This document shows, in pieces, positions 1 to 64,000 of a DNA stretch of 64,000 nt. The DNA is from Microbacterium trichothecenolyticum (GTDB lineage Bacteria > Actinomycetota > Actinomycetes > Actinomycetales > Microbacteriaceae). The stretch lies in the NCBI RefSeq assembly GCF_000956465.1, contig NZ_JYJA01000041.1, positions 186,001 to 250,000 on the forward strand. The letters are read 5' to 3'. The position numbers were made by a program, and so were the translations under genes. Position 1 is the stretch's first letter, and the number at the start of each line of letters is the position of its first letter. The notes beneath the pieces are model-generated. The model made no database searches and had not been told where the DNA came from. It saw only the letters and a list, made by a program, of their open reading frames with translations.

Positions 1-783
1 GAACTTGAAGCCCTTGGTGTAGTCGAACTTCTCGACCGCGCGGATGAGACCGAGGTTGCCCTCCTGGATGAGATCCAGGAACTGCATGCCGCGGCCGGTG
101 TAGCGCTTGGCGAGCGACACCACGAGGCGCAGGTTCGCGCCGAGCAGGTGGCTCTTCGCGCGCTGGCCGTCGCGGGCGACCCACTGCAGGTCCAGTCCGA
201 GCTGCGAGGTCTTCTCGGCCGCCGACATGTGCGACAGCTTCTCCTCGGCGAACAGACCCGCCTCGATGCGCATCGCGAGCTCGACCTCTTCGGCCGCGTT
301 CAGCAGCGGCACCTTGCCGATCTGCTTGAGGTAGTCCTTGACCGGGTCGGCCGTGGCGCCCGTGATCTGGGTCGAGTAGACCGGGACGTCGTCCTCGTCG
401 CTCGACGAGATGACGATCGCGCCCGTGGGGAGAGGTTCGGTGAACGCCGGCTTGGTGCTCTCCTCCTCTTCCTCCTCGTCGTCGGTCGCGTTGGCGTCGT
501 CGCCCGACGCCTTCGCGCCCTTGGCCGGCTCGCCGGCCTCCGACGCGTCGCCTTCGGTCTCGTCGCCGTCTTCCTCGAGTTCGACGTCGTCGTCGAGCTC
601 CTCGACGTCGTCCTCGAAGTCGTCGTCCGACTTCTTCGCGCGCTTGGACGCAGTCTTCGGTGCGGCCTTGGTCTTGGCGGTGCCCTTGGCGGCCGGAGCC
701 TTCTTGGCGGCCGCCGTCTTCGTCTCGTCCGTCTCGGTGTCCTTCGCGGCCGAGCGAGCCTTGGTGTTCGTGCCTGGAGTCAC
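1..783 (-). CDS. sigA: RNA polymerase principal sigma factor, N-terminal part (cut by window edge)
   Basis: The minus-strand reading frame enters from the left edge, so only the first 261 codons are present. The start is GTG at 783, with a GAAAGG ribosome site at 790-795. Residues 1 to about 150 are a low-complexity tail, first Lys/Ala/Thr-rich and then Asp/Glu-rich, typical of actinobacterial SigA/HrdB proteins. A region 1.2-like helix follows ([11 protein letters not shown]). The start of region 2 comes next, with [16 protein letters not shown] and [19 protein letters not shown], the core-binding segment of the sigma-70 family. The promoter-binding regions 2.4 to 4 lie outside the window. 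The product is the housekeeping sigma factor that directs RNA polymerase to most promoters. Family assignment is very safe; principal rather than alternative status rests on the long acidic N-terminus. Confidence 0.95.
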
Positions 784-795
784 GTTTCGCCTTTC

Positions 796-825
796 ACCGG
801 TCGAGGCGCTCTGCGCCTCTCCGGT
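796..825 (-). promoter_or_regulatory. Hairpin in the sigA 5' leader, just upstream of the ribosome site
   Basis: A perfect 7-bp stem, GAGGCGC/GCGCCTC, has a 3-nt loop. An outer ACCGG/CCGGT pair extends it. The structure ends directly against the GAAAGG ribosome site of sigA. The position suggests an effect on translation initiation or mRNA stability, but that is inference. Confidence 0.4.
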
Positions 826-1032
826 CGGTTTCGGACACTAGTAAGACCCTTGTCAAGTCCACATCTTCCAAAGGGATGCCCACGAAGACGGTTGACAACG
901 GGTCAGAGCGTCTAGTATCTCATACTTGCCGTGCGCCGCCAGCATCGCCCTGCCGAGACCGGCGCACCTCCATCCCTGGTGTCAACACACCGGTGCGGCG
1001 TCGAATTCCGCCGACGCGCTGCGTGTGCGCGA

Positions 1033-1953
1033 TCACGAGCCGCGCTTGTCGTCCTCCCCCGGGCGCGTCGCAAGGAACCGCTCGAGTTCGGCCGCCAGCT
1101 CGTCGGCGCTGGGCAGATCGCCCGTGTGGATCATCGGGGTCGCCAGGGTGGATCCCGCCATGTAGGCGTCGTAGCGCTCTTCCAGGCCCTGCACCATGCG
1201 CGCGAGCTCGTCGCTGCCCTCGATCTGTTCGGTGACCTTCTCGAGGTACTCGCGGTTCTCCTCGCGCAGCTCGTCGCCCGCGAACACGAGTCCCGTCGCG
1301 ACGGTGAGGCTGTCGAGTGCGGCGAGAGCCGCCGCCGGGTACTCGGTGTCGCCGAGATAGTGCGGGATCAGCAGCACGAAACCCGCGACGCGCACGCCTG
1401 CGGCAGCGAGCCGGTACTCCAGCAGGTGGCCCGCCGTCGCCGGCACCTGGGTGTGGGGCTGCCACACCGAGTGCGCCTCGGTGAGTTCCGACCGAGTCCC
1501 ACTCACCGTCGTGCCGATCGGCCGCGTGTGCGGCACGGGCATCGGGATCGCGTGGACCCACGTCACCGTGGACACGCCGTACACCTCGGTGAATTCGATG
1601 ACCGCCTCGGTGAAGGCATCCCACGCGAAGTCGGGCTCGTAGCCGGCGAGCAGCAGGAACGGCTGCCCGAGGGCGTCGTGGGCGAACGAGAGCTCCAGGC
1701 GCGCAGGGCGGTAGTCGGTGAGGTGGTCCTTCTCGAAGGACACGATCGGGCGGCGCGCGCGGTAGTCCAGCAGCGTGTCGTTGGAGAACACGGCGAGCGG
1801 CGAAGGCGAGAGCTCGTCGCGGAAGTAGTCGATCGCGCGGCTCACGGCGCTGCCGGCATCGGTGAACCCGGTCAGGGTGATCACCAGCGGCAGCCCGCGC
1901 GGGACGGGCGGCGCAGAAGCCGCACGCTCGAACAGCGGGCCGGGAAAAGGCAT
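1033..1953 (-). CDS. PAC2 family protein
   Basis: This 306-residue soluble protein belongs to the PAC2 (proteasome assembly chaperone 2-like) family common in actinobacteria. Typical stretches are LVITLTGFTDAG near the N-terminus, a central region with HAIPMPVPHTRP, and GFVLLIPHYL before a charged C-terminal tail. The biochemical role of bacterial members is not established. The start ATG at 1953 is supported by a TAGCAT -10 element exactly 6 nt upstream and the lack of a Shine-Dalgarno sequence, which suggests a leaderless mRNA. The gene is divergent from pepA. The 249 nt between it and sigA hold the sigA leader and presumably the sigA promoter. Confidence 0.88.
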   Translation of the reverse strand: MPFPGPLFERAASAPPVPRGLPLVITLTGFTDAGSAVSRAIDYFRDELSPSPLAVFSNDTLLDYRARRPIVSFEKDHLTDYRPARLELSFAHDALGQPFLLLAGYEPDFAWDAFTEAVIEFTEVYGVSTVTWVHAIPMPVPHTRPIGTTVSGTRSELTEAHSVWQPHTQVPATAGHLLEYRLAAAGVRVAGFVLLIPHYLGDTEYPAAALAALDSLTVATGLVFAGDELREENREYLEKVTEQIEGSDELARMVQGLEERYDAYMAGSTLATPMIHTGDLPSADELAAELERFLATRPGEDDKRGS

Positions 1954-1959
1954 GCACCC

Positions 1960-1965
1960 ATGCTA
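1960..1965 (-). promoter_or_regulatory. -10 element of the PAC2 gene (leaderless start)
   Basis: TAGCAT on the minus strand is separated by 6 nt from the ATG of the PAC2 gene. This spacing places the transcription start at the start codon. Confidence 0.6.
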
Positions 1966-2025
1966 CGAGCCGTCCGCCGAGGTCGGGTCGCGATGGTCGC
2001 GCTCAGAGCGAACAGTCGTCGTCCC

Positions 2026-2031
2026 TAGGAT
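2026..2031 (+). promoter_or_regulatory. -10 element of pepA (leaderless start)
   Basis: TAGGAT lies 7 nt upstream of the ATG at 2039. It supports that start over upstream in-frame codons. Confidence 0.55.
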
Positions 2032-2038
2032 GGAGACC

Positions 2039-3526
2039 ATGTCGTTCCCCGACCTCGAATACCGCACTTCACCTGTCCGAGAGTCCGACGCCGACCTTCT
2101 TCTCCTTGCGCTCCCCCCGCTCGACGCCGAGGGATCCCCGGATCTCTCCGACTGGCCGGGCCTGCGCGAGGCGCTGTCGGGGGTGGGCTTCACCGGCGCC
2201 GCAGGCGCCTGGGTGCGCGCGTACGCGCCGGAAGCGACGACGGTTCCGCTGGCCGTCGTGGGGACCGGTTCGACTGCGGATGCCGCGGCCCTGCGCGATG
2301 CGGTGGGCGCGGCGATCCGCGCCATCACGGGCTTCGCCACCGTCGCCGTGGCCGCGCCGTTCGCCGATCCTTCGCTGTGGACCGCCGCCGCGGAGGGCGC
2401 CGCGCTCGGCGGCTACCGCTTCGAGGGTTACAAGAGCGAGGCGCCGAAGCCGCGCGCGCAGCGCGTGGTCGTCCACGGCACCGCCGAGCCGGACGACGCG
2501 GCGCTGAAGCTGGTCGTCGAGACCGCGGCATCCGTCGCCCTCGTCAAGGACCTCGTCAACACCCCGGCCGAATGGCTCGGACCCGCCGATGTCGCCCAGC
2601 GCGCTACCGAGTCCGTCGCAGACCTGCCGGTCACCGTCGAGGTGCTCGACGAGGAGGCGCTGCGCGAGCAGGGCTTCGGCGGCATCCTCGGCGTGGGGCA
2701 GGGTTCCGACCGTCCGCCGCGCCTCGTCCGCCTGGAGTATGCCCCCGAGGGCGCCGACAAGCACGTCGCGCTGGTGGGCAAGGGCATCACGTTCGACACC
2801 GGAGGCCTGTCGCTCAAGCCCGCCGCCTCGATGGTCGGCATGAAGTACGACATGGCGGGCGCCGCCACTGTCCTGGGCGTGCTGCGGGCCGTGGCATCCG
2901 TCGGCGCTCCCGTCAAGGTGACGGCGTGGCTCTGCGTCGCCGACAACATGCCGTCGGGCCGCGCCACACGCCCCGGCGACGTGCTGCGCCTGCTCGACGG
3001 CACGACCGTCGAGGTCCTCAACACCGACGCCGAGGGCCGCCTCGTGCTCGCCGACGGACTGGTCGCGGCCAGTCGCGAGAACCCCGACGTGATCGTCGAC
3101 GTCGCCACGCTCACCGGCGCGATCCTCATAGCCCTGGGCACGCGCCACACGGGGGTGATGGGCGACGACGCCGCCGTCGCCGCGTACCTCGCCGCGGCCG
3201 CCGAGACGGGCGAGCCCGCGTGGCAGCTGCCCCTTCCCGCCCACATGGTCGAGGAGCTCGACTCCCCCATCGCCGACCTGCAGAACGCCAAGATCGGCGA
3301 CCCTGCGGGCGGCTCGCTCTTCGCAGGACTGTTCCTGCGTCATTTCGTCGGCCGCACCGCCGACGAGACGGATGCGCCCCGAATCCCCTGGGTGCATCTC
3401 GACATCGCCGGCAGCGGGACCCACAAGGGCGCGCCGTACGGCTTCACCGACAAGGGACCGACTGCCGCCACCGTGCGCAGCCTGATCCGCTTCGTCCTGG
3501 CAGACCTCGATGAGGAGGCACGATGA
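2039..3526 (+). CDS. pepA: Leucyl aminopeptidase (M17 family)
   Basis: A 495-residue cytosolic metallopeptidase that removes N-terminal residues from peptides. The N-terminal alpha/beta domain is followed by the catalytic M17 domain. It shows the metal-binding GKGITFDTGGLSLKP stretch, KYDMAGAA, and the family signature NTDAEGRL at residues 328-335, which holds a bridging Asp and Glu for the two-metal centre. Length agrees with bacterial PepA (about 500). An in-frame extension reaches back to 1862 but overlaps the divergent PAC2 gene and has no bacterial counterpart, so the start is placed at 2039. The stop overlaps the ATG of lpdA by 4 nt (ATGA), implying translational coupling. Confidence 0.95.
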   Translation: MSFPDLEYRTSPVRESDADLLLLALPPLDAEGSPDLSDWPGLREALSGVGFTGAAGAWVRAYAPEATTVPLAVVGTGSTADAAALRDAVGAAIRAITGFATVAVAAPFADPSLWTAAAEGAALGGYRFEGYKSEAPKPRAQRVVVHGTAEPDDAALKLVVETAASVALVKDLVNTPAEWLGPADVAQRATESVADLPVTVEVLDEEALREQGFGGILGVGQGSDRPPRLVRLEYAPEGADKHVALVGKGITFDTGGLSLKPAASMVGMKYDMAGAATVLGVLRAVASVGAPVKVTAWLCVADNMPSGRATRPGDVLRLLDGTTVEVLNTDAEGRLVLADGLVAASRENPDVIVDVATLTGAILIALGTRHTGVMGDDAAVAAYLAAAAETGEPAWQLPLPAHMVEELDSPIADLQNAKIGDPAGGSLFAGLFLRHFVGRTADETDAPRIPWVHLDIAGSGTHKGAPYGFTDKGPTAATVRSLIRFVLADLDEEAR

Positions 3527-4896
3527 CCGACCACTCCTTCGATCTCGTCATTCTCGGCGGTGGAAGCGGCGGCTACGCAGCCGCGATCCGCGCCGCGGAA
3601 CTCGGCAAGACCGTAGCCCTCGTCGAGAAGGACAAGGTGGGTGGGACGTGCCTGCACCGCGGCTGCATCCCGACGAAGGCCCTGCTGCATGCGGCCGAGG
3701 TGGCCGAGTCGGCGCGGGATGCCTCGGCCATCGGCATCCGCGCGACCTTCGAGGGCGTCGACCCCGCGGGTGTGCGCGCCTACCGAGAGGGCATCGTCGC
3801 GAAGAAGTACAAGGGGCTCGAGGGTCTCGTCAAGGCGCGGGGCATCACCGTCGTGAACGGGGAGGGACGCCTCGAGGCGGGTCCGGCCGTCCGGGTCGGC
3901 GACGACCTGTATCGCGGCACCGACGTCGTGCTCGCCACCGGTTCGTACAGCCGGACGCTTCCCGGCCTCGAGATCGGCGGCCGCATCCTCACCAGCGAGC
4001 ACGCCCTCGAGCTGGATGAGGTCCCCGGCAGCGTCGTGATCCTCGGCGGCGGCGTCATCGGCGTCGAGTTCGCGAGCGTCTGGCGCTCCTTCGGCGCCGA
4101 CGTCACCATCGTCGAGGCGCTCGATCACCTCGTGCCCAACGAGGATCTGGCGCTCAGCAAAGGCCTCGAGCGCGCGTTCCGGCGCCGCGGCATCCAGTAC
4201 TCGCTCGGCGTGCGGTTCCAGGGCGCGACGCAGACGCCCGACGCCGTGACCGTCACGCTCGAGGACGGCAAGACGTTCACCGCCGACTACCTGCTCGTCG
4301 CCGTCGGGCGCGGGCCGGCGACAGCGGGCCTCGGCTACGAGGAGGCGGGCGTGACGATCGACCGCGGCTTCGTCATCGCCGACGAGCGGCTGCGCACCGG
4401 CGTCGACCACGTCTGGGCCGTCGGCGACATCGTCCCGGGTCCTCAGCTCGCTCACCGCGGCTTCCAGCAGGGCATCTTCGTCGCCGAGGAGATCGCCGGG
4501 CTCTCGCCCGTCGTCATCCCCGATGCCCATATCCCGAAGGTCACGTACAGCCACCCCGAGGTCGCATCGGTCGGCCTCACCGAGGCGCAGGCGGCCGACG
4601 CGCACGGCGCGGACGGCATCGTCGCGTACGAGTACAACCTCGCCGGAAACGGCAAGAGCGAGATCCTCGGAACGAGCGGCATCGTCAAGGTCGTCCGCGC
4701 GAAGGAGGGGCCGGTCCTCGGCGTCCACCTGATCGGCGATCGCGTCGGCGAGCTCATCAGCGAGGGCCAGCTCGTCGTGGGCTGGGAGGCCCACCCCGAA
4801 GACATCGCGCCCTTCATCCACGCGCACCCGACCCAGTCCGAAGCGCTCGGCGAGGCATTCCTCGCTCTCGCAGGCAAGCCCCTGCACGCGCTGTGA
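3523..4896 (+). CDS. lpdA: Dihydrolipoyl dehydrogenase (E3)
   Basis: A 457-residue flavoprotein disulfide reductase that reoxidises dihydrolipoyl groups of 2-oxoacid dehydrogenase complexes with NAD. The FAD-binding GGGSGG lies near residue 12. The redox-active disulfide is C43/C48 in GGTCLHRGCIPTK. A second nucleotide-binding loop, GGGVIGVEFA, follows. The C-terminal HAHPTQSE holds the catalytic His-Glu pair. It overlaps pepA by 4 nt. The E2 gene begins 62 nt downstream with no terminator between, so lpdA and the E2 gene are likely co-transcribed. Confidence 0.96.
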   Translation: MTDHSFDLVILGGGSGGYAAAIRAAELGKTVALVEKDKVGGTCLHRGCIPTKALLHAAEVAESARDASAIGIRATFEGVDPAGVRAYREGIVAKKYKGLEGLVKARGITVVNGEGRLEAGPAVRVGDDLYRGTDVVLATGSYSRTLPGLEIGGRILTSEHALELDEVPGSVVILGGGVIGVEFASVWRSFGADVTIVEALDHLVPNEDLALSKGLERAFRRRGIQYSLGVRFQGATQTPDAVTVTLEDGKTFTADYLLVAVGRGPATAGLGYEEAGVTIDRGFVIADERLRTGVDHVWAVGDIVPGPQLAHRGFQQGIFVAEEIAGLSPVVIPDAHIPKVTYSHPEVASVGLTEAQAADAHGADGIVAYEYNLAGNGKSEILGTSGIVKVVRAKEGPVLGVHLIGDRVGELISEGQLVVGWEAHPEDIAPFIHAHPTQSEALGEAFLALAGKPLHAL

Positions 4897-4958
4897 CCCT
4901 TCGGGCCGCACCCCATCACTAAGCTAGATCCGATATTTCTTCAGAAGGAGACATCCTC

Positions 4959-6701
4959 ATGAGCACATCCGTGGTCCTCCCCGCTCTCGGCGAGAGCGTG
5001 ACCGAGGGAACGGTCACCCGCTGGCTCAAGAACGTCGGCGACACGGTCCAGGCGGACGAGGGCCTGCTCGAGATCTCCACGGACAAGGTGGACACCGAGA
5101 TCCCCTCGCCGATCAGCGGCGTCATCGAGGAGATCCTCGTGCAGGAGGACGAGACCGTCGAGGTCGGCGCCGTGCTGGCGAAGATCGGTGACGGCTCCGG
5201 TACCCCCGCGGCCGCCCCGGCGCCCGAGGCCGCTGCCGCCGAGGCCGCGCCGGAGACCCCGGCCGAGGCTCCGGCCGCCGAAGCTCCCGCCCCGGCCGAG
5301 GCCGCTCCGGCGCCCGCCGCCGAGCAGCCCGCCGCCCCCGCAGGCGGCGGCAAGGACGTCGTCCTCCCCGAACTCGGCGAGAGCGTCACCGAGGGAACGG
5401 TCACCCGCTGGCTCAAGCAGATCGGCGACGAGGTCGCCGTGGACGAGCCGCTCCTCGAGATCTCGACCGACAAGGTCGACACCGAGATCCCGTCGCCGTT
5501 CGCGGGCGTGCTCACCGAGATCCTCGTCCCCGAGGACGAGACGGTGACCGTCGGGTCCCCGCTCGCCCGCATCGGCGAGGCCGGCGCGGCCGCGGCCGCA
5601 CCGGCTGCCGCGCCCGCGGAGGCGCCGGCGGCCGCACCTGCACCTGCCGCTGAAGCACCGGCTCCTGCGGCTCCGGCCGCAGCGCCCGCTCCGGCTCCGG
5701 CTCCGGCTCCGGCCGCTGCCCCCGCCGCCGCACCGGCTCCGGCGGCAGCGCCCGCCGCCTCGGCAGCTCCTGCTCCGGCGCTGGTCGCCGAGGACGACGG
5801 GATCACGTACGTCACGCCGCTCGTGCGGCGCCTGGCTCAGCAGCAGGGTGTCGACCTCGGTTCGGTGAAGGGCACCGGAGTCGGCGGCCGCATCCGCAAG
5901 GAGGATGTGCTCAAGGCCGCCGAGGCAGCGTCGGCTCCTGCCGCTCCCGCCGCGGCGGCAGCGCCCGCGCCGCTCGAGGTCTCGCCGCTGCGCGGCACCA
6001 CGCAGCCGATGTCGCGCCTGCGCAAGGTGCTGGCCTCGCGGGCCGTGGAGTCGATGCAGTCGACGGCGCAGCTCACGACGGTGGTCGAGGTCGACGTCAC
6101 GAAGCTTTCGACGTTCCGCGACAAGGTGAAGAACGACTTCCTGGCCAAGACCGGCGACAAGCTGTCGTTCCTGCCGTTCTTCGCGCTGGCGGCCGCCGAG
6201 GCGCTCCAGGCGTACCCCGTCGTCAACTCGACGGTGGACGGCGACCAGATCGTCTACCCGGCGACGGAGAACCTGTCGATCGCCGTCGACACCGAGCGCG
6301 GTCTGCTCACCCCCGTGCTGCGTGACGCGGCGAGCAAGAACCTCGCCCAGATCGCGCACGAGATCGCAGACCTCGCCGCCCGCACCCGCGACAACAAGCT
6401 GAAGCCCGACGAGCTCGCGGGCGGCACGTTCACGCTGACCAACACCGGTTCGCGCGGCGCGCTGTTCGACACCCCCGTCGTCTTCCTGCCCCAGACCGCG
6501 ATCCTCGGCACCGGCGTGGTCGTCAAGCGCCCCGGCGTGGTGACGGTCGACGGCAAGGATGCGATCTCGGTGCGCTCGTATGTCTACCTGGCGCTGTCGT
6601 ACGACCACCGCGTCGTCGACGGTGCGGACGCCGCTCGTTTCCTCGGAGCCGTGAAGACGCGCCTGGAGGCCGCCGCGTTCGAGGGCCAGCTCGGCATCTG
6701 A
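4959..6701 (+). CDS. sucB: 2-oxoacid dehydrogenase E2 (dihydrolipoamide acyltransferase) with two lipoyl domains
   Basis: A 580-residue E2 core subunit. There are two lipoyl domains, each with [11 protein letters not shown]; the lipoylated lysines are K43 and K172. Ala/Pro-rich flexible linkers separate them. A peripheral E3-binding domain lies around residues 284-325 ([15 protein letters not shown]). The catalytic acyltransferase domain ends with the active-site HRVVDG at His550-Gly555. The ribosome site AGAAGGAGA precedes the ATG. Actinobacterial databases call such genes sucB or aceF. In corynebacteria a single E2 of this type serves pyruvate dehydrogenase inside a mixed PDH/ODH assembly. 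With lpdA upstream and aceE at 24.6 kb, a pyruvate dehydrogenase role is likely, but acyl specificity cannot be read from sequence alone. Confidence 0.93.
5001..5030 (+). repeat. DNA-level duplicate inside the two lipoyl domains (copy 1; copy 2 at 5388-5417)
   Basis: Thirty nucleotides at 5001-5030 are identical to 5388-5417. They encode the same [10 protein letters not shown] segment of the first and second lipoyl domains. The copies are 387 nt (129 codons) apart. Confidence 0.9.
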
Positions 6702-6720
6702 GCGGGAGCGACACTCGCTT

Positions 6721-8034
6721 CTAGGGCTGCTGCGCGACGTCGGAGACGTCGCGCAGCAGCCATTCCTCGTCTCTGCGCAGGATCACGACCATCTGCGACG
6801 GGGTGGACCCGTCGTTCGCATCGACGCGAAGCACCGCGAGGTCGCCGAAGTCGTCGAGGAGCGTGATCGTTCGCTCGGCAGCGGGGCGATCGATCGTCCC
6901 GCCGGCCGATGGCGCCGTGTCGACCACCACCGCGGCGAGACAGTCGGCCTCGCCGGCGCACGCGATCCGTGCGTCCAGCAGTTCGCCGGTCAGGAGAGCG
7001 AGGTCGGCGGGCTCGCCGGCCGGCGAGCCGCTTCCGGGTGCCGCGGCCGGGTCGGCATCCGCCGGAACGGATGCCGCGGGCCCGCGCGTCGCCGTGGGCG
7101 AAGCGCCCGGTCGCGCATCGGTCGCGACGCCGCTGGCAGGAGGCCAGAGCGCGCCGCCGGCCAGCACCGCGACCGCCACGGCGCCTCCGACCAGCCACGG
7201 CGCGCGTCGCGCACCGGCTCGCGGCGGGTCGCCCGTGCCTCGCAGCCGGCGCCACACCGCCGTCGTGGCCCGCGACACGGTGTCGGAGAGCTCGTCGTCC
7301 ATGCCGGCGATGAGCGTCCGCCACATCGACCGCGGCGCGGGTTCGTGCGGCAGGTCCGCCTCCTTGCGTGTCCGCTCGTGCGAGCGCTCCATCCCCTCGG
7401 TCGCGCGGCGAGGGCTGAGGCTGACGGTGCTGAGCGGCTGCGCCTCGGCGAGGGCGAACAGCGCCGCCTCGGCGGCCTCGAGCTCATGGACCGAGATGCG
7501 CTCCGCGGTGACGGCTCGCAGCGCTGTCTGCCAGGTGCGCTGCGCGGGCGGATCGACGCTCACCTGCTCGAGGACGGCGGCGGATGCCTCGAGTGCGCGC
7601 CGGGCCGAGGCATCCGTCGCCAGCACCGGCCTGCCGGCGTCGTCGAGCCACCAGTCGCCGTCGGCATCGGGTGTGCTCGCCACCTGAGCGCAGCCGCGCA
7701 GCACGCTCACGCCGAGGGTCACGGCCTCGCCCAGGCTGAGGGGCATTCGTGCGGACCTCCGCCGGACGAATTCCTCGAGGCGCTCGGAGCACACCGGCAG
7801 CACCACGTCGTGGCCGTCGACGCGTCGCACGACGTCGCCCGGAGCCAGCACGTGGCCGTCGGGTGCGGCATCCCATCCCCGCCAGTGCGGGCCGAGGACG
7901 TCCGCGTCGACCAGCACGCACGAGTCGCCGCCGGCAGTGCGGACGAGGGTGCCCGGCCATGGTCCGTCCTCAGGCGCCCGGACCGCCCGGATGGCGCGGT
8001 AGGGGCTCCCGAGCGAGCCGTCGGCGGTCGTCAT
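6721..8034 (-). CDS. Single-pass membrane protein with a degenerate kinase-like cytoplasmic half
   Basis: A 437-residue protein with no firm family assignment. Residues 1 to about 290 are predicted cytoplasmic. They contain LSLGEAVTLGVSVLRG followed by DWWLDDAGRPVLATD, which resembles the helix and catalytic/DFG-loop region of bacterial Ser/Thr kinases (GDxxPxNxLLDxxGRPxLxD). The catalytic Asp, Asn and Gly-rich loop are not visible, so any kinase fold would be catalytically dead. One membrane helix (WLVGGAVAVAVLAGGALW) leads to a Pro/Ala/Thr-rich stalk and an outer domain of about 100 residues. The start at 8034 is chosen because the upstream extension is low-complexity and overlaps the divergent promoter region. 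The last codons form half of a bidirectional hairpin. Resemblance to kinases is inference. Confidence 0.6.
   Translation of the reverse strand: MTTADGSLGSPYRAIRAVRAPEDGPWPGTLVRTAGGDSCVLVDADVLGPHWRGWDAAPDGHVLAPGDVVRRVDGHDVVLPVCSERLEEFVRRRSARMPLSLGEAVTLGVSVLRGCAQVASTPDADGDWWLDDAGRPVLATDASARRALEASAAVLEQVSVDPPAQRTWQTALRAVTAERISVHELEAAEAALFALAEAQPLSTVSLSPRRATEGMERSHERTRKEADLPHEPAPRSMWRTLIAGMDDELSDTVSRATTAVWRRLRGTGDPPRAGARRAPWLVGGAVAVAVLAGGALWPPASGVATDARPGASPTATRGPAASVPADADPAAAPGSGSPAGEPADLALLTGELLDARIACAGEADCLAAVVVDTAPSAGGTIDRPAAERTITLLDDFGDLAVLRVDANDGSTPSQMVVILRRDEEWLLRDVSDVAQQP
6725..6761. terminator. 17-bp perfect hairpin shared by two convergent genes
   Basis: A perfect 17-bp stem with a GGA loop follows the E2 gene. 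It lies entirely within the last codons of the convergent minus-strand gene. There is no U tract on either side, as is common for actinobacterial terminators. Confidence 0.75.
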
Positions 8035-8145
8035 GGCGCCAGTGTGCGAGGCTGCGCGAGGCGACGGCCTGGACCGGCGGCAGTCTGTGGATGAGCGGGC
8101 CCGGTGCCCGACTGTGGAGGAGCCGAGCAGGAGCCCGCGAAAAGG

Positions 8146-8151
8146 TAGGCT
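8146..8151 (+). promoter_or_regulatory. -10 element of the DUF4191 gene (leaderless start)
   Basis: TAGGCT lies 7 nt upstream of the ATG at 8159. No Shine-Dalgarno sequence is present between them. Confidence 0.65.
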
Positions 8152-8158
8152 GGAAGCT

Positions 8159-8869
8159 ATGGCCGCGCGCAGTTCCGCCCCCGACAAGGGCCCGGGTTTC
8201 TTCTCTCAGATCCGCACCCTCTACACCTTCACCCAGAAGGAGTTCCGCTGGCTGCCGTTCCTGCTGGTCGGCATCCTCCTCCTCGGCATCGCCGTGGGCG
8301 TGGGCATCGGGTTCCTCATCCCGCCGGTCGCCGTCTGGAGCGTCATCCTGTGGGGCGTCACCGGGCTCATGCTCGGCGTCCTCGCGTCCATGATGACGAT
8401 GACCCGGCTGTCGACGCGCGCGATGTACAAGAAGATCGACGGCATGCCCGGGGCCACGGGCCACGTCATGTCGACGTCGCTCGGCCGCAAGTGGCAGGCC
8501 AGTGAGATGCCGGTCGGCATCAACCCCAAGACGCAGGAAGCCGTCTACCGCGCCGTCGGCCGCGGCGGCGTCGTGATCGTGGGCGAGGGCGCCCGCGGCC
8601 GGCTCACCCGCCTGGTGAACGACGAGCGCTCGAAGGTCCAGCGCGTCGCCTCAGGCGTTCCCGTGACGGTGCTGTACATCGGTCACGGTGAGGGAGAGAC
8701 GCCGATCTCGAAGCTCGCGCCGACCATCAAGTCCCTGCCCACGAAGATCGACCGGGCCACGATGGCCGCGGTCATCAAGCGCATCGAATCGGTCTCGCAG
8801 TCGCTGACATCGCTGCCGATCCCGAAGGGCATCGACCCCACGAAGGTGCGCGCACCTCGTCCGCGCTGA
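8159..8869 (+). CDS. DUF4191 family integral membrane protein
   Basis: A 236-residue protein of the actinobacterial DUF4191 family, function unknown. A short basic N-terminus (RTLYTFTQKEFRWLP) leads into two close transmembrane helices at about residues 32-52 and 58-80 (LLVGILLLGIAVGVGIGFLI and the following Trp/Leu/Gly-rich segment). A soluble C-terminal domain of about 150 residues has EAVYRAVGRGGVVIVGEG and a Lys/Pro-rich end. It is divergent from the pseudokinase-like gene and convergent with the RDD gene, with a terminator hairpin between. Members are often found near lipoate and glutamine synthetase genes, as here. Confidence 0.9.
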   Translation: MAARSSAPDKGPGFFSQIRTLYTFTQKEFRWLPFLLVGILLLGIAVGVGIGFLIPPVAVWSVILWGVTGLMLGVLASMMTMTRLSTRAMYKKIDGMPGATGHVMSTSLGRKWQASEMPVGINPKTQEAVYRAVGRGGVVIVGEGARGRLTRLVNDERSKVQRVASGVPVTVLYIGHGEGETPISKLAPTIKSLPTKIDRATMAAVIKRIESVSQSLTSLPIPKGIDPTKVRAPRPR

Positions 8870-8881
8870 ACCGCTCGCGAA

Positions 8882-8917
8882 TGAACCCGGTCCGGCGGAG
8901 ACGCCGGACCGGGTTCA
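8882..8917. terminator. 16-bp perfect hairpin between DUF4191 and RDD genes
   Basis: A perfect 16-bp stem with a GAGA tetraloop starts 13 nt after the DUF4191 stop. It lies 7 nt from the stop of the convergent RDD gene and can act in both directions. Confidence 0.85.
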
Positions 8918-8923
8918 CGCGTG

Positions 8924-9316
8924 TCACGAGCGGATGAGCACAGTGCCCGCGGCCTTGTCGTGGAGGCCCCGCTGATCGGCGTCCCAGATGACGGCGGGGA
9001 TCGCGAGGATCAGGAGCGCGGTACGGATGACGGGGCGCCACAGGCCCACCCATCCGCCGTCGAGACGCACAAGGCGCAGGCCGAAGATGCGATGGCCGGG
9101 GCTCCCCTGGAGCGTCGGCAGGAACACGATCTGGATGGCGGCGAAGATCGCGAGGATCGCGAGCGGGTCCCATCCGAAGAAACCCGAGATCAGGTAGGCG
9201 GCGCCGTAATCGAGGAAGAGCGCGCCGACGCGGCGGCCCAGACGGCCGATGGATCCGGTGCCCTCGCGGGGCAGTCCGAGGCGTTCGCCGGGGTAGTCCT
9301 GGGTGCTCTGCGTCAC
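8924..9316 (-). CDS. RDD family membrane protein
   Basis: A 130-residue protein with the RDD domain. RRVGALFLDYGAAYL is an arginine-containing first helix, a second helix is LAILAIFAAIQIVFLP, and GSPGHRIFGLRLVRLDG is the typical RDD loop. A third helix is followed by the conserved DADQRGLHDKAAGTVLI at the end. Such proteins are of unknown function, although some have been linked to ion transport. The GTG at 9316 is chosen because TACGCT lies 6 nt upstream; the longer frame to 9376 would run through the glnA regulatory region. Confidence 0.85.
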   Translation of the reverse strand: MTQSTQDYPGERLGLPREGTGSIGRLGRRVGALFLDYGAAYLISGFFGWDPLAILAIFAAIQIVFLPTLQGSPGHRIFGLRLVRLDGGWVGLWRPVIRTALLILAIPAVIWDADQRGLHDKAAGTVLIRS

Positions 9317-9322
9317 TTCCCC

Positions 9323-9328
9323 AGCGTA
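9323..9328 (-). promoter_or_regulatory. -10 element of the RDD gene (leaderless start)
   Basis: TACGCT on the minus strand is 6 nt from the GTG start. Confidence 0.5.
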
Positions 9329-9339
9329 CCCAGGTCGCC

Positions 9340-9377
9340 GTAACATCCCTGAAACACAAGTGATACTGGAGGGCAAT
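9340..9377 (+). promoter_or_regulatory. GlnR-like box upstream of glnA1
   Basis: The order GTAAC-6 nt-GAAAC-6 nt-GATAC-6 nt-GCAAT matches the a1/b1/a2/b2 layout of actinobacterial GlnR sites (GTnAC, GAAAC). The first two modules are perfect and the last is weak. A GATACT -10-like sequence overlaps the third module. The glnA1 start is 72 nt further on. Control of glnA1 by a GlnR protein is inferred; glnR is not in the window. Confidence 0.6.
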
Positions 9378-9448
9378 GCCCTGCGGGTACCGTGCCAGAG
9401 TGCCCGGCCCGTACGGGCGGATCCGAATGCCCTACCTCTGGAGTCTTC

Positions 9449-10873
9449 ATGTTCAAAGATTCATCCGAGGTGCTGAAGTTCATCAAGGACGAGGACGTCA
9501 AGTTCCTCGACATCCGTTTCACGGATCTTCCTGGCGTGCAGCAGCACTTCAACATCCCGGCCTCCACCGTCGACGAAGAATTCTTCACGGTCGGCCAGCT
9601 GTTCGACGGCTCCTCCATCCGGGGCTTCGCGAACATCCACGAATCGGACATGCAGCTGATCCCGGACGTGTCGACGGCCTACCTCGACCCGTTCCGCGAG
9701 GCGAAGACCCTCATCATGGTCTTCGACATCTACAACCCGCGCAACGGCGAGATCTACTCGAAGGACCCGCGCCAGGTCGCCAAGAAGGCCGAGAAGTACC
9801 TCGCCTCGACCGGCATCGCCGACACCGCGTTCTTCGCGCCCGAGGCCGAGTTCTACATCTTCGACGACGTCCGCTACGAGGTGAAGCAGAACTCGAGCTT
9901 CTACTCTGTCGACTCCGAAGAGGGCGCCTGGAACACCGGCCGCGCCGAAGAGGGCGGGAACCTCGCGAACAAGACCCCCTTCAAGGGCGGCTACTTCCCG
10001 GTCTCCCCCGTCGACAAGACGGCCGACCTTCGCGACGACATCAGCCTCCGCCTCATCGAGTCGGGCCTGCTCCTCGAGCGCGCGCACCACGAGGTGGGCA
10101 CGGGCGGCCAGCAGGAGATCAACTACCGCTTCGACACCATGGTGCACGCGGCCGACGACATCCTGAAGTTCAAGTACATCGTCAAGAACGTGGCGAACGA
10201 GTGGGGCAAGGTCGCGACCTTCATGCCGAAGCCCCTCTTCGGCGACAACGGCTCGGGCATGCACACGCACCAGTCGCTGTGGCTCGAGGGCAAGCCCCTC
10301 TTCTACGACGAGAAGGGCTATGCGCAGCTCTCCGACCTCGCGCGCTGGTACATCGGCGGCATCCTGGCGCACGCGCCGGCGCTGCTCGCGTTCACCAACC
10401 CGACGCTCAACTCGTACAAGCGCCTCGTCAAGGGCTACGAGGCGCCGGTGAACCTGGTGTACTCGGCCGGCAACCGTTCGGCGGCCATCCGCATCCCGAT
10501 CACCGGCTCGAACCCCAAGGCCAAGCGCATCGAGTTCCGTGCACCCGACGCCTCGGGCAACCCGTATCTCGCGTTCGCCGCGCAGCTCATGGCCGGCCTC
10601 GACGGCATCCAGAACCGCATCGAGCCGCACGAGCCCGTCGACAAGGACCTGTACGAGCTTCCCCCCGAGGAGGCGAAGAACATCCCGCAGGTGCCCAACT
10701 CGCTGCTCGACTCGCTCGAGGCGCTCCGCGCCGACCACGAGTTCCTGCTCAAGGGCGGCGTCTTCACGCCTGAGCTGATCGAGACGTGGATCGAGTACAA
10801 GATCGAGAACGAGATCCAGCCGCTCAACGCGCGTCCGCACCCGTTCGAGTACGAGCTGTACTTCGGCGTCTGA
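9449..10873 (+). CDS. glnA: Glutamine synthetase type I, adenylylation-regulated (GlnA1)
   Basis: A 474-residue type I glutamine synthetase that makes glutamine from glutamate, ammonia and ATP. Features include the beta-grasp N-terminus, FDGSSIRGF, the metal-ligand Glu segments ([11 protein letters not shown] and [11 protein letters not shown]), MHTHQSLW and NRSAAIRIP. The adenylylation tyrosine is Tyr402 in [11 protein letters not shown], so the enzyme should be switched by GlnE, encoded 3 kb downstream. The start ATG follows a GGAG ribosome site. Longer in-frame sequence to 9392 runs back toward the GlnR-like box and is not used. A strong hairpin ends the transcript 12 nt after the stop. 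Confidence 0.97.
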
Positions 10874-10884
10874 CGTTCCAGCAC

Positions 10885-10920
10885 CAGAAGCGGGCCCCGG
10901 GAGACCGGGGCCCGCTTCTG
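10885..10920 (+). terminator. glnA1 terminator hairpin
   Basis: A perfect 16-bp stem with a GAGA loop starts 11 nt after the glnA1 stop. No U tract follows. Confidence 0.85.
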
Positions 10921-11007
10921 TGTTCGCTGGGAGAAGGACGCCGGCACCCTGGGTGCGGCCTAGGCTGAACGAGCGCTCCGCGCTCGGACCGACAGAAGGT
11001 GACGACG

Positions 11008-11748
11008 ATGCCCGCCCGCACCACCGCGACGACACGACGACGTCGCGCGCGCCGGACGAAGGCGTCGGCGCGCAGGCGCAGGCCGCAGCGACACGCCCGC
11101 CGGCGCGGCCGGCGCGCGGGCGTCGCCCTGGCGATCGCTGTACCGGTGATCCTGTTCGCCGCCTTCCTGGTGGGGGCGGCGATCCTCGCGGGGAGCTTCC
11201 GGACGTCGTGGGCGGACGACCTCGCACTCGTCCCTGACGACCGCGCGCCCGCGCCGCCGACGATCGTCGAGCCCGCGGTCGCCGGGTACCGGTTCGAGCA
11301 GCTCACGAACGCCTGCACGATCCTGGCCGCAGGCAGGGACCTCGGATTCGACGCACGGGACCAGACCATCGCCGTCATGACCGCGATGGGCGAGTCGTCG
11401 TTGCGCAACATCGACTACGGCGACTGGGAGACGAGCGGGGTGACCAACCCCGACGGCTCCCGCACCACTTCGATCGGCCTGTTCCAGCAGCAGGACTCCT
11501 GGGGCACGCGCGAAGCGCGCCTGGACCCGTACACGGCCGCGACCGTGTTCTATCGGGCCATGGCCGAGCGCGTGCCCGACCGGGCGGCGGTGGAGCCGAC
11601 ACTCGTCGCGCACCGCACCCAGGTCAACGCCGACCCGGATCACTACGCCCGCTACTGGGATCGCGCGGTCCGCGTGGTGGCGGCCGTCACCGGGAACCCG
11701 TTGGACGGCGACCGCATCGACGGCATCCCGCACTGCCCCGGCGTGTGA
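11008..11748 (+). CDS. Membrane-anchored lysozyme-like cell-wall protein
   Basis: A 246-residue protein. Its first 35 residues are extremely Arg-rich and cytoplasmic. A single helix (VALAIAVPVILFAAFLVGAA) then anchors an extracellular domain. That domain has ACTILAAGRDLGFDARDQTIAVMTAMGESSL, an helical segment with a Glu in the position expected for a lysozyme-like active site, and SIGLFQQQDSWGT, which resembles the GLxQ(I/Q) motif of transglycosylase-like folds. Cell-wall hydrolysis is a family-level inference. The ATG at 11008 has an AGAAGG ribosome site. A GTG at 10999 would add three residues. It is convergent with glnE. Confidence 0.7.
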   Translation: MPARTTATTRRRRARRTKASARRRRPQRHARRRGRRAGVALAIAVPVILFAAFLVGAAILAGSFRTSWADDLALVPDDRAPAPPTIVEPAVAGYRFEQLTNACTILAAGRDLGFDARDQTIAVMTAMGESSLRNIDYGDWETSGVTNPDGSRTTSIGLFQQQDSWGTREARLDPYTAATVFYRAMAERVPDRAAVEPTLVAHRTQVNADPDHYARYWDRAVRVVAAVTGNPLDGDRIDGIPHCPGV

Positions 11749-11773
11749 GCCGCCGCGGGGAGCAGCATCGGGA

Positions 11774-14700
11774 TCAGCCGTAGAAGAGCTTCTCGAAGAC
11801 GCGACGTGCCCGGCGGGTCGTGCCCAGGTAGTCCTCCTCGACCTCTGTGGCGGATCTGGGCGGGTACTCGAGCAGTCGTCCGATCCCGTCGAGCTTCTTG
11901 CGGTCCACGGGGAGCACGTCGCTCGTCTGACCCGAAAGAAGCGTGTTCGCCGAGCGGAGGCGGCTCGCGAGGCGCCAGGCCTCCGCCAGGCGGTCTGCGG
12001 CGCTGGCGGGGATGAGCCCGGCGCTCTCGGCGGCGCGGAGCGCACCGAGGGTCGACGTCGTGCGCATCTCGGGCACCGCGTGGGCGTGCTGCAGCTGCAG
12101 GAGCTGCACGAGCCACTCGACGTCGCTGAGCGAGCCCGGGCCGAGCTTGAGGTGCCGCGAGGGGTCGACGCCCTGCGGCAGGCGCTCGCTCTCGACCCGC
12201 GCCTTGATGCGCTTGATCTCGCGGGTGGCCGCGAGGTCGACACGCTCGGGGTAGCGCACCTGGTCGGCGAGCTTCATGAAGTCGCCGATGAGCTTGACGC
12301 TGCCGGCCACCCCTCGCGCCCGCAGCAGCGCCTGAGCCTCCCACGAGAGCGCCCACCGCCGGTAATACTCCTCGTACGCGTCGAGAGAGCGCGCCAGCGG
12401 GCCGTTGCGGCCCTCCGGGCGAAGATCGGCGTCCAGCTCGAGCGGCACCCGTTGGTCCTCGGAGTGCGTGCGAAGGGCGGCGACGAGCTTCAGGGCGAGC
12501 TCGTGCGCGCGCTGCGGGTCCACGCCGTTCGGACGGTAGACGTACATCACGTCGGCATCCGAGCCGAAGCCGAGCTCCGCACCGCCGAAGCGTCCCATCG
12601 CGATGACGGAGAAATCGAGCGCCTCGTCCTCCGCCGGAACGACCTCGCGGCGCACCGCCCGCAACGTCGCCTGGATGGTGACGTCGGTGATCGTCGTGAG
12701 GGCGTCCGCGACTTCCTCGATCGTGACGCTTCCGAGGATCGCGCCCATCGCGATGCGCAGCTGCTCGCGGCGCCTGAGCGCCCTCACCGCACGCATCGCG
12801 TCGATGACCGTCCTGTGGCGGGTCTGGATAGCCCGCGCCTCCTGCTGCAGCGCGACGCCGGAGCGCGGACGCAGAAGATCGGGATCGTCGAGCCACGCGG
12901 CGGATTCGGGGATCCACTCGATGAGCTCGCCCACGTAGCGGGAACCCGACAGCACGCGGGAGAGGCTCTCGGCAGCCCCTGAGGAGTCCCGCAGCATGCG
13001 CAGGAACCAGTGCGTGTCGCCGAGCCGCTCGCTCAGCCGGCGGAACGCCAGGAGGCCGTAGTCGGGATCGACGCCGTCGGCGAACCAGCGGATCATGACG
13101 GGCATGAGGTGGCGCTGGATCGTCGCCTTGCGGCTCAGACCGGCTGTGAGGGCGGCGATGTGCCGCAGCGCGCCCGCAGGGTCGGCGAAGCCGATGGCCG
13201 CGAGACGGTCGTGCGCCTGCGCCGTCGACAGCACGCGCTCATCGGCCGGAAGGGCGGCGACCGCCGACAGCAGCGGCCGGTAGAAGAGCCGGACGTGGAT
13301 GTCGCGCACCTCGCGCTTGACCGACTCCCACAGCCCCCAGATCCCCTCGCCGGTCTCGGCGAGGCCGGTCGCGCGTGCGAGGACGCGCAGGTCCTCCGGA
13401 CGCGACGGCATGAGATGCGTGCGACGCAGCTGGCGCAGCTGCACGCGGTGCTCGAGGAGGCGAAGGACGCGATAGTCGCGCGAGAAGGCGGATGCCTCTG
13501 CCCGGCCGATGTACCCCTCGGCGACCAGCGCATCCAGCGCCGCGAGCGTGCCCCGCTGCCGGATGCGGTCGTCCGAGAGACCGTGCACCAGCTGCAGGAG
13601 CTGGACGGTGAACTCGATGTCGCGGATGCCGCCCGGGCCGAGCTTGAGTTGATACGGCACGTCTGCGGGCGGGATGTGCTCGGTGACGCGCTCGCGCATG
13701 CGCTGCACGCTGTCGACGAAGTTCTCGCGGGCGGCGCTCGTCCACACCTTCGGCTGCACCGCTTCGATGTAGGCCTGCGCGAGGTCCTCGTCGCCCGCGA
13801 TGGGCCGCGCCTTCAGCAGCGCCTGGAACTCCCAGCTCTTCGCCCAGCGGTCGTAGTACGCCAGGTGGGAGTCGAGCGTTCGCACCAGCGCGCCCTGCTT
13901 GCCCTCGGGACGCAGGTTGGCGTCGACCTCCCACAGCCCGGGCTCGATCTCGACGCCGGAGATCCCGCGCATCGTCTGGACCGCGAGCCGCGTGGCGATG
14001 TCGACGATGCGACTCTCACCGAACTCTTCGATCGCATCGTCGCCGCCGCCTCCCACGAAGATGACGTCCACATCGCTGACGTAGTTGAGCTCGCGCGCGC
14101 CGGTCTTGCCCATGCCGATGATCGCGAGCTTCGTGCGCGCCACCTGGTCGCGCGGGAACAGCCCGGCGCCGACGGCGCCTCCTGATACACGGGTGCGGGC
14201 GACCGCGAGGGATGCCTCGAGCGCCGCGCCCGCGGCATCCGCGAGTCGTGCCGACACCGCTGCCACCTGGTCGACCGGTGCCGGGCTCAGGAGATCGTAC
14301 GCGGCGATCCGGGCGAGCATGCGGCGGTATCGCACCCGCAGTGCCACCCAGGCGCTCTCGTCGCCGTCTGCGGCGAACCCGTCCACCGCACCGATCGACT
14401 CGAGCAGCTCCGCGCGCAGCTCGTCGGGGGTGGGCAGCCGCTCCCCCGCATCGGCGAGCTGGTCGATCTCGGCGGGGTGTCGGAAGAAGAACTCTCCGAA
14501 GCCGGTCGATGCGCCCAGCAGCGCCCACAGCGCGCGCCATGCCGCGGGCCGTTCGCGAGCCCGGTGGACGGGCGCGGCGTCCCGACGCGCGAGCCGCACC
14601 AGGGCCTGCAGCGCCTCGTCGGGATCCGCGGCGTCGACGGCTCCCTCGAGCAGCGCGTCCCGCGGTGCGCCGATGAGCTCGGAGAGTTCGGCGAGCAGCG

Positions 14701-14776
14701 CCTCCGCCTCGGCGAGACGGCTGAAGCCCAGGCGCGCGAGCGGGGTCAGAGAAGCCGGCCGGTCGCTCGCAGACAT
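11774..14776 (-). CDS. glnE: Bifunctional glutamine synthetase adenylyltransferase/deadenylase
   Basis: A 1000-residue enzyme with two fused nucleotidyltransferase units. The N-terminal unit has GMGKTGARELNYVSDVDVIF near residue 222 and is the removase half in characterised homologues. The C-terminal unit has AMGRFGGAELGFGSDADVMY near residue 725 and is the transferase half. Each shows the paired Asp residues of the metal site. Its target in the cell is the tyrosine of GlnA1. The gene begins 13 nt after the stop of glnA2, in the same direction, the usual actinobacterial glnA2-glnE order. It is thus likely co-transcribed with a glutamine synthetase it does not modify. Confidence 0.96.
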   Translation of the reverse strand: MSASDRPASLTPLARLGFSRLAEAEALLAELSELIGAPRDALLEGAVDAADPDEALQALVRLARRDAAPVHRARERPAAWRALWALLGASTGFGEFFFRHPAEIDQLADAGERLPTPDELRAELLESIGAVDGFAADGDESAWVALRVRYRRMLARIAAYDLLSPAPVDQVAAVSARLADAAGAALEASLAVARTRVSGGAVGAGLFPRDQVARTKLAIIGMGKTGARELNYVSDVDVIFVGGGGDDAIEEFGESRIVDIATRLAVQTMRGISGVEIEPGLWEVDANLRPEGKQGALVRTLDSHLAYYDRWAKSWEFQALLKARPIAGDEDLAQAYIEAVQPKVWTSAARENFVDSVQRMRERVTEHIPPADVPYQLKLGPGGIRDIEFTVQLLQLVHGLSDDRIRQRGTLAALDALVAEGYIGRAEASAFSRDYRVLRLLEHRVQLRQLRRTHLMPSRPEDLRVLARATGLAETGEGIWGLWESVKREVRDIHVRLFYRPLLSAVAALPADERVLSTAQAHDRLAAIGFADPAGALRHIAALTAGLSRKATIQRHLMPVMIRWFADGVDPDYGLLAFRRLSERLGDTHWFLRMLRDSSGAAESLSRVLSGSRYVGELIEWIPESAAWLDDPDLLRPRSGVALQQEARAIQTRHRTVIDAMRAVRALRRREQLRIAMGAILGSVTIEEVADALTTITDVTIQATLRAVRREVVPAEDEALDFSVIAMGRFGGAELGFGSDADVMYVYRPNGVDPQRAHELALKLVAALRTHSEDQRVPLELDADLRPEGRNGPLARSLDAYEEYYRRWALSWEAQALLRARGVAGSVKLIGDFMKLADQVRYPERVDLAATREIKRIKARVESERLPQGVDPSRHLKLGPGSLSDVEWLVQLLQLQHAHAVPEMRTTSTLGALRAAESAGLIPASAADRLAEAWRLASRLRSANTLLSGQTSDVLPVDRKKLDGIGRLLEYPPRSATEVEEDYLGTTRRARRVFEKLFYG

Positions 14777-14789
14777 GCGTGAGCCGGTC

Positions 14790-16127
14790 TCAGAGCATCT
14801 CGAGGTTGCTCTTGAGCTCGAACGGGGTCACCTGCGAGCGGTACTCCTGCCACTCGCGGCGCTTGTTGAGCAGCACGTAGTTGAAGACCTGCTCGCCGAG
14901 CGTCTCGGCGACCAGCTCGGATTCCTCCATGTACTCCAGCGCGTGGTCGAGGCTCGCGGGCAGCGGGGCGTAACCGAGAGCCCGGCGCTCAGCATCCGTC
15001 AGCGACCAGACGTTGTCCTCCGCCTCGGGCGGGAGCTCGTACTCGTTCTCGATGCCCTTCAAACCGGCTGCCAGCATGAGCGCGAACGACAGGTACGGGT
15101 TCGCGGCCGAGTCGAGGGCGCGGTACTCGACGCGCGACGACTGGCCCTTGCTGGGCTTGTACAGCGGTACGCGCACGAGCGCCGAACGGTTGTTGTGGCC
15201 CCAGCAGATGAAGCTCGGCGCCTCGTCGCCGCCCCATAGGCGCTTGTACGAGTTGACGAACTGGTTCGTCACGGCCGAGATCTCGTTCGCGTGGCGCAGC
15301 AGGCCGGCGATGAACTGACGGCCGACCTTCGACAGCTGGTACTGCGCGCCCTCTTCGTAGAACGCGTTGACGTCGCCCTCGAACAGCGACATGTGCGTGT
15401 GCATGCCGCTGCCGGGCTTGCCCGTCATCGGCTTCGGCATGAACGTCGCGTAGACGCCCTGTTCGATGGCGACCTCTTTGATGACGGTGCGGAACGTCAT
15501 GATGTTGTCGGCCGTGGTGAGGGCGTCCGCATAGCGGAGGTCGATCTCGTTCTGACCGGGGCCGCCCTCGTGGTGGCTGAACTCCACCGAGATGCCGAGG
15601 TCTTCGAGCATGCGGACCGAACGGCGGCGGAAGTCGTGGGCGGTGCCGCCCGGGACGTTGTCGAAGTAGCCGGCGGAATCGACCGGCTCGGGACCCTCGG
15701 TGCCGAACGACGATGACTTCAGCAGGTAGAACTCGATCTCGGGGTGCGTGTAGAACGTGAACCCCGCGTCGGCGGCCTTCGCGAGCGTCCGCTTGAGGAC
15801 GTGGCGCGGATCGGCGACGGCCGGCTGCCCGTCGGGCGTGGTGATGTCGCAGAACATGCGCGCGGTCGGGTCGATCTCGCCGCGCCAGGGCAGGGTCTGG
15901 AACGTGGTCGGGTCGGGGTGGGCCAGGAGGTCCGACTCGTAGGAGCGTGTCAGGCCCTCGATCGCCGAGCCGTCGAATCCGAGGCCCTCGCTGAACGCGC
16001 CCTCGACCTCCGCGGGGGCGATGGCGACGGACTTCAGCGTGCCGATCACGTCTGTGAACCACAGCCGTACGAACTTCACGCCTCGTTCTTCGATGGTCCT
16101 CAGAACGAAGTCACGCTGCTTGTCCAT
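14790..16127 (-). CDS. glnA2: Second glutamine synthetase type I, without the adenylylation tyrosine (GlnA2)
   Basis: A 445-residue glutamine synthetase with GLGFDGSAIEGL, THPEIEFYLL, HHEGGPGQNEIDLRY, MHTHMSLF and NNRSALVRVP. It aligns with the shorter GlnA2 forms of actinobacteria. At the place where GlnA1 has the modified tyrosine it reads DNVWSLTDAERRALG. The tyrosine is missing, so GlnE should not control it. The function may be ammonium assimilation or a related gamma-glutamyl ligation; sequence alone does not decide. It is the first gene of the glnA2-glnE unit. Confidence 0.94.
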   Translation of the reverse strand: MDKQRDFVLRTIEERGVKFVRLWFTDVIGTLKSVAIAPAEVEGAFSEGLGFDGSAIEGLTRSYESDLLAHPDPTTFQTLPWRGEIDPTARMFCDITTPDGQPAVADPRHVLKRTLAKAADAGFTFYTHPEIEFYLLKSSSFGTEGPEPVDSAGYFDNVPGGTAHDFRRRSVRMLEDLGISVEFSHHEGGPGQNEIDLRYADALTTADNIMTFRTVIKEVAIEQGVYATFMPKPMTGKPGSGMHTHMSLFEGDVNAFYEEGAQYQLSKVGRQFIAGLLRHANEISAVTNQFVNSYKRLWGGDEAPSFICWGHNNRSALVRVPLYKPSKGQSSRVEYRALDSAANPYLSFALMLAAGLKGIENEYELPPEAEDNVWSLTDAERRALGYAPLPASLDHALEYMEESELVAETLGEQVFNYVLLNKRREWQEYRSQVTPFELKSNLEML

Positions 16128-16186
16128 CGCGTCCTCTCCGGTGCCGGATCGCCCGAGGTGTCTCTACGACCGCGGTGAAAGCCAGA

Positions 16187-16417
16187 CTACTGGTCCTCGC
16201 CGCCCTCGCCGGACACGGTGTCGGAGCTCCAGGAGTCCTCGCGCGCCTCCTCCGCCGCCCAGGCGCGTGAGCGCTCCTTGATGACCTCGGGGGCGCTGGC
16301 GGCCTCCTCTGGAGTGTCGAAGGGGCCGGCGCGGTCGGGTGCGGGCGATTCGAAGCCCTTCTCGACCTCACCTGTCTTGAGGTTGTACCAGTACTTGTCG
16401 CTGCCGCTCGTCATCAT
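16187..16417 (-). CDS. SPOR-like small protein
   Basis: A 76-residue acidic protein. The segment KYWYNLKTGEVEKGFESP followed by GPFDTPEEA resembles the short SPOR-type proteins annotated in many Microbacteriaceae, in which an aromatic N-terminus precedes a helix. The C-terminal half is Glu/Ser/Trp-rich. No membrane segment or signal peptide is present. GAGGAG lies 5 nt before the ATG at 16417 and 8 nt before a second ATG at 16414; a GTG at 16423 is also in frame. Function unknown. Confidence 0.75.
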   Translation of the reverse strand: MMTSGSDKYWYNLKTGEVEKGFESPAPDRAGPFDTPEEAASAPEVIKERSRAWAAEEAREDSWSSDTVSGEGGEDQ

Positions 16418-16499
16418 GCACACTCCTCGCTCCGCGGGCTGGTCGCCTTGAGCACGATCCTACTGACGCCCGCCTCGTGGGCGACGGCGTCGGCGTCGA

Positions 16500-16505
16500 T
16501 AGGCT
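16500..16505 (+). promoter_or_regulatory. -10 element of ppgK (leaderless start)
   Basis: TAGGCT is 6 nt from the ATG of ppgK at 16512. Confidence 0.65.
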
Positions 16506-16511
16506 GTCGAC

Positions 16512-17276
16512 ATGGCATCTGACGCGGCACGCGCCGTCGGCGTGGACATCGGCGGTACCGGAATCAAGGCGGGGATCGTCGATCTCGACAAGGGCGAACT
16601 CGTCAGCGACCGCGTGAAGGTCGCGACGCCGGCTGGGGCGCACCCGCCGGACGTCCTCGCTGCGGTGCGGGAGGTGCTGTCGACCCTGGGCGTCGCCGAC
16701 GACCAGTCGGTTGCGCTCGGAGTGGCGTTCCCCGCGATCGTCAAGAACGGGCGCACGCTGTCGGCCGCCAACGTGTCCGAGCAGTGGATCGATTTCGAGG
16801 CCGAGAAGTTCTTCGAGGACGGCCTGGGCCGCGACATCCACTTCGCGAACGACGCGGATGTCGCCGGGGTCGCCGAGGTGCGCTACGGCGCCGCGAAGGA
16901 TCAGCCCGGGCTCACGATCCTCACGACGCTCGGCACGGGCATCGGTTCGGCGCTGCTGTACGACGGCGTGCTGGTGCCGAACTCCGAGCTCGGTCACGTG
17001 CAGCGTGCCCGGCACGGGAAGGATGCCGAGGCCTACGCCGCATACTCAGCCATGGAGCGCCACCACCTCTCGTGGGAGCAGTGGGCGAAGCGGCTGCAGT
17101 GGTACTACAGCCACATCGAGTTCCTCTTCAGCCCGGACCTGTTCGTCGTGGGCGGCGGCGTGTCGAAGCACGCCGACAAGTTCCTCCACCTGCTCGACCT
17201 CACGACGCCGATCGTGCCCGCGGTGCACCGCAACAACGCGGGGATCATCGGCGCCGCGGCGCTCGCGCGCGGCTGA
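16512..17276 (+). CDS. ppgK: Polyphosphate glucokinase
   Basis: A 254-residue ROK-family sugar kinase that phosphorylates glucose using polyphosphate or ATP, a typically actinobacterial enzyme. The phosphate-binding DIGGTGIKAG lies at residues 11-20, FANDADVAGVAE contains the catalytic Asp, and LGTGIGSAL is the second phosphate loop. The length and the RLQWYYSHIEFLFSPDLFVVGGGVSK region fit PpgK. The ROK zinc-binding cysteines are absent, as in other PpgK proteins. A perfect hairpin follows 5 nt after the stop. Confidence 0.95.
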   Translation: MASDAARAVGVDIGGTGIKAGIVDLDKGELVSDRVKVATPAGAHPPDVLAAVREVLSTLGVADDQSVALGVAFPAIVKNGRTLSAANVSEQWIDFEAEKFFEDGLGRDIHFANDADVAGVAEVRYGAAKDQPGLTILTTLGTGIGSALLYDGVLVPNSELGHVQRARHGKDAEAYAAYSAMERHHLSWEQWAKRLQWYYSHIEFLFSPDLFVVGGGVSKHADKFLHLLDLTTPIVPAVHRNNAGIIGAAALARG

Positions 17277-17280
17277 CACC

Positions 17281-17306
17281 GCGTCGTCGCCGGCCCGCGA
17301 CGACGC
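17281..17306. terminator. Hairpin between ppgK and rnpB 3' ends
   Basis: A perfect 10-bp inverted repeat with a 6-nt loop sits between the convergent ppgK gene and the RNase P RNA. It can stop both transcripts. Confidence 0.75.
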
Positions 17307-17321
17307 ACAGTGGCGGAGAGG

Positions 17322-17697
17322 GCGAATGGGCCGGCCTGTACGCCGGGTTCTGTCCGGGGGCGTGAGCCCCGTGGACGGTCATCTCTCTCGGCGACACGTT
17401 GCCGTGCCGCTCCAGCGGCCTACCCGGGGACTCGGCGGGCCGCGTCGTCATCCCCTGTCTGGCCTTGCTCCGGGCGAGGTTTACCGTGCGGGCCGTGTCA
17501 CCACGACCCCGGTGGTCTCTTGCACCACCCTTTCACCCTTACCCGGCCGAAGCCGGGCGGTCTGCTCTCTGTGGCACTGTCTCGCGGATCGCTCCGGGTG
17601 GGTGTTACCCACCGCCCTGCCCTGTGGAGCCCGGACGTTCCTCGGCGCGTGGCGGCGAACCGCCCGCGACGCGACCGTCCAGCCGACCCATTCGCTT
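17322..17697 (-). ncRNA. rnpB: RNase P RNA component, bacterial class A
   Basis: Read on the minus strand, the region shows the conserved GAGGAACGTCCGGGCTCCAC-like P4 5' segment, the GGTAACACCC region, GGGTGAAAGGGTGGTGCAAGAG, the ACAGAACCCGGCGTACAGGC P4 3' segment, and pairing of the 5' GAATGGG with the 3' CCCATTC ends. The length of about 375 nt agrees with class A RNAs. It is the catalytic RNA that matures tRNA 5' ends. A TAAGAT -10-like element at 17703-17708 places the RNA start near 17696. The exact ends are estimated. Confidence 0.95.
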
Positions 17698-17764
17698 GCC
17701 TGATCTTAGGCCAAGCCGAACAAACCCACACGCGGAGGTGCTGTCACGCGACCGCTCGATGGAG

Positions 17765-17770
17765 TAGAGT
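17765..17770 (+). promoter_or_regulatory. Probable promoter of the LPxTG/DUF4012 unit
   Basis: TAGAGT at 17765-17770 is preceded at 18 nt by CTGTCA (17741-17746), a fair -35 match. It would give a leader of about 50 nt. Confidence 0.45.
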
Positions 17771-17826
17771 CAGCTTCACGATCCTTCTGGGGAGTTGGGT
17801 CGATCATGCCTGCTGGGGAGGCAACT

Positions 17827-18468
17827 GTGAAGCGACCATTCTTTCTCGCGCTTGCTGTCGCGGCCGTCGTCGCACTCGGTGCGCCCGCGGCTGCCTACGC
17901 GGAGCCCGACGACTATACGCCGACCAATCCGGCGACACCCACTCTCGCGGGCTCGACTGCGGTCGGCATCTGCGAGAAGGACGCACCGTGGATCGCGTAC
18001 AACGTGACCCTGATCGATCCCGACGCCCAGGCGACGAGCAACGAAGCCAGGCTCGTCATCACCGACGGCACCAACACGTCGACCATCGTGCTCGGCACTC
18101 TCGTCAACGGGAGCCTGTCGGGTCGTGTCCTCTGGCCGGGCGCGTCGGTGAACGCGGCCGGCGAAGCCACAGGATGGCCTGGATGGGCGTTCGAGAACGG
18201 ACAGTGGGTCGAGGTGCCAGGGAACTTCCGCTGGACGCGCGGAGACATCACCGCCACCATCGAGGTCAACCCGTCGCTCGTGGTGCCGCTGTCGTATCCG
18301 CCGGCGACGCCGCAATGTTCGGCGAACCCCCACAATCCCTCGACCGCGTCGCTCCCGGCGACCGGCATGACGGCAGCCGTCGGTCCCATTGCGATCGCCG
18401 GCGGTGCGGCGCTCGCGGTCGGCCTCGGCTTCCTCCTGGTCGTTCGACGGCGCTCCGCGCGACGCTGA
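17827..18468 (+). CDS. Secreted LPxTG-anchored surface protein
   Basis: A 213-residue cell-wall protein. It has a signal peptide (KRPFFLALAVAAVVALG, cleavage probably after AAAYA), an acidic beta-rich ectodomain of about 140 residues with two cysteines, and a sorting signal. The sorting signal is LPATG at residues 176-180, a hydrophobic helix and a basic RRRSARR tail. This is the classic sortase substrate layout; no sortase is in the window. The ectodomain matches no family I recognise. The start is GTG at 17827, 5 nt after GGGGAGG. An upstream ATG at 17806 would add residues before the signal peptide and is rejected. The DUF4012 gene begins 7 nt after the stop. Confidence 0.85.
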   Translation: MKRPFFLALAVAAVVALGAPAAAYAEPDDYTPTNPATPTLAGSTAVGICEKDAPWIAYNVTLIDPDAQATSNEARLVITDGTNTSTIVLGTLVNGSLSGRVLWPGASVNAAGEATGWPGWAFENGQWVEVPGNFRWTRGDITATIEVNPSLVVPLSYPPATPQCSANPHNPSTASLPATGMTAAVGPIAIAGGAALAVGLGFLLVVRRRSARR

Positions 18469-18475
18469 GGTGACG

Positions 18476-20254
18476 ATGTCCACGGCGATGGGGGCGCCGC
18501 GGAAGACTCGCCGCTGGATCCTGATCGGTGTCGTATCGCTCGGGTTGCTGGTGCTCGTCTTCGCCGGCTGGGTCGGGTTCCGCATCTGGTCGGTCAAGGT
18601 CGAACTGGACGGTCTCATCCCGGTCGCCCAGCAGGCGCGAGAAGCGATCGAGAGCGGCGATCTGGGTCGTCTTGCCTCGGTGACGGATGATCTGTCGGCC
18701 GGAGCGGATCGCGCTGCCGGGGCGACGAGCGATCCGGCGTGGAGAGTGGCGGAGGCCATCCCCGGCATCGGGTCCAACCTCGTCGCGGTCAGGGTGGTGG
18801 CGGAGGAACTCGGCGACATCTCGGGCGCGGCCCCGGGTGTCCTCACGGCCGCCGAGACACTCGCGAGGCGGGCCCCGGGGACGCTCGTCGACACGGCCGC
18901 GCTGGCGGCAGGAGAAGCGCAGCTCGCCGAGTCGGCTCGGGCTCTCGCCTCCTCGGCGAAAGCACTCCACGCGCTGGACGTCGATTCGCTCGTCTCCCCG
19001 GTGGCCAAAGGCGTAACGCAGGTTCGAGACGCTGTCGATGCGCTCGCTCCGGTCGCCGAGACCGCTGCCGGGGCGGCGCGAGTCCTTCCCACGGCTCTCG
19101 GGGGTGACGGACCTCGCTCGATCCTCCTCCTTGTGCAGAACCCGGCCGAGTTGCGCACAGGCGGCGGCATCTCGGGCAGTTTCGTCGAGCTGCGGGCGGA
19201 GGACGGACGGCTGACGCTCGTCGACCAGGCGGACTCGTCCGAGTTCCCGCGAAGGGAGACGCCGATCGTCGCAGTTGCGCAGCCGACAACCGCTTTGTAC
19301 GGCGACGGCGTCGGCCGATACGTCCAGAACGCTTCGATGACGCCGGACTTCGCCGTCTCCGGCCAGTTGGCCTCGGCATGGTGGGCGAGTCTGACCGGGC
19401 ACACACCTGACATGGTCATCGCTGTGGACCCGTATGTCCTGCAGGCGCTGCTGTCGGTGACCGGGCCGGTCGCTCTGCCGTCCGGGCAGGTGCTCGACGC
19501 CGGCAACGTGCTCGATGCGCTCCTCGTGCAGCCCTACCTCTCGATGTCATCGGACGATCAGACAGAGCTCTTCTCGGCGGCCGTCGAAGCGGTCTTCGGA
19601 CGCATCTCGGACGGCACGCTGGACGCGCTGGCCCTCTTGAGCGCCGTCGAGGAGCCCGCCGCAGAAGGTCGGATCTCAGTGTGGAGCGCACATGCCGATG
19701 AGCAAGCGGTGTTCGCCGGCTCCCCCATCGGCGGAGCAACGGCCCGGCAGCACGCCGCTGGCGCGGGCGCCTTCGCCGTCTACTTCAACGACGCGACGGG
19801 CGGAAAGATGGCGAGCTACCTCGACGTCGCCATCGAGAGCAGCACCGTCGATTGTCGTTCGGACGATCTGGCTGAAGTGGCCGTGACGGTGACCATGGGC
19901 AGCCACGCGCCGGTCGACGTCGGGTCGCTCCCCGTGAGCGTCACGGGCGGCGGACTGTTCGGCGTCGGAGCCGGTGACATCGGCACGAACGTCACGGTCG
20001 TCGCGCCCGAGGGGTCGTTCGTCGGCGGGGTGGTCGTGAAGGATGAGCCCTACCCCGCTGCGACGGCGATCTCTGAGGGCCGCGCCGCGAGTACCGCCAG
20101 AGTCAATCTGTCGCCCGACGAAGTCAACGTGCTCGAGTTCCACTTTCTGATTCCTCGCGGCGACGCCGACGCGCAGGCGATCGTGCACACACCGCTGATG
20201 AACCCGCCGCAGGTCCGCGTCGGCGAAGGCTGCGGCGCGGGCGTCAGTCCTTGA
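18476..20254 (+). CDS. DUF4012 family membrane-anchored protein
   Basis: A 592-residue protein with an N-terminal anchor (WILIGVVSLGLLVLVFAGWVGF) and a large extracytoplasmic part. The first portion is Ala-rich and helical and probably coiled. The DUF4012 domain follows, with SILLLVQNPAELRTGGGISGSF, a stretch that is the hallmark of the family and loosely resembles LytR-CpsA-Psr proteins. DUF4012 genes commonly occur in surface-polysaccharide regions, but their activity is unproven. The ATG at 18476 has a GAGGTGA ribosome site. The last 11 nt overlap the 3' end of the convergent polymerase gene. Confidence 0.88.
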   Translation: MSTAMGAPRKTRRWILIGVVSLGLLVLVFAGWVGFRIWSVKVELDGLIPVAQQAREAIESGDLGRLASVTDDLSAGADRAAGATSDPAWRVAEAIPGIGSNLVAVRVVAEELGDISGAAPGVLTAAETLARRAPGTLVDTAALAAGEAQLAESARALASSAKALHALDVDSLVSPVAKGVTQVRDAVDALAPVAETAAGAARVLPTALGGDGPRSILLLVQNPAELRTGGGISGSFVELRAEDGRLTLVDQADSSEFPRRETPIVAVAQPTTALYGDGVGRYVQNASMTPDFAVSGQLASAWWASLTGHTPDMVIAVDPYVLQALLSVTGPVALPSGQVLDAGNVLDALLVQPYLSMSSDDQTELFSAAVEAVFGRISDGTLDALALLSAVEEPAAEGRISVWSAHADEQAVFAGSPIGGATARQHAAGAGAFAVYFNDATGGKMASYLDVAIESSTVDCRSDDLAEVAVTVTMGSHAPVDVGSLPVSVTGGGLFGVGAGDIGTNVTVVAPEGSFVGGVVVKDEPYPAATAISEGRAASTARVNLSPDEVNVLEFHFLIPRGDADAQAIVHTPLMNPPQVRVGEGCGAGVSP

Positions 20255-21974
20255 GCGCGGTCTCGGCGATGCGCACGTCCAGCCGGAAGTCGAGCGGGAA
20301 GCCACCGAAGAGCAGGTGCGCAGCCGTGGCCGCGGCATCCGTCACCGCCTGAGCGGCGGCATCCGCGTGCTCCTCGGGGGTGTGCACGATCACCTCGTCG
20401 TGGAGGAAGAAGGCGAGATGCGGCCGTCGCGCGAACGCAGGGCCTGAGCGCGGCGCGGCGCGCTCAGCAGGCACGGCCGGGAGGGCGGCCAGACGCCCGC
20501 GGAGGTCGGCGAGCCACGCGAGCGCCCACTCGGCGGCGGTACCCTGCACGACGAAGTTCCGGGTGAAGCGGCCCCGATCGCGGGCCCAGCGCCGGGCGCG
20601 GGTCTCGTCGGCTCCGGATGCCTCGGCCTCGGTCGCGCGCGACTGCGCGGCCGACCACTCCGGCGACGGGGCGGGCGACGTGCGGCCGAGCCACGTCGAG
20701 ACGATGCCGCCGTCCTCGCCGGTGCGCGCGGCATCGTCGACGAGCGCCATCGCCCGCGGGTACGCGCGACGCAGGCGCGGGACCAGCCTGCCGGACTCCC
20801 CCGTCGTGGCGCCGTACATCGCGCCGAGGATCGCGATCTTCGCCTCCTGCCGGGTCGCCACCGCGCCGCTGTCGACGATCCCGGCGTAGAGGTCCCGTCC
20901 GCGTGCGGCAGCCGCGAGCGCGGTGTCGCCCGACATCGCCGCGAGCACGCGCGGCTCGAGCTGCGCGACGTCGGCGACGACGAGCCGCCAGCCAGGGTCG
21001 GCGCGCACGGCCTCGCGCAGCTGGCGCGGCAGTTGCAGCGCTCCCCCGCCCGATGACGCCCAGCGCCCGGTGACGACGCCGCCCGGCACGAAGACGGGGC
21101 GGAACCGGCCGTCGGCGACCCACTCGGCCAGCCACGTCCATCCGTTCGCCGACAGCAGCCGCGACAGCTTCTTGTACTCGAGGAGAGGTTCGATGACGGG
21201 ATGCCGCTGCTCGGCGAGCTCCCATCGGCTCGTGGAATCGACGAGCACGCCGGCGCGGTGCAGCGACCGCAGCAGCTTCGGCTGCGAGTCGAGGCTCGCC
21301 GTGGGGTCGCCGAGTGCCGCGCGGACCCGCTCCGCCGAGGCGGCGAGCTTGGCGGGCTGCGCGCCGCCGGGGCGGCGCTCCCCCAGCGTCTCTACGAGGA
21401 TGCGGTCGTGCGCCTCAGCGTCCCACGGGAGTCCCGCGGCGCGCATCTCGGCGGCCACGAGCGCGCCCGCCGACTCGGCCGCCGTCAGCAGCCGCAGGCG
21501 GCCGGGCGCGGCGCAGTCGGCGATCGCGTCCCGCTGCCGCGCGAACTCGGCCAGCGCCGCGTCGGCGTCCGGGGGCGGACCGGAGGGGCGTCCGACAGCG
21601 TCCAGCTCGAAGAGGGTCGGCGCGGCCGCTTCGGCGTCGACGTGCGGGGCGGCATCCCATTCCCGCGACCGTCTCACCGCTGCCGTCTCGGAGACCAGTG
21701 CCGACTCGCGCAGGATCGCGTGGCACAGGCGGAGGTCATGGCACCGGGCCACGCGGACGCCGTCGGCGAGCAGCGCGGCATACCACTGCGGGGTGTCGTG
21801 CCAGACCCACCGGGGCGCCCAGCGGACCTCGGCATCCGAGATCCACGACGTCAGCGGGCCTCTTTCGACTTCGTCACGCCCGAACTCCTCGGCGTTCGCG
21901 TCGAGCAGGATGACGGCGGCACCGCGTCCGGTCCGCCCGAGGACGATCCAGCCCGGGGCCTCAGACACGCCCAC
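20244..21974 (-). CDS. PolA-type DNA polymerase with a degenerate exonuclease domain
   Basis: A 576-residue family A polymerase, commonly annotated in this group as bifunctional 3'-5' exonuclease/DNA polymerase. The C-terminal polymerase domain has motif A (VADVAQLEPRVLA), a motif B region (AKIAILGAMYGATTGESG) and motif C (HDEVIVHTPEE). The N-terminal third occupies the place of a proofreading domain, but I see no DxE or other DEDD acidic set, so exonuclease activity is doubtful. It is shorter than PolA and has no 5' nuclease domain, so it is an accessory polymerase of unknown duty. The start is GTG at 21974 or 21968; neither has a clear ribosome site. The zinc-ribbon gene ends 21 nt upstream. 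Confidence 0.88.
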   Translation of the reverse strand: MGVSEAPGWIVLGRTGRGAAVILLDANAEEFGRDEVERGPLTSWISDAEVRWAPRWVWHDTPQWYAALLADGVRVARCHDLRLCHAILRESALVSETAAVRRSREWDAAPHVDAEAAAPTLFELDAVGRPSGPPPDADAALAEFARQRDAIADCAAPGRLRLLTAAESAGALVAAEMRAAGLPWDAEAHDRILVETLGERRPGGAQPAKLAASAERVRAALGDPTASLDSQPKLLRSLHRAGVLVDSTSRWELAEQRHPVIEPLLEYKKLSRLLSANGWTWLAEWVADGRFRPVFVPGGVVTGRWASSGGGALQLPRQLREAVRADPGWRLVVADVAQLEPRVLAAMSGDTALAAAARGRDLYAGIVDSGAVATRQEAKIAILGAMYGATTGESGRLVPRLRRAYPRAMALVDDAARTGEDGGIVSTWLGRTSPAPSPEWSAAQSRATEAEASGADETRARRWARDRGRFTRNFVVQGTAAEWALAWLADLRGRLAALPAVPAERAAPRSGPAFARRPHLAFFLHDEVIVHTPEEHADAAAQAVTDAAATAAHLLFGGFPLDFRLDVRIAETALKD

Positions 21975-21995
21975 CGCAGAGAGTGCCTGCCGCCG

Positions 21996-22727
21996 TCACA
22001 GTCCGGATTCGTCGTCGCGCACGAGGATGCAGCCGCACTCGGGGCACATCACGACATCGTCCTCGCCCGCCTGGCGCAGCACGTGCAGGTCGGTGCCCGC
22101 GAGCACCATGTGGCATCCCTCGCACGTGCGACGGCGCAGGAACGCGGCACCGGCGCTGCGGACGGCGAGGCGGTCGTACAGGGCGAGCAGGTCGGCCGGG
22201 ACGCTGCCGGCGACGGCCGCGCGGTCACGCGTGGCGGCATCGAAGGCCGCGGTCGCCTCGGCGACAGCCCGCTTGCCCTCGGCGCTCAGCTCGGCGCCCT
22301 CGGCGTTGGTCGCCGCGATGAGGGCCTCCTGCTCGGCGACGGCGGCGTCGGCGATCTCGAGCCGCTCCATGACGGCGAGCTCCGCGTCTTCGAGGTCGCT
22401 CTTGCGCCGGGCGAGGGCGGTCAGTTCGCTCTCGAGCCCCTGGGCCTCCTTCGAGTTCGTCGAGGCGGCGAGACGGTCCGAGTCGCGGGCTGCGCGAGCG
22501 TCGACGACGGCGACGTCGGACTCGATGCGCGACAGCTCGGTGCGCAGATCGTCACGGGCGCCGAGGCGCGTGCCGAGCTCCTGCGAGAGCTCTTGACGAC
22601 GGCCCAGCAGCTCCTGAACGCGACCGGCCTGGGGCGGATTCTTGCGGGCGTTGTCGGCCTGGCGGATGCGGGCGTCGAGCTGGGCGACCTCGACGAGGCG
22701 GCGCTGGTCTGCGGGGCTGGCGTTCAC
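21996..22727 (-). CDS. Coiled-coil protein with C-terminal C4 zinc ribbon
   Basis: A 243-residue protein. Residues about 5-180 are a long heptad-rich alpha-helical hairpin (SELTALARRKSDLEDAELA and similar). A zinc ribbon with CEGCHMVL and CPECGCIL closes the chain. This is the widespread zf-RING_7/C4-type zinc ribbon family; its molecular role is not settled. The start is GTG at 22727, given by a TAGGTT -10 element 6 nt upstream. It lies 21 nt before the polymerase gene and is probably co-transcribed with it. Confidence 0.88.
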   Translation of the reverse strand: MNASPADQRRLVEVAQLDARIRQADNARKNPPQAGRVQELLGRRQELSQELGTRLGARDDLRTELSRIESDVAVVDARAARDSDRLAASTNSKEAQGLESELTALARRKSDLEDAELAVMERLEIADAAVAEQEALIAATNAEGAELSAEGKRAVAEATAAFDAATRDRAAVAGSVPADLLALYDRLAVRSAGAAFLRRRTCEGCHMVLAGTDLHVLRQAGEDDVVMCPECGCILVRDDESGL

Positions 22728-22733
22728 GTCACC

Positions 22734-22739
22734 AACCTA
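22734..22739 (-). promoter_or_regulatory. -10 element of the zinc-ribbon gene (leaderless start)
   Basis: TAGGTT on the minus strand is 6 nt from the GTG start at 22727. Confidence 0.6.
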
Positions 22740-22816
22740 CCGTCAGGCATCGACGGCGCGAGCGGTGGCGACTAGCATTCGACGACCGGCCCTTCCGAAG
22801 ACGAAAGGCGCGCACC

Positions 22817-24361
22817 ATGGGCGTTCTCCGCACAAAGTCCGTCGAGCAGTCGATCGCCGACACCGACGAACCGGAATTCCGACTGAAGAAGTCCCTGACG
22901 GCCCTCGACCTCACCGTCTTCGGCATCGGCGTCGTGATCGGCGCCGGCATCTTCACCCTCACCGGCCGTGCCGCGCACGAGGTCGCGGGCCCGGCGATAG
23001 TGATCAGCTTCGTGGTGGCCGCGATCGCCTGCACGCTCGCGGCGCTCTGCTACGCCGAGTTCGCGTCGACCGTGCCCGTGTCGGGCTCCGCCTACACGTT
23101 CTCCTACTCCTCCCTCGGCGAGCTGTTCGCCTGGATCATCGGGTGGGACCTCATCCTCGAGATGTTCCTGGGCGCGAGCGTTGTCGCGCAGGGATGGAGC
23201 GCGTATCTCGGCACGCTCTTCGAGCAGCTCGGGATGCCGATCCCGGCCGAGATCGGATACGGCGGCACCGTCGATCTGATGGCGATCCTGCTCGTCCTCG
23301 TGCTCGGCGGCCTGATGACGTTCGGCATCAAGGAATCGTTGCGCGTGAACATGGTGCTCGTCGCCGTGAAGCTCTTCATCGTGCTGTTCGTGATCGTCGC
23401 CGGCCTCCTGTTCGTGAACCCGGCGAACTGGTCGCCTTTCGTCCCGGCGCCCGCACCGAGGGACACCGCGACGGGATTGAGCCAGCCGCTGCTGCAGTTC
23501 TTCTCCGGCATCGAGCCGACGGCGTTCGGCGTCGGAGGTATCTTCGCCGGCGCCGCGCTCGTGTTCTTCGCCTACATCGGGTTCGACGTCGTCGCGACCA
23601 CGGCCGAGGAGACGCGGAACCCGCAGCGCGACCTGCCGATCGGCATCATCGCGTCGCTGGTGATCTGCACGCTGCTGTACTGCGCCGTCGCGCTCGTGGT
23701 GACGGGGATGGTGCCCTATCAGGACCTCGACCCGGCGGCCGCCCTCGCCAACGCGTTCGCATTCCACGGCGCGACCTGGATGGCGACGCTGATCTCGGCA
23801 GGAGCCGTGGCCGGTCTCACCACGGTCGTGCTCACGCTGCTGATCGGGGCGACGCGCATCATCTTCGCGATGTCGCGCGACGCGCTCCTGCCTGTTCGGC
23901 TCGCGAAGGTGCACCCGCGGTTCCGCACTCCGTGGGTCATCTCGATCCTCGTCACGATCATCGTCGCCGTCGTCGCAGGCTTCACCCCGATCGGGCTGCT
24001 CGAAGAGATGGTCAACATTGGCACACTCTCGGCGTTCGTGCTCGTGTCGATCGGCGTCATCGTGCTGCGGCGCAAGCGCCCGGACCTTCACCGCAGCTTC
24101 CGCGTGCCGCTGAACCCGTGGCTGCCGGGGCTGTCCGCCGCGATCTGCGTCTATCTGATGCTCAACCTCACCGTGGAGACGTGGCTGCGATTCCTGGTGT
24201 GGCTCGTCATCGGCTTCGTCATCTACTTCGCGTACTCCCACCGGCACTCCAGGATCGGCCAGCCCGGCTACGAGGAGTTCGCGCTGCCGCACGTCGTCTC
24301 GCACCATCACGACGACGGCGATCGGGGCGGAGACGCCGATCCGCGAGCGGATCGGCCCTGA
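22817..24361 (+). CDS. APC superfamily amino acid permease
   Basis: A 514-residue inner-membrane transporter with about 12 to 14 helices. The first helix carries GIGVVIGAGIFTLTG, the substrate/sodium-site consensus of APC permeases, and the sixth region has FFAYIGFDVVATTAEE, as in cationic amino acid transporters (CAT type). A conserved loop with FAMSRDALLP lies around residue 353. The C-terminus is His/Asp-rich and hydrophilic. GAAAGG lies 9 nt before the ATG. A TAGCAT element at 22773-22778 is a candidate -10. The substrate cannot be assigned; cationic amino acids are a reasonable guess. Confidence 0.88.
   Translation: MGVLRTKSVEQSIADTDEPEFRLKKSLTALDLTVFGIGVVIGAGIFTLTGRAAHEVAGPAIVISFVVAAIACTLAALCYAEFASTVPVSGSAYTFSYSSLGELFAWIIGWDLILEMFLGASVVAQGWSAYLGTLFEQLGMPIPAEIGYGGTVDLMAILLVLVLGGLMTFGIKESLRVNMVLVAVKLFIVLFVIVAGLLFVNPANWSPFVPAPAPRDTATGLSQPLLQFFSGIEPTAFGVGGIFAGAALVFFAYIGFDVVATTAEETRNPQRDLPIGIIASLVICTLLYCAVALVVTGMVPYQDLDPAAALANAFAFHGATWMATLISAGAVAGLTTVVLTLLIGATRIIFAMSRDALLPVRLAKVHPRFRTPWVISILVTIIVAVVAGFTPIGLLEEMVNIGTLSAFVLVSIGVIVLRRKRPDLHRSFRVPLNPWLPGLSAAICVYLMLNLTVETWLRFLVWLVIGFVIYFAYSHRHSRIGQPGYEEFALPHVVSHHHDDGDRGGDADPRADRP
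24335..24356. terminator. Hairpin at the 3' end of the permease gene
   Basis: GCCGATCCGC and its complement form a stem of 9 or more bp inside the last codons of the permease. It lies just before the 3' end of the convergent tRNA-Val. Confidence 0.55.
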
Positions 24362-24371
24362 AGAACTTCGG

Positions 24372-24444
24372 TGGGCCCTGCCGGGATCGAACCGACGACA
24401 TCCACGGTGTAAACGTGGCGCTCTACCAGCTGAGCTAAAGGCCC
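24372..24444 (-). tRNA. tRNA-Val (anticodon TAC)
   Basis: A 73-nt cloverleaf on the minus strand. The acceptor stem GGGCCUU/AGGGCCC contains one G-U pair. The D arm is standard, the anticodon loop is TTTACAC with anticodon TAC, the T loop is TTCGATC, and the discriminator is A. The CCA end is not encoded. Confidence 0.95.
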
Positions 24445-24488
24445 TCGCGGCCAGTCTACGAGGTGCGTCCGGACGGTCTCGAACTCGC

Positions 24489-24494
24489 TAGGCT
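24489..24494 (+). promoter_or_regulatory. Probable -10 element of aceE
   Basis: TAGGCT at 24489-24494 would give a leader of about 85 nt to aceE. CTGGCAG at 24493-24499 and CTGCCAG near 24564 can pair and close that leader. Confidence 0.45.
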
Positions 24495-24586
24495 GGCAGT
24501 TGGTGCGTTTGTGCAGGGCAGACAACGCCCGCGCCGCTCCGGTAGCGATTACCTGGCACGATCTGCCAGACGACGAAAGGTCTTCT

Positions 24587-27316
24587 GTGACTGTCAACGA
24601 TCAGGATCCGTACTCGCAGGAACCCCTCGACAGCGATCCCGATGAGACCTCCGAGTGGCAGGAGTCCCTCCAGCAGCTCGTGCAGGCGAAGGGCCACGGA
24701 CGTGGCCGCGAGATCATGCTGAGCCTGCTGCAGACCTCCCACGAGCTGCAGCTCAACGTTCCGCAGGTTCCCACGACGGACTACATCAACACGATCGCCC
24801 CCGAGAACGAGCCCGAGTTCCCGGGCGACGAGGAGCTCGAGCGCCGGTACCGCCGGTGGATCCGCTGGAACGCCGCGGTCACGGTGCACCGCGCCCAGCG
24901 TCCCGGCATCGGCGTGGGCGGCCACATCTCGACGTACGCGTCGTCCGCGTCGCTGTACGAGGTCGGCTTCAACCACTTCTTCCGTGGTCTCGACGACCCG
25001 ACCGGCGGCGACCAGATCTTCATCCAGGGTCACGCCTCCCCCGGCATCTACGCCCGCTCCTTCCTCGAGGGCCGCCTGAGCTCCGAGCAGCTCGACGGCT
25101 TCCGCCAGGAGAAGTCGAAGGCACCCCACGCGCTTCCGTCCTACCCGCACCCGCGCCTCATGCCGGAGTACTGGCAGTTCCCGACGGTGTCGATGGGTCT
25201 CGGACCGATCAACGCCATCTACCAGGCGATGTCGAACAAGTACCTCACCAACCGCGGCATCAAGGACCTGTCGAACTCGCACGTCTGGGCATTCCTCGGC
25301 GACGGCGAGATGGACGAGGTCGAGAGCCGCGGTCAGCTGCAGGTCGCGGCGAACGAGGGTCTGGACAACCTCACGTTCGTCGTCAACTGCAACCTCCAGC
25401 GCCTCGACGGCCCGGTGCGCGGCAACGGCAAGATCATCCAGGAGCTCGAGAGCTTCTTCCGCGGGGCGGGCTGGAACGTCATCAAGGTGGTCTGGGGCAG
25501 CGGGTGGGACGAGCTTCTCGCCAAGGACACCGACGGCGCCCTCGTGCACCTCATGAACACCACGCCGGACGGCGATTTCCAGACGTACCGCGCGGAGGAC
25601 GGCGCGTTCATCCGCGAGCACTTCTTCGGGCGCGACGAGCGCACGGCGGCTCTCGTGAAGGACTGGTCGGACGACGACATCTGGGGCAAGCTCCGCCGCG
25701 GCGGCCTCGACTACCGCAAGGTCTACGGCGCGTACAAGGCCGCCACCGAGCACAAGGGCCAGCCCACCGTGATCCTCGCCAAGACGATCAAGGGCTACGG
25801 CCTCGGGCATCACTTCGAGGGCCGCAACGCGACCCACCAGATGAAGAAGATGACCCTGCAGGACCTCAAGTACTTCCGCGACTCGATGCGGATCCCGGTC
25901 TCGGACGCGCAGCTCGAGGAGAACCCGTACCTGCCGCCGTACTACAACCCCGGCTCGAACGACGAGACGATCCAGTACATGCTGGAGCGTCGTCGCGCGC
26001 TGGGCGGCTTCCTCCCGGAGCGCCGCTCGCACCACGTCGGGCTGCAGCTGCCGGGCGACGACGCGTACGCGCTGCCGAAGAAGGGCTCGGGCACGCAGGA
26101 GATCGCCACGACGATGGCGTTCGTGCGTCTGCTCAAGGACCTCCTCCGCGCGAAGGACTTCGGCCACCGCATCGTGCCGATCATCCCCGACGAGGCCCGC
26201 ACCTTCGGCATGGACGCGTTCTTCCCCTCGGCGAAGATCTACAACCCGCACGGCCAGAACTACACGTCGGTCGACCGTGAGCTGCTCCTGGCCTACAAGG
26301 AGAGCCCGCAGGGCCAGATCGTCCACGTCGGCATCAACGAGGCGGGCGCGGTCGCCGCGTTCACCGCGGCGGGCACCTCGTACGCCACGCACGGCGAGCC
26401 GCTCATCCCGGTGTACGTCTTCTATTCGATGTTCGGGTTCCAGCGCACCGGCGACGCGCAGTGGGCGGCGGGCGATCAGATGGCGCGCGGCTTCATCATC
26501 GGTGCCACCGCCGGACGCACGACGCTGACCGGTGAGGGCCTCCAGCACGCCGACGGCCACTCGCTGCTGCTCGCCTCGACCAACCCGGCGACCGTGTCGT
26601 ACGACCCGGCCTATGGGTACGAGATCGCGCACATCGTCCGCTCGGGCATCGAGCGCATGTACGGCGGCAACCACCCCGACCCCAACGTCATGTACTACCT
26701 CACGGTGTACAACGAGCCGCTGGTGCAGCCGGCCGAGCCCGAGGGTGTGGACGTCGACGGCATCGTGCGCGGCATCCACCGCGTCTCGACCGCCGAGGGC
26801 GAGGGCCCGAAGGCTCAGCTCCTCGCCTCGGGCGTGGGAGTGCCGTGGGCGCTCGAGGCGCAGCAGCTGCTGCGCGACGACTGGGGCGTGCAGGCCGACG
26901 TCTGGTCGGTCACCTCGTGGAGCGAGCTGCGACGCGACGGACTCGCCGCCGACGAGCACAACTTCCTCCACCCGGAGGAGGAGCCGCACACCGCCTACCT
27001 GACCGAGAAGCTGAAGGACGCCGCCGGCCCCGTGGTCGCGGTCAGCGACTTCATGCACGCGGTCCAGGACCAGATCCGTCCGTGGGTCCCGAACCGCTTC
27101 GCGACGCTCGGTGCCGACGGCTTCGGCTTCTCCGACACGCGCGCCGCGGCCCGTCGCTTCTTCAAGATCGACGGCCCTTCGGTCGCGGTCCGTACGCTCC
27201 AGGCTCTGGCCGAAGAGGGTGCCGTCGACCGCAGCCTCGCCGCGCAGGCCATCCAGAAGTACCGCCTGCACGACGTGACCGCCGGCACGAGCGGGAACGC
27301 GGGCGGCGAGAGCTGA
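24587..27316 (+). CDS. aceE: Pyruvate dehydrogenase E1 component, homodimeric type
   Basis: A 909-residue thiamine-diphosphate enzyme that decarboxylates pyruvate and acetylates E2 lipoyl groups. It has [21 protein letters not shown] near residue 105 and the ThDP-binding [12 protein letters not shown] ... NCNLQRLDG segment (GDG-to-N motif). Middle and C-terminal transketolase-like domains contain [33 protein letters not shown] and [16 protein letters not shown]. Length matches AceE (about 890-920). The start is GTG at 24587, 6 nt after GAAAGG; in-frame sequence to 24500 is untranslated leader. The partner E2 and E3 genes are at 3.5-6.7 kb. The fasR-like gene begins 7 nt after the stop. Confidence 0.96.
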
Positions 27317-27323
27317 CCCGCAG

Positions 27324-28541
27324 ATGGGCAAGTCCACCGAGGTGATGGACAAGGTCGAGACGCTCGCCTGGCTGCGACGCATCTCCGGCGACCTCGCGAC
27401 CGTCACCATCAAGCGCCTCGAGGAGACGCTGCCCTGGTATGCCGAGATGCCACCGGCCCGACGGTCCGCCGTCGGGCTGGTGGCCCAGGCCGGCATCACG
27501 TCGTTCATCCAGTGGTACGAGGACCCCGCCTCGACGCCGTGGATCGCGTCCGACATCTTCGCGGCGGCACCCCGTGAGCTGCTGCGGAGCGTCAGCCTGC
27601 AGCAGACGCTCCAGCTCATCCGCGTCACCGTCGAGGTGACCGAGGAGCGGGTCGCGGGCAAGGGGGAGCACCTGCGCGAGGCGATCCTGCTCTACTCTCG
27701 CGAGGTGGCGTTCGCGGCGGCCGACGTGTACGCGCGCGCCGCCGAGGCCCGCGGCCTCTGGGATGCGCGCCTCGAGGCGCTCGTCGTCGACTCGATCCTC
27801 ACCGGCGAGGCCGATGAGGAGCTGCCGAGCCGCATCGCCGCCCTGGGCTGGCACGGCCACGGCGAGGTCGCGGTGCTCGTCGGCACGACTCCCCCGCAGT
27901 TCGACGTCGATCAGCTCCGTCGTACGGCGCGCAAGCTCGGTGTCGACGTCCTGATCGGCGTGCAGGGCTCGCGCCTCGTACTGGTCGTCGGGCGCTCCGA
28001 AGCGTCGACCGGCGCGGACGATGCCGTGTCCGACCTTCCCTTCGCCGAGATCGCGCGCCGCCTCGAGCCCGGCTTCGGCGCCGGATACCTCGTGCTCGGC
28101 CCGACCGTGCCGGCGCTCGTCGACGCGAGCCAGAGCGCGCGTGCCGCCCTCGCCGGATTCGCCGTCGCGCGCGCGTGGCGCCATGCGCCCCGCCCCGTCG
28201 AAGCTGACGACCTCCTCCCCGAGCGCGCGCTCGCCGGGGATCCGCTGGCCAAGCTCACGCTCGTCGAGCGCATCTACCGCCCGCTCCAGTCCCACAGTGC
28301 CGACCTCGTGTCGACGCTATGGGCCTACCTCGACAACGGCCGTTCGCTCGAGGCCACCGCACGCGAGCTGTTCGTACACCCCAACACGGTGCGTTACCGC
28401 CTCAAGCGGGTGTCCGAGGTCATCGGGTGGGACGCCACCGGTCCCCGCGAGGCGCTGATCCTGCAGACGGCGCTGATCCTCGGGTCGATCGGGACGGATG
28501 CCTCGCGCCGCCGCCCGCCGGCCCGGCGCAACCCGGCCTGA
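27324..28541 (+). CDS. fasR: PucR/CdaR-type transcriptional regulator of the fab operon (FasR-like)
   Basis: A 405-residue regulator with an N-terminal helical domain, a central GGDEF-like degenerate region and a C-terminal helix-turn-helix of the PucR type: SLEATARELFVHPNTVRYRLKRV, about residues 338-360. Its position directly upstream of fabD matches FasR of Streptomyces, which activates the fabDHPF genes. The gene follows aceE by 7 nt and could be co-transcribed with it, linking acetyl-CoA supply and fatty-acid synthesis. Assignment to FasR rests on family plus position. A short perfect inverted repeat lies between this gene and fabD. Confidence 0.82.
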   Translation: MGKSTEVMDKVETLAWLRRISGDLATVTIKRLEETLPWYAEMPPARRSAVGLVAQAGITSFIQWYEDPASTPWIASDIFAAAPRELLRSVSLQQTLQLIRVTVEVTEERVAGKGEHLREAILLYSREVAFAAADVYARAAEARGLWDARLEALVVDSILTGEADEELPSRIAALGWHGHGEVAVLVGTTPPQFDVDQLRRTARKLGVDVLIGVQGSRLVLVVGRSEASTGADDAVSDLPFAEIARRLEPGFGAGYLVLGPTVPALVDASQSARAALAGFAVARAWRHAPRPVEADDLLPERALAGDPLAKLTLVERIYRPLQSHSADLVSTLWAYLDNGRSLEATARELFVHPNTVRYRLKRVSEVIGWDATGPREALILQTALILGSIGTDASRRRPPARRNPA

Positions 28542-28552
28542 TCGCCCTGTCA

Positions 28553-28565
28553 GTGTGGATCACAC
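28553..28565 (+). promoter_or_regulatory. Inverted repeat in the fasR-fabD gap (candidate operator)
   Basis: GTGTG-GAT-CACAC is a perfect inverted repeat 11 nt after the fasR stop and 70 nt before fabD. The position suits an operator for the fab genes. No published site was matched. Confidence 0.35.
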
Positions 28566-28635
28566 ACAAAGCAGCGCGCGATTCTTGTGACGGTGTCGCC
28601 AGAACGACCTTTCTGATCCTTGACAGGATGGAACG

Positions 28636-29547
28636 GTGAGAATCGCGGTCTTCCCCGGGCAGGGCTCCCAGTCCCCCGGCTTCCTGACTCCCTGGCTCGA
28701 ATCGGACGGCGCGGCGGATCGCCTCGCGCAGTACTCCGAGTGGTCGGGGGTCGACCTCGTCGCCGCCGGCACCGAGTGGGACGCCGACCAGATCCGCGAC
28801 ACCCAGGTGGCGCAGCCGCTCATCGTCGCGGCCAGCCTGCTGTCGTGGAACGCGCTGCCCGACCGTGAGCGCATCGGCGGCGTCGCCGGGCACTCCGTCG
28901 GCGAGGTCGCCGCCGCTGCGGCGGCGGGCGTCCTCAGCGAGCAGTCCGCACTCACCCTCGTCGGGATCCGGGGCCGCGCGATGGCGGAGGCCGCGGCGAC
29001 CGCCGAGACCGGCATGAGCGCCGTGATCGGCGGGGACGAGGCATCCGTCCTCGCCCGTCTCGAAGAGCTCGGCCTCTCCCCCGCGAACTACAACGGCGGC
29101 GGCCAGCTCGTCGTGGCCGGCGCGCTCGACGCCCTGCAGGCCCTCGCGGCCGAGCCGGTCGCCGGGACCCGCGTGATCCCGCTGCAGGTCGCGGGCGCCT
29201 TCCACACCGACTACATGGCGCCGGCGGTCGAGGCTCTGCGTGAGGCCGCGGCCGACCACGACGTGTCCGATCCGGGGATCACGCTGTGGACCAACCGCGA
29301 CGGCTCCGCTGTGGCGTCTGGCCGTGCGTTCGTCGACCTCCTCGTCGACCAGGTCGCCTCGCCGGTGCGCTGGGACCTGTGCATGGCGTCTTTCGCAGAC
29401 GCCGGGGTATCGGGCATCGTGGAGCTGTCCCCCGCGGGCACGCTCGTCGGGCTCGCGAAGCGCGCCCTCCGCGGAGTTCCCGCCGTCGCCGTCAAGACGC
29501 CCGCTGACCTGGAGGCCGCCGCCGCACTGGTGGCCGCCGACGCCTGA
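28636..29547 (+). CDS. fabD: Malonyl-CoA:ACP transacylase
   Basis: A 303-residue enzyme that loads malonyl groups onto acyl carrier protein. It has VFPGQGSQ near the N-terminus, the nucleophile Ser in GHSVGE (about residue 86), QVAGAFHTDYM with the catalytic His, and the C-terminal ELSPAGTLVGLAKR. The GTG start is supported by AGGATGGA upstream and by the family's usual N-terminus. It is the first gene of fabD-fabH-acpP-fabF; fabH follows after 15 nt. Confidence 0.96.
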   Translation: MRIAVFPGQGSQSPGFLTPWLESDGAADRLAQYSEWSGVDLVAAGTEWDADQIRDTQVAQPLIVAASLLSWNALPDRERIGGVAGHSVGEVAAAAAAGVLSEQSALTLVGIRGRAMAEAAATAETGMSAVIGGDEASVLARLEELGLSPANYNGGGQLVVAGALDALQALAAEPVAGTRVIPLQVAGAFHTDYMAPAVEALREAAADHDVSDPGITLWTNRDGSAVASGRAFVDLLVDQVASPVRWDLCMASFADAGVSGIVELSPAGTLVGLAKRALRGVPAVAVKTPADLEAAAALVAADA

Positions 29548-29562
29548 CCGGAGTACCCCCGC

Positions 29563-30564
29563 ATGACCCGCAGCCTCATCCAGCCCACCGGTGCCGCCCA
29601 CACGCGCATCTACTCGTACGGCGCCGCCCGAGGCGAGATCGCCGTGCCGAACGACGACCTCATCGGCCCGATCGACTCGAGCGACGAGTGGATCCGCCAG
29701 CGCACCGGCATCGTCACGCGCACTCGTGCGGTGGCCGAGACGGACGCGATCGACCTTGCGACGGATGCCGCCCGCGAGGCGATCGAGCGGTCCGGCGTCG
29801 ACGCGTCGCAGGTCGACGCCGTCATCGTCGCGACCATCAGCAACCCGAAGCAGAGCCCCTCCGTCTCGGCGATCGTGGCGGACCGCGTGGGTGCCAACCC
29901 CGCGGCTGCATATGACGTGAACGCCGCATGCGCAGGCTTCGCTTACGGCGTCGCCCAGGCAGACGCCCTCATCCGCGCCGGCGCGGCGCACTACGCCCTC
30001 GTCATCGGCACGGAGAAGCTCAGCGACATCGTCGACCCGGCCGACCGCAGCATCTCGTTCCTGCTCGGCGACGGCGCGGGCGCAGCGGTCGTCGGGCCCA
30101 GCGACACGCCCGGCATCGGACCCACGGTGTGGGGCTCCGACGGCTCGAAGGCCGACGCGGTGGGCATGAATCACACGCTCACCGAGTTCCGCGACGGCGT
30201 CGCGCCATGGCCGACCCTCCGCCAGGAAGGCCCCACGGTCTTCCGCTGGGCGGTCTGGGAGATGGTGAAGGTCGCACGCCAGGCGCTCGAGGCCGCCGGG
30301 GTCGAGGCATCCGATCTCGCCGCCTTCGTGCCCCATCAGGCCAACATGCGCATCATCGACGAGTTCGCCAAGCAGCTGGGCCTTCCCGACACGGTGCTGG
30401 TCGGCCGCGACATCGAGACCACCGGCAACACCTCGGCGGCCTCCATCCCGCTGGCCACGCACCGACTGCTCGAGGAGCACCCGGAACTCAGCGGCGGCCT
30501 CGCGCTCCAGATCGGCTTCGGCGCCGGGCTGGTTTTCGGCGCGCAGGTGGTCGTCCTTCCCTGA
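29563..30564 (+). CDS. fabH: Beta-ketoacyl-ACP synthase III
   Basis: A 333-residue condensing enzyme that starts fatty-acid synthesis from acyl-CoA and malonyl-ACP. The active-site Cys is in VNAACAGFAYG, the His in FVPHQANMRI and the Asn in TGNTSAASIP, giving the complete Cys-His-Asn triad. SSDEWIRQRTGI is the usual N-terminal signature. In this group the enzyme is expected to accept branched starters such as isobutyryl- or 2-methylbutyryl-CoA, but that is inferred from group lipid composition. Confidence 0.96.
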   Translation: MTRSLIQPTGAAHTRIYSYGAARGEIAVPNDDLIGPIDSSDEWIRQRTGIVTRTRAVAETDAIDLATDAAREAIERSGVDASQVDAVIVATISNPKQSPSVSAIVADRVGANPAAAYDVNAACAGFAYGVAQADALIRAGAAHYALVIGTEKLSDIVDPADRSISFLLGDGAGAAVVGPSDTPGIGPTVWGSDGSKADAVGMNHTLTEFRDGVAPWPTLRQEGPTVFRWAVWEMVKVARQALEAAGVEASDLAAFVPHQANMRIIDEFAKQLGLPDTVLVGRDIETTGNTSAASIPLATHRLLEEHPELSGGLALQIGFGAGLVFGAQVVVLP

Positions 30565-30582
30565 CGCGGCGAACCGCGACCC

Positions 30583-30588
30583 TAGACT
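30583..30588 (+). promoter_or_regulatory. Possible internal -10 element upstream of acpP
   Basis: TAGACT lies in the 74-nt fabH-acpP gap. It could give extra acpP transcripts with a leader of about 45 nt, consistent with the high demand for ACP. Confidence 0.4.
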
Positions 30589-30638
30589 GATTCCCGGCCC
30601 GCTCGGGCACGCCTACCCCTAACAAACAGGAGAATCCC

Positions 30639-30887
30639 ATGGCATTCACCAACGACGAGGTCCTCGCCGGACTCGCGGAGCTCATCACCGACGAGACCGG
30701 CATCTCGGCCGACGAGGTCGCGCTCGAGAAGTCGTTCACCGACGACCTCGACATCGACTCGATCTCGATGATGACGATCGTCGTCAACGCGGAGGAGAAG
30801 TTCGGCGTCACCATTCCGGACGACGAGGTCAAGAACCTCAAGACCGTCGGCGACGCCGTCACCTTCATCACGTCGAACCAGGCGTAG
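30639..30887 (+). CDS. acpP: Acyl carrier protein
   Basis: An 82-residue acidic four-helix protein that carries acyl chains on a phosphopantetheine arm. The attachment serine lies in DLDIDSISMM, where the usual DSL is DSI. AACAGGAGAA forms a strong ribosome site 4-5 nt before the ATG. It is the third gene of the fab operon; fabF follows after 59 nt. Confidence 0.96.
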   Translation: MAFTNDEVLAGLAELITDETGISADEVALEKSFTDDLDIDSISMMTIVVNAEEKFGVTIPDDEVKNLKTVGDAVTFITSNQA

Positions 30888-30946
30888 GACCATCCCGGTG
30901 GGGGCCGCGGCCCCCACCGGCCAGCATCACGAGGACTCTGATCTCC

Positions 30947-32185
30947 ATGAGCACACCCCGTATCGTCGTCACCGGCATCGGTGCGTCGACCCCCGTCGGC
31001 GGCACCGCCCCCGAGAGCTGGTCGGCGCTGCTGAACGGAGCATCCGGCACGCACACGATCGAGCAGGAATGGGTCGAGGAATACCAGCTCCCCGTCACCT
31101 TCGCCGCACAGGCGCTCGTCCGGCCCGACTCCGTGCTGGAGCGCCCTGTCGCCAACCGTCTCGACCCTTCGGCGCAGTTCGCGCTCGTCGCGGCGTTCGA
31201 GGCGTGGGAGGACGCGGGCAAGCCGGAGGTCGAGCCCGAGCGGTTCGCCGTGGACTTCGCGACCGGCATCGGGGGTCTGCAGACCACGCTCGCGGGGTGG
31301 GACACGCTCAAGACCAAGGGTCCCCGCCGTGTCATGCCGATGAGCGTCCCGATGCTCATGCCGAACGCGCCCGCCGCGGCCGTCTCGATGCACTTGAACG
31401 CCCGCGCCTACGCGCGCACCGTGGCCTCGGCGTGCGCATCGAGCACCGAGTCGCTCGTCAACGCGTTCGAGAGCCTTCGTGCGGGTCGCGCCGACGTCAT
31501 CATCGCGGGTGGCGCCGAGGCCGTCATCCACCCGCTCACGATCGCCGCCTTCGCCGCGATGCAGGCGCTGTCCAAGCGCAACGACTCCCCCGAGACCGCG
31601 TCGCGCCCGTACAGCGTCGACAGGGACGGGTTCGTCATGGGCGAGGGAGCGGCAGCGCTGGTCCTCGAGACCGAGGAGCACGCCAAGGCCCGCGGTGCGA
31701 AGATCTACGGCGAGGTCGTCGGCGGTGGCGTGACGGCCGACTCGTACCACATCACGGCTCCGGAGCCCGAGGGCCTGGGCGCCTCGCGCGCGGTTCGCCT
31801 CGCGCTCGAGCAGGCGGGCGCCACTCCCGACGAGGTCACGCACATCAACGCGCACGCGACGTCGACGCCGACGGGCGACATCGCCGAGTACAAGGCTCTG
31901 CTGAGCGTCTTCGGCGACCGCGTCCACGAGATCCCGGTCTCTGCGACGAAGGGTGCGACCGGGCACCTGCTGGGCGGCACTGGCGCGCTCGAGGCGATCT
32001 TCACCCTCCTCGCGCTGCGCGAGCGCCAGGCGCCGCCGACCATCAACGTCAGCACGCAGGACCCCGACATCCCGCTGCGCATCTCGGGCGCGCCGATCGC
32101 CCTCGGCGCCGGCGACCAGCTCGCGATCAGCAACTCGTTCGGCTTCGGCGGCCATAACGCCGTCGTCGCCTTCCGCTCGGTCTGA
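30947..32185 (+). CDS. fabF: Beta-ketoacyl-ACP synthase II
   Basis: A 412-residue elongating condensing enzyme. It has the nucleophile Cys in VASACASSTESLV, the two catalytic His segments (HINAHATSTPTGD and KGATGHLLGGTGA), and the C-terminal NSFGFGGHNAVVAF. It is the last gene of the fab operon and is followed 16 nt later by a perfect terminator hairpin. Confidence 0.96.
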   Translation: MSTPRIVVTGIGASTPVGGTAPESWSALLNGASGTHTIEQEWVEEYQLPVTFAAQALVRPDSVLERPVANRLDPSAQFALVAAFEAWEDAGKPEVEPERFAVDFATGIGGLQTTLAGWDTLKTKGPRRVMPMSVPMLMPNAPAAAVSMHLNARAYARTVASACASSTESLVNAFESLRAGRADVIIAGGAEAVIHPLTIAAFAAMQALSKRNDSPETASRPYSVDRDGFVMGEGAAALVLETEEHAKARGAKIYGEVVGGGVTADSYHITAPEPEGLGASRAVRLALEQAGATPDEVTHINAHATSTPTGDIAEYKALLSVFGDRVHEIPVSATKGATGHLLGGTGALEAIFTLLALRERQAPPTINVSTQDPDIPLRISGAPIALGAGDQLAISNSFGFGGHNAVVAFRSV

Positions 32186-32200
32186 CGACCCGCGACGCGA

Positions 32201-32229
32201 AGACGCCCCCGGCGGTGCCGGGGGCGTCT
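32201..32229. terminator. fab operon terminator
   Basis: A perfect 13-bp stem with a GGT loop (AGACGCCCCCGGC and its complement) starts 16 nt after the fabF stop. Confidence 0.85.
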
Positions 32230-32330
32230 GTCGTGTCAGGCGGCGGTTCGCGGTCCCGCGACCCGGGATTCACGGCCTCCGAGCCTCGGTAGTGGCGCCT
32301 CGCGCCGCCTGCGTCTGTGGGGTTGTGGCG

Positions 32331-32834
32331 TCAGCCGACCTTGTGCAGCCAGACGACGGGCGCATCGTCGCTCGCGTGCCGGAACGGCTCGAGCTCCTCG
32401 TCCCACGCCGCGCCGAGCGCGACATCGAGTTCGCGCTGCAGCTCGAACGCGTCGCCTCCGGCGATCTCCATCGCGTAGCGGATGCGGTCCTCGCCGATGA
32501 CGACGTTTCCCGCGGTGTCGGTCTGGGCGTAATGGATGCCGAGGCCCGGCGTGTGCAGCCAACGGCCGCCGTCGCTGCGGGGAGTGGGATCCTCGGTGAC
32601 CTCGAAGCGCAGGTGCTCCCAACCGCGGATGGCGGTGGCCAGGGCCGAGCCGGTCCCGGCGGCGCCTTCCCAGTAGAACTCGGAGCGCCGGCTGCCCGAC
32701 AGCACCGGCTGATCCGCCCAATCGAAGCTGACGGCGCGGCCGAGGGCTCGCCCGACCGCCCACTCGAGGTGGGGGCACAACGCCCGTGGCGCGGAGTGGA
32801 TGAAGATCACCCCACGCGCTTTTTGTGTCGCCAT
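32331..32834 (-). CDS. DUF3145 family protein
   Basis: A 167-residue soluble protein. RGVIFIHSAPRALCPHLEWAVG at the start and SEFYWEGAAGTGSALATAIRGW mark the actinobacterial DUF3145 family. Members sit beside the fab cluster in many actinobacteria, as here, but their role is unknown. The gene is convergent with fabF. The ATG at 32834 is preceded on its strand by GGAGAG about 5 nt away. Confidence 0.9.
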   Translation of the reverse strand: MATQKARGVIFIHSAPRALCPHLEWAVGRALGRAVSFDWADQPVLSGSRRSEFYWEGAAGTGSALATAIRGWEHLRFEVTEDPTPRSDGGRWLHTPGLGIHYAQTDTAGNVVIGEDRIRYAMEIAGGDAFELQRELDVALGAAWDEELEPFRHASDDAPVVWLHKVG

Positions 32835-32920
32835 GATCTCTCCGTTCGTCAGGTGCGTCTTCCCCTACGACCTGTGACGGTGTCATGACGTGCTGTTCGG
32901 TTGTGCTGCCGCCATTATCG

Positions 32921-32968
32921 CGGAGAGGGCCCGGAAATCACAAGACTGTGATTCCCGGGCCCTCTCCG
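32921..32968. terminator. Long hairpin downstream of the dioxygenase-like gene
   Basis: A 22-bp stem with one A-C mismatch and an AGAC loop lies 17 nt past the stop of the minus-strand gene at 32985. It also sits upstream of the DUF3145 start. Confidence 0.85.
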
Positions 32969-32984
32969 ATCAGGCGGGCGGTGC

Positions 32985-33758
32985 TCAGGCCTCGCTCATG
33001 GCCTGGACCTCGGCCTTGCCCTTGGCGGCGTAGTACGCGGCGCGCGCGGCGTCACGGCGGGCCTGCTCGGCCTGACCGGCGTCGAGCACCTCCTGCGCGA
33101 CCTCGAACTGCGGTGCGGTCGGCACAGCGTGGTACTTCTCCATGTATGCGTCGAGCTCGGGGCCCGACTCCCACGACGTGATGAGGCAGTAGCGCGGCTC
33201 GGTGCCGTCGTGGTGCACGGCGTGCCACAGGCGCTGCGTGTCGACGATGAGCTGGGCGCCGGCGGGAAGCGCGACGCGGTACTCGATGCTCGGGTCGGTG
33301 CGGTTCTCACGCAGCACGAAGTAGCTGTTCTTGTCGTCGGTGAGGTTGAAGAACCCGCGCACGACCCAGCCGGTGCCGTCGGGGTTGAGGCGGTTGTTGT
33401 CGTCCTGGTGGAGGTTGTACAGCGCGTCGGCGTAGGTGTTGGGCTGCAGCTCGATGATGCGGCAGCGGCCGACGTTCGAGCCCGGCTCCTGTGCGCGACG
33501 CGTCAGGGTCGGCGCCTTCTCGGTCTGTTCGGGGATCCAGACGCCGTCCTTGTCGGTGCGCGGCGGCGTGTGGTTCCAGAACCCGTTGCACTCGATCTCG
33601 CCCTTGGCGGACGCGAGCGGCGCGAAGCGGGTGTCGCCCGACGACTTCCAGTCGACGTACTCGATCGACAGCCACTCCTGCGGGTCGATCTCCTCACCGT
33701 AGGAGTCGAGCACCACGAAGCCGGTCTCGTCGAGAGCGGCGGACTTGATGTAACCCAT
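32985..33758 (-). CDS. Fe(II)/2-oxoglutarate dioxygenase-like protein under an iron box
   Basis: A 257-residue protein that I cannot name. Around residues 105-200 it carries what looks like a jelly-roll oxygenase core: H117-x-D119 (LHQDDN), then H179 (RLWHAVHH) and R189 (EPRYCLITSW). The HxD...H facial triad plus an Arg ten residues after the distal His is the usual Fe(II) and 2-oxoglutarate ligand set. The layout recalls amino acid hydroxylases of the 2OG-Fe dioxygenase type. The C-terminal 50 residues are Ala/Glu-rich and helical. There is no signal peptide or membrane helix. A DtxR/IdeR-type box lies 52 nt upstream of the ATG, so expression should rise when iron is scarce. The substrate is unknown; siderophore or amino acid hydroxylation are possibilities only. 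Confidence 0.65.
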   Translation of the reverse strand: MGYIKSAALDETGFVVLDSYGEEIDPQEWLSIEYVDWKSSGDTRFAPLASAKGEIECNGFWNHTPPRTDKDGVWIPEQTEKAPTLTRRAQEPGSNVGRCRIIELQPNTYADALYNLHQDDNNRLNPDGTGWVVRGFFNLTDDKNSYFVLRENRTDPSIEYRVALPAGAQLIVDTQRLWHAVHHDGTEPRYCLITSWESGPELDAYMEKYHAVPTAPQFEVAQEVLDAGQAEQARRDAARAAYYAAKGKAEVQAMSEA

Positions 33759-33809
33759 GACGAATCATGCCTTTCGGTCAGTGAGCCAGCACGTTTTAAC
33801 AGGCTCAAC

Positions 33810-33828
33810 TTAGGTAAGCCTACCTCGG
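33810..33828 (-). promoter_or_regulatory. DtxR/IdeR-type iron box
   Basis: TTAGGTAAGCCTACCT matches the left half and centre of the DtxR consensus (TWAGGTWAGSCTWACCTWA) perfectly, with a shortened right half; AGGTA and TACCT form the dyad. Placed upstream of the minus-strand dioxygenase-like gene, it should mediate iron-dependent repression. Confidence 0.75.
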
Positions 33829-33907
33829 GGGTCTGGACGACCCCGAAGCCCGCGCCGTGAATAACCGGGGGCCGTCGCGCGCCCGCTCCGAGGCGGGGAG
33901 CCCGGCC

Positions 33908-33913
33908 TAGACT
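33908..33913 (+). promoter_or_regulatory. -10 element of the DUF262 gene
   Basis: TAGACT lies 9 nt upstream of the ATG at 33923. No Shine-Dalgarno sequence is seen, so a leaderless or nearly leaderless mRNA is likely. Confidence 0.5.
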
Positions 33914-33922
33914 GGACACGCC

Positions 33923-35929
33923 ATGGTCACTGCCACGAACGTCGATGCCACTGCTGTCAACACCATCGGCTGGCTCTCCGCCGCGGACTGGACGATCGTC
34001 GTCCCGGTGTATCAGCGGCAGTACCGGTGGGACATCGGCGGGTGCGAGCAGCTCCTCTCCGACATCCGTGCCGTGGCGGATCTCGACGATCGGCAGATGC
34101 ACTTCATCGGCTCGATCCTCTCTTCGGCGAGCGGCGAGGGATCCGACGCAGAACTCGTGCTGATCGACGGGCAGCAGCGGACGACGACGCTCATGCTGCT
34201 CGTCGCCGCCCTGCATCACACTGTGCGCGAGGCGGATCCCGACCTCGCCGATCAGCTGCAGCGGGTGCTCGTGCACTCGCACGACGCGACACGCACGAAG
34301 CTGCGCCCGCATCGCGCGTGGGCCTCCGTGTTCGAGCGCGTCGTGCTCGACCTTCCCCTGGCAGCGGGCGAGCACCGCGATTCGCGATTCGATGACAACT
34401 ACGCGTTCTTCCGCAGTCAGATCAGCCTCGAAGAGGCGCCCCACATCTGGCGAGGGCTCCAGAAGCTCGAGCATGTGGCGATCACGCTGGGCGCCGGCGC
34501 CAACGCGCAGCAGATCTTCGAGAGCCTCAACTCGACCGGTGAGCCGCTGCGCGACCACGAGCTCATCCACAACTACGTGCTGATGGGGCTCAACCACTCG
34601 GAGCAGCGTGAGATCGAGGCCGACTACTGGCAGGCGATCGAGCAGAACACCGGCGACTCGATCGCGGAGTTCTGGAGGCAGTACCTCGTCATGCGGACCG
34701 GCCGAGAGGTCACCGTCGTCGGCGGCCGCGGCGTGTACGACGCGTTCCGTCACGAGTTCCCGCGGCTCGACTTCGACGGCCTCCTGCACCACGCCGACGA
34801 GTGGCGCGAGCTCTCCCGCGTGTATCGCATCCTGCTCCGGCCGAAGGAGGCGCCGGATGCCGAGATCACGCGTCACCTCGCCTACCTCGGCACCTTCGGC
34901 ACGGGTATGTATCCGCTCGTGATGCGGGCGTACCGCGACTTCGAGCTGGGGTCGATCGGGCGCGACGAGCTGATCGACACGCTCGAGATGGTGCAGTCGC
35001 TGCTCGTGCGCCGAGCGGTGGTCGGCACCGGGGTCGATCGCCTGGTCGCGCGCCTCTGCCGCGCGCGCGAAGAGGGCGCCGGCGCGCTGGTGTCGGCGAT
35101 CTCTCGCATCACGCCGTCCGACGAGCGGATCGCGGTGGCCCTGAAGTACTCGGAGCTCCCCCACGCGGCTTACGTCCTCGGCCGCATCGCCGGAGTGGAC
35201 GGCGCGGGCGGACTCGACGTCGAGCACATCTTCCCGCTCGCTCCTGGCGACGGGTGGTCGGGCGACGGCGTGCGCGAGTGGGCGTCGTACACCGACGACG
35301 AGCAGAACAGCCATCGCGCCCTCGCCAACACGATCGGCAATCTCACCATCCTCGAGGAGGATCTCGCGCTCCGCGCCTTCGATCGGTCGTTCCCCGAGAA
35401 GCGGGCGCTGTACGCGCGCAGTTCCGTCGCCGCGACCGCCGAGCTCGCCGAGCTCCCCTCCTGGGGCACGGCGGCGATCGCGGACCGCTCGGCGCAGCTC
35501 ACCGGCCGATTCGTCGAGGTCTGGAAGCGTCCGGGCGGTCCCGCGATCGACGACGACGGCCTGACCCCGATCCTCGACGCCGTGCGCCGTCGCGGATGGC
35601 CTCCGGGGTGGCACCGGGAGTGGTCGTATGTCGAGTACTGCGGCGAGCACTGGGAAGTGCCCGACGTCAAGTACCTCTTCAACCGCGTCTTCAAGCGGCT
35701 CTGGGCGGACTCCCGCGAGGCGGTCGTCGCGTACAGCGCGCGCCGGGGTGGCCCGGTCTACACCGCGCAGTCCTGGAACGGCCAGTGGGACCGCCTCGAC
35801 GACGAGCATTCGCTCTATATGGGCTGGGACTCCAGCTACATGCTCAGTGCCGTGCAGGGCGTGCTCGAAGAGGCAGGACTGGCCCCCGAGGTCTTCGTCA
35901 AGTACTCCTACATCGGCAACGCGATGTGA
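33923..35929 (+). CDS. Orphan DUF262-HNH (GmrSD-like) restriction protein
   Basis: A 668-residue probable defence protein. The N-terminal DUF262 domain has VPVYQRQYRWDI and the nucleotide-hydrolysis motif DGQQR at residues 82-86. The middle region is helical, with QQIFESLNSTGEPL, typical of GmrS-like parts. A DUF1524-type HNH nuclease centre follows: VEHIFPL with His435, and N469-TIGNLTIL. Characterised proteins with both domains (GmrSD, SspE and similar) cut phage DNA carrying base or backbone modifications. Residues from about 540 form a Trp/Tyr-rich C-terminal domain (RRRGWPPGWHREWSYVEY) that I do not recognise and that may be a sensor. No methylase, dnd/ssp or other partner lies nearby, so it would work alone. 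Confidence 0.85.
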   Translation: MVTATNVDATAVNTIGWLSAADWTIVVPVYQRQYRWDIGGCEQLLSDIRAVADLDDRQMHFIGSILSSASGEGSDAELVLIDGQQRTTTLMLLVAALHHTVREADPDLADQLQRVLVHSHDATRTKLRPHRAWASVFERVVLDLPLAAGEHRDSRFDDNYAFFRSQISLEEAPHIWRGLQKLEHVAITLGAGANAQQIFESLNSTGEPLRDHELIHNYVLMGLNHSEQREIEADYWQAIEQNTGDSIAEFWRQYLVMRTGREVTVVGGRGVYDAFRHEFPRLDFDGLLHHADEWRELSRVYRILLRPKEAPDAEITRHLAYLGTFGTGMYPLVMRAYRDFELGSIGRDELIDTLEMVQSLLVRRAVVGTGVDRLVARLCRAREEGAGALVSAISRITPSDERIAVALKYSELPHAAYVLGRIAGVDGAGGLDVEHIFPLAPGDGWSGDGVREWASYTDDEQNSHRALANTIGNLTILEEDLALRAFDRSFPEKRALYARSSVAATAELAELPSWGTAAIADRSAQLTGRFVEVWKRPGGPAIDDDGLTPILDAVRRRGWPPGWHREWSYVEYCGEHWEVPDVKYLFNRVFKRLWADSREAVVAYSARRGGPVYTAQSWNGQWDRLDDEHSLYMGWDSSYMLSAVQGVLEEAGLAPEVFVKYSYIGNAM

Positions 35930-35970
35930 GAACGGGACGGATGTCTCAGTGAGAGGCATCCGTCCCGTTC
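35930..35970. terminator. Hairpin between the DUF262 and PTS genes
   Basis: A perfect 14-bp stem with a second short stem (TCTC/GAGA) in its loop begins directly after the DUF262 stop. It lies 22 nt from the stop of the convergent PTS gene. Confidence 0.85.
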
Positions 35971-35991
35971 ATCGTCGCCGGGACGCCGAGG

Positions 35992-37923
35992 TCACTCGAA
36001 GGTGACGGCGGCGTTCTCGTTGTTGAGCACGATCACCGGCGTGATCGATGGGTGCCCGGCTGCGTGGATCTTCGCGAGATCGAAGCGCAGGAGCGGCGTG
36101 CCCGCCGTGACCTTCTGCCCCTTCTCGACGAGGGTCTCGAAGCCGTCGCCCTTCATGCCGACCGTGTCGATGCCGACGTGGATGAGCAGCTCGGTGCCGT
36201 CGCCGAGGACGAGCGCCACCGCGTGGCTGCTGTCGAACGTGGCGCCGATGGTGCCGTCAGCGGGCGCGACCACGGTGTCGCCGGTCGGCTCGATCGCTAC
36301 GCCCGGGCCCATGATCCCCTGCGCGAACGTGGGGTCGGGCACCGCCGTCAGCGGCACGATCTTGCCCTCGAGCGGCTGGCGGAGCTTGACGGCGGTGGTC
36401 GTCGGCGCGTCCGTCAGCACCGCGGTGCCTCCGGTGGCCGGGGTCTGCTCCGGTGCGGCTCCTGCCGGCGCCTCGGCCTGGCCCGAGATGATCTGCTCCA
36501 TGGCGTCTTTCACGAACTGCACGTTGGTGCCGTAGATCACCTGGACGGACTTTCCGCCGGGCTTCATCGTCCCGGCCGCTCCCGCTCGCTTGAGCGCCGC
36601 GTCGTCGACCTGACTGACGTCGTCGATCTCCAATCGCAGGCGCGTGGCGCAATTGTCCAGGTCGAGGATGTTCTCCTTGCCGCCCAACGCGTCGATGAAG
36701 CGGCTTCCGGTGACGAGGTACTTCTGGTCGACGTCATGCGTGTCGAACTCCGTGCCCTCCTCGAGGATGTTGTCGTCCTCGCGGCCCGGCGTCTTGAGGT
36801 TGAACCGCTTGATGAAGAAGTAGAACACCCCGAAGTAGATGAAGAACCAGAAGACGCCCATGACCGGGATCAGCCACGGGTTCTGCGCCATCGGGTTCGT
36901 CCAGTTGAGGACGAGGTCGACGAATCCGGCGGAGAACCCGAAGCCCATGCGGACCGGCAGGATCGCACTGATCGCCATCGAGATGCCGGTGAAGACCGCG
37001 TGCACCAGGTACAGCACCGGAGCCAGGAACATGAAGGAGAACTCGAGCGGTTCCGTGACGCCGACGAAGAACGAGGCGATCGCAGCGGACAGCAGGATGC
37101 CGTATGTGATCTTCTTGCGTGTGCTCTTGGCCGTGAGGTACATCGCGAGGGCGGCACCTGGCAGGCCGAACATCATGATCGGGAAGAAGCCCGTCATGTA
37201 CTGACCGGTGACGCCGTACGTGCCTGTTCCGGCGAGGAAGTTGTTCAGGTCGTTGATCCCGGCGACGTCGAACCAGAACACGGAGTTCAGTGCGTGATGC
37301 AGGCCGATCGGGATGAGGAGCCGGTTGAGGAACCCGTAGATGCCTGCGCCGAGCGGTCCGAGGAACGAGATCCATTCGCCGAAGGTGACCAACCCGCCGT
37401 AGACGAACGGCCAGACGAAGAACAGGATGGCCGCCAGGACCAGCGAGAAGCCCGCCGTGACGATGGCCACCGAGCGTTTGCCGGAGAAGAACGACAGTGC
37501 GTCGGGCAGCTTGGTGTCTTTGAACCTGTCGTAGCAGAATGCGCCGATCAGGCCGCAGAGGATGCCGACGAAGACGTTCTCGACGTTGGCGAACGCGGCG
37601 GGCACCTCGTTGACGTCATTCACGCCCATGAACAGCATCACGGACTCCGGCTTCAGCAGCGTGGTCACGACCAGCCAGGACACCACGCCCGCGAGCGCGG
37701 ACGTGCCGTCGCTCTTCTTCGCCATGCCGATCGAGATGCCGACGGCGAACAGCAGCGCCAGATTCGACAGCAGCGAGATTCCGGCGGTGTACAGGAAGTC
37801 GACGACGACTCCGCCGCCGATCGTGCCTTTGATCCAGTTGCTGATGCCGACCAGGATCGCGGCCACCGGCAGCACGGCCACCGGAAGCATGATCGATCGG
37901 CCGAGCCTCTGCAGGAACTTCAT
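35992..37923 (-). CDS. nagE: PTS sugar transporter EIICBA, glucose/N-acetylglucosamine type
   Basis: A 643-residue fused phosphotransferase permease in the order EIIC-EIIB-EIIA. EIIC (about residues 1-370) is a multi-helix channel with GVTEPLEFSFMF. EIIB has the phospho-cysteine in DNCATRLRLE (about residue 417). After a Pro/Ala/Thr linker, EIIA has the phospho-histidine in LLIHVGIDTVGMKG. The order and length match N-acetylglucosamine permeases such as NagE; glucose is also possible, so the symbol is tentative. AGGAGGC lies 6 nt before the ATG. The gene has no sugar-metabolism neighbours here. Confidence 0.85.
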   Translation of the reverse strand: MKFLQRLGRSIMLPVAVLPVAAILVGISNWIKGTIGGGVVVDFLYTAGISLLSNLALLFAVGISIGMAKKSDGTSALAGVVSWLVVTTLLKPESVMLFMGVNDVNEVPAAFANVENVFVGILCGLIGAFCYDRFKDTKLPDALSFFSGKRSVAIVTAGFSLVLAAILFFVWPFVYGGLVTFGEWISFLGPLGAGIYGFLNRLLIPIGLHHALNSVFWFDVAGINDLNNFLAGTGTYGVTGQYMTGFFPIMMFGLPGAALAMYLTAKSTRKKITYGILLSAAIASFFVGVTEPLEFSFMFLAPVLYLVHAVFTGISMAISAILPVRMGFGFSAGFVDLVLNWTNPMAQNPWLIPVMGVFWFFIYFGVFYFFIKRFNLKTPGREDDNILEEGTEFDTHDVDQKYLVTGSRFIDALGGKENILDLDNCATRLRLEIDDVSQVDDAALKRAGAAGTMKPGGKSVQVIYGTNVQFVKDAMEQIISGQAEAPAGAAPEQTPATGGTAVLTDAPTTTAVKLRQPLEGKIVPLTAVPDPTFAQGIMGPGVAIEPTGDTVVAPADGTIGATFDSSHAVALVLGDGTELLIHVGIDTVGMKGDGFETLVEKGQKVTAGTPLLRFDLAKIHAAGHPSITPVIVLNNENAAVTFE

Positions 37924-38065
37924 TGTTCGCCTCCATCAGGAGCCAGGGACAGTTGATGTCGCTGACGCTACAGCCAAACCGAGCCGCGCGTCACTGGGTC
38001 CCCCTCCGAAAGTTAGGGGTATGAACGAATTTCTCCTCGACCGTGATCCGCGATCCGGAAAGACG

Positions 38066-38104
38066 CGAGGTCCGTCGCAACCCGGTGGGTTGCGACGGAC
38101 CTCG
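38066..38104. terminator. 18-bp perfect hairpin downstream of tRNA-CAU
   Basis: A perfect 18-bp stem with a GGT loop lies 6 nt past the tRNA 3' end on the minus strand. It is probably the tRNA terminator, and also insulates the PTS promoter. Confidence 0.8.
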
Positions 38105-38109
38105 ATCCG

Positions 38110-38183
38110 TAGGGCGGGTGGGACTTGAACCCACGATCGTCGGGTTATGAGCCCGCTGCCTTGACCAGCTTGGCCACCGCCCC
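38110..38183 (-). tRNA. tRNA with anticodon CAT (Met, or Ile2 read after lysidine modification)
   Basis: A 74-nt cloverleaf on the minus strand. The acceptor is GGGGCGG/CCGCCCU, with a G1-U72 pair. The anticodon loop is CTCATAA, the T arm is GTGGG-TTCAAGT-CCCAC, and the discriminator is A. The anticodon stem has three G-C pairs next to the loop but a G-A mismatch at its top. It lacks the C1-A72 mismatch typical of initiator tRNA, so elongator Met or Ile2 is more likely. Sequence alone, without comparison, does not separate these two. Confidence 0.85.
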
Positions 38184-38210
38184 GTGTGCGTCAGGCGCGC
38201 GCTGACGAGC

Positions 38211-39308
38211 CTACCTGCCCGCCTTGCCCTCGGTCTCGTCCGCGCGATCCTTCACCGGAGGCTCGGGCCACACCTTGGCGACGGCCTCGGTCACCTTGAT
38301 GGATCCGGTGCGCGGGTGCGCGGCATCCGTCGCTCCTCCGGCGCTCCCCCGTTGGATCGGGAGCTCCTGACTCTCGCTCAGCACCTGCGGATGGTGGCGG
38401 GCGAGCTGGAAAACCCCCCACACCGCGACCGCGCCGACCAGCGCGAACGAGATGTAGACCCAGAGCGGTGCGCCGGCCGCCTCTTGCAGCACCGTCAAGC
38501 CGATGAAGATCGCGACGATCGGGTCGATGACGGTGAGGCCGGCGACGACGAGGTCCGGCGGGCCCGAAGCGTATGCGTTCTGCACGAAGTAGGCGCCGAC
38601 GATGGCGCCCGCGATGAGGGCGGCGAGGCACGTGAACGTGAGCCAGTCGAAGTCCTGCGACTGGACGCGCACGATGACGACCTTCGCGAGGGTCGCGACG
38701 AAGCCGTAGATGACGCCCGCTGCGATGATGTAGAAGAGGGCGCCCATTCGCTTGCGCAGCCAGATCCACAGGCCCGCGAACACGATGGTGACGACGCCCA
38801 GCAGTACGAGGATCGTGATGAGCTGACCGTTCGACACCGGCTTCTCGGTCGCGAACAGCGCCGCGATGGTGACGAAGATGAAGATGCCGCCGACGCAGGC
38901 GCCGATCGCGATGAGCGAGCGCTTCGTGGGCTTGTGCCCGCTGATCTGTGCGTTGAGCAGCGTGGTGATCACGAGTGCGATCGCACCGAGTGGCTGCACC
39001 ACGATGAGGGGTGCATAGGCGAGGGCGGACAGCTGGCAGACGATCGCGAGCCCCAGCATCACGGTGCCGATCACCCAGGACGGTCGCGCGAGGAGTTTCA
39101 GCAGGTGGTTCGCTCCCAGCCCGCCGCTGCCATGGGACCCGTAGAGGCGCTCGACCTTCGTCACGCCGCGGTGCTGATACTGCGCGCCGAACGACATGAA
39201 GATCGCGCCGAGCAGGGCCAGCGGGATGCCGATGAGGATTCCGGGATTCTGGAACGCGCCGACGAGCTGATCGCCTACGTCCTCGAGCTCAACCGCAGTC
39301 CACACCAC
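38211..39308 (-). CDS. DMT (drug/metabolite transporter)-like membrane protein
   Basis: A 365-residue protein with about nine or ten helices (for example GILIGIPLALLGAIFMSFGA and PLIVVQPLGAIALVITTLL). The second and last helical pairs have the EamA-like PLxxxxP pattern of the DMT superfamily; the layout also resembles NIPA-type magnesium transporters. A hydrophilic C-terminal tail of about 55 residues follows. The start is GTG at 39308, fixed by a TAGTGT -10 element 6 nt upstream. Substrate unknown. It is divergent from def. Confidence 0.82.
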   Translation of the reverse strand: MVWTAVELEDVGDQLVGAFQNPGILIGIPLALLGAIFMSFGAQYQHRGVTKVERLYGSHGSGGLGANHLLKLLARPSWVIGTVMLGLAIVCQLSALAYAPLIVVQPLGAIALVITTLLNAQISGHKPTKRSLIAIGACVGGIFIFVTIAALFATEKPVSNGQLITILVLLGVVTIVFAGLWIWLRKRMGALFYIIAAGVIYGFVATLAKVVIVRVQSQDFDWLTFTCLAALIAGAIVGAYFVQNAYASGPPDLVVAGLTVIDPIVAIFIGLTVLQEAAGAPLWVYISFALVGAVAVWGVFQLARHHPQVLSESQELPIQRGSAGGATDAAHPRTGSIKVTEAVAKVWPEPPVKDRADETEGKAGR

Positions 39309-39314
39309 ACATCG

Positions 39315-39320
39315 ACACTA
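39315..39320 (-). promoter_or_regulatory. -10 element of the DMT-like gene (leaderless start)
   Basis: TAGTGT on the minus strand is 6 nt from the GTG at 39308. Confidence 0.6.
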
Positions 39321-39338
39321 GCCGCAGGCGTCGGTCGA

Positions 39339-39344
39339 TAGGCT
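39339..39344 (+). promoter_or_regulatory. -10 element of def (leaderless start)
   Basis: TAGGCT is 6 nt from the GTG at 39351. Confidence 0.65.
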
Positions 39345-39350
39345 CAAGGC

Positions 39351-39917
39351 GTGGCTGTTCTCCCGATTCGCATCATGGGCGATCCCGTCCTGCACTCCCC
39401 CGCCTCCGTCGTCGAAGAGATCACGGACGAGATCCGCACCCTGGTCGCCGACATGTTCGAGACGATGGATGCCGCTCCCGGCGTGGGCCTCGCGGCACCG
39501 CAGGTCGGCGTGCCGCTGCGCATCTACACATACAACTACGCCGACGAGGACGGCGCGCCCTGGCGCGGTGTGATCATCAACCCCGAACTCTGGATGAGGC
39601 CGCTCGAGCCGGGTGCGCCCGACCCTGACGAGGAGTCCGAGGGATGCCTCTCGTTCCCTGGCGAGCGATTCCCGCTGCGTCGGTCGGACGAAGTGCTGGT
39701 GACCGGCACGGACCTCGTGGGCGACCCGGTCCGCATCCAGGTCGACGGCTGGCGGGCGCGCATCATGCAGCACGAGTTCGATCATCTCGACGGCATCCTG
39801 TACGTCGACCGCCTCGACGACGGCGACTGGAAGACCGTGCAGAAACTCGCGCGCAAGCGGGGGTGGGGCCGTCCCGGAAGCTCGTGGACGCCCGGCGTCG
39901 ACCAGATCGACGCCTGA
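39351..39917 (+). CDS. def: Peptide deformylase
   Basis: A 188-residue metalloenzyme that removes the formyl group from new proteins. All three motifs are intact: GVGLAAPQVG, EGCLSFPG with the metal-binding Cys, and HEFDHLDG with two metal-binding His and the catalytic Glu. The GTG start is set by the promoter spacing. It converges with the next membrane-protein gene 13 nt away; a 6-bp GACGCC/GGCGTC repeat spans both stops. Confidence 0.96.
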   Translation: MAVLPIRIMGDPVLHSPASVVEEITDEIRTLVADMFETMDAAPGVGLAAPQVGVPLRIYTYNYADEDGAPWRGVIINPELWMRPLEPGAPDPDEESEGCLSFPGERFPLRRSDEVLVTGTDLVGDPVRIQVDGWRARIMQHEFDHLDGILYVDRLDDGDWKTVQKLARKRGWGRPGSSWTPGVDQIDA

Positions 39918-39930
39918 GAGCGTCGCGGCG

Positions 39931-40590
39931 TCAGTCTTCGGTCCGGCGGTTCTGGCGCTCGACCCACCGGCGCAACTCCGCATCTGCTCCGGGAGGCGCC
40001 TGGGCGATGACGTTCATACCGTGCCGCACCAGGGTCGTGCCGATGCGCATCGGGCCCCACACGCGAGCGGTGGAGAGCTCACCGGTGTCGACGTCGCGCA
40101 CCTGGATCTGCGTGGTGTCTGTTCTCCTGCGCGCACCGGGCTTGCCCGCGACATGCTGCACGACGAGCACCGGAAGGTCGTGCGCCGCGGCGGTCGCGAT
40201 CACGGAATCGAGATCGTGGGCCGCCCACTGCCGGCGGATGCCTCGCACGGTCCAGAGGGCGACCAGGACCACGGCGATCGTGGCCACGCCCGTGGGAACG
40301 AGCCAGAGGCTCGCCACGGCGGACAGCAGCGACCACAGCGCGATCCCCCGGACGGCGAGCAGGATCGCGATGACCGACGGCACGAGCGCGAGGAAGAGCC
40401 AGGGCGCCGGTGCGGAGACCGGGAACATCCAGGGATCGCCGCCGAACAGCACCACGAGCCCGACCCACAGCACGGTCGCGCCGAACACGGCGAGTGCGAT
40501 CAGAAGGGGGACGCAGCGATAGACCGGCGCCGGCGCAGGGACACCGCCCTCCACGGCCAGACGGGGCGAAGGCTTCGCGCGAGCCGCCAT
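39931..40590 (-). CDS. Membrane protein of unknown function
   Basis: A 219-residue protein with four predicted helices in two close pairs (CVPLLIALAVFGATVLWVGL and APWLFLALVPSVIAILLAV, then LWSLLSAVASLWLVPTG and the next). A soluble C-terminal domain of about 100 residues follows, starting HDLDSVIATAAAHDLPVLVVQHV. No family recognised. The ATG at 40590 has AGGAG 5 nt upstream. It lies downstream of tRNA-Asn and its terminator on the same strand. Confidence 0.75.
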   Translation of the reverse strand: MAARAKPSPRLAVEGGVPAPAPVYRCVPLLIALAVFGATVLWVGLVVLFGGDPWMFPVSAPAPWLFLALVPSVIAILLAVRGIALWSLLSAVASLWLVPTGVATIAVVLVALWTVRGIRRQWAAHDLDSVIATAAAHDLPVLVVQHVAGKPGARRRTDTTQIQVRDVDTGELSTARVWGPMRIGTTLVRHGMNVIAQAPPGADAELRRWVERQNRRTED

Positions 40591-40621
40591 GTGCACTCCT
40601 GACGTGATCCCCGGAGACGAA

Positions 40622-40653
40622 GAAAGCCTCGGGGGTGGAGCCCCGAGGCTTTC
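40622..40653 (-). terminator. tRNA-Asn terminator
   Basis: A 13-bp perfect stem, GAAAGCCTCGGGG and its complement, with a 6-nt loop. It starts directly after the 3' end of tRNA-Asn on the minus strand. Confidence 0.8.
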
Positions 40654-40654
40654 G

Positions 40655-40727
40655 CTCCCCCACTTGGACTCGAACCAAGAACCTATCGGTTAACAGCCGA
40701 TTGCTCTGCCAATTGAGCTATGGAGGA
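40655..40727 (-). tRNA. tRNA-Asn (anticodon GTT)
   Basis: A 73-nt cloverleaf on the minus strand. The acceptor is TCCTCCA/TGGGGGA, the anticodon loop is CTGTTAA with anticodon GTT, the T loop is TTCGAGT, and the discriminator is G. The CCA is not encoded. A TAGTAT -10-like element lies at 40760-40765. Confidence 0.96.
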
Positions 40728-40803
40728 ATGTTCCGCACTCTCGTGCGGGCAACCAGTCCATACTAGCAAAGCTCAAGCCGTGCTCATGACCACGTGAGCC
40801 CGT

Positions 40804-41592
40804 TCAATAGTTGACGACGCGGCGATCGGCTCGCCCGTCGGGCGTCCACAGCAGGTCCTGCGTGCCGTGCCCGAAGGCGACGGCGTGGCCCGCGCGGAGC
40901 ACGAGGACGTCCGCGTCGAGCTCGCTCACGACCTCCGGCTCGTTGGTCACGACGAGGGCGGCCATGTCGAGTTCGCGTCGACGCCGGAGCACCGCCTCGC
41001 GTGCGGCCTTGCGGACCTCGACGTCCATGTTGGCGAAGGGCTCGTCGGCGATCAGCACGCGCGGCTGAAGCACGAGAGCCCGGGCGAGCGCCACGCGCTG
41101 GCGCATTCCGGCGCTCAGTTCGTAGGGGTACTTGGGCGCCGCGCCGAGGGGGAGCATGAGCTCGTCCAGAAGTGACGCCACGCGCACCGCGAGTGCGCGC
41201 GCGCTGACGTGTCGATCGCGGCTGGTGATCGGCTCGCCGATCACCTCGGCGACGGTGAGACGGGCAGGAAGGTGTGCGCCCGCGGCCTGCGGCACATAGC
41301 CCGCGTAGTACGTGAGATAGCGGTGCGCGCGGCCGCGACGCCTCACCGCGACGCCTTCGACGGTGCCACGGCCGCCCACGACCGCGAGGCCGGGCTCATC
41401 GGCACCGGCCAGCACCGCGGCGAGCGAGGACTTGCCGGAGCCGGTCGGGCCCATCAGCGCGAGGATTCCGCCGTGCGGCAGTCTGAACGACACGCCGTCG
41501 ACGACGCGCTTGGGCGGACCGCCACGGCTGGAACGGGCGATCGACAGATCGGAACAGTCGATCGCGACGTCCGCGTCCCGTCGATGAGTCAT
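40804..41592 (-). CDS. Orphan ABC transporter ATP-binding protein
   Basis: A 262-residue ATPase with Walker A GPTGSGKS, signature LSAGMRQRVALARAL, Walker B VLIADEP and a downstream switch region in VVTNEPEV, where the usual His of the H-loop is replaced by Asn (TNEP). The Q-loop region YAGYVPQAAG and the signature resemble the peptide/nickel import family. No permease or binding protein is adjacent, so its partner must be encoded elsewhere, or the system is partly lost. GAGGAC lies just upstream of the ATG. It follows dnaG by 50 nt on the same strand. Confidence 0.85.
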   Translation of the reverse strand: MTHRRDADVAIDCSDLSIARSSRGGPPKRVVDGVSFRLPHGGILALMGPTGSGKSSLAAVLAGADEPGLAVVGGRGTVEGVAVRRRGRAHRYLTYYAGYVPQAAGAHLPARLTVAEVIGEPITSRDRHVSARALAVRVASLLDELMLPLGAAPKYPYELSAGMRQRVALARALVLQPRVLIADEPFANMDVEVRKAAREAVLRRRRELDMAALVVTNEPEVVSELDADVLVLRAGHAVAFGHGTQDLLWTPDGRADRRVVNY

Positions 41593-41642
41593 GTCCTCAT
41601 CCTGCCGGGTGGACGCCGCCGACGCCAGCCGACGGGACGGGA

Positions 41643-43508
41643 TCAGGAGCCCTCGTCAGCGAGGGCCTGGCGTTGTGCGTCGAGCTCGCGCAGGCGCAGG
41701 CGGATGGTTCGGCCCTCTTCCGAGTCCGCGGGCACGCGCTGGATCGCTCCGAGCAGCTCCGCCTTCTCGCGGTCGAAGCCGCGCATCACCAGGCGGCGAG
41801 CGAGGTCGCTCGCCGAGGAGACCGCCTCGTCGTCGCTCAGCGCCGGGAAGTCGGCCGCGAGCAGCTCGGCCGCGAGTGACCGATAGGGCTCGCGGACGGT
41901 GGCGACGGCATCCACGGCCCAGCCGGGACGCTGCATGCCGGCGGCGTCGCGCACGGCGATGCGAACGGCATCGAGGGCCGGGTGGCGGAACGGCAGGTCG
42001 AGAGCGCGCGCGACGAGCGACGGGTCCATGCGATGGCCGAACTGCAGCACGCCCATCACGGCACCCCGCTCCAGCCCGACCTCCGGTGTGCGTGGCAGGG
42101 TTGCGAGTGTGACGCGCAGGGCGCCGTCGTCGACCGGCGGTTCCGCCGGCTCGGCCGCGCCGGGCGCGGCGTCGCGCCGGCCGCCCCCGCTGCTGCGGCC
42201 CGCACGCTCGACTTCGCGGCGGACGTCCTCGGTGTCCATGCCGAGCCGTCTGGCCAGCACGCGCACGTACTCCGGCTGCAGCAGCGGATCGCGCAGTTCC
42301 GCGACGACCGGTGCGGCGGTGCGCAGCGCGCCGACACGTCCTTCGACGCTTCGCAGGTCGTAGCCCGAGATGCGCTGGTCGAGCACGAACTCGACCATCG
42401 GCACCTTCGTCTCGAGGAGCGCCCTCACGGCGCCGTCGCCGCGCGCGAGTCGCAGGTCGCACGGATCGAGTCCTTCCGGACCTGTGGCGACGTAGGTCTG
42501 CGCGTTGAACCGCTTGGCGTCGGCGAAGGCCCGCAGCGCCGCCTTCTGCCCCGCCGCATCCGGGTCGAAGGTGAACACGACCTCGCCTGCCGTGGAGTCG
42601 TCGCCCATCACGCGCCGGAGCACCGTGATGTGGTCCGCGCCGAACGCCGTGCCGCACGTCGCGATCGCGGTCGTGATGCCTGCGAGGTGGCACGCCATCA
42701 CGTCGGTGTAGCCCTCGACCACCACGACCTGGTGCTGGCGGGACACCTCGCGCTTGGCGAGGTCGAGCCCGTAGAGCACCTGCGCCTTCTTGTAGATCGT
42801 CGTCTCAGGCGTGTTCAGGTATTTCGGTCCGTTGTCGTCGTCGAAGAGCTTCCGCGCCCCGAACCCGATCACCTGCCCCGTCACATCGCGGATGGGCCAC
42901 ACCACGCGCCCGCGGAAGCGGTCGTACACGCCGCGCTGTCCCTGCGACACGAGACCGGCGGACGAGAGCTCCTCGTCGGTGAAGCCCCGGGTGCGCAGGG
43001 CCTTGGTCATGCCCTCCCAGCCCTTCGGGGCGAATCCGACGCCGAAGTGGGCAGCGGCGCCGGCGTCGAAGCCGCGCTGGCCGAGGAAGCGTCGGGCGAT
43101 GTCGGCCTCGGGCGTCATGAGCTGCGCCCGGAAGAACTCCGCGGCCGCCGCGTTCGCCGCGTAGAGGCGCGCGCGACCGGTGTGTTCGGGGGCGGCGCCG
43201 CCGTCCTCGTAGTGCAGGGCGTAGCCGATGCGGCCCGCCAGGCGCTCGACGGCCTCGGTGAACGTCACGTGGTCCATCGCACGCAGAAACGAGTACACGT
43301 CCCCGGACTCGCCGCAGCCGAAGCAGTGGTAGAAGCCGGCCTGGGGGCGCACATTGAAGCTCGGACTGCGCTCGTCGTGGAACGGGCAGAGCCCCTTCAT
43401 CGAACCCACGCCGGCGGACTTGAGGGCGACCCTCTCTCCGATGATGTCGGCGATGTTCGTGCGCGCCTTGACCTCGTCGACGTCCGCCTGGCGGATGCGC
43501 CCCGCCAT
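41643..43508 (-). CDS. dnaG: DNA primase
   Basis: A 621-residue primase that makes RNA primers at the replication fork. The N-terminal zinc ribbon has CPFHDERSPSF and FYHCFGCGESGD. The RNA-polymerase/Toprim core has VVEGYTDVMACH and FDPDAAGQKA, with the acidic metal residues. The C-terminal third is the DnaB-interacting helicase-binding domain. The ATG at 43508 shares one base with the dgt stop (TGATG). The frame stays open far upstream into dgt, but that extension has no primase content. Confidence 0.96.
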   Translation of the reverse strand: MAGRIRQADVDEVKARTNIADIIGERVALKSAGVGSMKGLCPFHDERSPSFNVRPQAGFYHCFGCGESGDVYSFLRAMDHVTFTEAVERLAGRIGYALHYEDGGAAPEHTGRARLYAANAAAAEFFRAQLMTPEADIARRFLGQRGFDAGAAAHFGVGFAPKGWEGMTKALRTRGFTDEELSSAGLVSQGQRGVYDRFRGRVVWPIRDVTGQVIGFGARKLFDDDNGPKYLNTPETTIYKKAQVLYGLDLAKREVSRQHQVVVVEGYTDVMACHLAGITTAIATCGTAFGADHITVLRRVMGDDSTAGEVVFTFDPDAAGQKAALRAFADAKRFNAQTYVATGPEGLDPCDLRLARGDGAVRALLETKVPMVEFVLDQRISGYDLRSVEGRVGALRTAAPVVAELRDPLLQPEYVRVLARRLGMDTEDVRREVERAGRSSGGGRRDAAPGAAEPAEPPVDDGALRVTLATLPRTPEVGLERGAVMGVLQFGHRMDPSLVARALDLPFRHPALDAVRIAVRDAAGMQRPGWAVDAVATVREPYRSLAAELLAADFPALSDDEAVSSASDLARRLVMRGFDREKAELLGAIQRVPADSEEGRTIRLRLRELDAQRQALADEGS

Positions 43509-44866
43509 CAGCGCGCCTCGGACGCGCGGAAGGCGCGGGACGCCGTGTCCATGGGCCGTGCACCCGGCGCCCACACGCCGACGGATGCTGCGTCCACAGG
43601 CCCCACGAGCGACCCGTGCCACGCGATCGCGAGCTGATCGGTGAGGCTGGCGACCTGGTCGACGACCACGCGGCGGCGCGCGGCATCCGTCTCGGCCGCG
43701 GCGAAGTCCTCGGCGTGGAGCGCGTCGAGCGCCTCGGGGCGGTCCCACAGGGCGGTCGCGAGGCGCTTGAGGACGCGGCGCTGCTCCTTGTAGAGATCCT
43801 TGCGCCCCTCGATCGACACGACCGCTGCGCCGATGATGCCCTTGAGCACCGCCATCTCGGCCTCGACGATGCGGGGCACGATGAGGTGCCCGCGATACCG
43901 GGTGAGAACGGACGTCGCGTAGGACTCGCGTGTTGCCGTCGTCGCAGCGCGCGCGAAGCGGCCGATGAGGTCGGACGTGAGGTTCTTGAGCCGCGCGAGC
44001 GATGCACGGGTGCCGTCGAAGGAATCGATCCACTCGGGCATGCGGGTGAGCCGGAACAGCGCGTCCTCGAGCTCGTCGCGGGCGAAGTCGAACCCGACCC
44101 AGGATTGGATCGCGGTGAGGAGCCAGTCGTGCTCGCGCGGATCGACCAGGCGCGCCGGATCGAGGTAGCCGTTGACGACCGCGTCCTCGAAGTCGTGCAC
44201 CGAGTAGGCGATGTCGTCGGAGAGGTCCATGACCTCGGCCTCGATGCAGCGCAGCCTGCCCGGTGCGCCGTCGCGCACCCAGCGGAACACGTCTTCGTCT
44301 TCGGGGTAGACGCCGAACTTGAGCCGGCCGCCGGGATCGGGCAGGGGGTGATCGGCGGTCCACGGGTACTTGCAGGCGGCGTCGAGGCTCGCCCGCGTGA
44401 GGTTGAGACCGAAGCTGCGCCCGTCGGCGTCGACCACCTTGGGCTCGAGCCGTGTGAGGATGCGCAGGGTCTGCGCGTTGCCCTCGAAGCCGCCGAAGTC
44501 CTCGGCCCACTCGTTCATGGCCCGCTCGCCGTTGTGGCCGAAGGGCGGGTGCCCGAGATCGTGGCTGAGGCAGGCGGTGTCGACGACGTCGGCGGCGAGG
44601 TCGAGGGCCGTCGCCAGCTCGCGACCGACCTGGGCGACCTCGAGCGAGTGGGTGAGGCGATTCCGCGCGAAGTCTGCGGGGCTCGCAGGGCTCAGCACCT
44701 GCGTCTTCGCGGCCAGACGGCGCAGCGCGGCCGAGTGCAGCACACGCGCGCGGTCGCGAGCGAAGTCGTCGCGCTGGGAGCGGTGGCGCTCGGCGTGGAA
44801 GCGGGCGGCGTCGGCATCGTCGTATCCCACGGGGCGCTCGGATGCGCCGGCCAGGTCACCCGCCAC
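43508..44866 (-). CDS. dgt: dGTP triphosphohydrolase (HD family)
   Basis: A 452-residue HD-domain enzyme that removes triphosphate from deoxynucleotides and so tunes dNTP pools. Metal ligands are visible in NRLTHSLEVAQVG and CLSHDLGHPPFGHNGE (the HD pair) and in EAEVMDLSDDIAYSVHD. The GTG start at 44866 overlaps the end of dusB by 11 nt. The stop overlaps dnaG by one base, so dusB-dgt-dnaG is a tightly coupled operon. Confidence 0.94.
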   Translation of the reverse strand: MAGDLAGASERPVGYDDADAARFHAERHRSQRDDFARDRARVLHSAALRRLAAKTQVLSPASPADFARNRLTHSLEVAQVGRELATALDLAADVVDTACLSHDLGHPPFGHNGERAMNEWAEDFGGFEGNAQTLRILTRLEPKVVDADGRSFGLNLTRASLDAACKYPWTADHPLPDPGGRLKFGVYPEDEDVFRWVRDGAPGRLRCIEAEVMDLSDDIAYSVHDFEDAVVNGYLDPARLVDPREHDWLLTAIQSWVGFDFARDELEDALFRLTRMPEWIDSFDGTRASLARLKNLTSDLIGRFARAATTATRESYATSVLTRYRGHLIVPRIVEAEMAVLKGIIGAAVVSIEGRKDLYKEQRRVLKRLATALWDRPEALDALHAEDFAAAETDAARRRVVVDQVASLTDQLAIAWHGSLVGPVDAASVGVWAPGARPMDTASRAFRASEAR

Positions 44867-46031
44867 TGTGGTCGAGTTCCGCTTCGGCGATGGCGGTGGT
44901 CGCCTCGGCGCTGAGCTCCCGCGACTCCAGCCAGCGGTCGGGCAGAGCGGGGCGCTTCGGGGTTCCGGCGCGCCCGCGCTGACCTTCGGCGGCCGAGCCC
45001 GGGTACGGGGCGTCGGCATCGAGGGTGGCGAGCAGGTCGTCGATCTCGGCGAGGCTCGATGCGGTGGCGAGGCTTGCGCGGAGTTCCCCACCCACCGGGT
45101 AGCCCTTGAAGTACCACGCGACGTGCTTGCGGATGTCGCGGCAGCCACGGTCCTCGTCCTCGAAGAACTCGACGAGCAGTTCGGCGTGACGGCGGAACGC
45201 GCGGGAGACGAAACCGAGGGTCGCGTCGACCGGCTCGGCGGGTGCGGCGCCGGGGCCGCCGAGCGCGCGGGCGAGATCGCCGAACAGCCACGGACGCCCG
45301 AGGCAGCCGCGACCGACGACGACGCCGTCGCAGCCGGTCTCATCCATCATGCGTGCGGCGTCGTCGGCCGACCAGATGTCGCCGTTGCCGAGCACGGGGA
45401 CGCCCGTGACAGCCTCTTTGAGCCGGGCGATCGCGGACCAGTCCGCCTGGCCGGAGTAGAACTCGGACGCGGTGCGGGCGTGCAGCGCGACGGCGGCCAC
45501 GCCGGCGTCCTCGGCGATGCGTCCGGCGTCGAGGTAGGTGAGGTGGTCGGCGTCGATGCCCTTGCGCATCTTCACCGTGAGGGGGATGTCGCCGGCGGCG
45601 CGGGCGGCGCGCGTCACGATGTCGCGGAACAGGCCGAGCTTCCACGGAAGAGCCGCTCCCCCGCCCTTGCGGGTGACCTTCGGGACGGGGCATCCGAAGT
45701 TCAGATCGATGTGATCGGCGCGATCCTCTTCGACGAGGAGGCGCACGGCCGCCTCCGTCGTCGCGGGATCGACGCCGTACAGCTGGATCGACCGGGGTGT
45801 CTCGGACTCATGATGCGTGATCAGGCGCATCGTCGTCGCGTTCCGCTCGACAAGGGCTCGCGTCGTGATCATCTCGCTGACGTAGAGGCCGGCTCCGTAT
45901 TCACGGCAGAGGCGTCGGAATGCGGTGTTGGTGATGCCCGCCATCGGCGCGAGCACCACGGGGGCGTCGAGTTCGATGGGCCCGATGCGCAGCGTCGGCG
46001 CAGGGGCGAGGGCAGTGGTCACGCGTTCCAT
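44856..46031 (-). CDS. dusB: tRNA dihydrouridine synthase (DusB type)
   Basis: A 391-residue FMN enzyme that reduces uridines in tRNA D loops. It has APMAGITNTAFRRLC at the N-terminus, the catalytic Cys in DLNFGCPVPKVTRKGGGA, VKMRKGI, HARTASEFYSG and GNGDIWS, the usual FMN and substrate segments. The C-terminus is extended by a hydrophilic tail. The ATG at 46031 is used. A GTG four codons later is also possible and would better fit a TAAGAG -10-like sequence upstream. Confidence 0.93.
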   Translation of the reverse strand: MERVTTALAPAPTLRIGPIELDAPVVLAPMAGITNTAFRRLCREYGAGLYVSEMITTRALVERNATTMRLITHHESETPRSIQLYGVDPATTEAAVRLLVEEDRADHIDLNFGCPVPKVTRKGGGAALPWKLGLFRDIVTRAARAAGDIPLTVKMRKGIDADHLTYLDAGRIAEDAGVAAVALHARTASEFYSGQADWSAIARLKEAVTGVPVLGNGDIWSADDAARMMDETGCDGVVVGRGCLGRPWLFGDLARALGGPGAAPAEPVDATLGFVSRAFRRHAELLVEFFEDEDRGCRDIRKHVAWYFKGYPVGGELRASLATASSLAEIDDLLATLDADAPYPGSAAEGQRGRAGTPKRPALPDRWLESRELSAEATTAIAEAELDHSGG

Positions 46032-46086
46032 TCTCTTACAGGAATCCGTCTCTTGGCTGAACGGCCGCGTCCCTGTGCACAGGGTT

Positions 46087-46092
46087 TAGCCT
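46087..46092 (+). promoter_or_regulatory. -10 element of the glutathione peroxidase-like gene (leaderless start)
   Basis: TAGCCT is 6 nt from the ATG at 46099. The six bases between are all G, which could also serve as a weak ribosome site. Confidence 0.6.
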
Positions 46093-46098
46093 GGGGGG

Positions 46099-46602
46099 AT
46101 GACCGAGGCCACGATCACCGACCTGCGCGAGATCCCCTTCACCACCGCCGACGGCGGAACTGCGACCCTCTCCGAGTACGGCGACCAGGTGCTTCTGGTC
46201 GTCAACGTCGCGTCGAAGTGCGGCCTGACCCCGCAGTACGAGCAGCTCGAGCAGCTCCAGCGGGCGTACGCCGACCGCGGCTTCACGGTGCTGGGCTTCC
46301 CCTGCAACCAGTTCATGGGGCAGGAGCCGGGGTCGATGGACGAGATCCTCGAGTACTGCTCGGTCACGTGGGGCGTGACCTTCCCCGTTTTCGACAAGGT
46401 CAAGGTGAACGGACCCGGTGCCGCTGCGGTCTACAAGGCGCTGAAGAAGTCACGCGATGCGGAGGGCAAGAAGGGCCCGATCGTCTGGAACTTCGAGAAG
46501 TTCGTCCTGACGCCGGAGGGCGGCGTCCACCGCTTCCGTCCGAACGTCAAGCCCGACGACCCGGCGATCGTCGAGGTCATCGAGGCGAACCTGCCTCGCT
46601 GA
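46099..46602 (+). CDS. Glutathione peroxidase family protein (cysteine type)
   Basis: A 167-residue thiol peroxidase. The peroxidatic Cys is in VNVASKCGLT, with FPCNQF holding the resolving Cys position and WNFEKF the catalytic Trp/Asn. Selenocysteine is replaced by Cys, as usual in bacteria. Such proteins usually take electrons from thioredoxin; glutathione is rare in actinobacteria. It stands alone, with a terminator hairpin 15 nt after the stop. Confidence 0.93.
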   Translation: MTEATITDLREIPFTTADGGTATLSEYGDQVLLVVNVASKCGLTPQYEQLEQLQRAYADRGFTVLGFPCNQFMGQEPGSMDEILEYCSVTWGVTFPVFDKVKVNGPGAAAVYKALKKSRDAEGKKGPIVWNFEKFVLTPEGGVHRFRPNVKPDDPAIVEVIEANLPR

Positions 46603-46617
46603 ACCCGCAGGCATCGG

Positions 46618-46651
46618 ACGGGCCCGCCGCGACGAATCGCAGCGGGCCCGT
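46618..46651. terminator. Hairpin after the peroxidase gene
   Basis: A perfect 10-bp stem, ACGGGCCCGC and its complement, with an inner GCGA/TCGC pair. It lies between two convergent genes and is followed by TTCTCGTT on the plus strand. Confidence 0.8.
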
Positions 46652-46666
46652 TCTCGTTCACGGGTT

Positions 46667-47347
46667 TCAGGCGTCGACGTCGGCGGGCTCGCGATGCTCG
46701 GACCACACCTGCCGCACGATCTGCGCGAAGGCCTCAGCCGGCTGCGCGCCCGACACGCCGTACTTGCCGTCGATCACGAAGAAGGGCACCCCGTTGATGC
46801 CGTAGGCCGCGGCCCGCGCCTGGTCGGCACGCACCGCGTCGAGGTAGCGGCCGCTGTCCAGCGCTTCCCGGGCGGCGTCGGCGTCGAGTCCGGCATCGGT
46901 GGCGAGGTCGACCAGCTCGTCATTTCGCCCGAGGTGGCGCCCTTCGGTGAAGTACGCGGCCATGAGGCGCTCGGCGAGCTCGTGCTGGCGGCCCTGCTCC
47001 TTCGCGAAGTGCAGGAGCTCGTGGGCCTTCACGGTGTTGGTGTGCTTGAGGAGATCGAACCGGTATTCCAGGCCCGCGTCGGCGGCGACGCCGGTGACGC
47101 GCTCGAGCATCTGCTGCACCTGGGCGCGCGGCATGCCCTTGTGCTTGGCGAGGAAGTCGAGCTCATCGCCCTCGAAGTCGACGGGCGTATCGGGCGAAAG
47201 CTCGAACGAGTGGTACGTCACCTCCACGGCGGGGGCGTCTTCGTCGGCGGATGCCTCGGCCAGTCCGTTCTCGAGATTGCGCTTGCCTATGTAGCACCAG
47301 GGGCAGGCGATGTCGCTCCATACGTCGATCTTGATGGCGTCCGTCAT
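46667..47347 (-). CDS. DsbA family oxidoreductase (FrnE-like)
   Basis: A 226-residue cytosolic thioredoxin-fold protein. CPWCYIGKRNLE carries the active-site disulfide, a long helical insertion follows (VKAHELLHFAKEQGRQ), and INGVPFFVIDGKYGVSGAQ has the cis-Pro loop. This is the FrnE/2-hydroxychromene isomerase-like branch common in actinobacteria. No signal peptide is present. A role in redox protection is likely but unproven. Confidence 0.92.
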   Translation of the reverse strand: MTDAIKIDVWSDIACPWCYIGKRNLENGLAEASADEDAPAVEVTYHSFELSPDTPVDFEGDELDFLAKHKGMPRAQVQQMLERVTGVAADAGLEYRFDLLKHTNTVKAHELLHFAKEQGRQHELAERLMAAYFTEGRHLGRNDELVDLATDAGLDADAAREALDSGRYLDAVRADQARAAAYGINGVPFFVIDGKYGVSGAQPAEAFAQIVRQVWSEHREPADVDA

Positions 47348-47410
47348 GCTGACGACAACCCTGCGCGTCGGCGCATCTATTCCGCCGAATGCGGCGGCCG
47401 GTGCGGATGC

Positions 47411-48469
47411 TCAGGGAACGGGCGGATCGGCGTCGGGCACGAACCGGAACCGCACCCGCACGTCGTCGTACGGCACCACCAGGGTCGAGGCATCAGGCGA
47501 CCAGGCGTCGGGCACGAGGTAGAGGCGTCCGCCGCCCTGCGCGAGCAGTCGGAGCCCGAAGTAGCGGTATGCGAATGTCTGCGGCGCGGCCGCGGGATCT
47601 TCGACGGATGCCTCGTCCTCGAGCTGCTGGAACGTGATGGCGTCGTTGCCCGGGTAGAGCCGCTCTGGGGTGTCGAGCACGACGGCGGGGAGCGTCGTGA
47701 GGTCGGCGGCGAGGGAGCGGGCCTGCCCGAGGCCCCACCATTGCGCGATGGTCGCGGTCGACCAGAACGTGCCGGCGATCATCACGAGGACGAGGAGCAC
47801 GACGACGCCGCGCCCGCCGCTCGACCGGTCGAGGGCGCGCACGGTGGCCGAGGCGTAGGCCGCGAGTCCCGCGCCGATCGCGAGGAAGAGCGGGGTGAGG
47901 AGCTGACCGTACGTCCACCCCGGCAGGAACGGCACGAGGAAGGCCAGGACGAGGCCCGCGAGGATGAAGCCGATCCCGGTCCAGGCGAGGAGGCCGATCA
48001 CGCGCCGTTGCGCGGGCCGCTTCTGCGCCAGCAGCCGTCTGCGCAGGACGCGGTGGCCGAGGATCGCGGCGGCGGCGAGCAGGGTGAGGACCATGACCGG
48101 GATGAACAGCGCGCCGGGGCTGCGCATCACGAACTCCTGCGAGCTCAGCCCGATGATGTCGACGTCAACGCCGAAGTACCGGAAGAACTCGCGCGTCGAC
48201 ACGTAGCCGAAGTAGAACAGCAGCGCGGTCACCAGGGTGAGCGGAGCCACGAAGGAGGAGAGGAAGCCCATCCACTTCTCGAAGCCGAGCCCGGGGTCGA
48301 CGGGGAGTCGCTCTTCGGCCGTCGGCACGGAGGAGGCGCCGGGTGCGGGGGGTCCAGCGAGTGCGGACGTGCCGTGACCCGCGGCATCCGCAGCTGTCGC
48401 GGCAGCGGGTTCGGACGGTGCGGCAGCGGGTTCGGACGATGCGGCAGCGGGCGTGTGAGCTGCCATCAT
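47411..48469 (-). CDS. Multi-pass membrane protein of unknown function
   Basis: A 352-residue protein. The first 60 residues are Ala/Pro/Ser-rich and contain a 7-residue repeat (SEPAAAP). Four or so helices follow, with the striking conserved-looking stretch EFFRYFGVDVDIIGLSSQEF between helices one and two, then a long C-terminal extracytoplasmic domain of about 140 residues. I believe similar proteins occur widely in actinobacteria without a known role. The start overlaps the stop of the lipoprotein gene (ATGA). The two products are therefore probably made together and may form a complex. Confidence 0.75.
   Translation of the reverse strand: MMAAHTPAAASSEPAAAPSEPAAATAADAAGHGTSALAGPPAPGASSVPTAEERLPVDPGLGFEKWMGFLSSFVAPLTLVTALLFYFGYVSTREFFRYFGVDVDIIGLSSQEFVMRSPGALFIPVMVLTLLAAAAILGHRVLRRRLLAQKRPAQRRVIGLLAWTGIGFILAGLVLAFLVPFLPGWTYGQLLTPLFLAIGAGLAAYASATVRALDRSSGGRGVVVLLVLVMIAGTFWSTATIAQWWGLGQARSLAADLTTLPAVVLDTPERLYPGNDAITFQQLEDEASVEDPAAAPQTFAYRYFGLRLLAQGGGRLYLVPDAWSPDASTLVVPYDDVRVRFRFVPDADPPVP
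48400..48455 (-). repeat. 21-bp tandem repeat in the membrane-protein gene
   Basis: Two units of 21 bp (48400-48420 and 48421-48441) differ by a single base. A partial third unit follows. Each encodes seven residues of the Ala/Glu/Pro/Ser N-terminal tail. Confidence 0.85.
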
Positions 48470-49206
48470 CCGTCCACCTCTGTGGTCGGCGTGTCGGAGG
48501 GTTGAGGCTGCTGCTCCTGCTCCTGGTCCTGGTCCTGCTCGGCGGACGGCTCGGGGTTGTTGACGATGATCGGCGGCCCGGGTTCGACTTCGCGCGCCGC
48601 GACCTCGTCGCAGATCTCGGCGGTCGGGCACTCGAGCGTGCCGAGGAAGGTGATGGCGGTGCCGTCCTGGAAGTCGGCGCCGGGGCGGAGGACGAGACTG
48701 CAGAAGATGCCGGACTCGTTCGCTGCGACGAGCATGCCGAGGCAGGAGCGGTCCGCGCCACGCGTCCCGCAGACCCCGCCGTCGACCTGCAGACCGGGCC
48801 GATCGGTCACGGCGTTCTCGAACGTGAAGCTGACGCCCTCCGGTACGGGGTCGCCGCCCCAGAACACCGCGATCGTCTTGCACCAGAGCCCCGGCTCGAG
48901 GACCTCGGCGGTCCCCTGATCGCCGTAGGCGGGTCCGCCGTACTGGGCGACGGGGCCGGTGCGAACGCGGTCCTGGGTGGGATCCTCCCCGCCGTCGGAA
49001 TCGGCCTGCCCTTGGTCGTCGCCGCCGGTGTCGGTCTCCCCTTCGGCGGTGGCCTCTTTCGTGGCGTCCGTGGACGGGGAGGGGCTTGCCGTCGTCGTTC
49101 GTCCTGCGTCCTCAGCGGTCACCGGCGTCCCGCAGCCCACCAGGGCGAAGGCCGCGACGAGGCTCAGGATCGCGGCGAGGCCCACCCGAGGCCCTGACAG
49201 CGCCAT
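48466..49206 (-). CDS. Lipoprotein of unknown function
   Basis: A 246-residue lipoprotein. A type II signal peptide ends with LVGC (lipid-modified Cys near residue 25), then comes a Thr/Ser/Asp/Gly-rich spacer and a domain of about 120 residues with six to seven cysteines (WCKTIAVFWGG, GGVCGTRGADRSCLGM, FCSLVLRPG, LECPTAEICDE). The tail is Asp/Glu/Gln/Pro-rich. The paired cysteines suggest disulfide bonds outside the membrane. The ATG at 49206 has AGGAGG 6 nt upstream. Its partner is the membrane protein gene that overlaps its stop. No family recognised. Confidence 0.78.
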   Translation of the reverse strand: MALSGPRVGLAAILSLVAAFALVGCGTPVTAEDAGRTTTASPSPSTDATKEATAEGETDTGGDDQGQADSDGGEDPTQDRVRTGPVAQYGGPAYGDQGTAEVLEPGLWCKTIAVFWGGDPVPEGVSFTFENAVTDRPGLQVDGGVCGTRGADRSCLGMLVAANESGIFCSLVLRPGADFQDGTAITFLGTLECPTAEICDEVAAREVEPGPPIIVNNPEPSAEQDQDQEQEQQPQPSDTPTTEVDG

Positions 49207-49297
49207 GACGCGCCTCCTGACCGGCCGCATGCGCGGCTCACGTCAATGATGAGCGCGCGAGGGCTCGCTGGATACCCCTTCGGACGCAGGCGTGAGA

Positions 49298-50110
49298 TCA
49301 GGACGTGGAGGCGTCGGGGGCGTCCACGGCGCCGCCGAAACGGCGATCGCGGCCGAGGTAGGTGTCGATGCCGTGCCAGAGGTCCTCTCGCGTGAAGTCG
49401 GGCCAGAGCGTGTCGAGGAACACGAACTCCGCGTAGGCCGATTCCCACAGCAGGAAGTTGGACGTACGCTGCTCGCCGCTCGAGCGCAGGAACAGGTCGA
49501 CGTCCGGCATGTCCGGGCGGTAGAGGCGCCGCTGGATCAGCTTCTCCGACACCGCCGACGGCTTGAGCCGGCCCGCCGCGACGTCGTCGGCGATCGAGCG
49601 CATCGCGTCGACGAGCTCGATGCGGCCGCCGTAATTCACGCACATCGTGAGCGTCAGCAGGTCGTTGCCGGCGGTCAGCTGCTCCGCGAACTGCAGCTCT
49701 TTGATGACGCTCCCCCACAGGCGCGGCTTTCGGCCGGCCCACTGGATGCGCACGCCCCACTCGTTGAGCTGATCGCGCCGACGGTGGAGCACGTCGCGGT
49801 TGTAGCCCATGAGGAAGCGCACCTCTTCAGGGGAGCGCGACCAGTTCTCGGTCGAGAACGCGTAGACCGACAGGTGCTTCACGCCTGCCTGGATGGCGCC
49901 CGCCACGACGTCCAGCAGTGCGGCCTCGCCCGCCTTGTGCCCCTCGATGCGCGTGAGACCCCGGCGATTGGCCCAGCGGCCGTTGCCGTCCATCACGATG
50001 GCCACGTGGTTGGGCACGGCGCCGCGGGGGTACTCCGGCGGGTAGACGCCGGTCCAGTCGAGCGGGCGGTATGGCACCGCGTCGCGGTGCGTGTAGGGCT
50101 TCGGGGTCAC
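49298..50110 (-). CDS. uppS: Isoprenyl transferase (undecaprenyl/decaprenyl diphosphate synthase)
   Basis: A 270-residue cis-prenyltransferase that makes the lipid carrier for cell-wall precursors. It has [17 protein letters not shown] with the catalytic Asp, [24 protein letters not shown] and [17 protein letters not shown] (with an RTSNFLLW end), the standard substrate-binding segments. The GTG start overlaps the recO stop by 4 nt (GTGA). The long frame upstream is recO antisense content and is not used. Chain length of the product cannot be judged. Confidence 0.95.
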
Positions 50111-50850
50111 CTGGTGCCTTCCTGCGGGGCTGCCGAGACATGGGAGAGCGAACGGATGCCGCGCTCGAGGTGCCACTGCGCGTAGGCGGCGATGAGTCCC
50201 GAGGCGGCGGCGGTCGACCCCGGCGACGCGGCATCCACCACGTCCCACTCCCCTGCCATCAGCGACTGCAGGAGCGACACCGTGGCGGCGTCGACGCGGG
50301 CCGCCCCGGTAGGAGCGCAGTCGCGGCAGACGATGCCGCCCTGCTGGGCGACGAACGTGTCGTGGGGGCCGCGGCGACCGCAGAGCGCGCATTCGCCGAG
50401 GCCGGGCGCCCAGCCCGACAGCGCCATCGCACGGAGCAGGTACGAATCCAGGACGCTCCGCGAGGCATGCTCGCCGCGCGAGAGGGCGCGAAGGCCTCCG
50501 ACGAGGAGCAGGTACTGCTGAGGCGTGGCCTCGGCCTCGTTGAGGCGATCGGCCGCTTCGACCATGGCGTGCGCGGAGGTGTACCGGTCGTAGTGGGCGA
50601 CGATCTCGGCGCCGTACGAGCCGAGCGATTCGGCCTGCTGGACGATGTCGAGCGAGCGCCCCTGGTACAGCTGCACATCGGCGACCATGAAGGGCTCGAG
50701 GCGTGCGCCGAACCGCGACGATGTGCGCCGCACGCCCTTCGCGACGGCGCGCAGCTTGCCGTGACGGCGGCTCAGCATCGTCACGATCCTGTCGGCCTCA
50801 CCCAGCTTGTGGGTGCGCAGGACCACGACTTCATCGCGGTAGGTGGGCAC
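50107..50850 (-). CDS. recO: DNA repair protein RecO
   Basis: A 247-residue recombination mediator that loads RecA onto SSB-coated DNA. The OB-fold N-terminus ([20 protein letters not shown], with the LGEAD motif) is followed by the helical domain and a zinc site (CALCGRRG and CRDCA). The GTG at 50850 lies 6 nt after a GATAAT -10 element, so the mRNA is likely leaderless. It is the first gene of recO-uppS. Confidence 0.94.
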
Positions 50851-50856
50851 GGGTCA

Positions 50857-50862
50857 ATTATC
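50857..50862 (-). promoter_or_regulatory. -10 element of recO (leaderless start)
   Basis: GATAAT on the minus strand is 6 nt from the GTG of recO. It lies inside the region where the facing MarR-like frame would need its 5' end. Confidence 0.6.
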
Positions 50863-50871
50863 CCTGCGCAC

Positions 50872-51267
50872 CTGGCGGATCGGGCGGCACGACGCTGCGC
50901 ACGCACCCACGTCCTCTGGCTCGTCTTCCACGAGGGTCCGCGCACCCAGGCGGAGCTGGCAACGGGGCTCGGCGTCACGCCGCGCAATGTCACGACCCTC
51001 GTCGATGGACTCGAGGCCACCGGCTTCGCACGCCGCGAGCCGCACCCCCACGACCGCCGGGCGGTGCTCGTGACGCTGACAGACCGCGGTGAGGTGGCCA
51101 TGCGGGCCATGGATGCCGAGCACACCCGACTCGGCGCACAGCTCATCGACGGCCTCGACGACGCGACGGCGCAGGCGACGCTGCGCGGACTGAACCACGT
51201 CCTCGACCGGCTGAGCCGGCTCATCGCGGAGCACGAGGCCCGCACCGCCGAGGATGACCCGTCGTGA
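50872..51267 (+). pseudogene. MarR-type regulator lacking a normal 5' end
   Basis: The frame encodes a clear winged helix: TQAELATGLGVTPRNVTTLVDGLEATGFARR followed by PHDRRAVLVTLTDRG, as in MarR proteins, then a C-terminal dimer helix. The N-terminal helix that normally precedes THVLWLVFHEGP is missing. The frame has no ATG, GTG or TTG until 50809, which lies inside recO on the other strand and would read recO antisense. A CTG at 50872 is the nearest conceivable start. I judge it a 5'-truncated gene, or one using a very unusual start. Its stop overlaps the GTG of the next small gene (GTGA). Confidence 0.55.
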
Positions 51268-51530
51268 GCGCCGTCGACACTCCCCGCGACAGCCCACCCC
51301 GACCGGAGCGGTCGCCGGGCAGCCCCACTCGACCCGCGTGGCGGGCGAAGCTGGGCACCTTCACCCGGCGCGCGTGGATCATGGAACTCGGCGTCTACCA
51401 GAGCATCTACCGGTTCGTGTTCCGCCGGCCCCGCGTTCCCGCGGGCGCCCGCGACCGCATCGAGGCGATGCGACTGTGGACGGACGATCTCGACGGATTC
51501 CTGTCGGCGGTGCGCACCCACATCCCCTGA
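51264..51530 (+). CDS. Small protein, probably an internally deleted membrane protein remnant
   Basis: An 88-residue product starting at GTG 51264. An Arg/Pro-rich start leads to RRAWIMELGVYQSIYRFVFRRPRVPAGA, which from memory resembles the entry into the first helix of a class of actinobacterial membrane proteins encoded after MarR genes. Here no membrane helix follows. The chain passes straight to EAMRLWTDDLDGFLSAVR, which looks like the C-terminal end of that class. This would fit an in-frame deletion of the middle, but it needs a search to confirm. Overlap with the MarR frame shows the former operon. Confidence 0.5.
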   Translation: MSAVDTPRDSPPRPERSPGSPTRPAWRAKLGTFTRRAWIMELGVYQSIYRFVFRRPRVPAGARDRIEAMRLWTDDLDGFLSAVRTHIP

Positions 51531-51538
51531 TCGCCGTC

Positions 51539-51544
51539 GACAAT
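51539..51544 (+). promoter_or_regulatory. -10 element of the TRIC-like gene (leaderless start)
   Basis: GACAAT is 6 nt from the GTG at 51551. The GGAGGG between them is too close to serve as a ribosome site. Confidence 0.5.
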
Positions 51545-51550
51545 GGAGGG

Positions 51551-52237
51551 GTGTACGAGCCGGTCTTCGTGATCCCCCTCTGGGCCGACCTCATCGCCGT
51601 GGGCCTCGGCGGAATCCAAGGCGCGCTGTTCGCCTCCGGCTTCCGCGGCGAACGCCGGCTCGACATGCTCGGCGTCGCGATCATCGGCATCGTCATGGGC
51701 ATGGGCGGCGGGCTCATCCGCGACCTGCTGCTCAACGTCACGCCGACCACGCTGCAGAGCAACTGGTACCTGCTCACCGCCGGTGGCGCGGCCCTGTTCG
51801 GGATGCTGCTCGCCGGCCTCTTCCAGCGGCTCAACGCCGTCATCGTCGGCCTCGATGCCCTGGTCATCGGCCTGTTCGGCGCATTCGGCACCAGCAAGGC
51901 CCTCGTCCTCGGGCTTCCGCTCGTGCCGGCCGTCTTCGTCGGGGTATGCGCGGCGGTAGGCGGCGGCATCCTCCGCGACGTGATCATGGGCCTGCCGGTC
52001 GCGATCATGCATGTGGGCTCGCTCTACGCAGTCGCCGCGGGAGTCGGATGCCTCGTCCTCGCGACGGCGGAGGAGCTCGGCGTGAACGTGGTCATCGCCG
52101 CGGTGATCGGCATCGTCGTGACGACGGTGATCCGTCTGCTCGCGGTGATCTTCGACATCTCGCTGCCCGAGCAGCGGGCGCTCTACCGTCGCAAGGTGGC
52201 CGTGGAGACCTCGACGATCCCGATCGTGAAGCACTGA
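51551..52237 (+). CDS. TRIC-type cation channel family protein (UPF0126)
   Basis: A 228-residue membrane protein with seven predicted helices. It contains two repeats of the glycine-rich family motif, GMGGGLIRDLLLN and AVGGGILRDVIMG. This is the bacterial relative of trimeric intracellular cation channels, thought to pass potassium. The length and the duplicated three-helix layout fit. The start is set by the -10 spacing. Upstream in-frame sequence belongs to the preceding small gene in another frame. Confidence 0.9.
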   Translation: MYEPVFVIPLWADLIAVGLGGIQGALFASGFRGERRLDMLGVAIIGIVMGMGGGLIRDLLLNVTPTTLQSNWYLLTAGGAALFGMLLAGLFQRLNAVIVGLDALVIGLFGAFGTSKALVLGLPLVPAVFVGVCAAVGGGILRDVIMGLPVAIMHVGSLYAVAAGVGCLVLATAEELGVNVVIAAVIGIVVTTVIRLLAVIFDISLPEQRALYRRKVAVETSTIPIVKH

Positions 52238-52302
52238 GGCATCCGCGGTTCGTCCCTGCGCCTCGACTCGTCAGCCGCTCGACGACCAGCGGCGGCGAAC
52301 AC

Positions 52303-52341
52303 CGACGGGCGCGCGCGGGGATCACCCGCGCACACCCGTCG
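52303..52341. terminator. Hairpin between the TRIC-like gene and leuA
   Basis: GCGCGGG/CCCGCGC with a 5-nt loop is enclosed by a CGACGGG/CCCGTCG pair. It lies between two convergent genes. Confidence 0.65.
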
Positions 52342-52352
52342 ACGGTTCGCGC

Positions 52353-54268
<1,916 letters not shown>

Positions 54269-54274
54269 GGATTC

Positions 54275-54280
54275 AGGCTA
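54275..54280 (-). promoter_or_regulatory. -10 element of the leuA leader (leaderless start)
   Basis: TAGCCT on the minus strand is 6 nt from the leader peptide ATG at 54268. Confidence 0.65.
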
Positions 54281-54373
54281 CACCCCGTTGCGAGCAGAGA
54301 GCGAACGGATGACGGACGGATGCCGCGGCATCCGTTTCTGAGACGATCGGCGTCGACGCGACACCATCGAGAC

Positions 54374-55003
54374 ATGAGAGGTCTCCATCGCCCCCTCGGC
54401 ATCGCCGCCACCGCCGCCGTCGTCATGGTCGCCATCGCCGCGTGCGCGAGCGCGGGTCCCGGCGGGACGCCCGCACCCGCGTCGCTCGGGGCCGTCACCC
54501 CGATCCCGCCCGAAGGCGAGGTCTCCGCCACCGGCACCGTGATCGACACCGGCGGCGCCGCACAGCTGTGCCTGGGCGCGGTCGCGGAGTCGTATCCCCC
54601 GCAGTGCACCGGGATCCCGCTGGAGGGCTGGACGTGGCAAGGCGTCGACGGCGCGGAGTCGTCGGGTGACGTCACGTGGGGCGCGTATGCGGTGCGCGGC
54701 ACGTACGACGGCGAGTCCTTCACTTCGACGCAGCCGCCGATCCTCCTCGCCCTGTACGACCCGATCCGGCCGGAGGACCCGACGGGCGGGACACCCGGCA
54801 CGGGCGACGAGGCGACTCTCGCGGCCATCCAGGACGAGCTCCCCGCCAAGCTCGGCGACGCCTATCTGACCTCTTACCCGCAGGACGGATGGCTCTGGGT
54901 CGACGTCGTGTGGGACGACGGGAGCTGGCAGGAGGCCGCCGACGCCGAGTACGGTGCCGACACGGTCGTCATCCGCTCGGCGATCACCGAGACCGGCGGG
55001 TGA
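54374..55003 (+). CDS. Lipoprotein of unknown function
   Basis: A 209-residue lipoprotein. A type II signal peptide (GIAATAAVVMVAIAAC) ends at a Cys near residue 24, followed by a Gly/Pro/Ala spacer and a compact domain of about 170 residues. AAQLCLGAVAESYPPQCTGIPLEGW contains two Cys that may pair. The second half (DEATLAAIQDELPAKLGDAYLTSYPQDGWLWVDVVWDD) looks like a small alpha/beta unit. No family recognised, though similar orphan lipoproteins are frequent in Microbacterium. The ATG at 54374 follows CACCAT by 6 nt. A longer frame from 54320 would precede the signal peptide. Confidence 0.72.
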   Translation: MRGLHRPLGIAATAAVVMVAIAACASAGPGGTPAPASLGAVTPIPPEGEVSATGTVIDTGGAAQLCLGAVAESYPPQCTGIPLEGWTWQGVDGAESSGDVTWGAYAVRGTYDGESFTSTQPPILLALYDPIRPEDPTGGTPGTGDEATLAAIQDELPAKLGDAYLTSYPQDGWLWVDVVWDDGSWQEAADAEYGADTVVIRSAITETGG

Positions 55004-55015
55004 GCGGGGCTCGGG

Positions 55016-55960
55016 TCAGAAGCCGAGGCGTCCGAGCTGCTTCGGGTCTCGCTGCCACTCCTTCGCGATGCGCACGTGCAGCTTCAAGAACACCTTGGTG
55101 CCCAGGAGCGGTTCGATCTGCGCGCGGGCGCGGGCGCCGACATCGCGCAGCCGGGAGCCCTTGTGGCCGATGATGATGCCCTTCTGGCTGTCGCGCTCGA
55201 CGACGATGTCGGCGTAGACGTCGGTCAGGTCGGAGTCCTCGCGGGCCTCCACCTCCTGCACGACGACGGCGATCGAGTGCGGCAGTTCGTCGCGCACGCC
55301 GTCGAGGGCGGCCTCGCGGATGATCTCGGCGATCCGGTCCTCGGTCGACTCGTCGGTGACGACGCCCTCCGGGTACAGGGCGGGGCCTTCCGGCATGAGG
55401 GCGAGCAGCTCGTCGCTCAGGACCTCGAGCTGGTCGCGAGTGAAGGCGGAGAGCGGGATCACGGCGGCCCAGTCCTCGCGGAGCTGGTCCACCTCGATGA
55501 GCCGCTCGGTGATCTCGTCGCGGGTCGCGGCATCCGTCTTCGTCACGATCGCGACCTTCTTCGCGCGGCCGTAGCCGCTGAGCGACTCCGCGATGCGGCG
55601 ATCGCCCGGTCCGACCTTCTCGGTCGCGGGCACGCAGAAGCCGATGACGTCGACGTCGCCGAGCACCTGCTCGACGAGGTCGTTCAGGCGCTGCCCGAGC
55701 AGCGTGCGGGGCTTGTGGAGGCCCGGGGTGTCGACGATGACGAGCTGACCGCCGGGGCGGTTCAGGATCCCGCGGATCGCCCGGCGGGTGGTCTGCGGCT
55801 TGTCGCTGGTGATCGCGACCTTCTCGCCGACCAGGGCGTTCGTCAGCGTCGACTTGCCGACGTTGGGTCGACCGACGAACGTGACGAAGCCGGATCGCCC
55901 CTCGCCGGAGGCAGCGGTCGAGTCGGCCTCGGGTGCCGGTGCGGGGTCTTTGTCGGTCAT
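55016..55960 (-). CDS. era: GTPase Era
   Basis: A 314-residue GTPase that binds 16S rRNA during small-subunit assembly. G1 is GRPNVGKS, G3 is DTPGLHKPR and G4 is TKTD (Thr instead of the usual Asn). The C-terminal KH domain has IIGHKGSRLRDVGARAR. GGAAGGAAGAG lies upstream of the ATG, and the start overlaps the corC stop by 4 nt. It is the last gene of the HIT-phoH-ybeY-corC-era series. Confidence 0.95.
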   Translation of the reverse strand: MTDKDPAPAPEADSTAASGEGRSGFVTFVGRPNVGKSTLTNALVGEKVAITSDKPQTTRRAIRGILNRPGGQLVIVDTPGLHKPRTLLGQRLNDLVEQVLGDVDVIGFCVPATEKVGPGDRRIAESLSGYGRAKKVAIVTKTDAATRDEITERLIEVDQLREDWAAVIPLSAFTRDQLEVLSDELLALMPEGPALYPEGVVTDESTEDRIAEIIREAALDGVRDELPHSIAVVVQEVEAREDSDLTDVYADIVVERDSQKGIIIGHKGSRLRDVGARARAQIEPLLGTKVFLKLHVRIAKEWQRDPKQLGRLGF

Positions 55961-57309
55961 GACGTCTCTTCCTTCCGAGGCAGCCGGATCTCGCCGGTGC
56001 GGGGGCTCACGATGCGGATCTCGCCCGTGCGCGGTGAGCGGCCGACGCCGAGCGCGGGATCGCCGCGCTCGACGAAGACCGTCGAGATCCCGCGCCCGCG
56101 CCCGCGGGACGAGCCCCCGGTGAGCACGAGGCCGGCGTATTCGGCCGTGGCGCCGGGCTGCGGCACGCGGCCCAGAGCCTTGCCCAACAGCCCGCCGATG
56201 GAGTCGACGTCCTCGTCCTCGAGCTCGAGACCGAACAGGTCGCCGACCTCGTCGAGACCCAGACGGGCGCTCACGCGGTAGTGACCGGGCTCCAGTTCGG
56301 TGACTTCCTCGGCGCGCGGGTCGTACTCGTCCGCGATGTCGCCGACGAGCTCCTCGATGAGGTCTTCGAGCGTCACGAGTCCCGACACGCCGCCGTACTC
56401 GTCGACGACGAGACACACGTGCACGGCGTCGCGCTTCATCTGCTGCAGCAGCGTCTCGGCCTTCATCGACTCGGGTACGAACACCGCCGGACGCGCGATC
56501 CGGCTGATCGGGGCATCCCGCCACCCGGTCTCGTCGCGGAAGCCGAACTGCACCAGGTCCTTGAGGTACAGCACGCCGATGACGTCGTCCGCGTCGTCGT
56601 CCACGATCGGCATCCGCGAGACGCCCTTCTCGAGGAACAGCGTCATGGCTTCGCGCGTCGAGGTCGAGGCATCCACCGTCACCATGTCGGTGCGCGGCAC
56701 CATCACGGCCCGCACGAACGTGTCGGTGAAGTCGAACACCGAGTGGATCAGCTCGCGGTCGTCCTGTTCGATGAGTTCGTTCTCGGCCGCCTCGTCGATG
56801 ATGCTGAGCAGCTGCTCCTCCGACGCGAACGACGAGCCTCGCGACGCGCCCGGAGTGATGCGCGTGCCGAGCGCGACGAGCCCATGCGCGAGCGGGCCCA
56901 GGATGATGCGTACGCCACGAACCACCGGAGCCGCCCCGCGGAGCAGCCCGCGGGCGTGCAGCCGGCCCACCGATCGCGGGCTGGCGCCGACGACGACGTA
57001 CGAGACGCCGGTCATGAGCAGGGCCGCCGCCAGCATCGCCCACCAGATGTTGTCGAACAGGTCGACGAAGGCGACGGTGACGAGCACGGCGGCCGTCGTC
57101 TCGGCCAGCACGCGGATGAAGATCACGGCGTTGGCGTGCGCGTCGGGATCGTCCGCGATCTTCCGCAGCGACGCCGCGTTGCGCCCGCCTGCTCCGAGCT
57201 CGGCGAGGTCGGCGCGGGAGGTGACGCTGAGCGCCGCGTCGATCGCAACCATGAGGGCGCCGAACGCGAGCAGGAGCGCTGCGGCGACGAGAAGGAGGGC
57301 GGCGGTCAT
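55957..57309 (-). CDS. CNNM/CorC-type membrane protein with CBS domains
   Basis: A 450-residue protein. The N-terminal DUF21 membrane domain has three or four helices (residues about 1-140). A CBS pair follows, with VPRTDMVTVDAS and VSRMPIVDDDADDVIGVLYLKDL, then the CorC/HlyC transporter-associated domain (EPGHYRVSARLGLDEV). Relatives are implicated in magnesium or cobalt efflux. The name hemolysin used in databases is historical. The start overlaps the ybeY stop (ATGA), and the stop overlaps era. Confidence 0.92.
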   Translation of the reverse strand: MTAALLLVAAALLLAFGALMVAIDAALSVTSRADLAELGAGGRNAASLRKIADDPDAHANAVIFIRVLAETTAAVLVTVAFVDLFDNIWWAMLAAALLMTGVSYVVVGASPRSVGRLHARGLLRGAAPVVRGVRIILGPLAHGLVALGTRITPGASRGSSFASEEQLLSIIDEAAENELIEQDDRELIHSVFDFTDTFVRAVMVPRTDMVTVDASTSTREAMTLFLEKGVSRMPIVDDDADDVIGVLYLKDLVQFGFRDETGWRDAPISRIARPAVFVPESMKAETLLQQMKRDAVHVCLVVDEYGGVSGLVTLEDLIEELVGDIADEYDPRAEEVTELEPGHYRVSARLGLDEVGDLFGLELEDEDVDSIGGLLGKALGRVPQPGATAEYAGLVLTGGSSRGRGRGISTVFVERGDPALGVGRSPRTGEIRIVSPRTGEIRLPRKEETS

Positions 57310-57776
57310 GCGCGAGGTCGTCGGCGTTCGGATGCCTGGAACGAGGTGATGAGCTCGCGCTGCAGTCCGAACATCTCCCGCTCCTCCTCCGGCTCGGCGT
57401 GGTCGAAGCCGAGGAGGTGCAGCAGGCCGTGCGTGGTCAGGAGGATGAGCTCGTCGAGCGTGGAGTGCTTCGCGGCGACCGCCTGGGTCTCGGCGACCTG
57501 CGGGCACAGCACGATGTCGCCGAGGAGGCCCGCAGGCGTCGGGGCGTCCTCGGTGCCGGGACGCAGCTCGTCCATCGGGAAGCTCAGGACGTCGGTCGGT
57601 CCAGGCTCGTCCATCCACTGGACGTGCAGCGCCTCCATCGCGCCCTCGTCGACGAGGAGGATCGCGACGTCGGCCTCGGGGCTGACGTGCAGTTCGGCGA
57701 GGTTGTGCTCCATGAGCCGCAGCAGGACCGTCTCATCGACGGCGATCCCCGATTCGTTGCCGATCTCGATGGTCAT
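57306..57776 (-). CDS. ybeY: rRNA maturation endonuclease YbeY
   Basis: A 156-residue metallo-endoribonuclease for rRNA processing and ribosome quality control. The zinc site THGLLHLLGFDH (HxxxHxxxxxH) is intact. DVLSFPMDE and GDIVLCPQ are the other family stretches. The start overlaps the phoH stop by 4 nt, placing it in the conserved phoH-ybeY-corC-era order. Confidence 0.95.
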   Translation of the reverse strand: MTIEIGNESGIAVDETVLLRLMEHNLAELHVSPEADVAILLVDEGAMEALHVQWMDEPGPTDVLSFPMDELRPGTEDAPTPAGLLGDIVLCPQVAETQAVAAKHSTLDELILLTTHGLLHLLGFDHAEPEEEREMFGLQRELITSFQASERRRPRA

Positions 57777-58864
57777 GGGCGTCCTCGCTTCGGAAGGTGG
57801 TCACGGGGTCCGCCGGTGCGGGCGGTGGCGGCACGCCGCTCGGCGCGGTTGGCGAACTCGGAGGCCTCGTCGCGCTCGCGACGTGCGGCGAGCCGGCGCT
57901 CGTCGTACTCGCTGTAGGCGTCGACGATGCGGCCCACCAGCGTGTGGCGCACGACGTCGTCGCTCGTCAGGTACGAGAAGTGGATGTCGTCGATGTCGCC
58001 GAGCACGCGCGTCACCAGCCGCAGACCCGACGCGCCCTGCGGGAGGTCGATCTGCGTGATGTCGCCGGTGACCACCATGCGCGTGCCGAAGCCGAGGCGC
58101 GTGAGGAACATCTTCATCTGCTCAGGCGTCGTGTTCTGGGCCTCGTCGAGCACGACGAACGAGTCGTTGAGCGTGCGGCCGCGCATGTACGCCAGCGGCG
58201 CGACCTCGATCGTGCCGGTCGCCATGAGCTTGGGCACGAGCTCGGGGTCCATCATCTCGTTGAGCGCGTCATAGAGCGGCCGCAGGTACGGGTCGATCTT
58301 GTCGGTGAGCGTGCCCGGGAGGAAGCCGAGCCGCTCCCCCGCCTCGACGGCCGGCCGGGTCAGGATGATGCGGCTGACCTCCTTGCGCTGCAGCGCCTGG
58401 ACGGCCTTCGCCATAGCGAGATACGTCTTGCCGGTACCGGCCGGGCCGATGCCGAACACGATCGTGTTCTCCTCGATCGCGTCGACGTAAGCCTTCTGGC
58501 CGAGGGTCTTCGGGCGGATGACCTTGCCGCGCGACGACAGGATGGCCTCGCCGAGCACCTCCGACGGGCGGAGCCCGGCTTCGCTGCGGAGGATGCGGTT
58601 CGACGACGCGACGTCGTCCTCGCCGAGCGACTGGCCCGCCTTCGTCATCGCGAGCAGCTCGTCGACGAGCGTCCGCGCCGCGGCGACGGCCGGCGCCTCG
58701 CCCGTGAGCGTGATCTCGTTGCCGCGCACGTGCACATCGACACCCGGGTGCTCCTTCTCGACGACCCGCAGCAGTCGGTCCTGCGGACCGAGGAGCTGCA
58801 CCATCGCGACGCCGTCGACCTCGACGTGGTCGCTCACCGTCTCATGACCGGGTTGATCAGGCAC
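57773..58864 (-). CDS. phoH: PhoH family ATPase
   Basis: A 363-residue cytosolic ATPase linked to RNA metabolism through its constant neighbour ybeY. An N-terminal KH-like region ([16 protein letters not shown]) precedes Walker A GPAGTGKT and Walker [10 protein letters not shown], with [16 protein letters not shown] between. The C-terminus is basic. The GTG start at 58864 overlaps the HIT gene by 8 nt and has GAAGAG upstream. A GTG ten codons downstream is an alternative. Confidence 0.94.
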
Positions 58865-59204
58865 CGATGCTCTTCTCTTCGAGGCCCCCCGCGAGCACAT
58901 GGGCGTGCACGTGGAAGATGGTCTGGCCCGCGTTCGGGCCGGTGTTGAAGACCAGGCGGAAATCGCCGTCCGAATGCTCGGCGGCGACCGTGTTCGCGAG
59001 TCCCACGAGCTCGGCCATGAGGTCAGGGTCGCCCGCGGCGAGCTCGACGACGTTGCGGTACTCCTCGGTCTTGGGGATCACCAGCAGGTGCACAGGCGCC
59101 TTCGGGGCGATGTCACGGATGGCGAATGCGTTCTCGGTCTCTGCGATGATCTCGGACGGGATATCGCCGTCCAGGATGCGCGTGAAGATCGAATGTCCAC
59201 TCAT
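58857..59204 (-). CDS. HIT family nucleotide-binding protein
   Basis: A 115-residue histidine-triad protein of the Hint branch, which cleaves purine nucleoside phosphoramidates. The motif HVHAHVLAGG gives H-phi-H-phi-H. CIFCKI at the N-terminus is replaced by FTRILDGDIPSE, so the zinc site found in some members is absent. The ATG at 59204 is 6 nt from TAGACT, so the gene can be transcribed independently of rsmE. Confidence 0.94.
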   Translation of the reverse strand: MSGHSIFTRILDGDIPSEIIAETENAFAIRDIAPKAPVHLLVIPKTEEYRNVVELAAGDPDLMAELVGLANTVAAEHSDGDFRLVFNTGPNAGQTIFHVHAHVLAGGLEEKSIGA

Positions 59205-59210
59205 GTCGCA

Positions 59211-59216
59211 AGTCTA
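59211..59216 (-). promoter_or_regulatory. -10 element of the HIT gene (leaderless start, internal promoter)
   Basis: TAGACT on the minus strand is 6 nt from the ATG at 59204. It lies in the 66-nt gap after rsmE. Confidence 0.65.
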
Positions 59217-59270
59217 CCGACGGGCCCCCTCGGCAGGATCCGGGACCGGTCGGGTGATCCTGTCGAACCG

Positions 59271-60008
59271 TCACCACCGCCCGAGTGCGGTGCTGACGAC
59301 GGCCAGCGCCGCGGGACCCGCGGTCGACGTGCGCAGCACCGTGTCGCCGAGGCGCACGAGTCGCGCGCCCGCGGACGCGAGGGCGTCGAGCTCTTCGGGG
59401 GCGATGCCGCCTTCGGGTCCGACGACGAGCACGATGTCGCGCTCCTCATCGGGCTCCACCGCGAGCGCGCTGAGCCGCTCTGTGGCCGTCGGCTCGAGGA
59501 CCAGCACGACGGATTCCGGCGCCCGGCGCGCGAGCGCCGCGGTCGTGGTCAGCTCCGCCACCGCCGGCACCCACACGCGGTGGGCCTGCTTCGCGGCCTC
59601 CCGCACGATGGTGGCCCAGCGGGCGCGGCCCTTCACGGCCTTCGCCGCGTCCCATCGCGAGACGCTGCGTGCGGCCTGCCACGGCACGATCTCGTCGACG
59701 CCGAGCTCGGTCGCCGCCTGCACGGCGAGCTCGTCCCGATCCCCCTTGGCCAGCGCCTGCACGAGCACGATCCGCGGGCTCGGGGCTGCGGCATCCGTCC
59801 GTCCGTCGATGCGCACGATCACCTCGCGGGGCGCGACCGACTCGACCGTGCCGGTCAGCCACGCTCCGCGCCCGTCGCCGACCGTGACCTCCTCGCCGAT
59901 GCGCACCCGGCGCACCGTCGAGGCGTGGTGGGCCTCCGCACCGGTGAGCGTCACGGCGTCGCCGGGAGCGGCGCCGACGGGCTGGTCGAGGAGGAAGTGC
60001 AGCGCCAC
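59271..60008 (-). CDS. rsmE: 16S rRNA m3U1498 methyltransferase
   Basis: A 245-residue SPOUT methyltransferase. A PUA-like N-terminus (GDAVTLTGAEAHHASTVRR) precedes the knot motifs VLVVGPEGGIAPEEL and LVRLGDTVLRTSTAG; the usual LRTETA reads LRTSTA here. It starts 3 nt after the dnaJ stop and belongs to hrcA-dnaJ-rsmE, linking ribosome modification to the heat-shock unit. Confidence 0.94.
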   Translation of the reverse strand: MALHFLLDQPVGAAPGDAVTLTGAEAHHASTVRRVRIGEEVTVGDGRGAWLTGTVESVAPREVIVRIDGRTDAAAPSPRIVLVQALAKGDRDELAVQAATELGVDEIVPWQAARSVSRWDAAKAVKGRARWATIVREAAKQAHRVWVPAVAELTTTAALARRAPESVVLVLEPTATERLSALAVEPDEERDIVLVVGPEGGIAPEELDALASAGARLVRLGDTVLRTSTAGPAALAVVSTALGRW

Positions 60009-60011
60009 CGG

Positions 60012-61124
60012 TCAGCTGTTCCGGAAGCGATCGCGGAGCTTCGCGAACAGGCCCTGGTGGAACTCGGCGAGCTTGGGGGCCGGCGCCTTGGTGCGCTTCG
60101 CGAAGTCCTCGATGAGGGCGCGCTCCTTGTGGTCGAGGCGCGTGGGCGTGACCACGTGCACGCCGACCTTGAGGTCGCCGCGCTGCGAGCCGCGCAGCGG
60201 CGTGATGCCGCGGCCCTTGATCGTCAGGATGTCTCCCGCCTGCACGCCTGCCCGCACCTCGAGGTCGACCGGGCCGTCGAGCGACTGGATGGTCGTCGTC
60301 GTGCCGAGGATCGCGTCGGGCATCGACACTTCGAGCGTCGCCAGCAGGTCGTCGCCGTCACGGCTGAACACCTCGTGCGGCTGCACCGTGACCTCGATGT
60401 ACAGGTCGCCGTTGGGGCCGCCCGCCGGGCCGACCTCGCCCGACCCCGGCAGCTGCAGGCGGAGCCCGGTCTCGACGCCGGCCGGGATGTCGAGCGACAC
60501 GGTGCGGCGGGCGCGCACGCGGCCCTGGCCCTGGCAGGTGGCGCACGGGTACGGGATGGTGGTGCCGTAGCCCTGGCACACGTTGCACGGCTGCGTCGTG
60601 ACGACGTTGCCGAGGAGGCTGCGCACCTGGCGCTGCACATTGCCGGTGCCGTGGCAGATGTCGCACGTGACGGGGCTCGTCCCGGGCTGGCAGCAGGAGC
60701 CCTGACAGGTCTCGCACACCACGGCCGTGTCGACCTCGATGTCGCGGTGCGTGCCGAACACGACATCGCCGAGCTCGAGCGTGACACGGACGAGGGCGTC
60801 CTGGCCGCGCTCGCGGCGCGATCGGGGCCGGCCCCCGCGCGAGCCGCCCGCCGCGCCGAAGAACGTCTCGAAGATGTCGTTGAACCCGCCGAAGCCGCCG
60901 GCGCCGCCGAACGGCGAGTCACCGCCGCCCATGTCGTAGCGGGCGCGCTGCTCGGGGTCGCTGAGGACGTCGTACGCGTGCGTCACGAGCTTGAAGCGCT
61001 CGGATGCCTCCTCGCCCGGGTTCACATCCGGGTGCAGCTGACGGGCCAGCCGCCGGTACGCCTTCTTGATCTCGTCGGTGGAGGCGTCGCGTGAGACGCC
61101 GAGGACCTCGTAGTGGTCAGCCAC
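60012..61124 (-). CDS. dnaJ: Chaperone DnaJ (type I Hsp40)
   Basis: A 370-residue co-chaperone of DnaK. The J domain has the HPD tripeptide in [12 protein letters not shown], a Gly/Phe-rich linker follows ([15 protein letters not shown]), and the zinc domain has four CxxCxGxG-like motifs ([32 protein letters not shown]). The first has Ser-Cys in place of Gly-x-Gly. It lies 51 nt after hrcA, the usual actinobacterial hrcA-dnaJ2 pair. Confidence 0.95.
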
Positions 61125-61175
61125 TTTCGCCTTCCTGCCGCGGCCGCGCCGCGGGATCGTGTGTGCGCGCGTGCG

Positions 61176-62216
61176 TCAGCGGGAGCTGTCGTCCTGCTCG
61201 AGCATGCGCGTGAGATAGCGCGCGACGGCGCGGACCGTCGCGAGGTTCGTGGGGTAATCCATGCGCGTCGGGCCGAGCACGCCGACGCGGGCGAGAGAGC
61301 CCGTCGCGTCGTAGTCGCTGGCGACGACGGATGCCTCGGCCAGGCCGAACGCCTCGTTCTCGCGGCCGATGCTCGCCGCGAGTCCCTGCTCGTCGGCGAC
61401 CATCTCCCCCATCAGCCGCAGCAGCGTCACCTGCTCCTCGATCGCCTCGAGGAGCGGATAGATGCTGCCGCGGAAGTCGGATTCTCGGCGTGCCAGGTTG
61501 GCGCTGCCGGCCATCACGAGCTTGTCCTGGCGGAACTCCTCGAGCTCCTCGGCGACGGCGCGGACGATCTCGTCGGTCGCGCGCTCGTGCGCCGGAGCCT
61601 GCGCATCCCGTCCTTCGAGGCGCTCGGCGATGCGCTGCAGTCCTTCGCGGACGGGCCGGCCGACCAGCAGGGTGCCGAGCCCCGCACGGATGTGCGCGAG
61701 GTCGACGTCGTCGAATTCCTCGCCGACGAAGGTCAGGCGCTGCGACACGCGTCCCGTGTCGGTGACGACGATCACCAGCATCCGTCCGCCGCCGAGCTGG
61801 ACCAGCTCGACGTGGGTGACCGTCGCGCGCGCGAACGAGGGGTACTGCACGATCGCGACCTGGCCGGTCAGCTGCGTGAGGGCGCGCACGGTGCGCACGA
61901 GGACGTCGTCGAGGTCGCCGGAGCCGTCGAGGAACGAGGCGATGGCCGCCCGCTGGGCCGGCGACAGCGGCCGGAGCTCCGCGAGATGGTCTACGAAGAC
62001 GCGGTAGCCCTTGTCAGTCGGTACGCGGCCCGACGAGGTGTGCGGTGCGACGATGAGCTCTTCGTCCTCGAGCAGCGCCATGTCGTTGCGGATCGTCGCG
62101 GCCGACACTCCGAAGGCGTGCCGTTCGACGATCGCCTTGCTGCCGACCGGCTCGCGCGTGTCGACGTAGTCCTGGACGATCGCCCGCAGCACCTGCAGAC
62201 CCCGTTCGCTGACCAT
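61176..62216 (-). CDS. hrcA: Heat-inducible transcription repressor HrcA
   Basis: A 346-residue repressor that binds CIRCE elements and is assisted by GroEL. The N-terminal winged helix has VLRAIVQDYVDTREPVGSK and SAATIRNDMALLEDEELI, followed by the GAF-like domain and dimer region. Start ATG 62216 with AGGAGG 5 nt upstream. A CIRCE element lies 21 nt upstream, so it represses itself and dnaJ. Confidence 0.96.
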   Translation of the reverse strand: MVSERGLQVLRAIVQDYVDTREPVGSKAIVERHAFGVSAATIRNDMALLEDEELIVAPHTSSGRVPTDKGYRVFVDHLAELRPLSPAQRAAIASFLDGSGDLDDVLVRTVRALTQLTGQVAIVQYPSFARATVTHVELVQLGGGRMLVIVVTDTGRVSQRLTFVGEEFDDVDLAHIRAGLGTLLVGRPVREGLQRIAERLEGRDAQAPAHERATDEIVRAVAEELEEFRQDKLVMAGSANLARRESDFRGSIYPLLEAIEEQVTLLRLMGEMVADEQGLAASIGRENEAFGLAEASVVASDYDATGSLARVGVLGPTRMDYPTNLATVRAVARYLTRMLEQDDSSR

Positions 62217-62236
62217 CCCGCCTCCTCACGCCGCAG

Positions 62237-62263
62237 CTGGCACTCGCATGACTGGAGTGCCAA
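62237..62263 (-). promoter_or_regulatory. CIRCE operator
   Basis: TTGGCACTC-9 nt-GAGTGCCAG matches the CIRCE consensus TTAGCACTC-N9-GAGTGCTAA at 15 of 18 arm positions, keeping both cores. A TAGAAT -10 at 62263-62268 abuts it. Confidence 0.92.
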
Positions 62264-62343
62264 TTCTATCCGATGGCCCTGTCAGGATCGTCGAGCGACG
62301 CCGAGACAGATTGCGAAGCCGTCCCACGCACGATCGCTCCGGG

Positions 62344-63561
62344 CTAATCGGTGAGCGCCCGCACCACCGCATCGGCGAGCAGACGCCCACGCCGCGTGAG
62401 CACGACCCTCCCGCGCAGGGCGGCAGGACCCTCGATGAGTCCGTCCGCGATCAGCGCGGCTACCGCGTGACGGCCTTCGCCGAGGAGCTCCTCGACGGGG
62501 AGCCCCTCGCGGATGCGGGTGCGCAGCAGCACGCTCTCGAGGTTCCTGGCCGAGGCATCCGGGATCTCCCGTCCGGCGGCCGGCGACTGCCCCGCGGCCA
62601 GCCGTTGCGCGTAGGCGGCAGGGTGCTTGACGTTCCAGAACCGCACGCCCGCGACGTGGCTGTGCGCGCCGGGGCCGAAGCCCCACCAGTCGGCGCCGAC
62701 CCAGTAGGCGAGGTTGTGGCGGGAGCGGTGCGCGTCGCCGCGCGCCCAGTTCGACACCTCGTACCATTCGAACCCTGCTTCCCCGAGCAGATCGTCGGCG
62801 AGCTCGTACATGTCGGCTTGCAGGTCGTCGTCGGGTGCGACGACCTCGCCACGGCGGATCTGGCGGGCGAGCTTGGTCCCGTCCTCGATGATGAGCGCGT
62901 ACGCGGAGATGTGGTCTGACTCGAGGGACACAGCCGCCTCGAGCGAGGTGCGCCAGTCGTCGAGCGATTCGCCCGGAGCGCCGTAGATGAGGTCGACGCT
63001 GACGTCGAGCCCCGTCTCGCGCGCCGCAGCCACCGCGGTGCGGACGTTGTCGGGATCGTGCGTGCGATCGAGGGCGGCCAGGACGTGCGGGACGGCGGAC
63101 TGCATGCCGATGGACAGGCGCGTGACACCGGATGCCGCGAGCTCGGCCGCCACCGCAGGCGTCACCGTGTCGGGGTTGGCCTCGACCGTGATCTCGGCGC
63201 CGTCGGCGATGCCGAACGTGTCGCGCACGCCGGCCAGCATGCGTGCGAGGTCGCCGGGCGGGAGGAGAGTCGGCGTGCCGCCGCCGAAGAACACCGTCGA
63301 CGCGGGGCGGTTGCCTCCGGCGCGCTCGAGAACGGGCGCCGACAGCGCGATCTCACGAAGGAGCGTGTCGGCGTACTCGTCCTGTCGGGCGCCGCGCAGC
63401 TCGGACGACGTGTACGTGTTGAAGTCGCAGTAGCCGCAGCGGACACGGCAGAAGGGGACGTGCAGATACACGCTGAAGTCGGCGGCCGGATCGATGCGCG
63501 TGCCGGGCGGCAGCGAGCCGTCCGAGGGAACGGGCTCGCCGAGCGGAAGAGCGGAGCCCAT
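62344..63561 (-). CDS. hemW: HemW (radical SAM, coproporphyrinogen oxidase-like)
   Basis: A 405-residue radical SAM protein; HemW members bind heme and act as chaperones. The iron-sulfur motif CRVRCGYC (CxxxCxxC, near residue 36) is intact, with VFFGGGTPTLLP, EANPDT, LSIGMQSAVPHVL and DLIYGAPGES as further SAM-family stretches. A C-terminal HemN-like winged domain follows. The ATG at 63561 has GAGG upstream; the longer frame to 63675 overlaps the DUF1990 gene. The gene starts 7 nt after that gene and is followed by the CIRCE region. Confidence 0.94.
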   Translation of the reverse strand: MGSALPLGEPVPSDGSLPPGTRIDPAADFSVYLHVPFCRVRCGYCDFNTYTSSELRGARQDEYADTLLREIALSAPVLERAGGNRPASTVFFGGGTPTLLPPGDLARMLAGVRDTFGIADGAEITVEANPDTVTPAVAAELAASGVTRLSIGMQSAVPHVLAALDRTHDPDNVRTAVAAARETGLDVSVDLIYGAPGESLDDWRTSLEAAVSLESDHISAYALIIEDGTKLARQIRRGEVVAPDDDLQADMYELADDLLGEAGFEWYEVSNWARGDAHRSRHNLAYWVGADWWGFGPGAHSHVAGVRFWNVKHPAAYAQRLAAGQSPAAGREIPDASARNLESVLLRTRIREGLPVEELLGEGRHAVAALIADGLIEGPAALRGRVVLTRRGRLLADAVVRALTD

Positions 63562-63568
63562 CAGCGCC

Positions 63569-64000
63569 TCACGCGGGGGTCGTGTACAGCGGCGAGATCG
63601 CGCGCAGGTACCGCGTGAACAGCTCGCGACGACGGCGCTTCGTGAGCCCCGGGAGCATCCGGTACAGCACGGCACGGGGCGCGTCGAACGCGCGGACGGT
63701 GAACCACACCTCGTCGTTGTCGTACCAGTCGAGCATGAACGACTCCTCGCCGCTCACCACGGAGTCGCTGACGGTCCCGAGCGCGAAGCCGACCCGCCGA
63801 GGCTCTTCGACGGCGAAGATGACGCGAAGCTCCGCGTCGGCACGGAGCCCCTTGACGCGGCCGTCGACGCGGATCGTCGTGCCCGCGCCGACGAACGGGG
63901 TGCCGTCGACGTCGAAGCGCTGCTCGGCCTCGGATCGGCTGGGCTTGACGGGGTTGCCCTCCGCGTCGAAGCTCACCCCCGAGTACATGGGCCCGGACGC
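63569..64000 (-). CDS. DUF1990 family protein (5' end outside window)
   Basis: At least 143 codons of a DUF1990 protein: VGAGTTIRVDG, RVIFAVEEPRRVGFALGTV, GEESFMLDWYDNDEVWFTVRAF and a C-terminal RRRRELFTRYLRAI. The frame remains open at the right edge, and the family normally has further N-terminal sequence, so the start probably lies beyond 64000. An ATG at 63988 is in frame but would give a protein shorter than the family norm. Function unknown. Confidence 0.85.
   Translation of the reverse strand, partial: ASGPMYSGVSFDAEGNPVKPSRSEAEQRFDVDGTPFVGAGTTIRVDGRVKGLRADAELRVIFAVEEPRRVGFALGTVSDSVVSGEESFMLDWYDNDEVWFTVRAFDAPRAVLYRMLPGLTKRRRRELFTRYLRAISPLYTTPA

Follow-up and report, generated by a model that had tools for sequence, protein, structure and literature searches.

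A GmrSD-family protein with a degenerate HNH motif and its divergent partner, a predicted Fe(II)/2-oxoglutarate oxygenase, in Microbacteriaceae

Analysis of a 64,000-nucleotide stretch of Microbacterium trichothecenolyticum DNA (the window; contig NZ_JYJA01000041.1, positions 186,001 to 250,000) points to a two-gene divergent module of the Microbacteriaceae in which a predicted Fe(II)/2-oxoglutarate oxygenase, P0002, is coupled to a nuclease-compromised, GmrSD-derived protein, P0001, that would serve as a switch or reader. This reading is given a probability of about 0.45. P0001 is probably one half of the module and not a lone nuclease, because the oxygenase accompanies it and its cutting centre has been partly lost. 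The co-occurrence and pairing of the two genes, the domain make-up of P0001, its degenerate nuclease motif and the purifying selection on copies without the HNH histidine are direct observations. The features of the locus are as follows.

32985..33758, minus strand: P0002, 257 aa, predicted Fe(II)/2-oxoglutarate oxygenase and divergent partner of P0001 (model, fold, residues)
33759..33922, no strand: shared divergent intergenic region of P0002 and P0001, 164 nt
33810..33828, no strand: DtxR/IdeR-type iron-box-like site, matching 13/19 of the consensus, about 51 nt away from the start of P0002
33923..35929, plus strand: P0001, GmrSD-family protein, 668 aa (open reading frame, Pfam, alignment, AlphaFold2 model, fold matches)
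33995..34579, plus strand: DUF262 (GmrSD_N) domain, residues 25-219 (Pfam, E 1.3e-28)
34166..34180, plus strand: DGQQR motif, residues 82-86 (sequence and alignment)
35213..35503, plus strand: degenerate DUF1524/HNH domain, residues 431-527 (Pfam and alignment)
35633..35899, plus strand: C-terminal domain, residues 571-659, with a SeqA DNA-binding-domain-like fold (VIA-align on the model)
35930..35970, plus strand: hairpin with a perfect 18-bp stem, lying where P0001 and a PTS EIICBA gene converge

P0001 consists of a DUF262 NTPase-type domain, a helical middle, a degenerate DUF1524/HNH domain and a C-terminal domain with a SeqA-like fold. The 668-residue open reading frame of the initial annotation is real, and so is its DGQQR motif. 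Pfam GmrSD_N and GmrSD_C both score above the gathering cut-off, the latter at residues 433-527 with an E value of 3.7e-14, and the PADLOC profiles Orf5 (E 2e-69), HEC-06 and SspE match the protein. The AlphaFold2 model (pLDDT 81.1, pTM 0.57) was compared with known structures. It matches DndI (Foldseek E 2.2e-15; VIA Z 23.1), the C-terminal structure of SspE (Z 24.6) and BrxU (Z 13.9). P0001 is assigned to the GmrSD family, with DUF262 and DUF1524 in one chain, because of these Pfam domains, PADLOC profiles and fold matches, which upholds the annotated kinship with modification-dependent nucleases. The alignment of P0001 relatives has 111 rows representing 95 distinct sequences, some species having been reached by two tools, and loci without a complete open frame were left out of the compared set. 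The DUF262 motifs QR (31-32), DGQQR (82-86) and FxxxN (F199, N203), defined as in excerpts of PMC4619093, are kept in 111/111 rows. DUF262 and residues 541-668 are the best-conserved large segments of the protein. The window's own genome has one match to P0001.

The nuclease centre has a different history. Excerpts of PMC4619093 give the canonical DUF1524 motif as E/D-H ... GN ... N. The P0001 rows do not conform to this E/D-H-N-N motif, the next motif Asn being present in 0 of 111. H435 and N469 had been annotated as the HNH centre. The histidine is real, being kept in 99 of the 111 rows and gone in 12; N469 is rejected as a catalytic residue, since this position is variable, with Asn in just 16 rows, and it is N473 that is invariant (111/111), as is E478 (111/111). 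The HMMER alignment sets DndI N541 against P0001 position 482, which is occupied by Ala in 104 rows, Ser in five, Phe in two and Asn in none. No row has Asn at positions 474-486, and L064 alone has one at 487; where exactly the missing Asn falls is alignment-dependent. Excerpts of PMC11662687 report that the N541A substitution in DndI abolishes nicking and defence. Asn occupies the position-482 equivalent in 10 of 10 plasmid-borne relatives, which were hand-picked among the 30 listed of 549 records. An intact HNH centre, as first annotated, is contradicted by these rows: judged by sequence, the P0001 HNH nuclease is degenerate, part of its active-site motif having been lost. Loss of the Asn is not proof of a dead nuclease. 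The invariant E478 might stand in for it, and H435 is mostly retained.

The 12 rows without H435 have W, N, Y, Q or P in its place; Subtercola boreus supplies a natural His-less member. Mapping of the residue onto a P0001 tree of 82 rows, 12 of them without H435, requires seven changes of state (at least five by the starred branches). Selection was measured in five pairs of His-less proteins, which cover nine of the 12 His-less rows, and dN/dS was 0.03-0.25 across all four segments. Ten pairs of His-containing proteins gave 0.01-0.36. The low ratios in the His-less pairs are a mark of purifying selection and indicate that proteins without H435 are still maintained. P0002 still adjoins P0001 at 11 of the 12 His-less loci. 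The essential role of P0001 is probably something other than classical DNA cutting, at least in the H435-less lineages.

The C-terminal region had been described as matching nothing familiar and as a possible sensor. The description is accurate for Pfam, which has no domain above cut-off beyond about residue 530. It does not extend to relatives: L215 and L216, two GmrSD proteins of Proteobacteria, end in a homologous domain (z 4.4 to 9.6 versus shuffles), and the idea of a domain unique to P0001 is rejected. VIA-align matched residues 571-659 to SeqA 3fmt_A with Z 7.9 and an rmsd of 2.8 over 89 aligned residues, and to SeqA 1iu3_C, a structure with hemimethylated DNA, with Z 7.7; both values come from the same single model. 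Other matches restricted to the C-terminal region have a Z of 2.7 or less among the 50 VIA matches listed, and SeqA is absent among the 50 Foldseek matches listed for the model. Sequence comparisons with SeqA were negative throughout, by PDB sequence search, by hhalign with one SeqA and by shuffling tests, in which the best p was 0.095 (L215) and that of P0001 was 0.85. Searched with the Pfam SeqA profile at E values up to 10, the window's genome gives no match. When the L215 C-terminus was compared with PDB sequences, the similarities were weak, the strongest of them to repeat proteins through many sub-threshold stretches. The annotated sensor is thus carried forward in a more specific form: the domain could read a DNA state or a DNA modification, a fair but unproven guess, as its SeqA-like fold is seen in the model and has no sequence support.

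The distribution of the C-terminal domain was also determined. In a phylum sample it occurs in two of 326 genomes, both Microbacterium. A standalone form of the domain was not borne out, as 33 of the 37 matches in the family sample lie within open frames of 664-761 aa. Two of the remaining matches are in frames of 1004 and 1212 aa, one is in a frame of 579 aa (G393, an incomplete genome) and the last is in a 151-aa frame at a contig end.

P0002 is a predicted Fe(II)/2-oxoglutarate oxygenase. Its model (pLDDT 80.9, pTM 0.82) has a double-stranded beta-helix fold, with matches to proline 3-hydroxylase (Z 14.6), proline cis-4-hydroxylase (Z 14.4), AspH (Z 12.8) and PHD2 (Z 12.5). Identity to the Fe/2OG fold matches is 11-18% among the Foldseek matches listed. 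PiuC, an Fe/2OG iron-uptake factor, is also among the fold matches. Residues H117, D119, H179 and R189 are present in 159/159 alignment rows, which represent 128 distinct sequences, some species having been reached by two tools. From their usual spacing, H117, D119 and H179 are presumably the HxD...H metal triad and R189 the 2-oxoglutarate-binding Arg. Judged by the fold matches listed for the model, P0002 appears closer to amino-acid or protein hydroxylases than to DNA oxygenases. Searches of Pfam, NCBIfam, PHROGs and PADLOC matched no family at the limits used, and the P0002 profile, run against PDB sequences, reached no E better than 0.94. There was no match at E 1e-5 on plasmids (72,556 records) or phages.

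P0002 relatives occur without P0001 in 14 of the 51 carriers in the family sample, and also in other actinobacterial families; the oxygenase family therefore has a function of its own. One paralogue, called B here (L141-L160), is found at varied loci, several of them near radA-, nei/lhr-, smpB- and glutathione-peroxidase-like genes as judged by eye, and is the sole P0002 copy found in small-genome genera. Relatives of about 210-250 aa occur in three other actinobacterial families (L167-L180 and L182; f29, f17, f9). Several of these have HxDDNNR, and the GmrSD C-terminal domain is absent.

Co-occurrence of the two genes was scored in 295 genomes of the genus. A strong P0001 match is present in 219, exactly the 219 that have P0002, and no genus genome among the 295 has P0002 alone. 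The description of P0001 as a solo protein does not survive this result, P0002 being present in 219/219 genomes with a strong match. P0001 is matched in 229 of the 295 genomes in all; ten of the matches are weak (E 3.4e-33 or weaker), their genomes have no P0002 and they are excluded from the 219/219 count. Among 249 genomes of the family, 37 carry the P0001 C-terminal domain and 37/37 of those have P0002, which in two of them (G312, G393) is of a more distant kind, at 67-68%. Another 14 family genomes, 1.3-2.5 Mb in size, contain P0002 relatives but lack the C-terminal domain. These co-occurrence counts are not phylogenetically independent.

Adjacency was counted on 80 loci, the best 80 of the 219. 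The genes are divergent and 93-372 nt apart in 78 of them, including L051, where P0002 is cut by a contig end. In the two exceptions, L069 and L110, a close P0002 (81% and 83%) lies elsewhere in the genome. L069 and L162 belong to one genome (G541), which has two P0001 copies: a partial one, cut by a contig end, adjoins P0002 and the other has no P0002 beside it. Outer neighbours vary, with 53 combinations of neighbour families over 76 loci by mechanical ORF calls, and the pair is retained. No account of such an oxygenase-GmrSD pair is among the papers listed by literature searches, and the one listed for Microbacterium with DUF262 concerns HEPN domains.

The comparison of presence and absence across relatives shows that P0001 is not a housekeeping gene, as 76 of the 295 genus genomes have no strong match. 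Twenty of these 76 genomes were inspected. All have DUF3145, and no match to the pair was found in a flank of up to 1500 nt; in seven, DUF3145 is followed 256-1035 nt on by a DMT-type transporter match with the pair absent between them. The P0001 tree tracks genera only partly, with Agreia in one clade and Microbacterium spread. Two copies from records titled Planococcus and Corynebacterium-like (L083, L078) fall among the Microbacteriaceae in the tree, and these assemblies are probably mislabelled. In the 34 loci where the fab cluster is retained, the correlation of P0001 distances is r 0.78 with FabH and 0.50 with P0002. Because P0001 correlates better with the core gene FabH than with its partner, the two proteins show no co-evolution beyond what shared descent would give. 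P0001 distribution is lineage-bound, neither universal nor obviously island-like.

The surroundings of the gene agree in part with the initial annotation. In close relatives the chromosomal stretch is indeed conserved, with FabD-FabH-AcpP-FabF-DUF3145 on one side of the locus. Among nine other window genes tested, PADLOC detected nothing beyond ABC-ATPase-type matches, all of them to a single ABC ATPase gene. The terminator assigned to P0001 holds as far as the hairpin goes. The 61-nt stretch with the hairpin at 35930-35970 folds very strongly, at -40 kcal/mol (z -6.3); the T tract that would complete a terminator does not follow it in the sequence. The hairpin is a possible bidirectional terminator.

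The intergenic region was scanned with the DtxR/IdeR consensus, and the iron-box-like site at 33810-33828 scores 13 of 19. The best 19-mer scores 13 or more in 45 of 78 intergenic regions versus 0.6% of shuffles, and the best site lies 44-54 nt from the P0002 start in 76 of 78 loci. A related pattern gave six strand hits at four places in the window's own genome and one hit in a reversed control; the site at 33810-33828 is not among these hits. One of the four places adjoins a haem/iron-type ABC binding protein gene and others adjoin uptake-like genes, with roles assigned by eye. Other P0002 copies, mostly paralogue B, score 12 or more in 15 of 23 cases. The iron-box-like site goes with the oxygenase and not with the pair, because these other copies have it too. 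No site better than chance was found in seven P0002 relatives from other families. P0002 expression probably follows iron status.

In the mechanism proposed for the two-gene module, P0001 would act as an NTP-driven switch that reads a DNA state, and P0002, its expression probably iron-responsive, would set or edit that state. The state could consist in oxidation of a DNA base, or in hydroxylation of a residue, either of P0001 or of a target that both proteins share. The nearest folds of P0002, which are proline, aspartyl and HIF-prolyl hydroxylases, argue against the module, and action of P0002 on DNA or on P0001 is purely proposed. A more detailed version is fairly unlikely. In it, an iron-regulated P0002 writes or erases an oxidative mark, and the nuclease-degenerate P0001, with its SeqA-like reader, acts by NTP hydrolysis; the mark could be on DNA or on the reader, and classical HNH cutting would be unneeded. 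If true, this oxygenase-reader system would amount to an epigenetic or immune module of a writer-reader type. To our knowledge, such a module would differ from known restriction systems.

Two rivals retain the pairing and assign the output differently. The genes could form a restriction-modification-like pair, in which P0002 either labels host DNA as self by oxidising it or strips a mark off, and P0001 remains a working nuclease that senses modification and attacks DNA found in the wrong state, its HNH using another ligand, for example E478. The presence of P0002 wherever P0001 is found (219/219, 37/37) is expected of a nuclease that is toxic alone, and DndI, the best structural match, harms cells that lack its modification genes according to excerpts of PMC11662687. 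Retention of H435 in 99/111 rows and of N473 and E478 in all of them also fits an active enzyme, but the Asn essential in DndI is missing from 111/111 rows, and H435 has changed on five or more occasions, P0002 remaining next to P0001 at 11 of the 12 His-less loci. P0002 is also closer to amino-acid or protein hydroxylases than to DNA oxygenases among the matches listed, and the restriction-modification-like pair is rather unlikely. That same likeness, mostly to prolyl and aspartyl hydroxylases, favours a P0002 that hydroxylates P0001 itself or a shared partner, so that the supply of iron, oxygen or 2-oxoglutarate sets NTPase activity. The pairing with P0001 and the iron-box-like site upstream of P0002 are consistent with such control. 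P0001 cannot be the family's only substrate, given that paralogue B occurs in its absence, and this protein-hydroxylase reading is judged quite unlikely.

The remaining rivals give up either the partnership or the defence role. The iron-box-like site, the own-genome pattern places beside a haem/iron-type ABC binding protein gene and uptake-like genes (by eye), and PiuC among the P0002 fold matches could all reflect an iron-homeostasis or metabolic module without a phage-defence role, with P0001 co-opted as a DNA-binding regulator. This is decidedly improbable: the site accompanies oxygenase copies (15 of 23 others at 12 or more) and not the pair, and nothing links P0001 to iron. Least probable by far is a solo type IV restriction enzyme with P0002 as a linked passenger. 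P0001 does have GmrSD domains and does match the PADLOC profiles Orf5, HEC-06 and SspE, and HEC-06 and BrxU are said to work independently in excerpts of PMC11411939. A passenger would not be expected to co-occur in 219/219 genomes, to be kept through 53 neighbour combinations or to be in the genome even when unlinked, as in L069 and L110. The degenerate HNH also counts against a solo enzyme, and P0001 divergence tracks a core gene (FabH, r 0.78, 34 loci), unlike that of a mobile defence gene.

DUF262-DUF1524 proteins are treated as modification-dependent nucleases, and they match defence profiles such as PADLOC Orf5 and HEC-06. In the P0001 lineage, decay of the nuclease centre has occurred repeatedly, while the NTPase motifs are retained together with the C-terminal domain, and a partner enzyme is present throughout the sampled carriers. 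The lineage is a natural test of what DUF262 and a reader-like domain do without cutting. It also points to a likely functional partner of an oxygenase family that is unmatched in four profile libraries. Genes of this kind should not be labelled solo restriction enzymes.

P0001 shares with the GmrSD/BrxU type IV restriction enzymes a DUF262 domain with DGQQR, a helical middle and a DUF1524 fold. It differs from them in its degenerate HNH motif, its extra SeqA-fold-like domain, an oxygenase partner in every carrier sampled and a lineage-bound distribution. DndI, of the IscS-DndBCDE-DndI system, and SspE are its best structural matches, and excerpts of PMC11662687 describe DndI as also needing partner genes, which establish a state of the DNA. 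Unlike the partners of DndI and SspE, the partner of P0001 is an oxygenase, and no PADLOC profile of such a system matches the nine other window genes; the equivalent of DndI N541 is Ala, Ser or Phe in 111/111 rows. The GmrSD proteins L215 (Rhizobium) and L216 (Roseicitreum) are 28% identical over 97% of P0001, C-terminal domain included, and unlike P0001 they retain H-N-N. Their setting also differs, as none of 72,556 plasmid records matches P0002. The plasmid GmrSD relative at L216:4971-7028 adjoins a type ISP restriction/modification gene, with a DNA methyltransferase gene one further. The SeqA DNA-binding domain resembles residues 571-659 of the P0001 model in fold, at a Z just under 8, and has no detectable sequence similarity to them. 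P0002 shares its fold and the HxD...H...R residues with proline hydroxylases, AspH, PHD2 and PiuC, and is set apart from them by an identity of 11-18% in the matches listed and by fitting no curated family.
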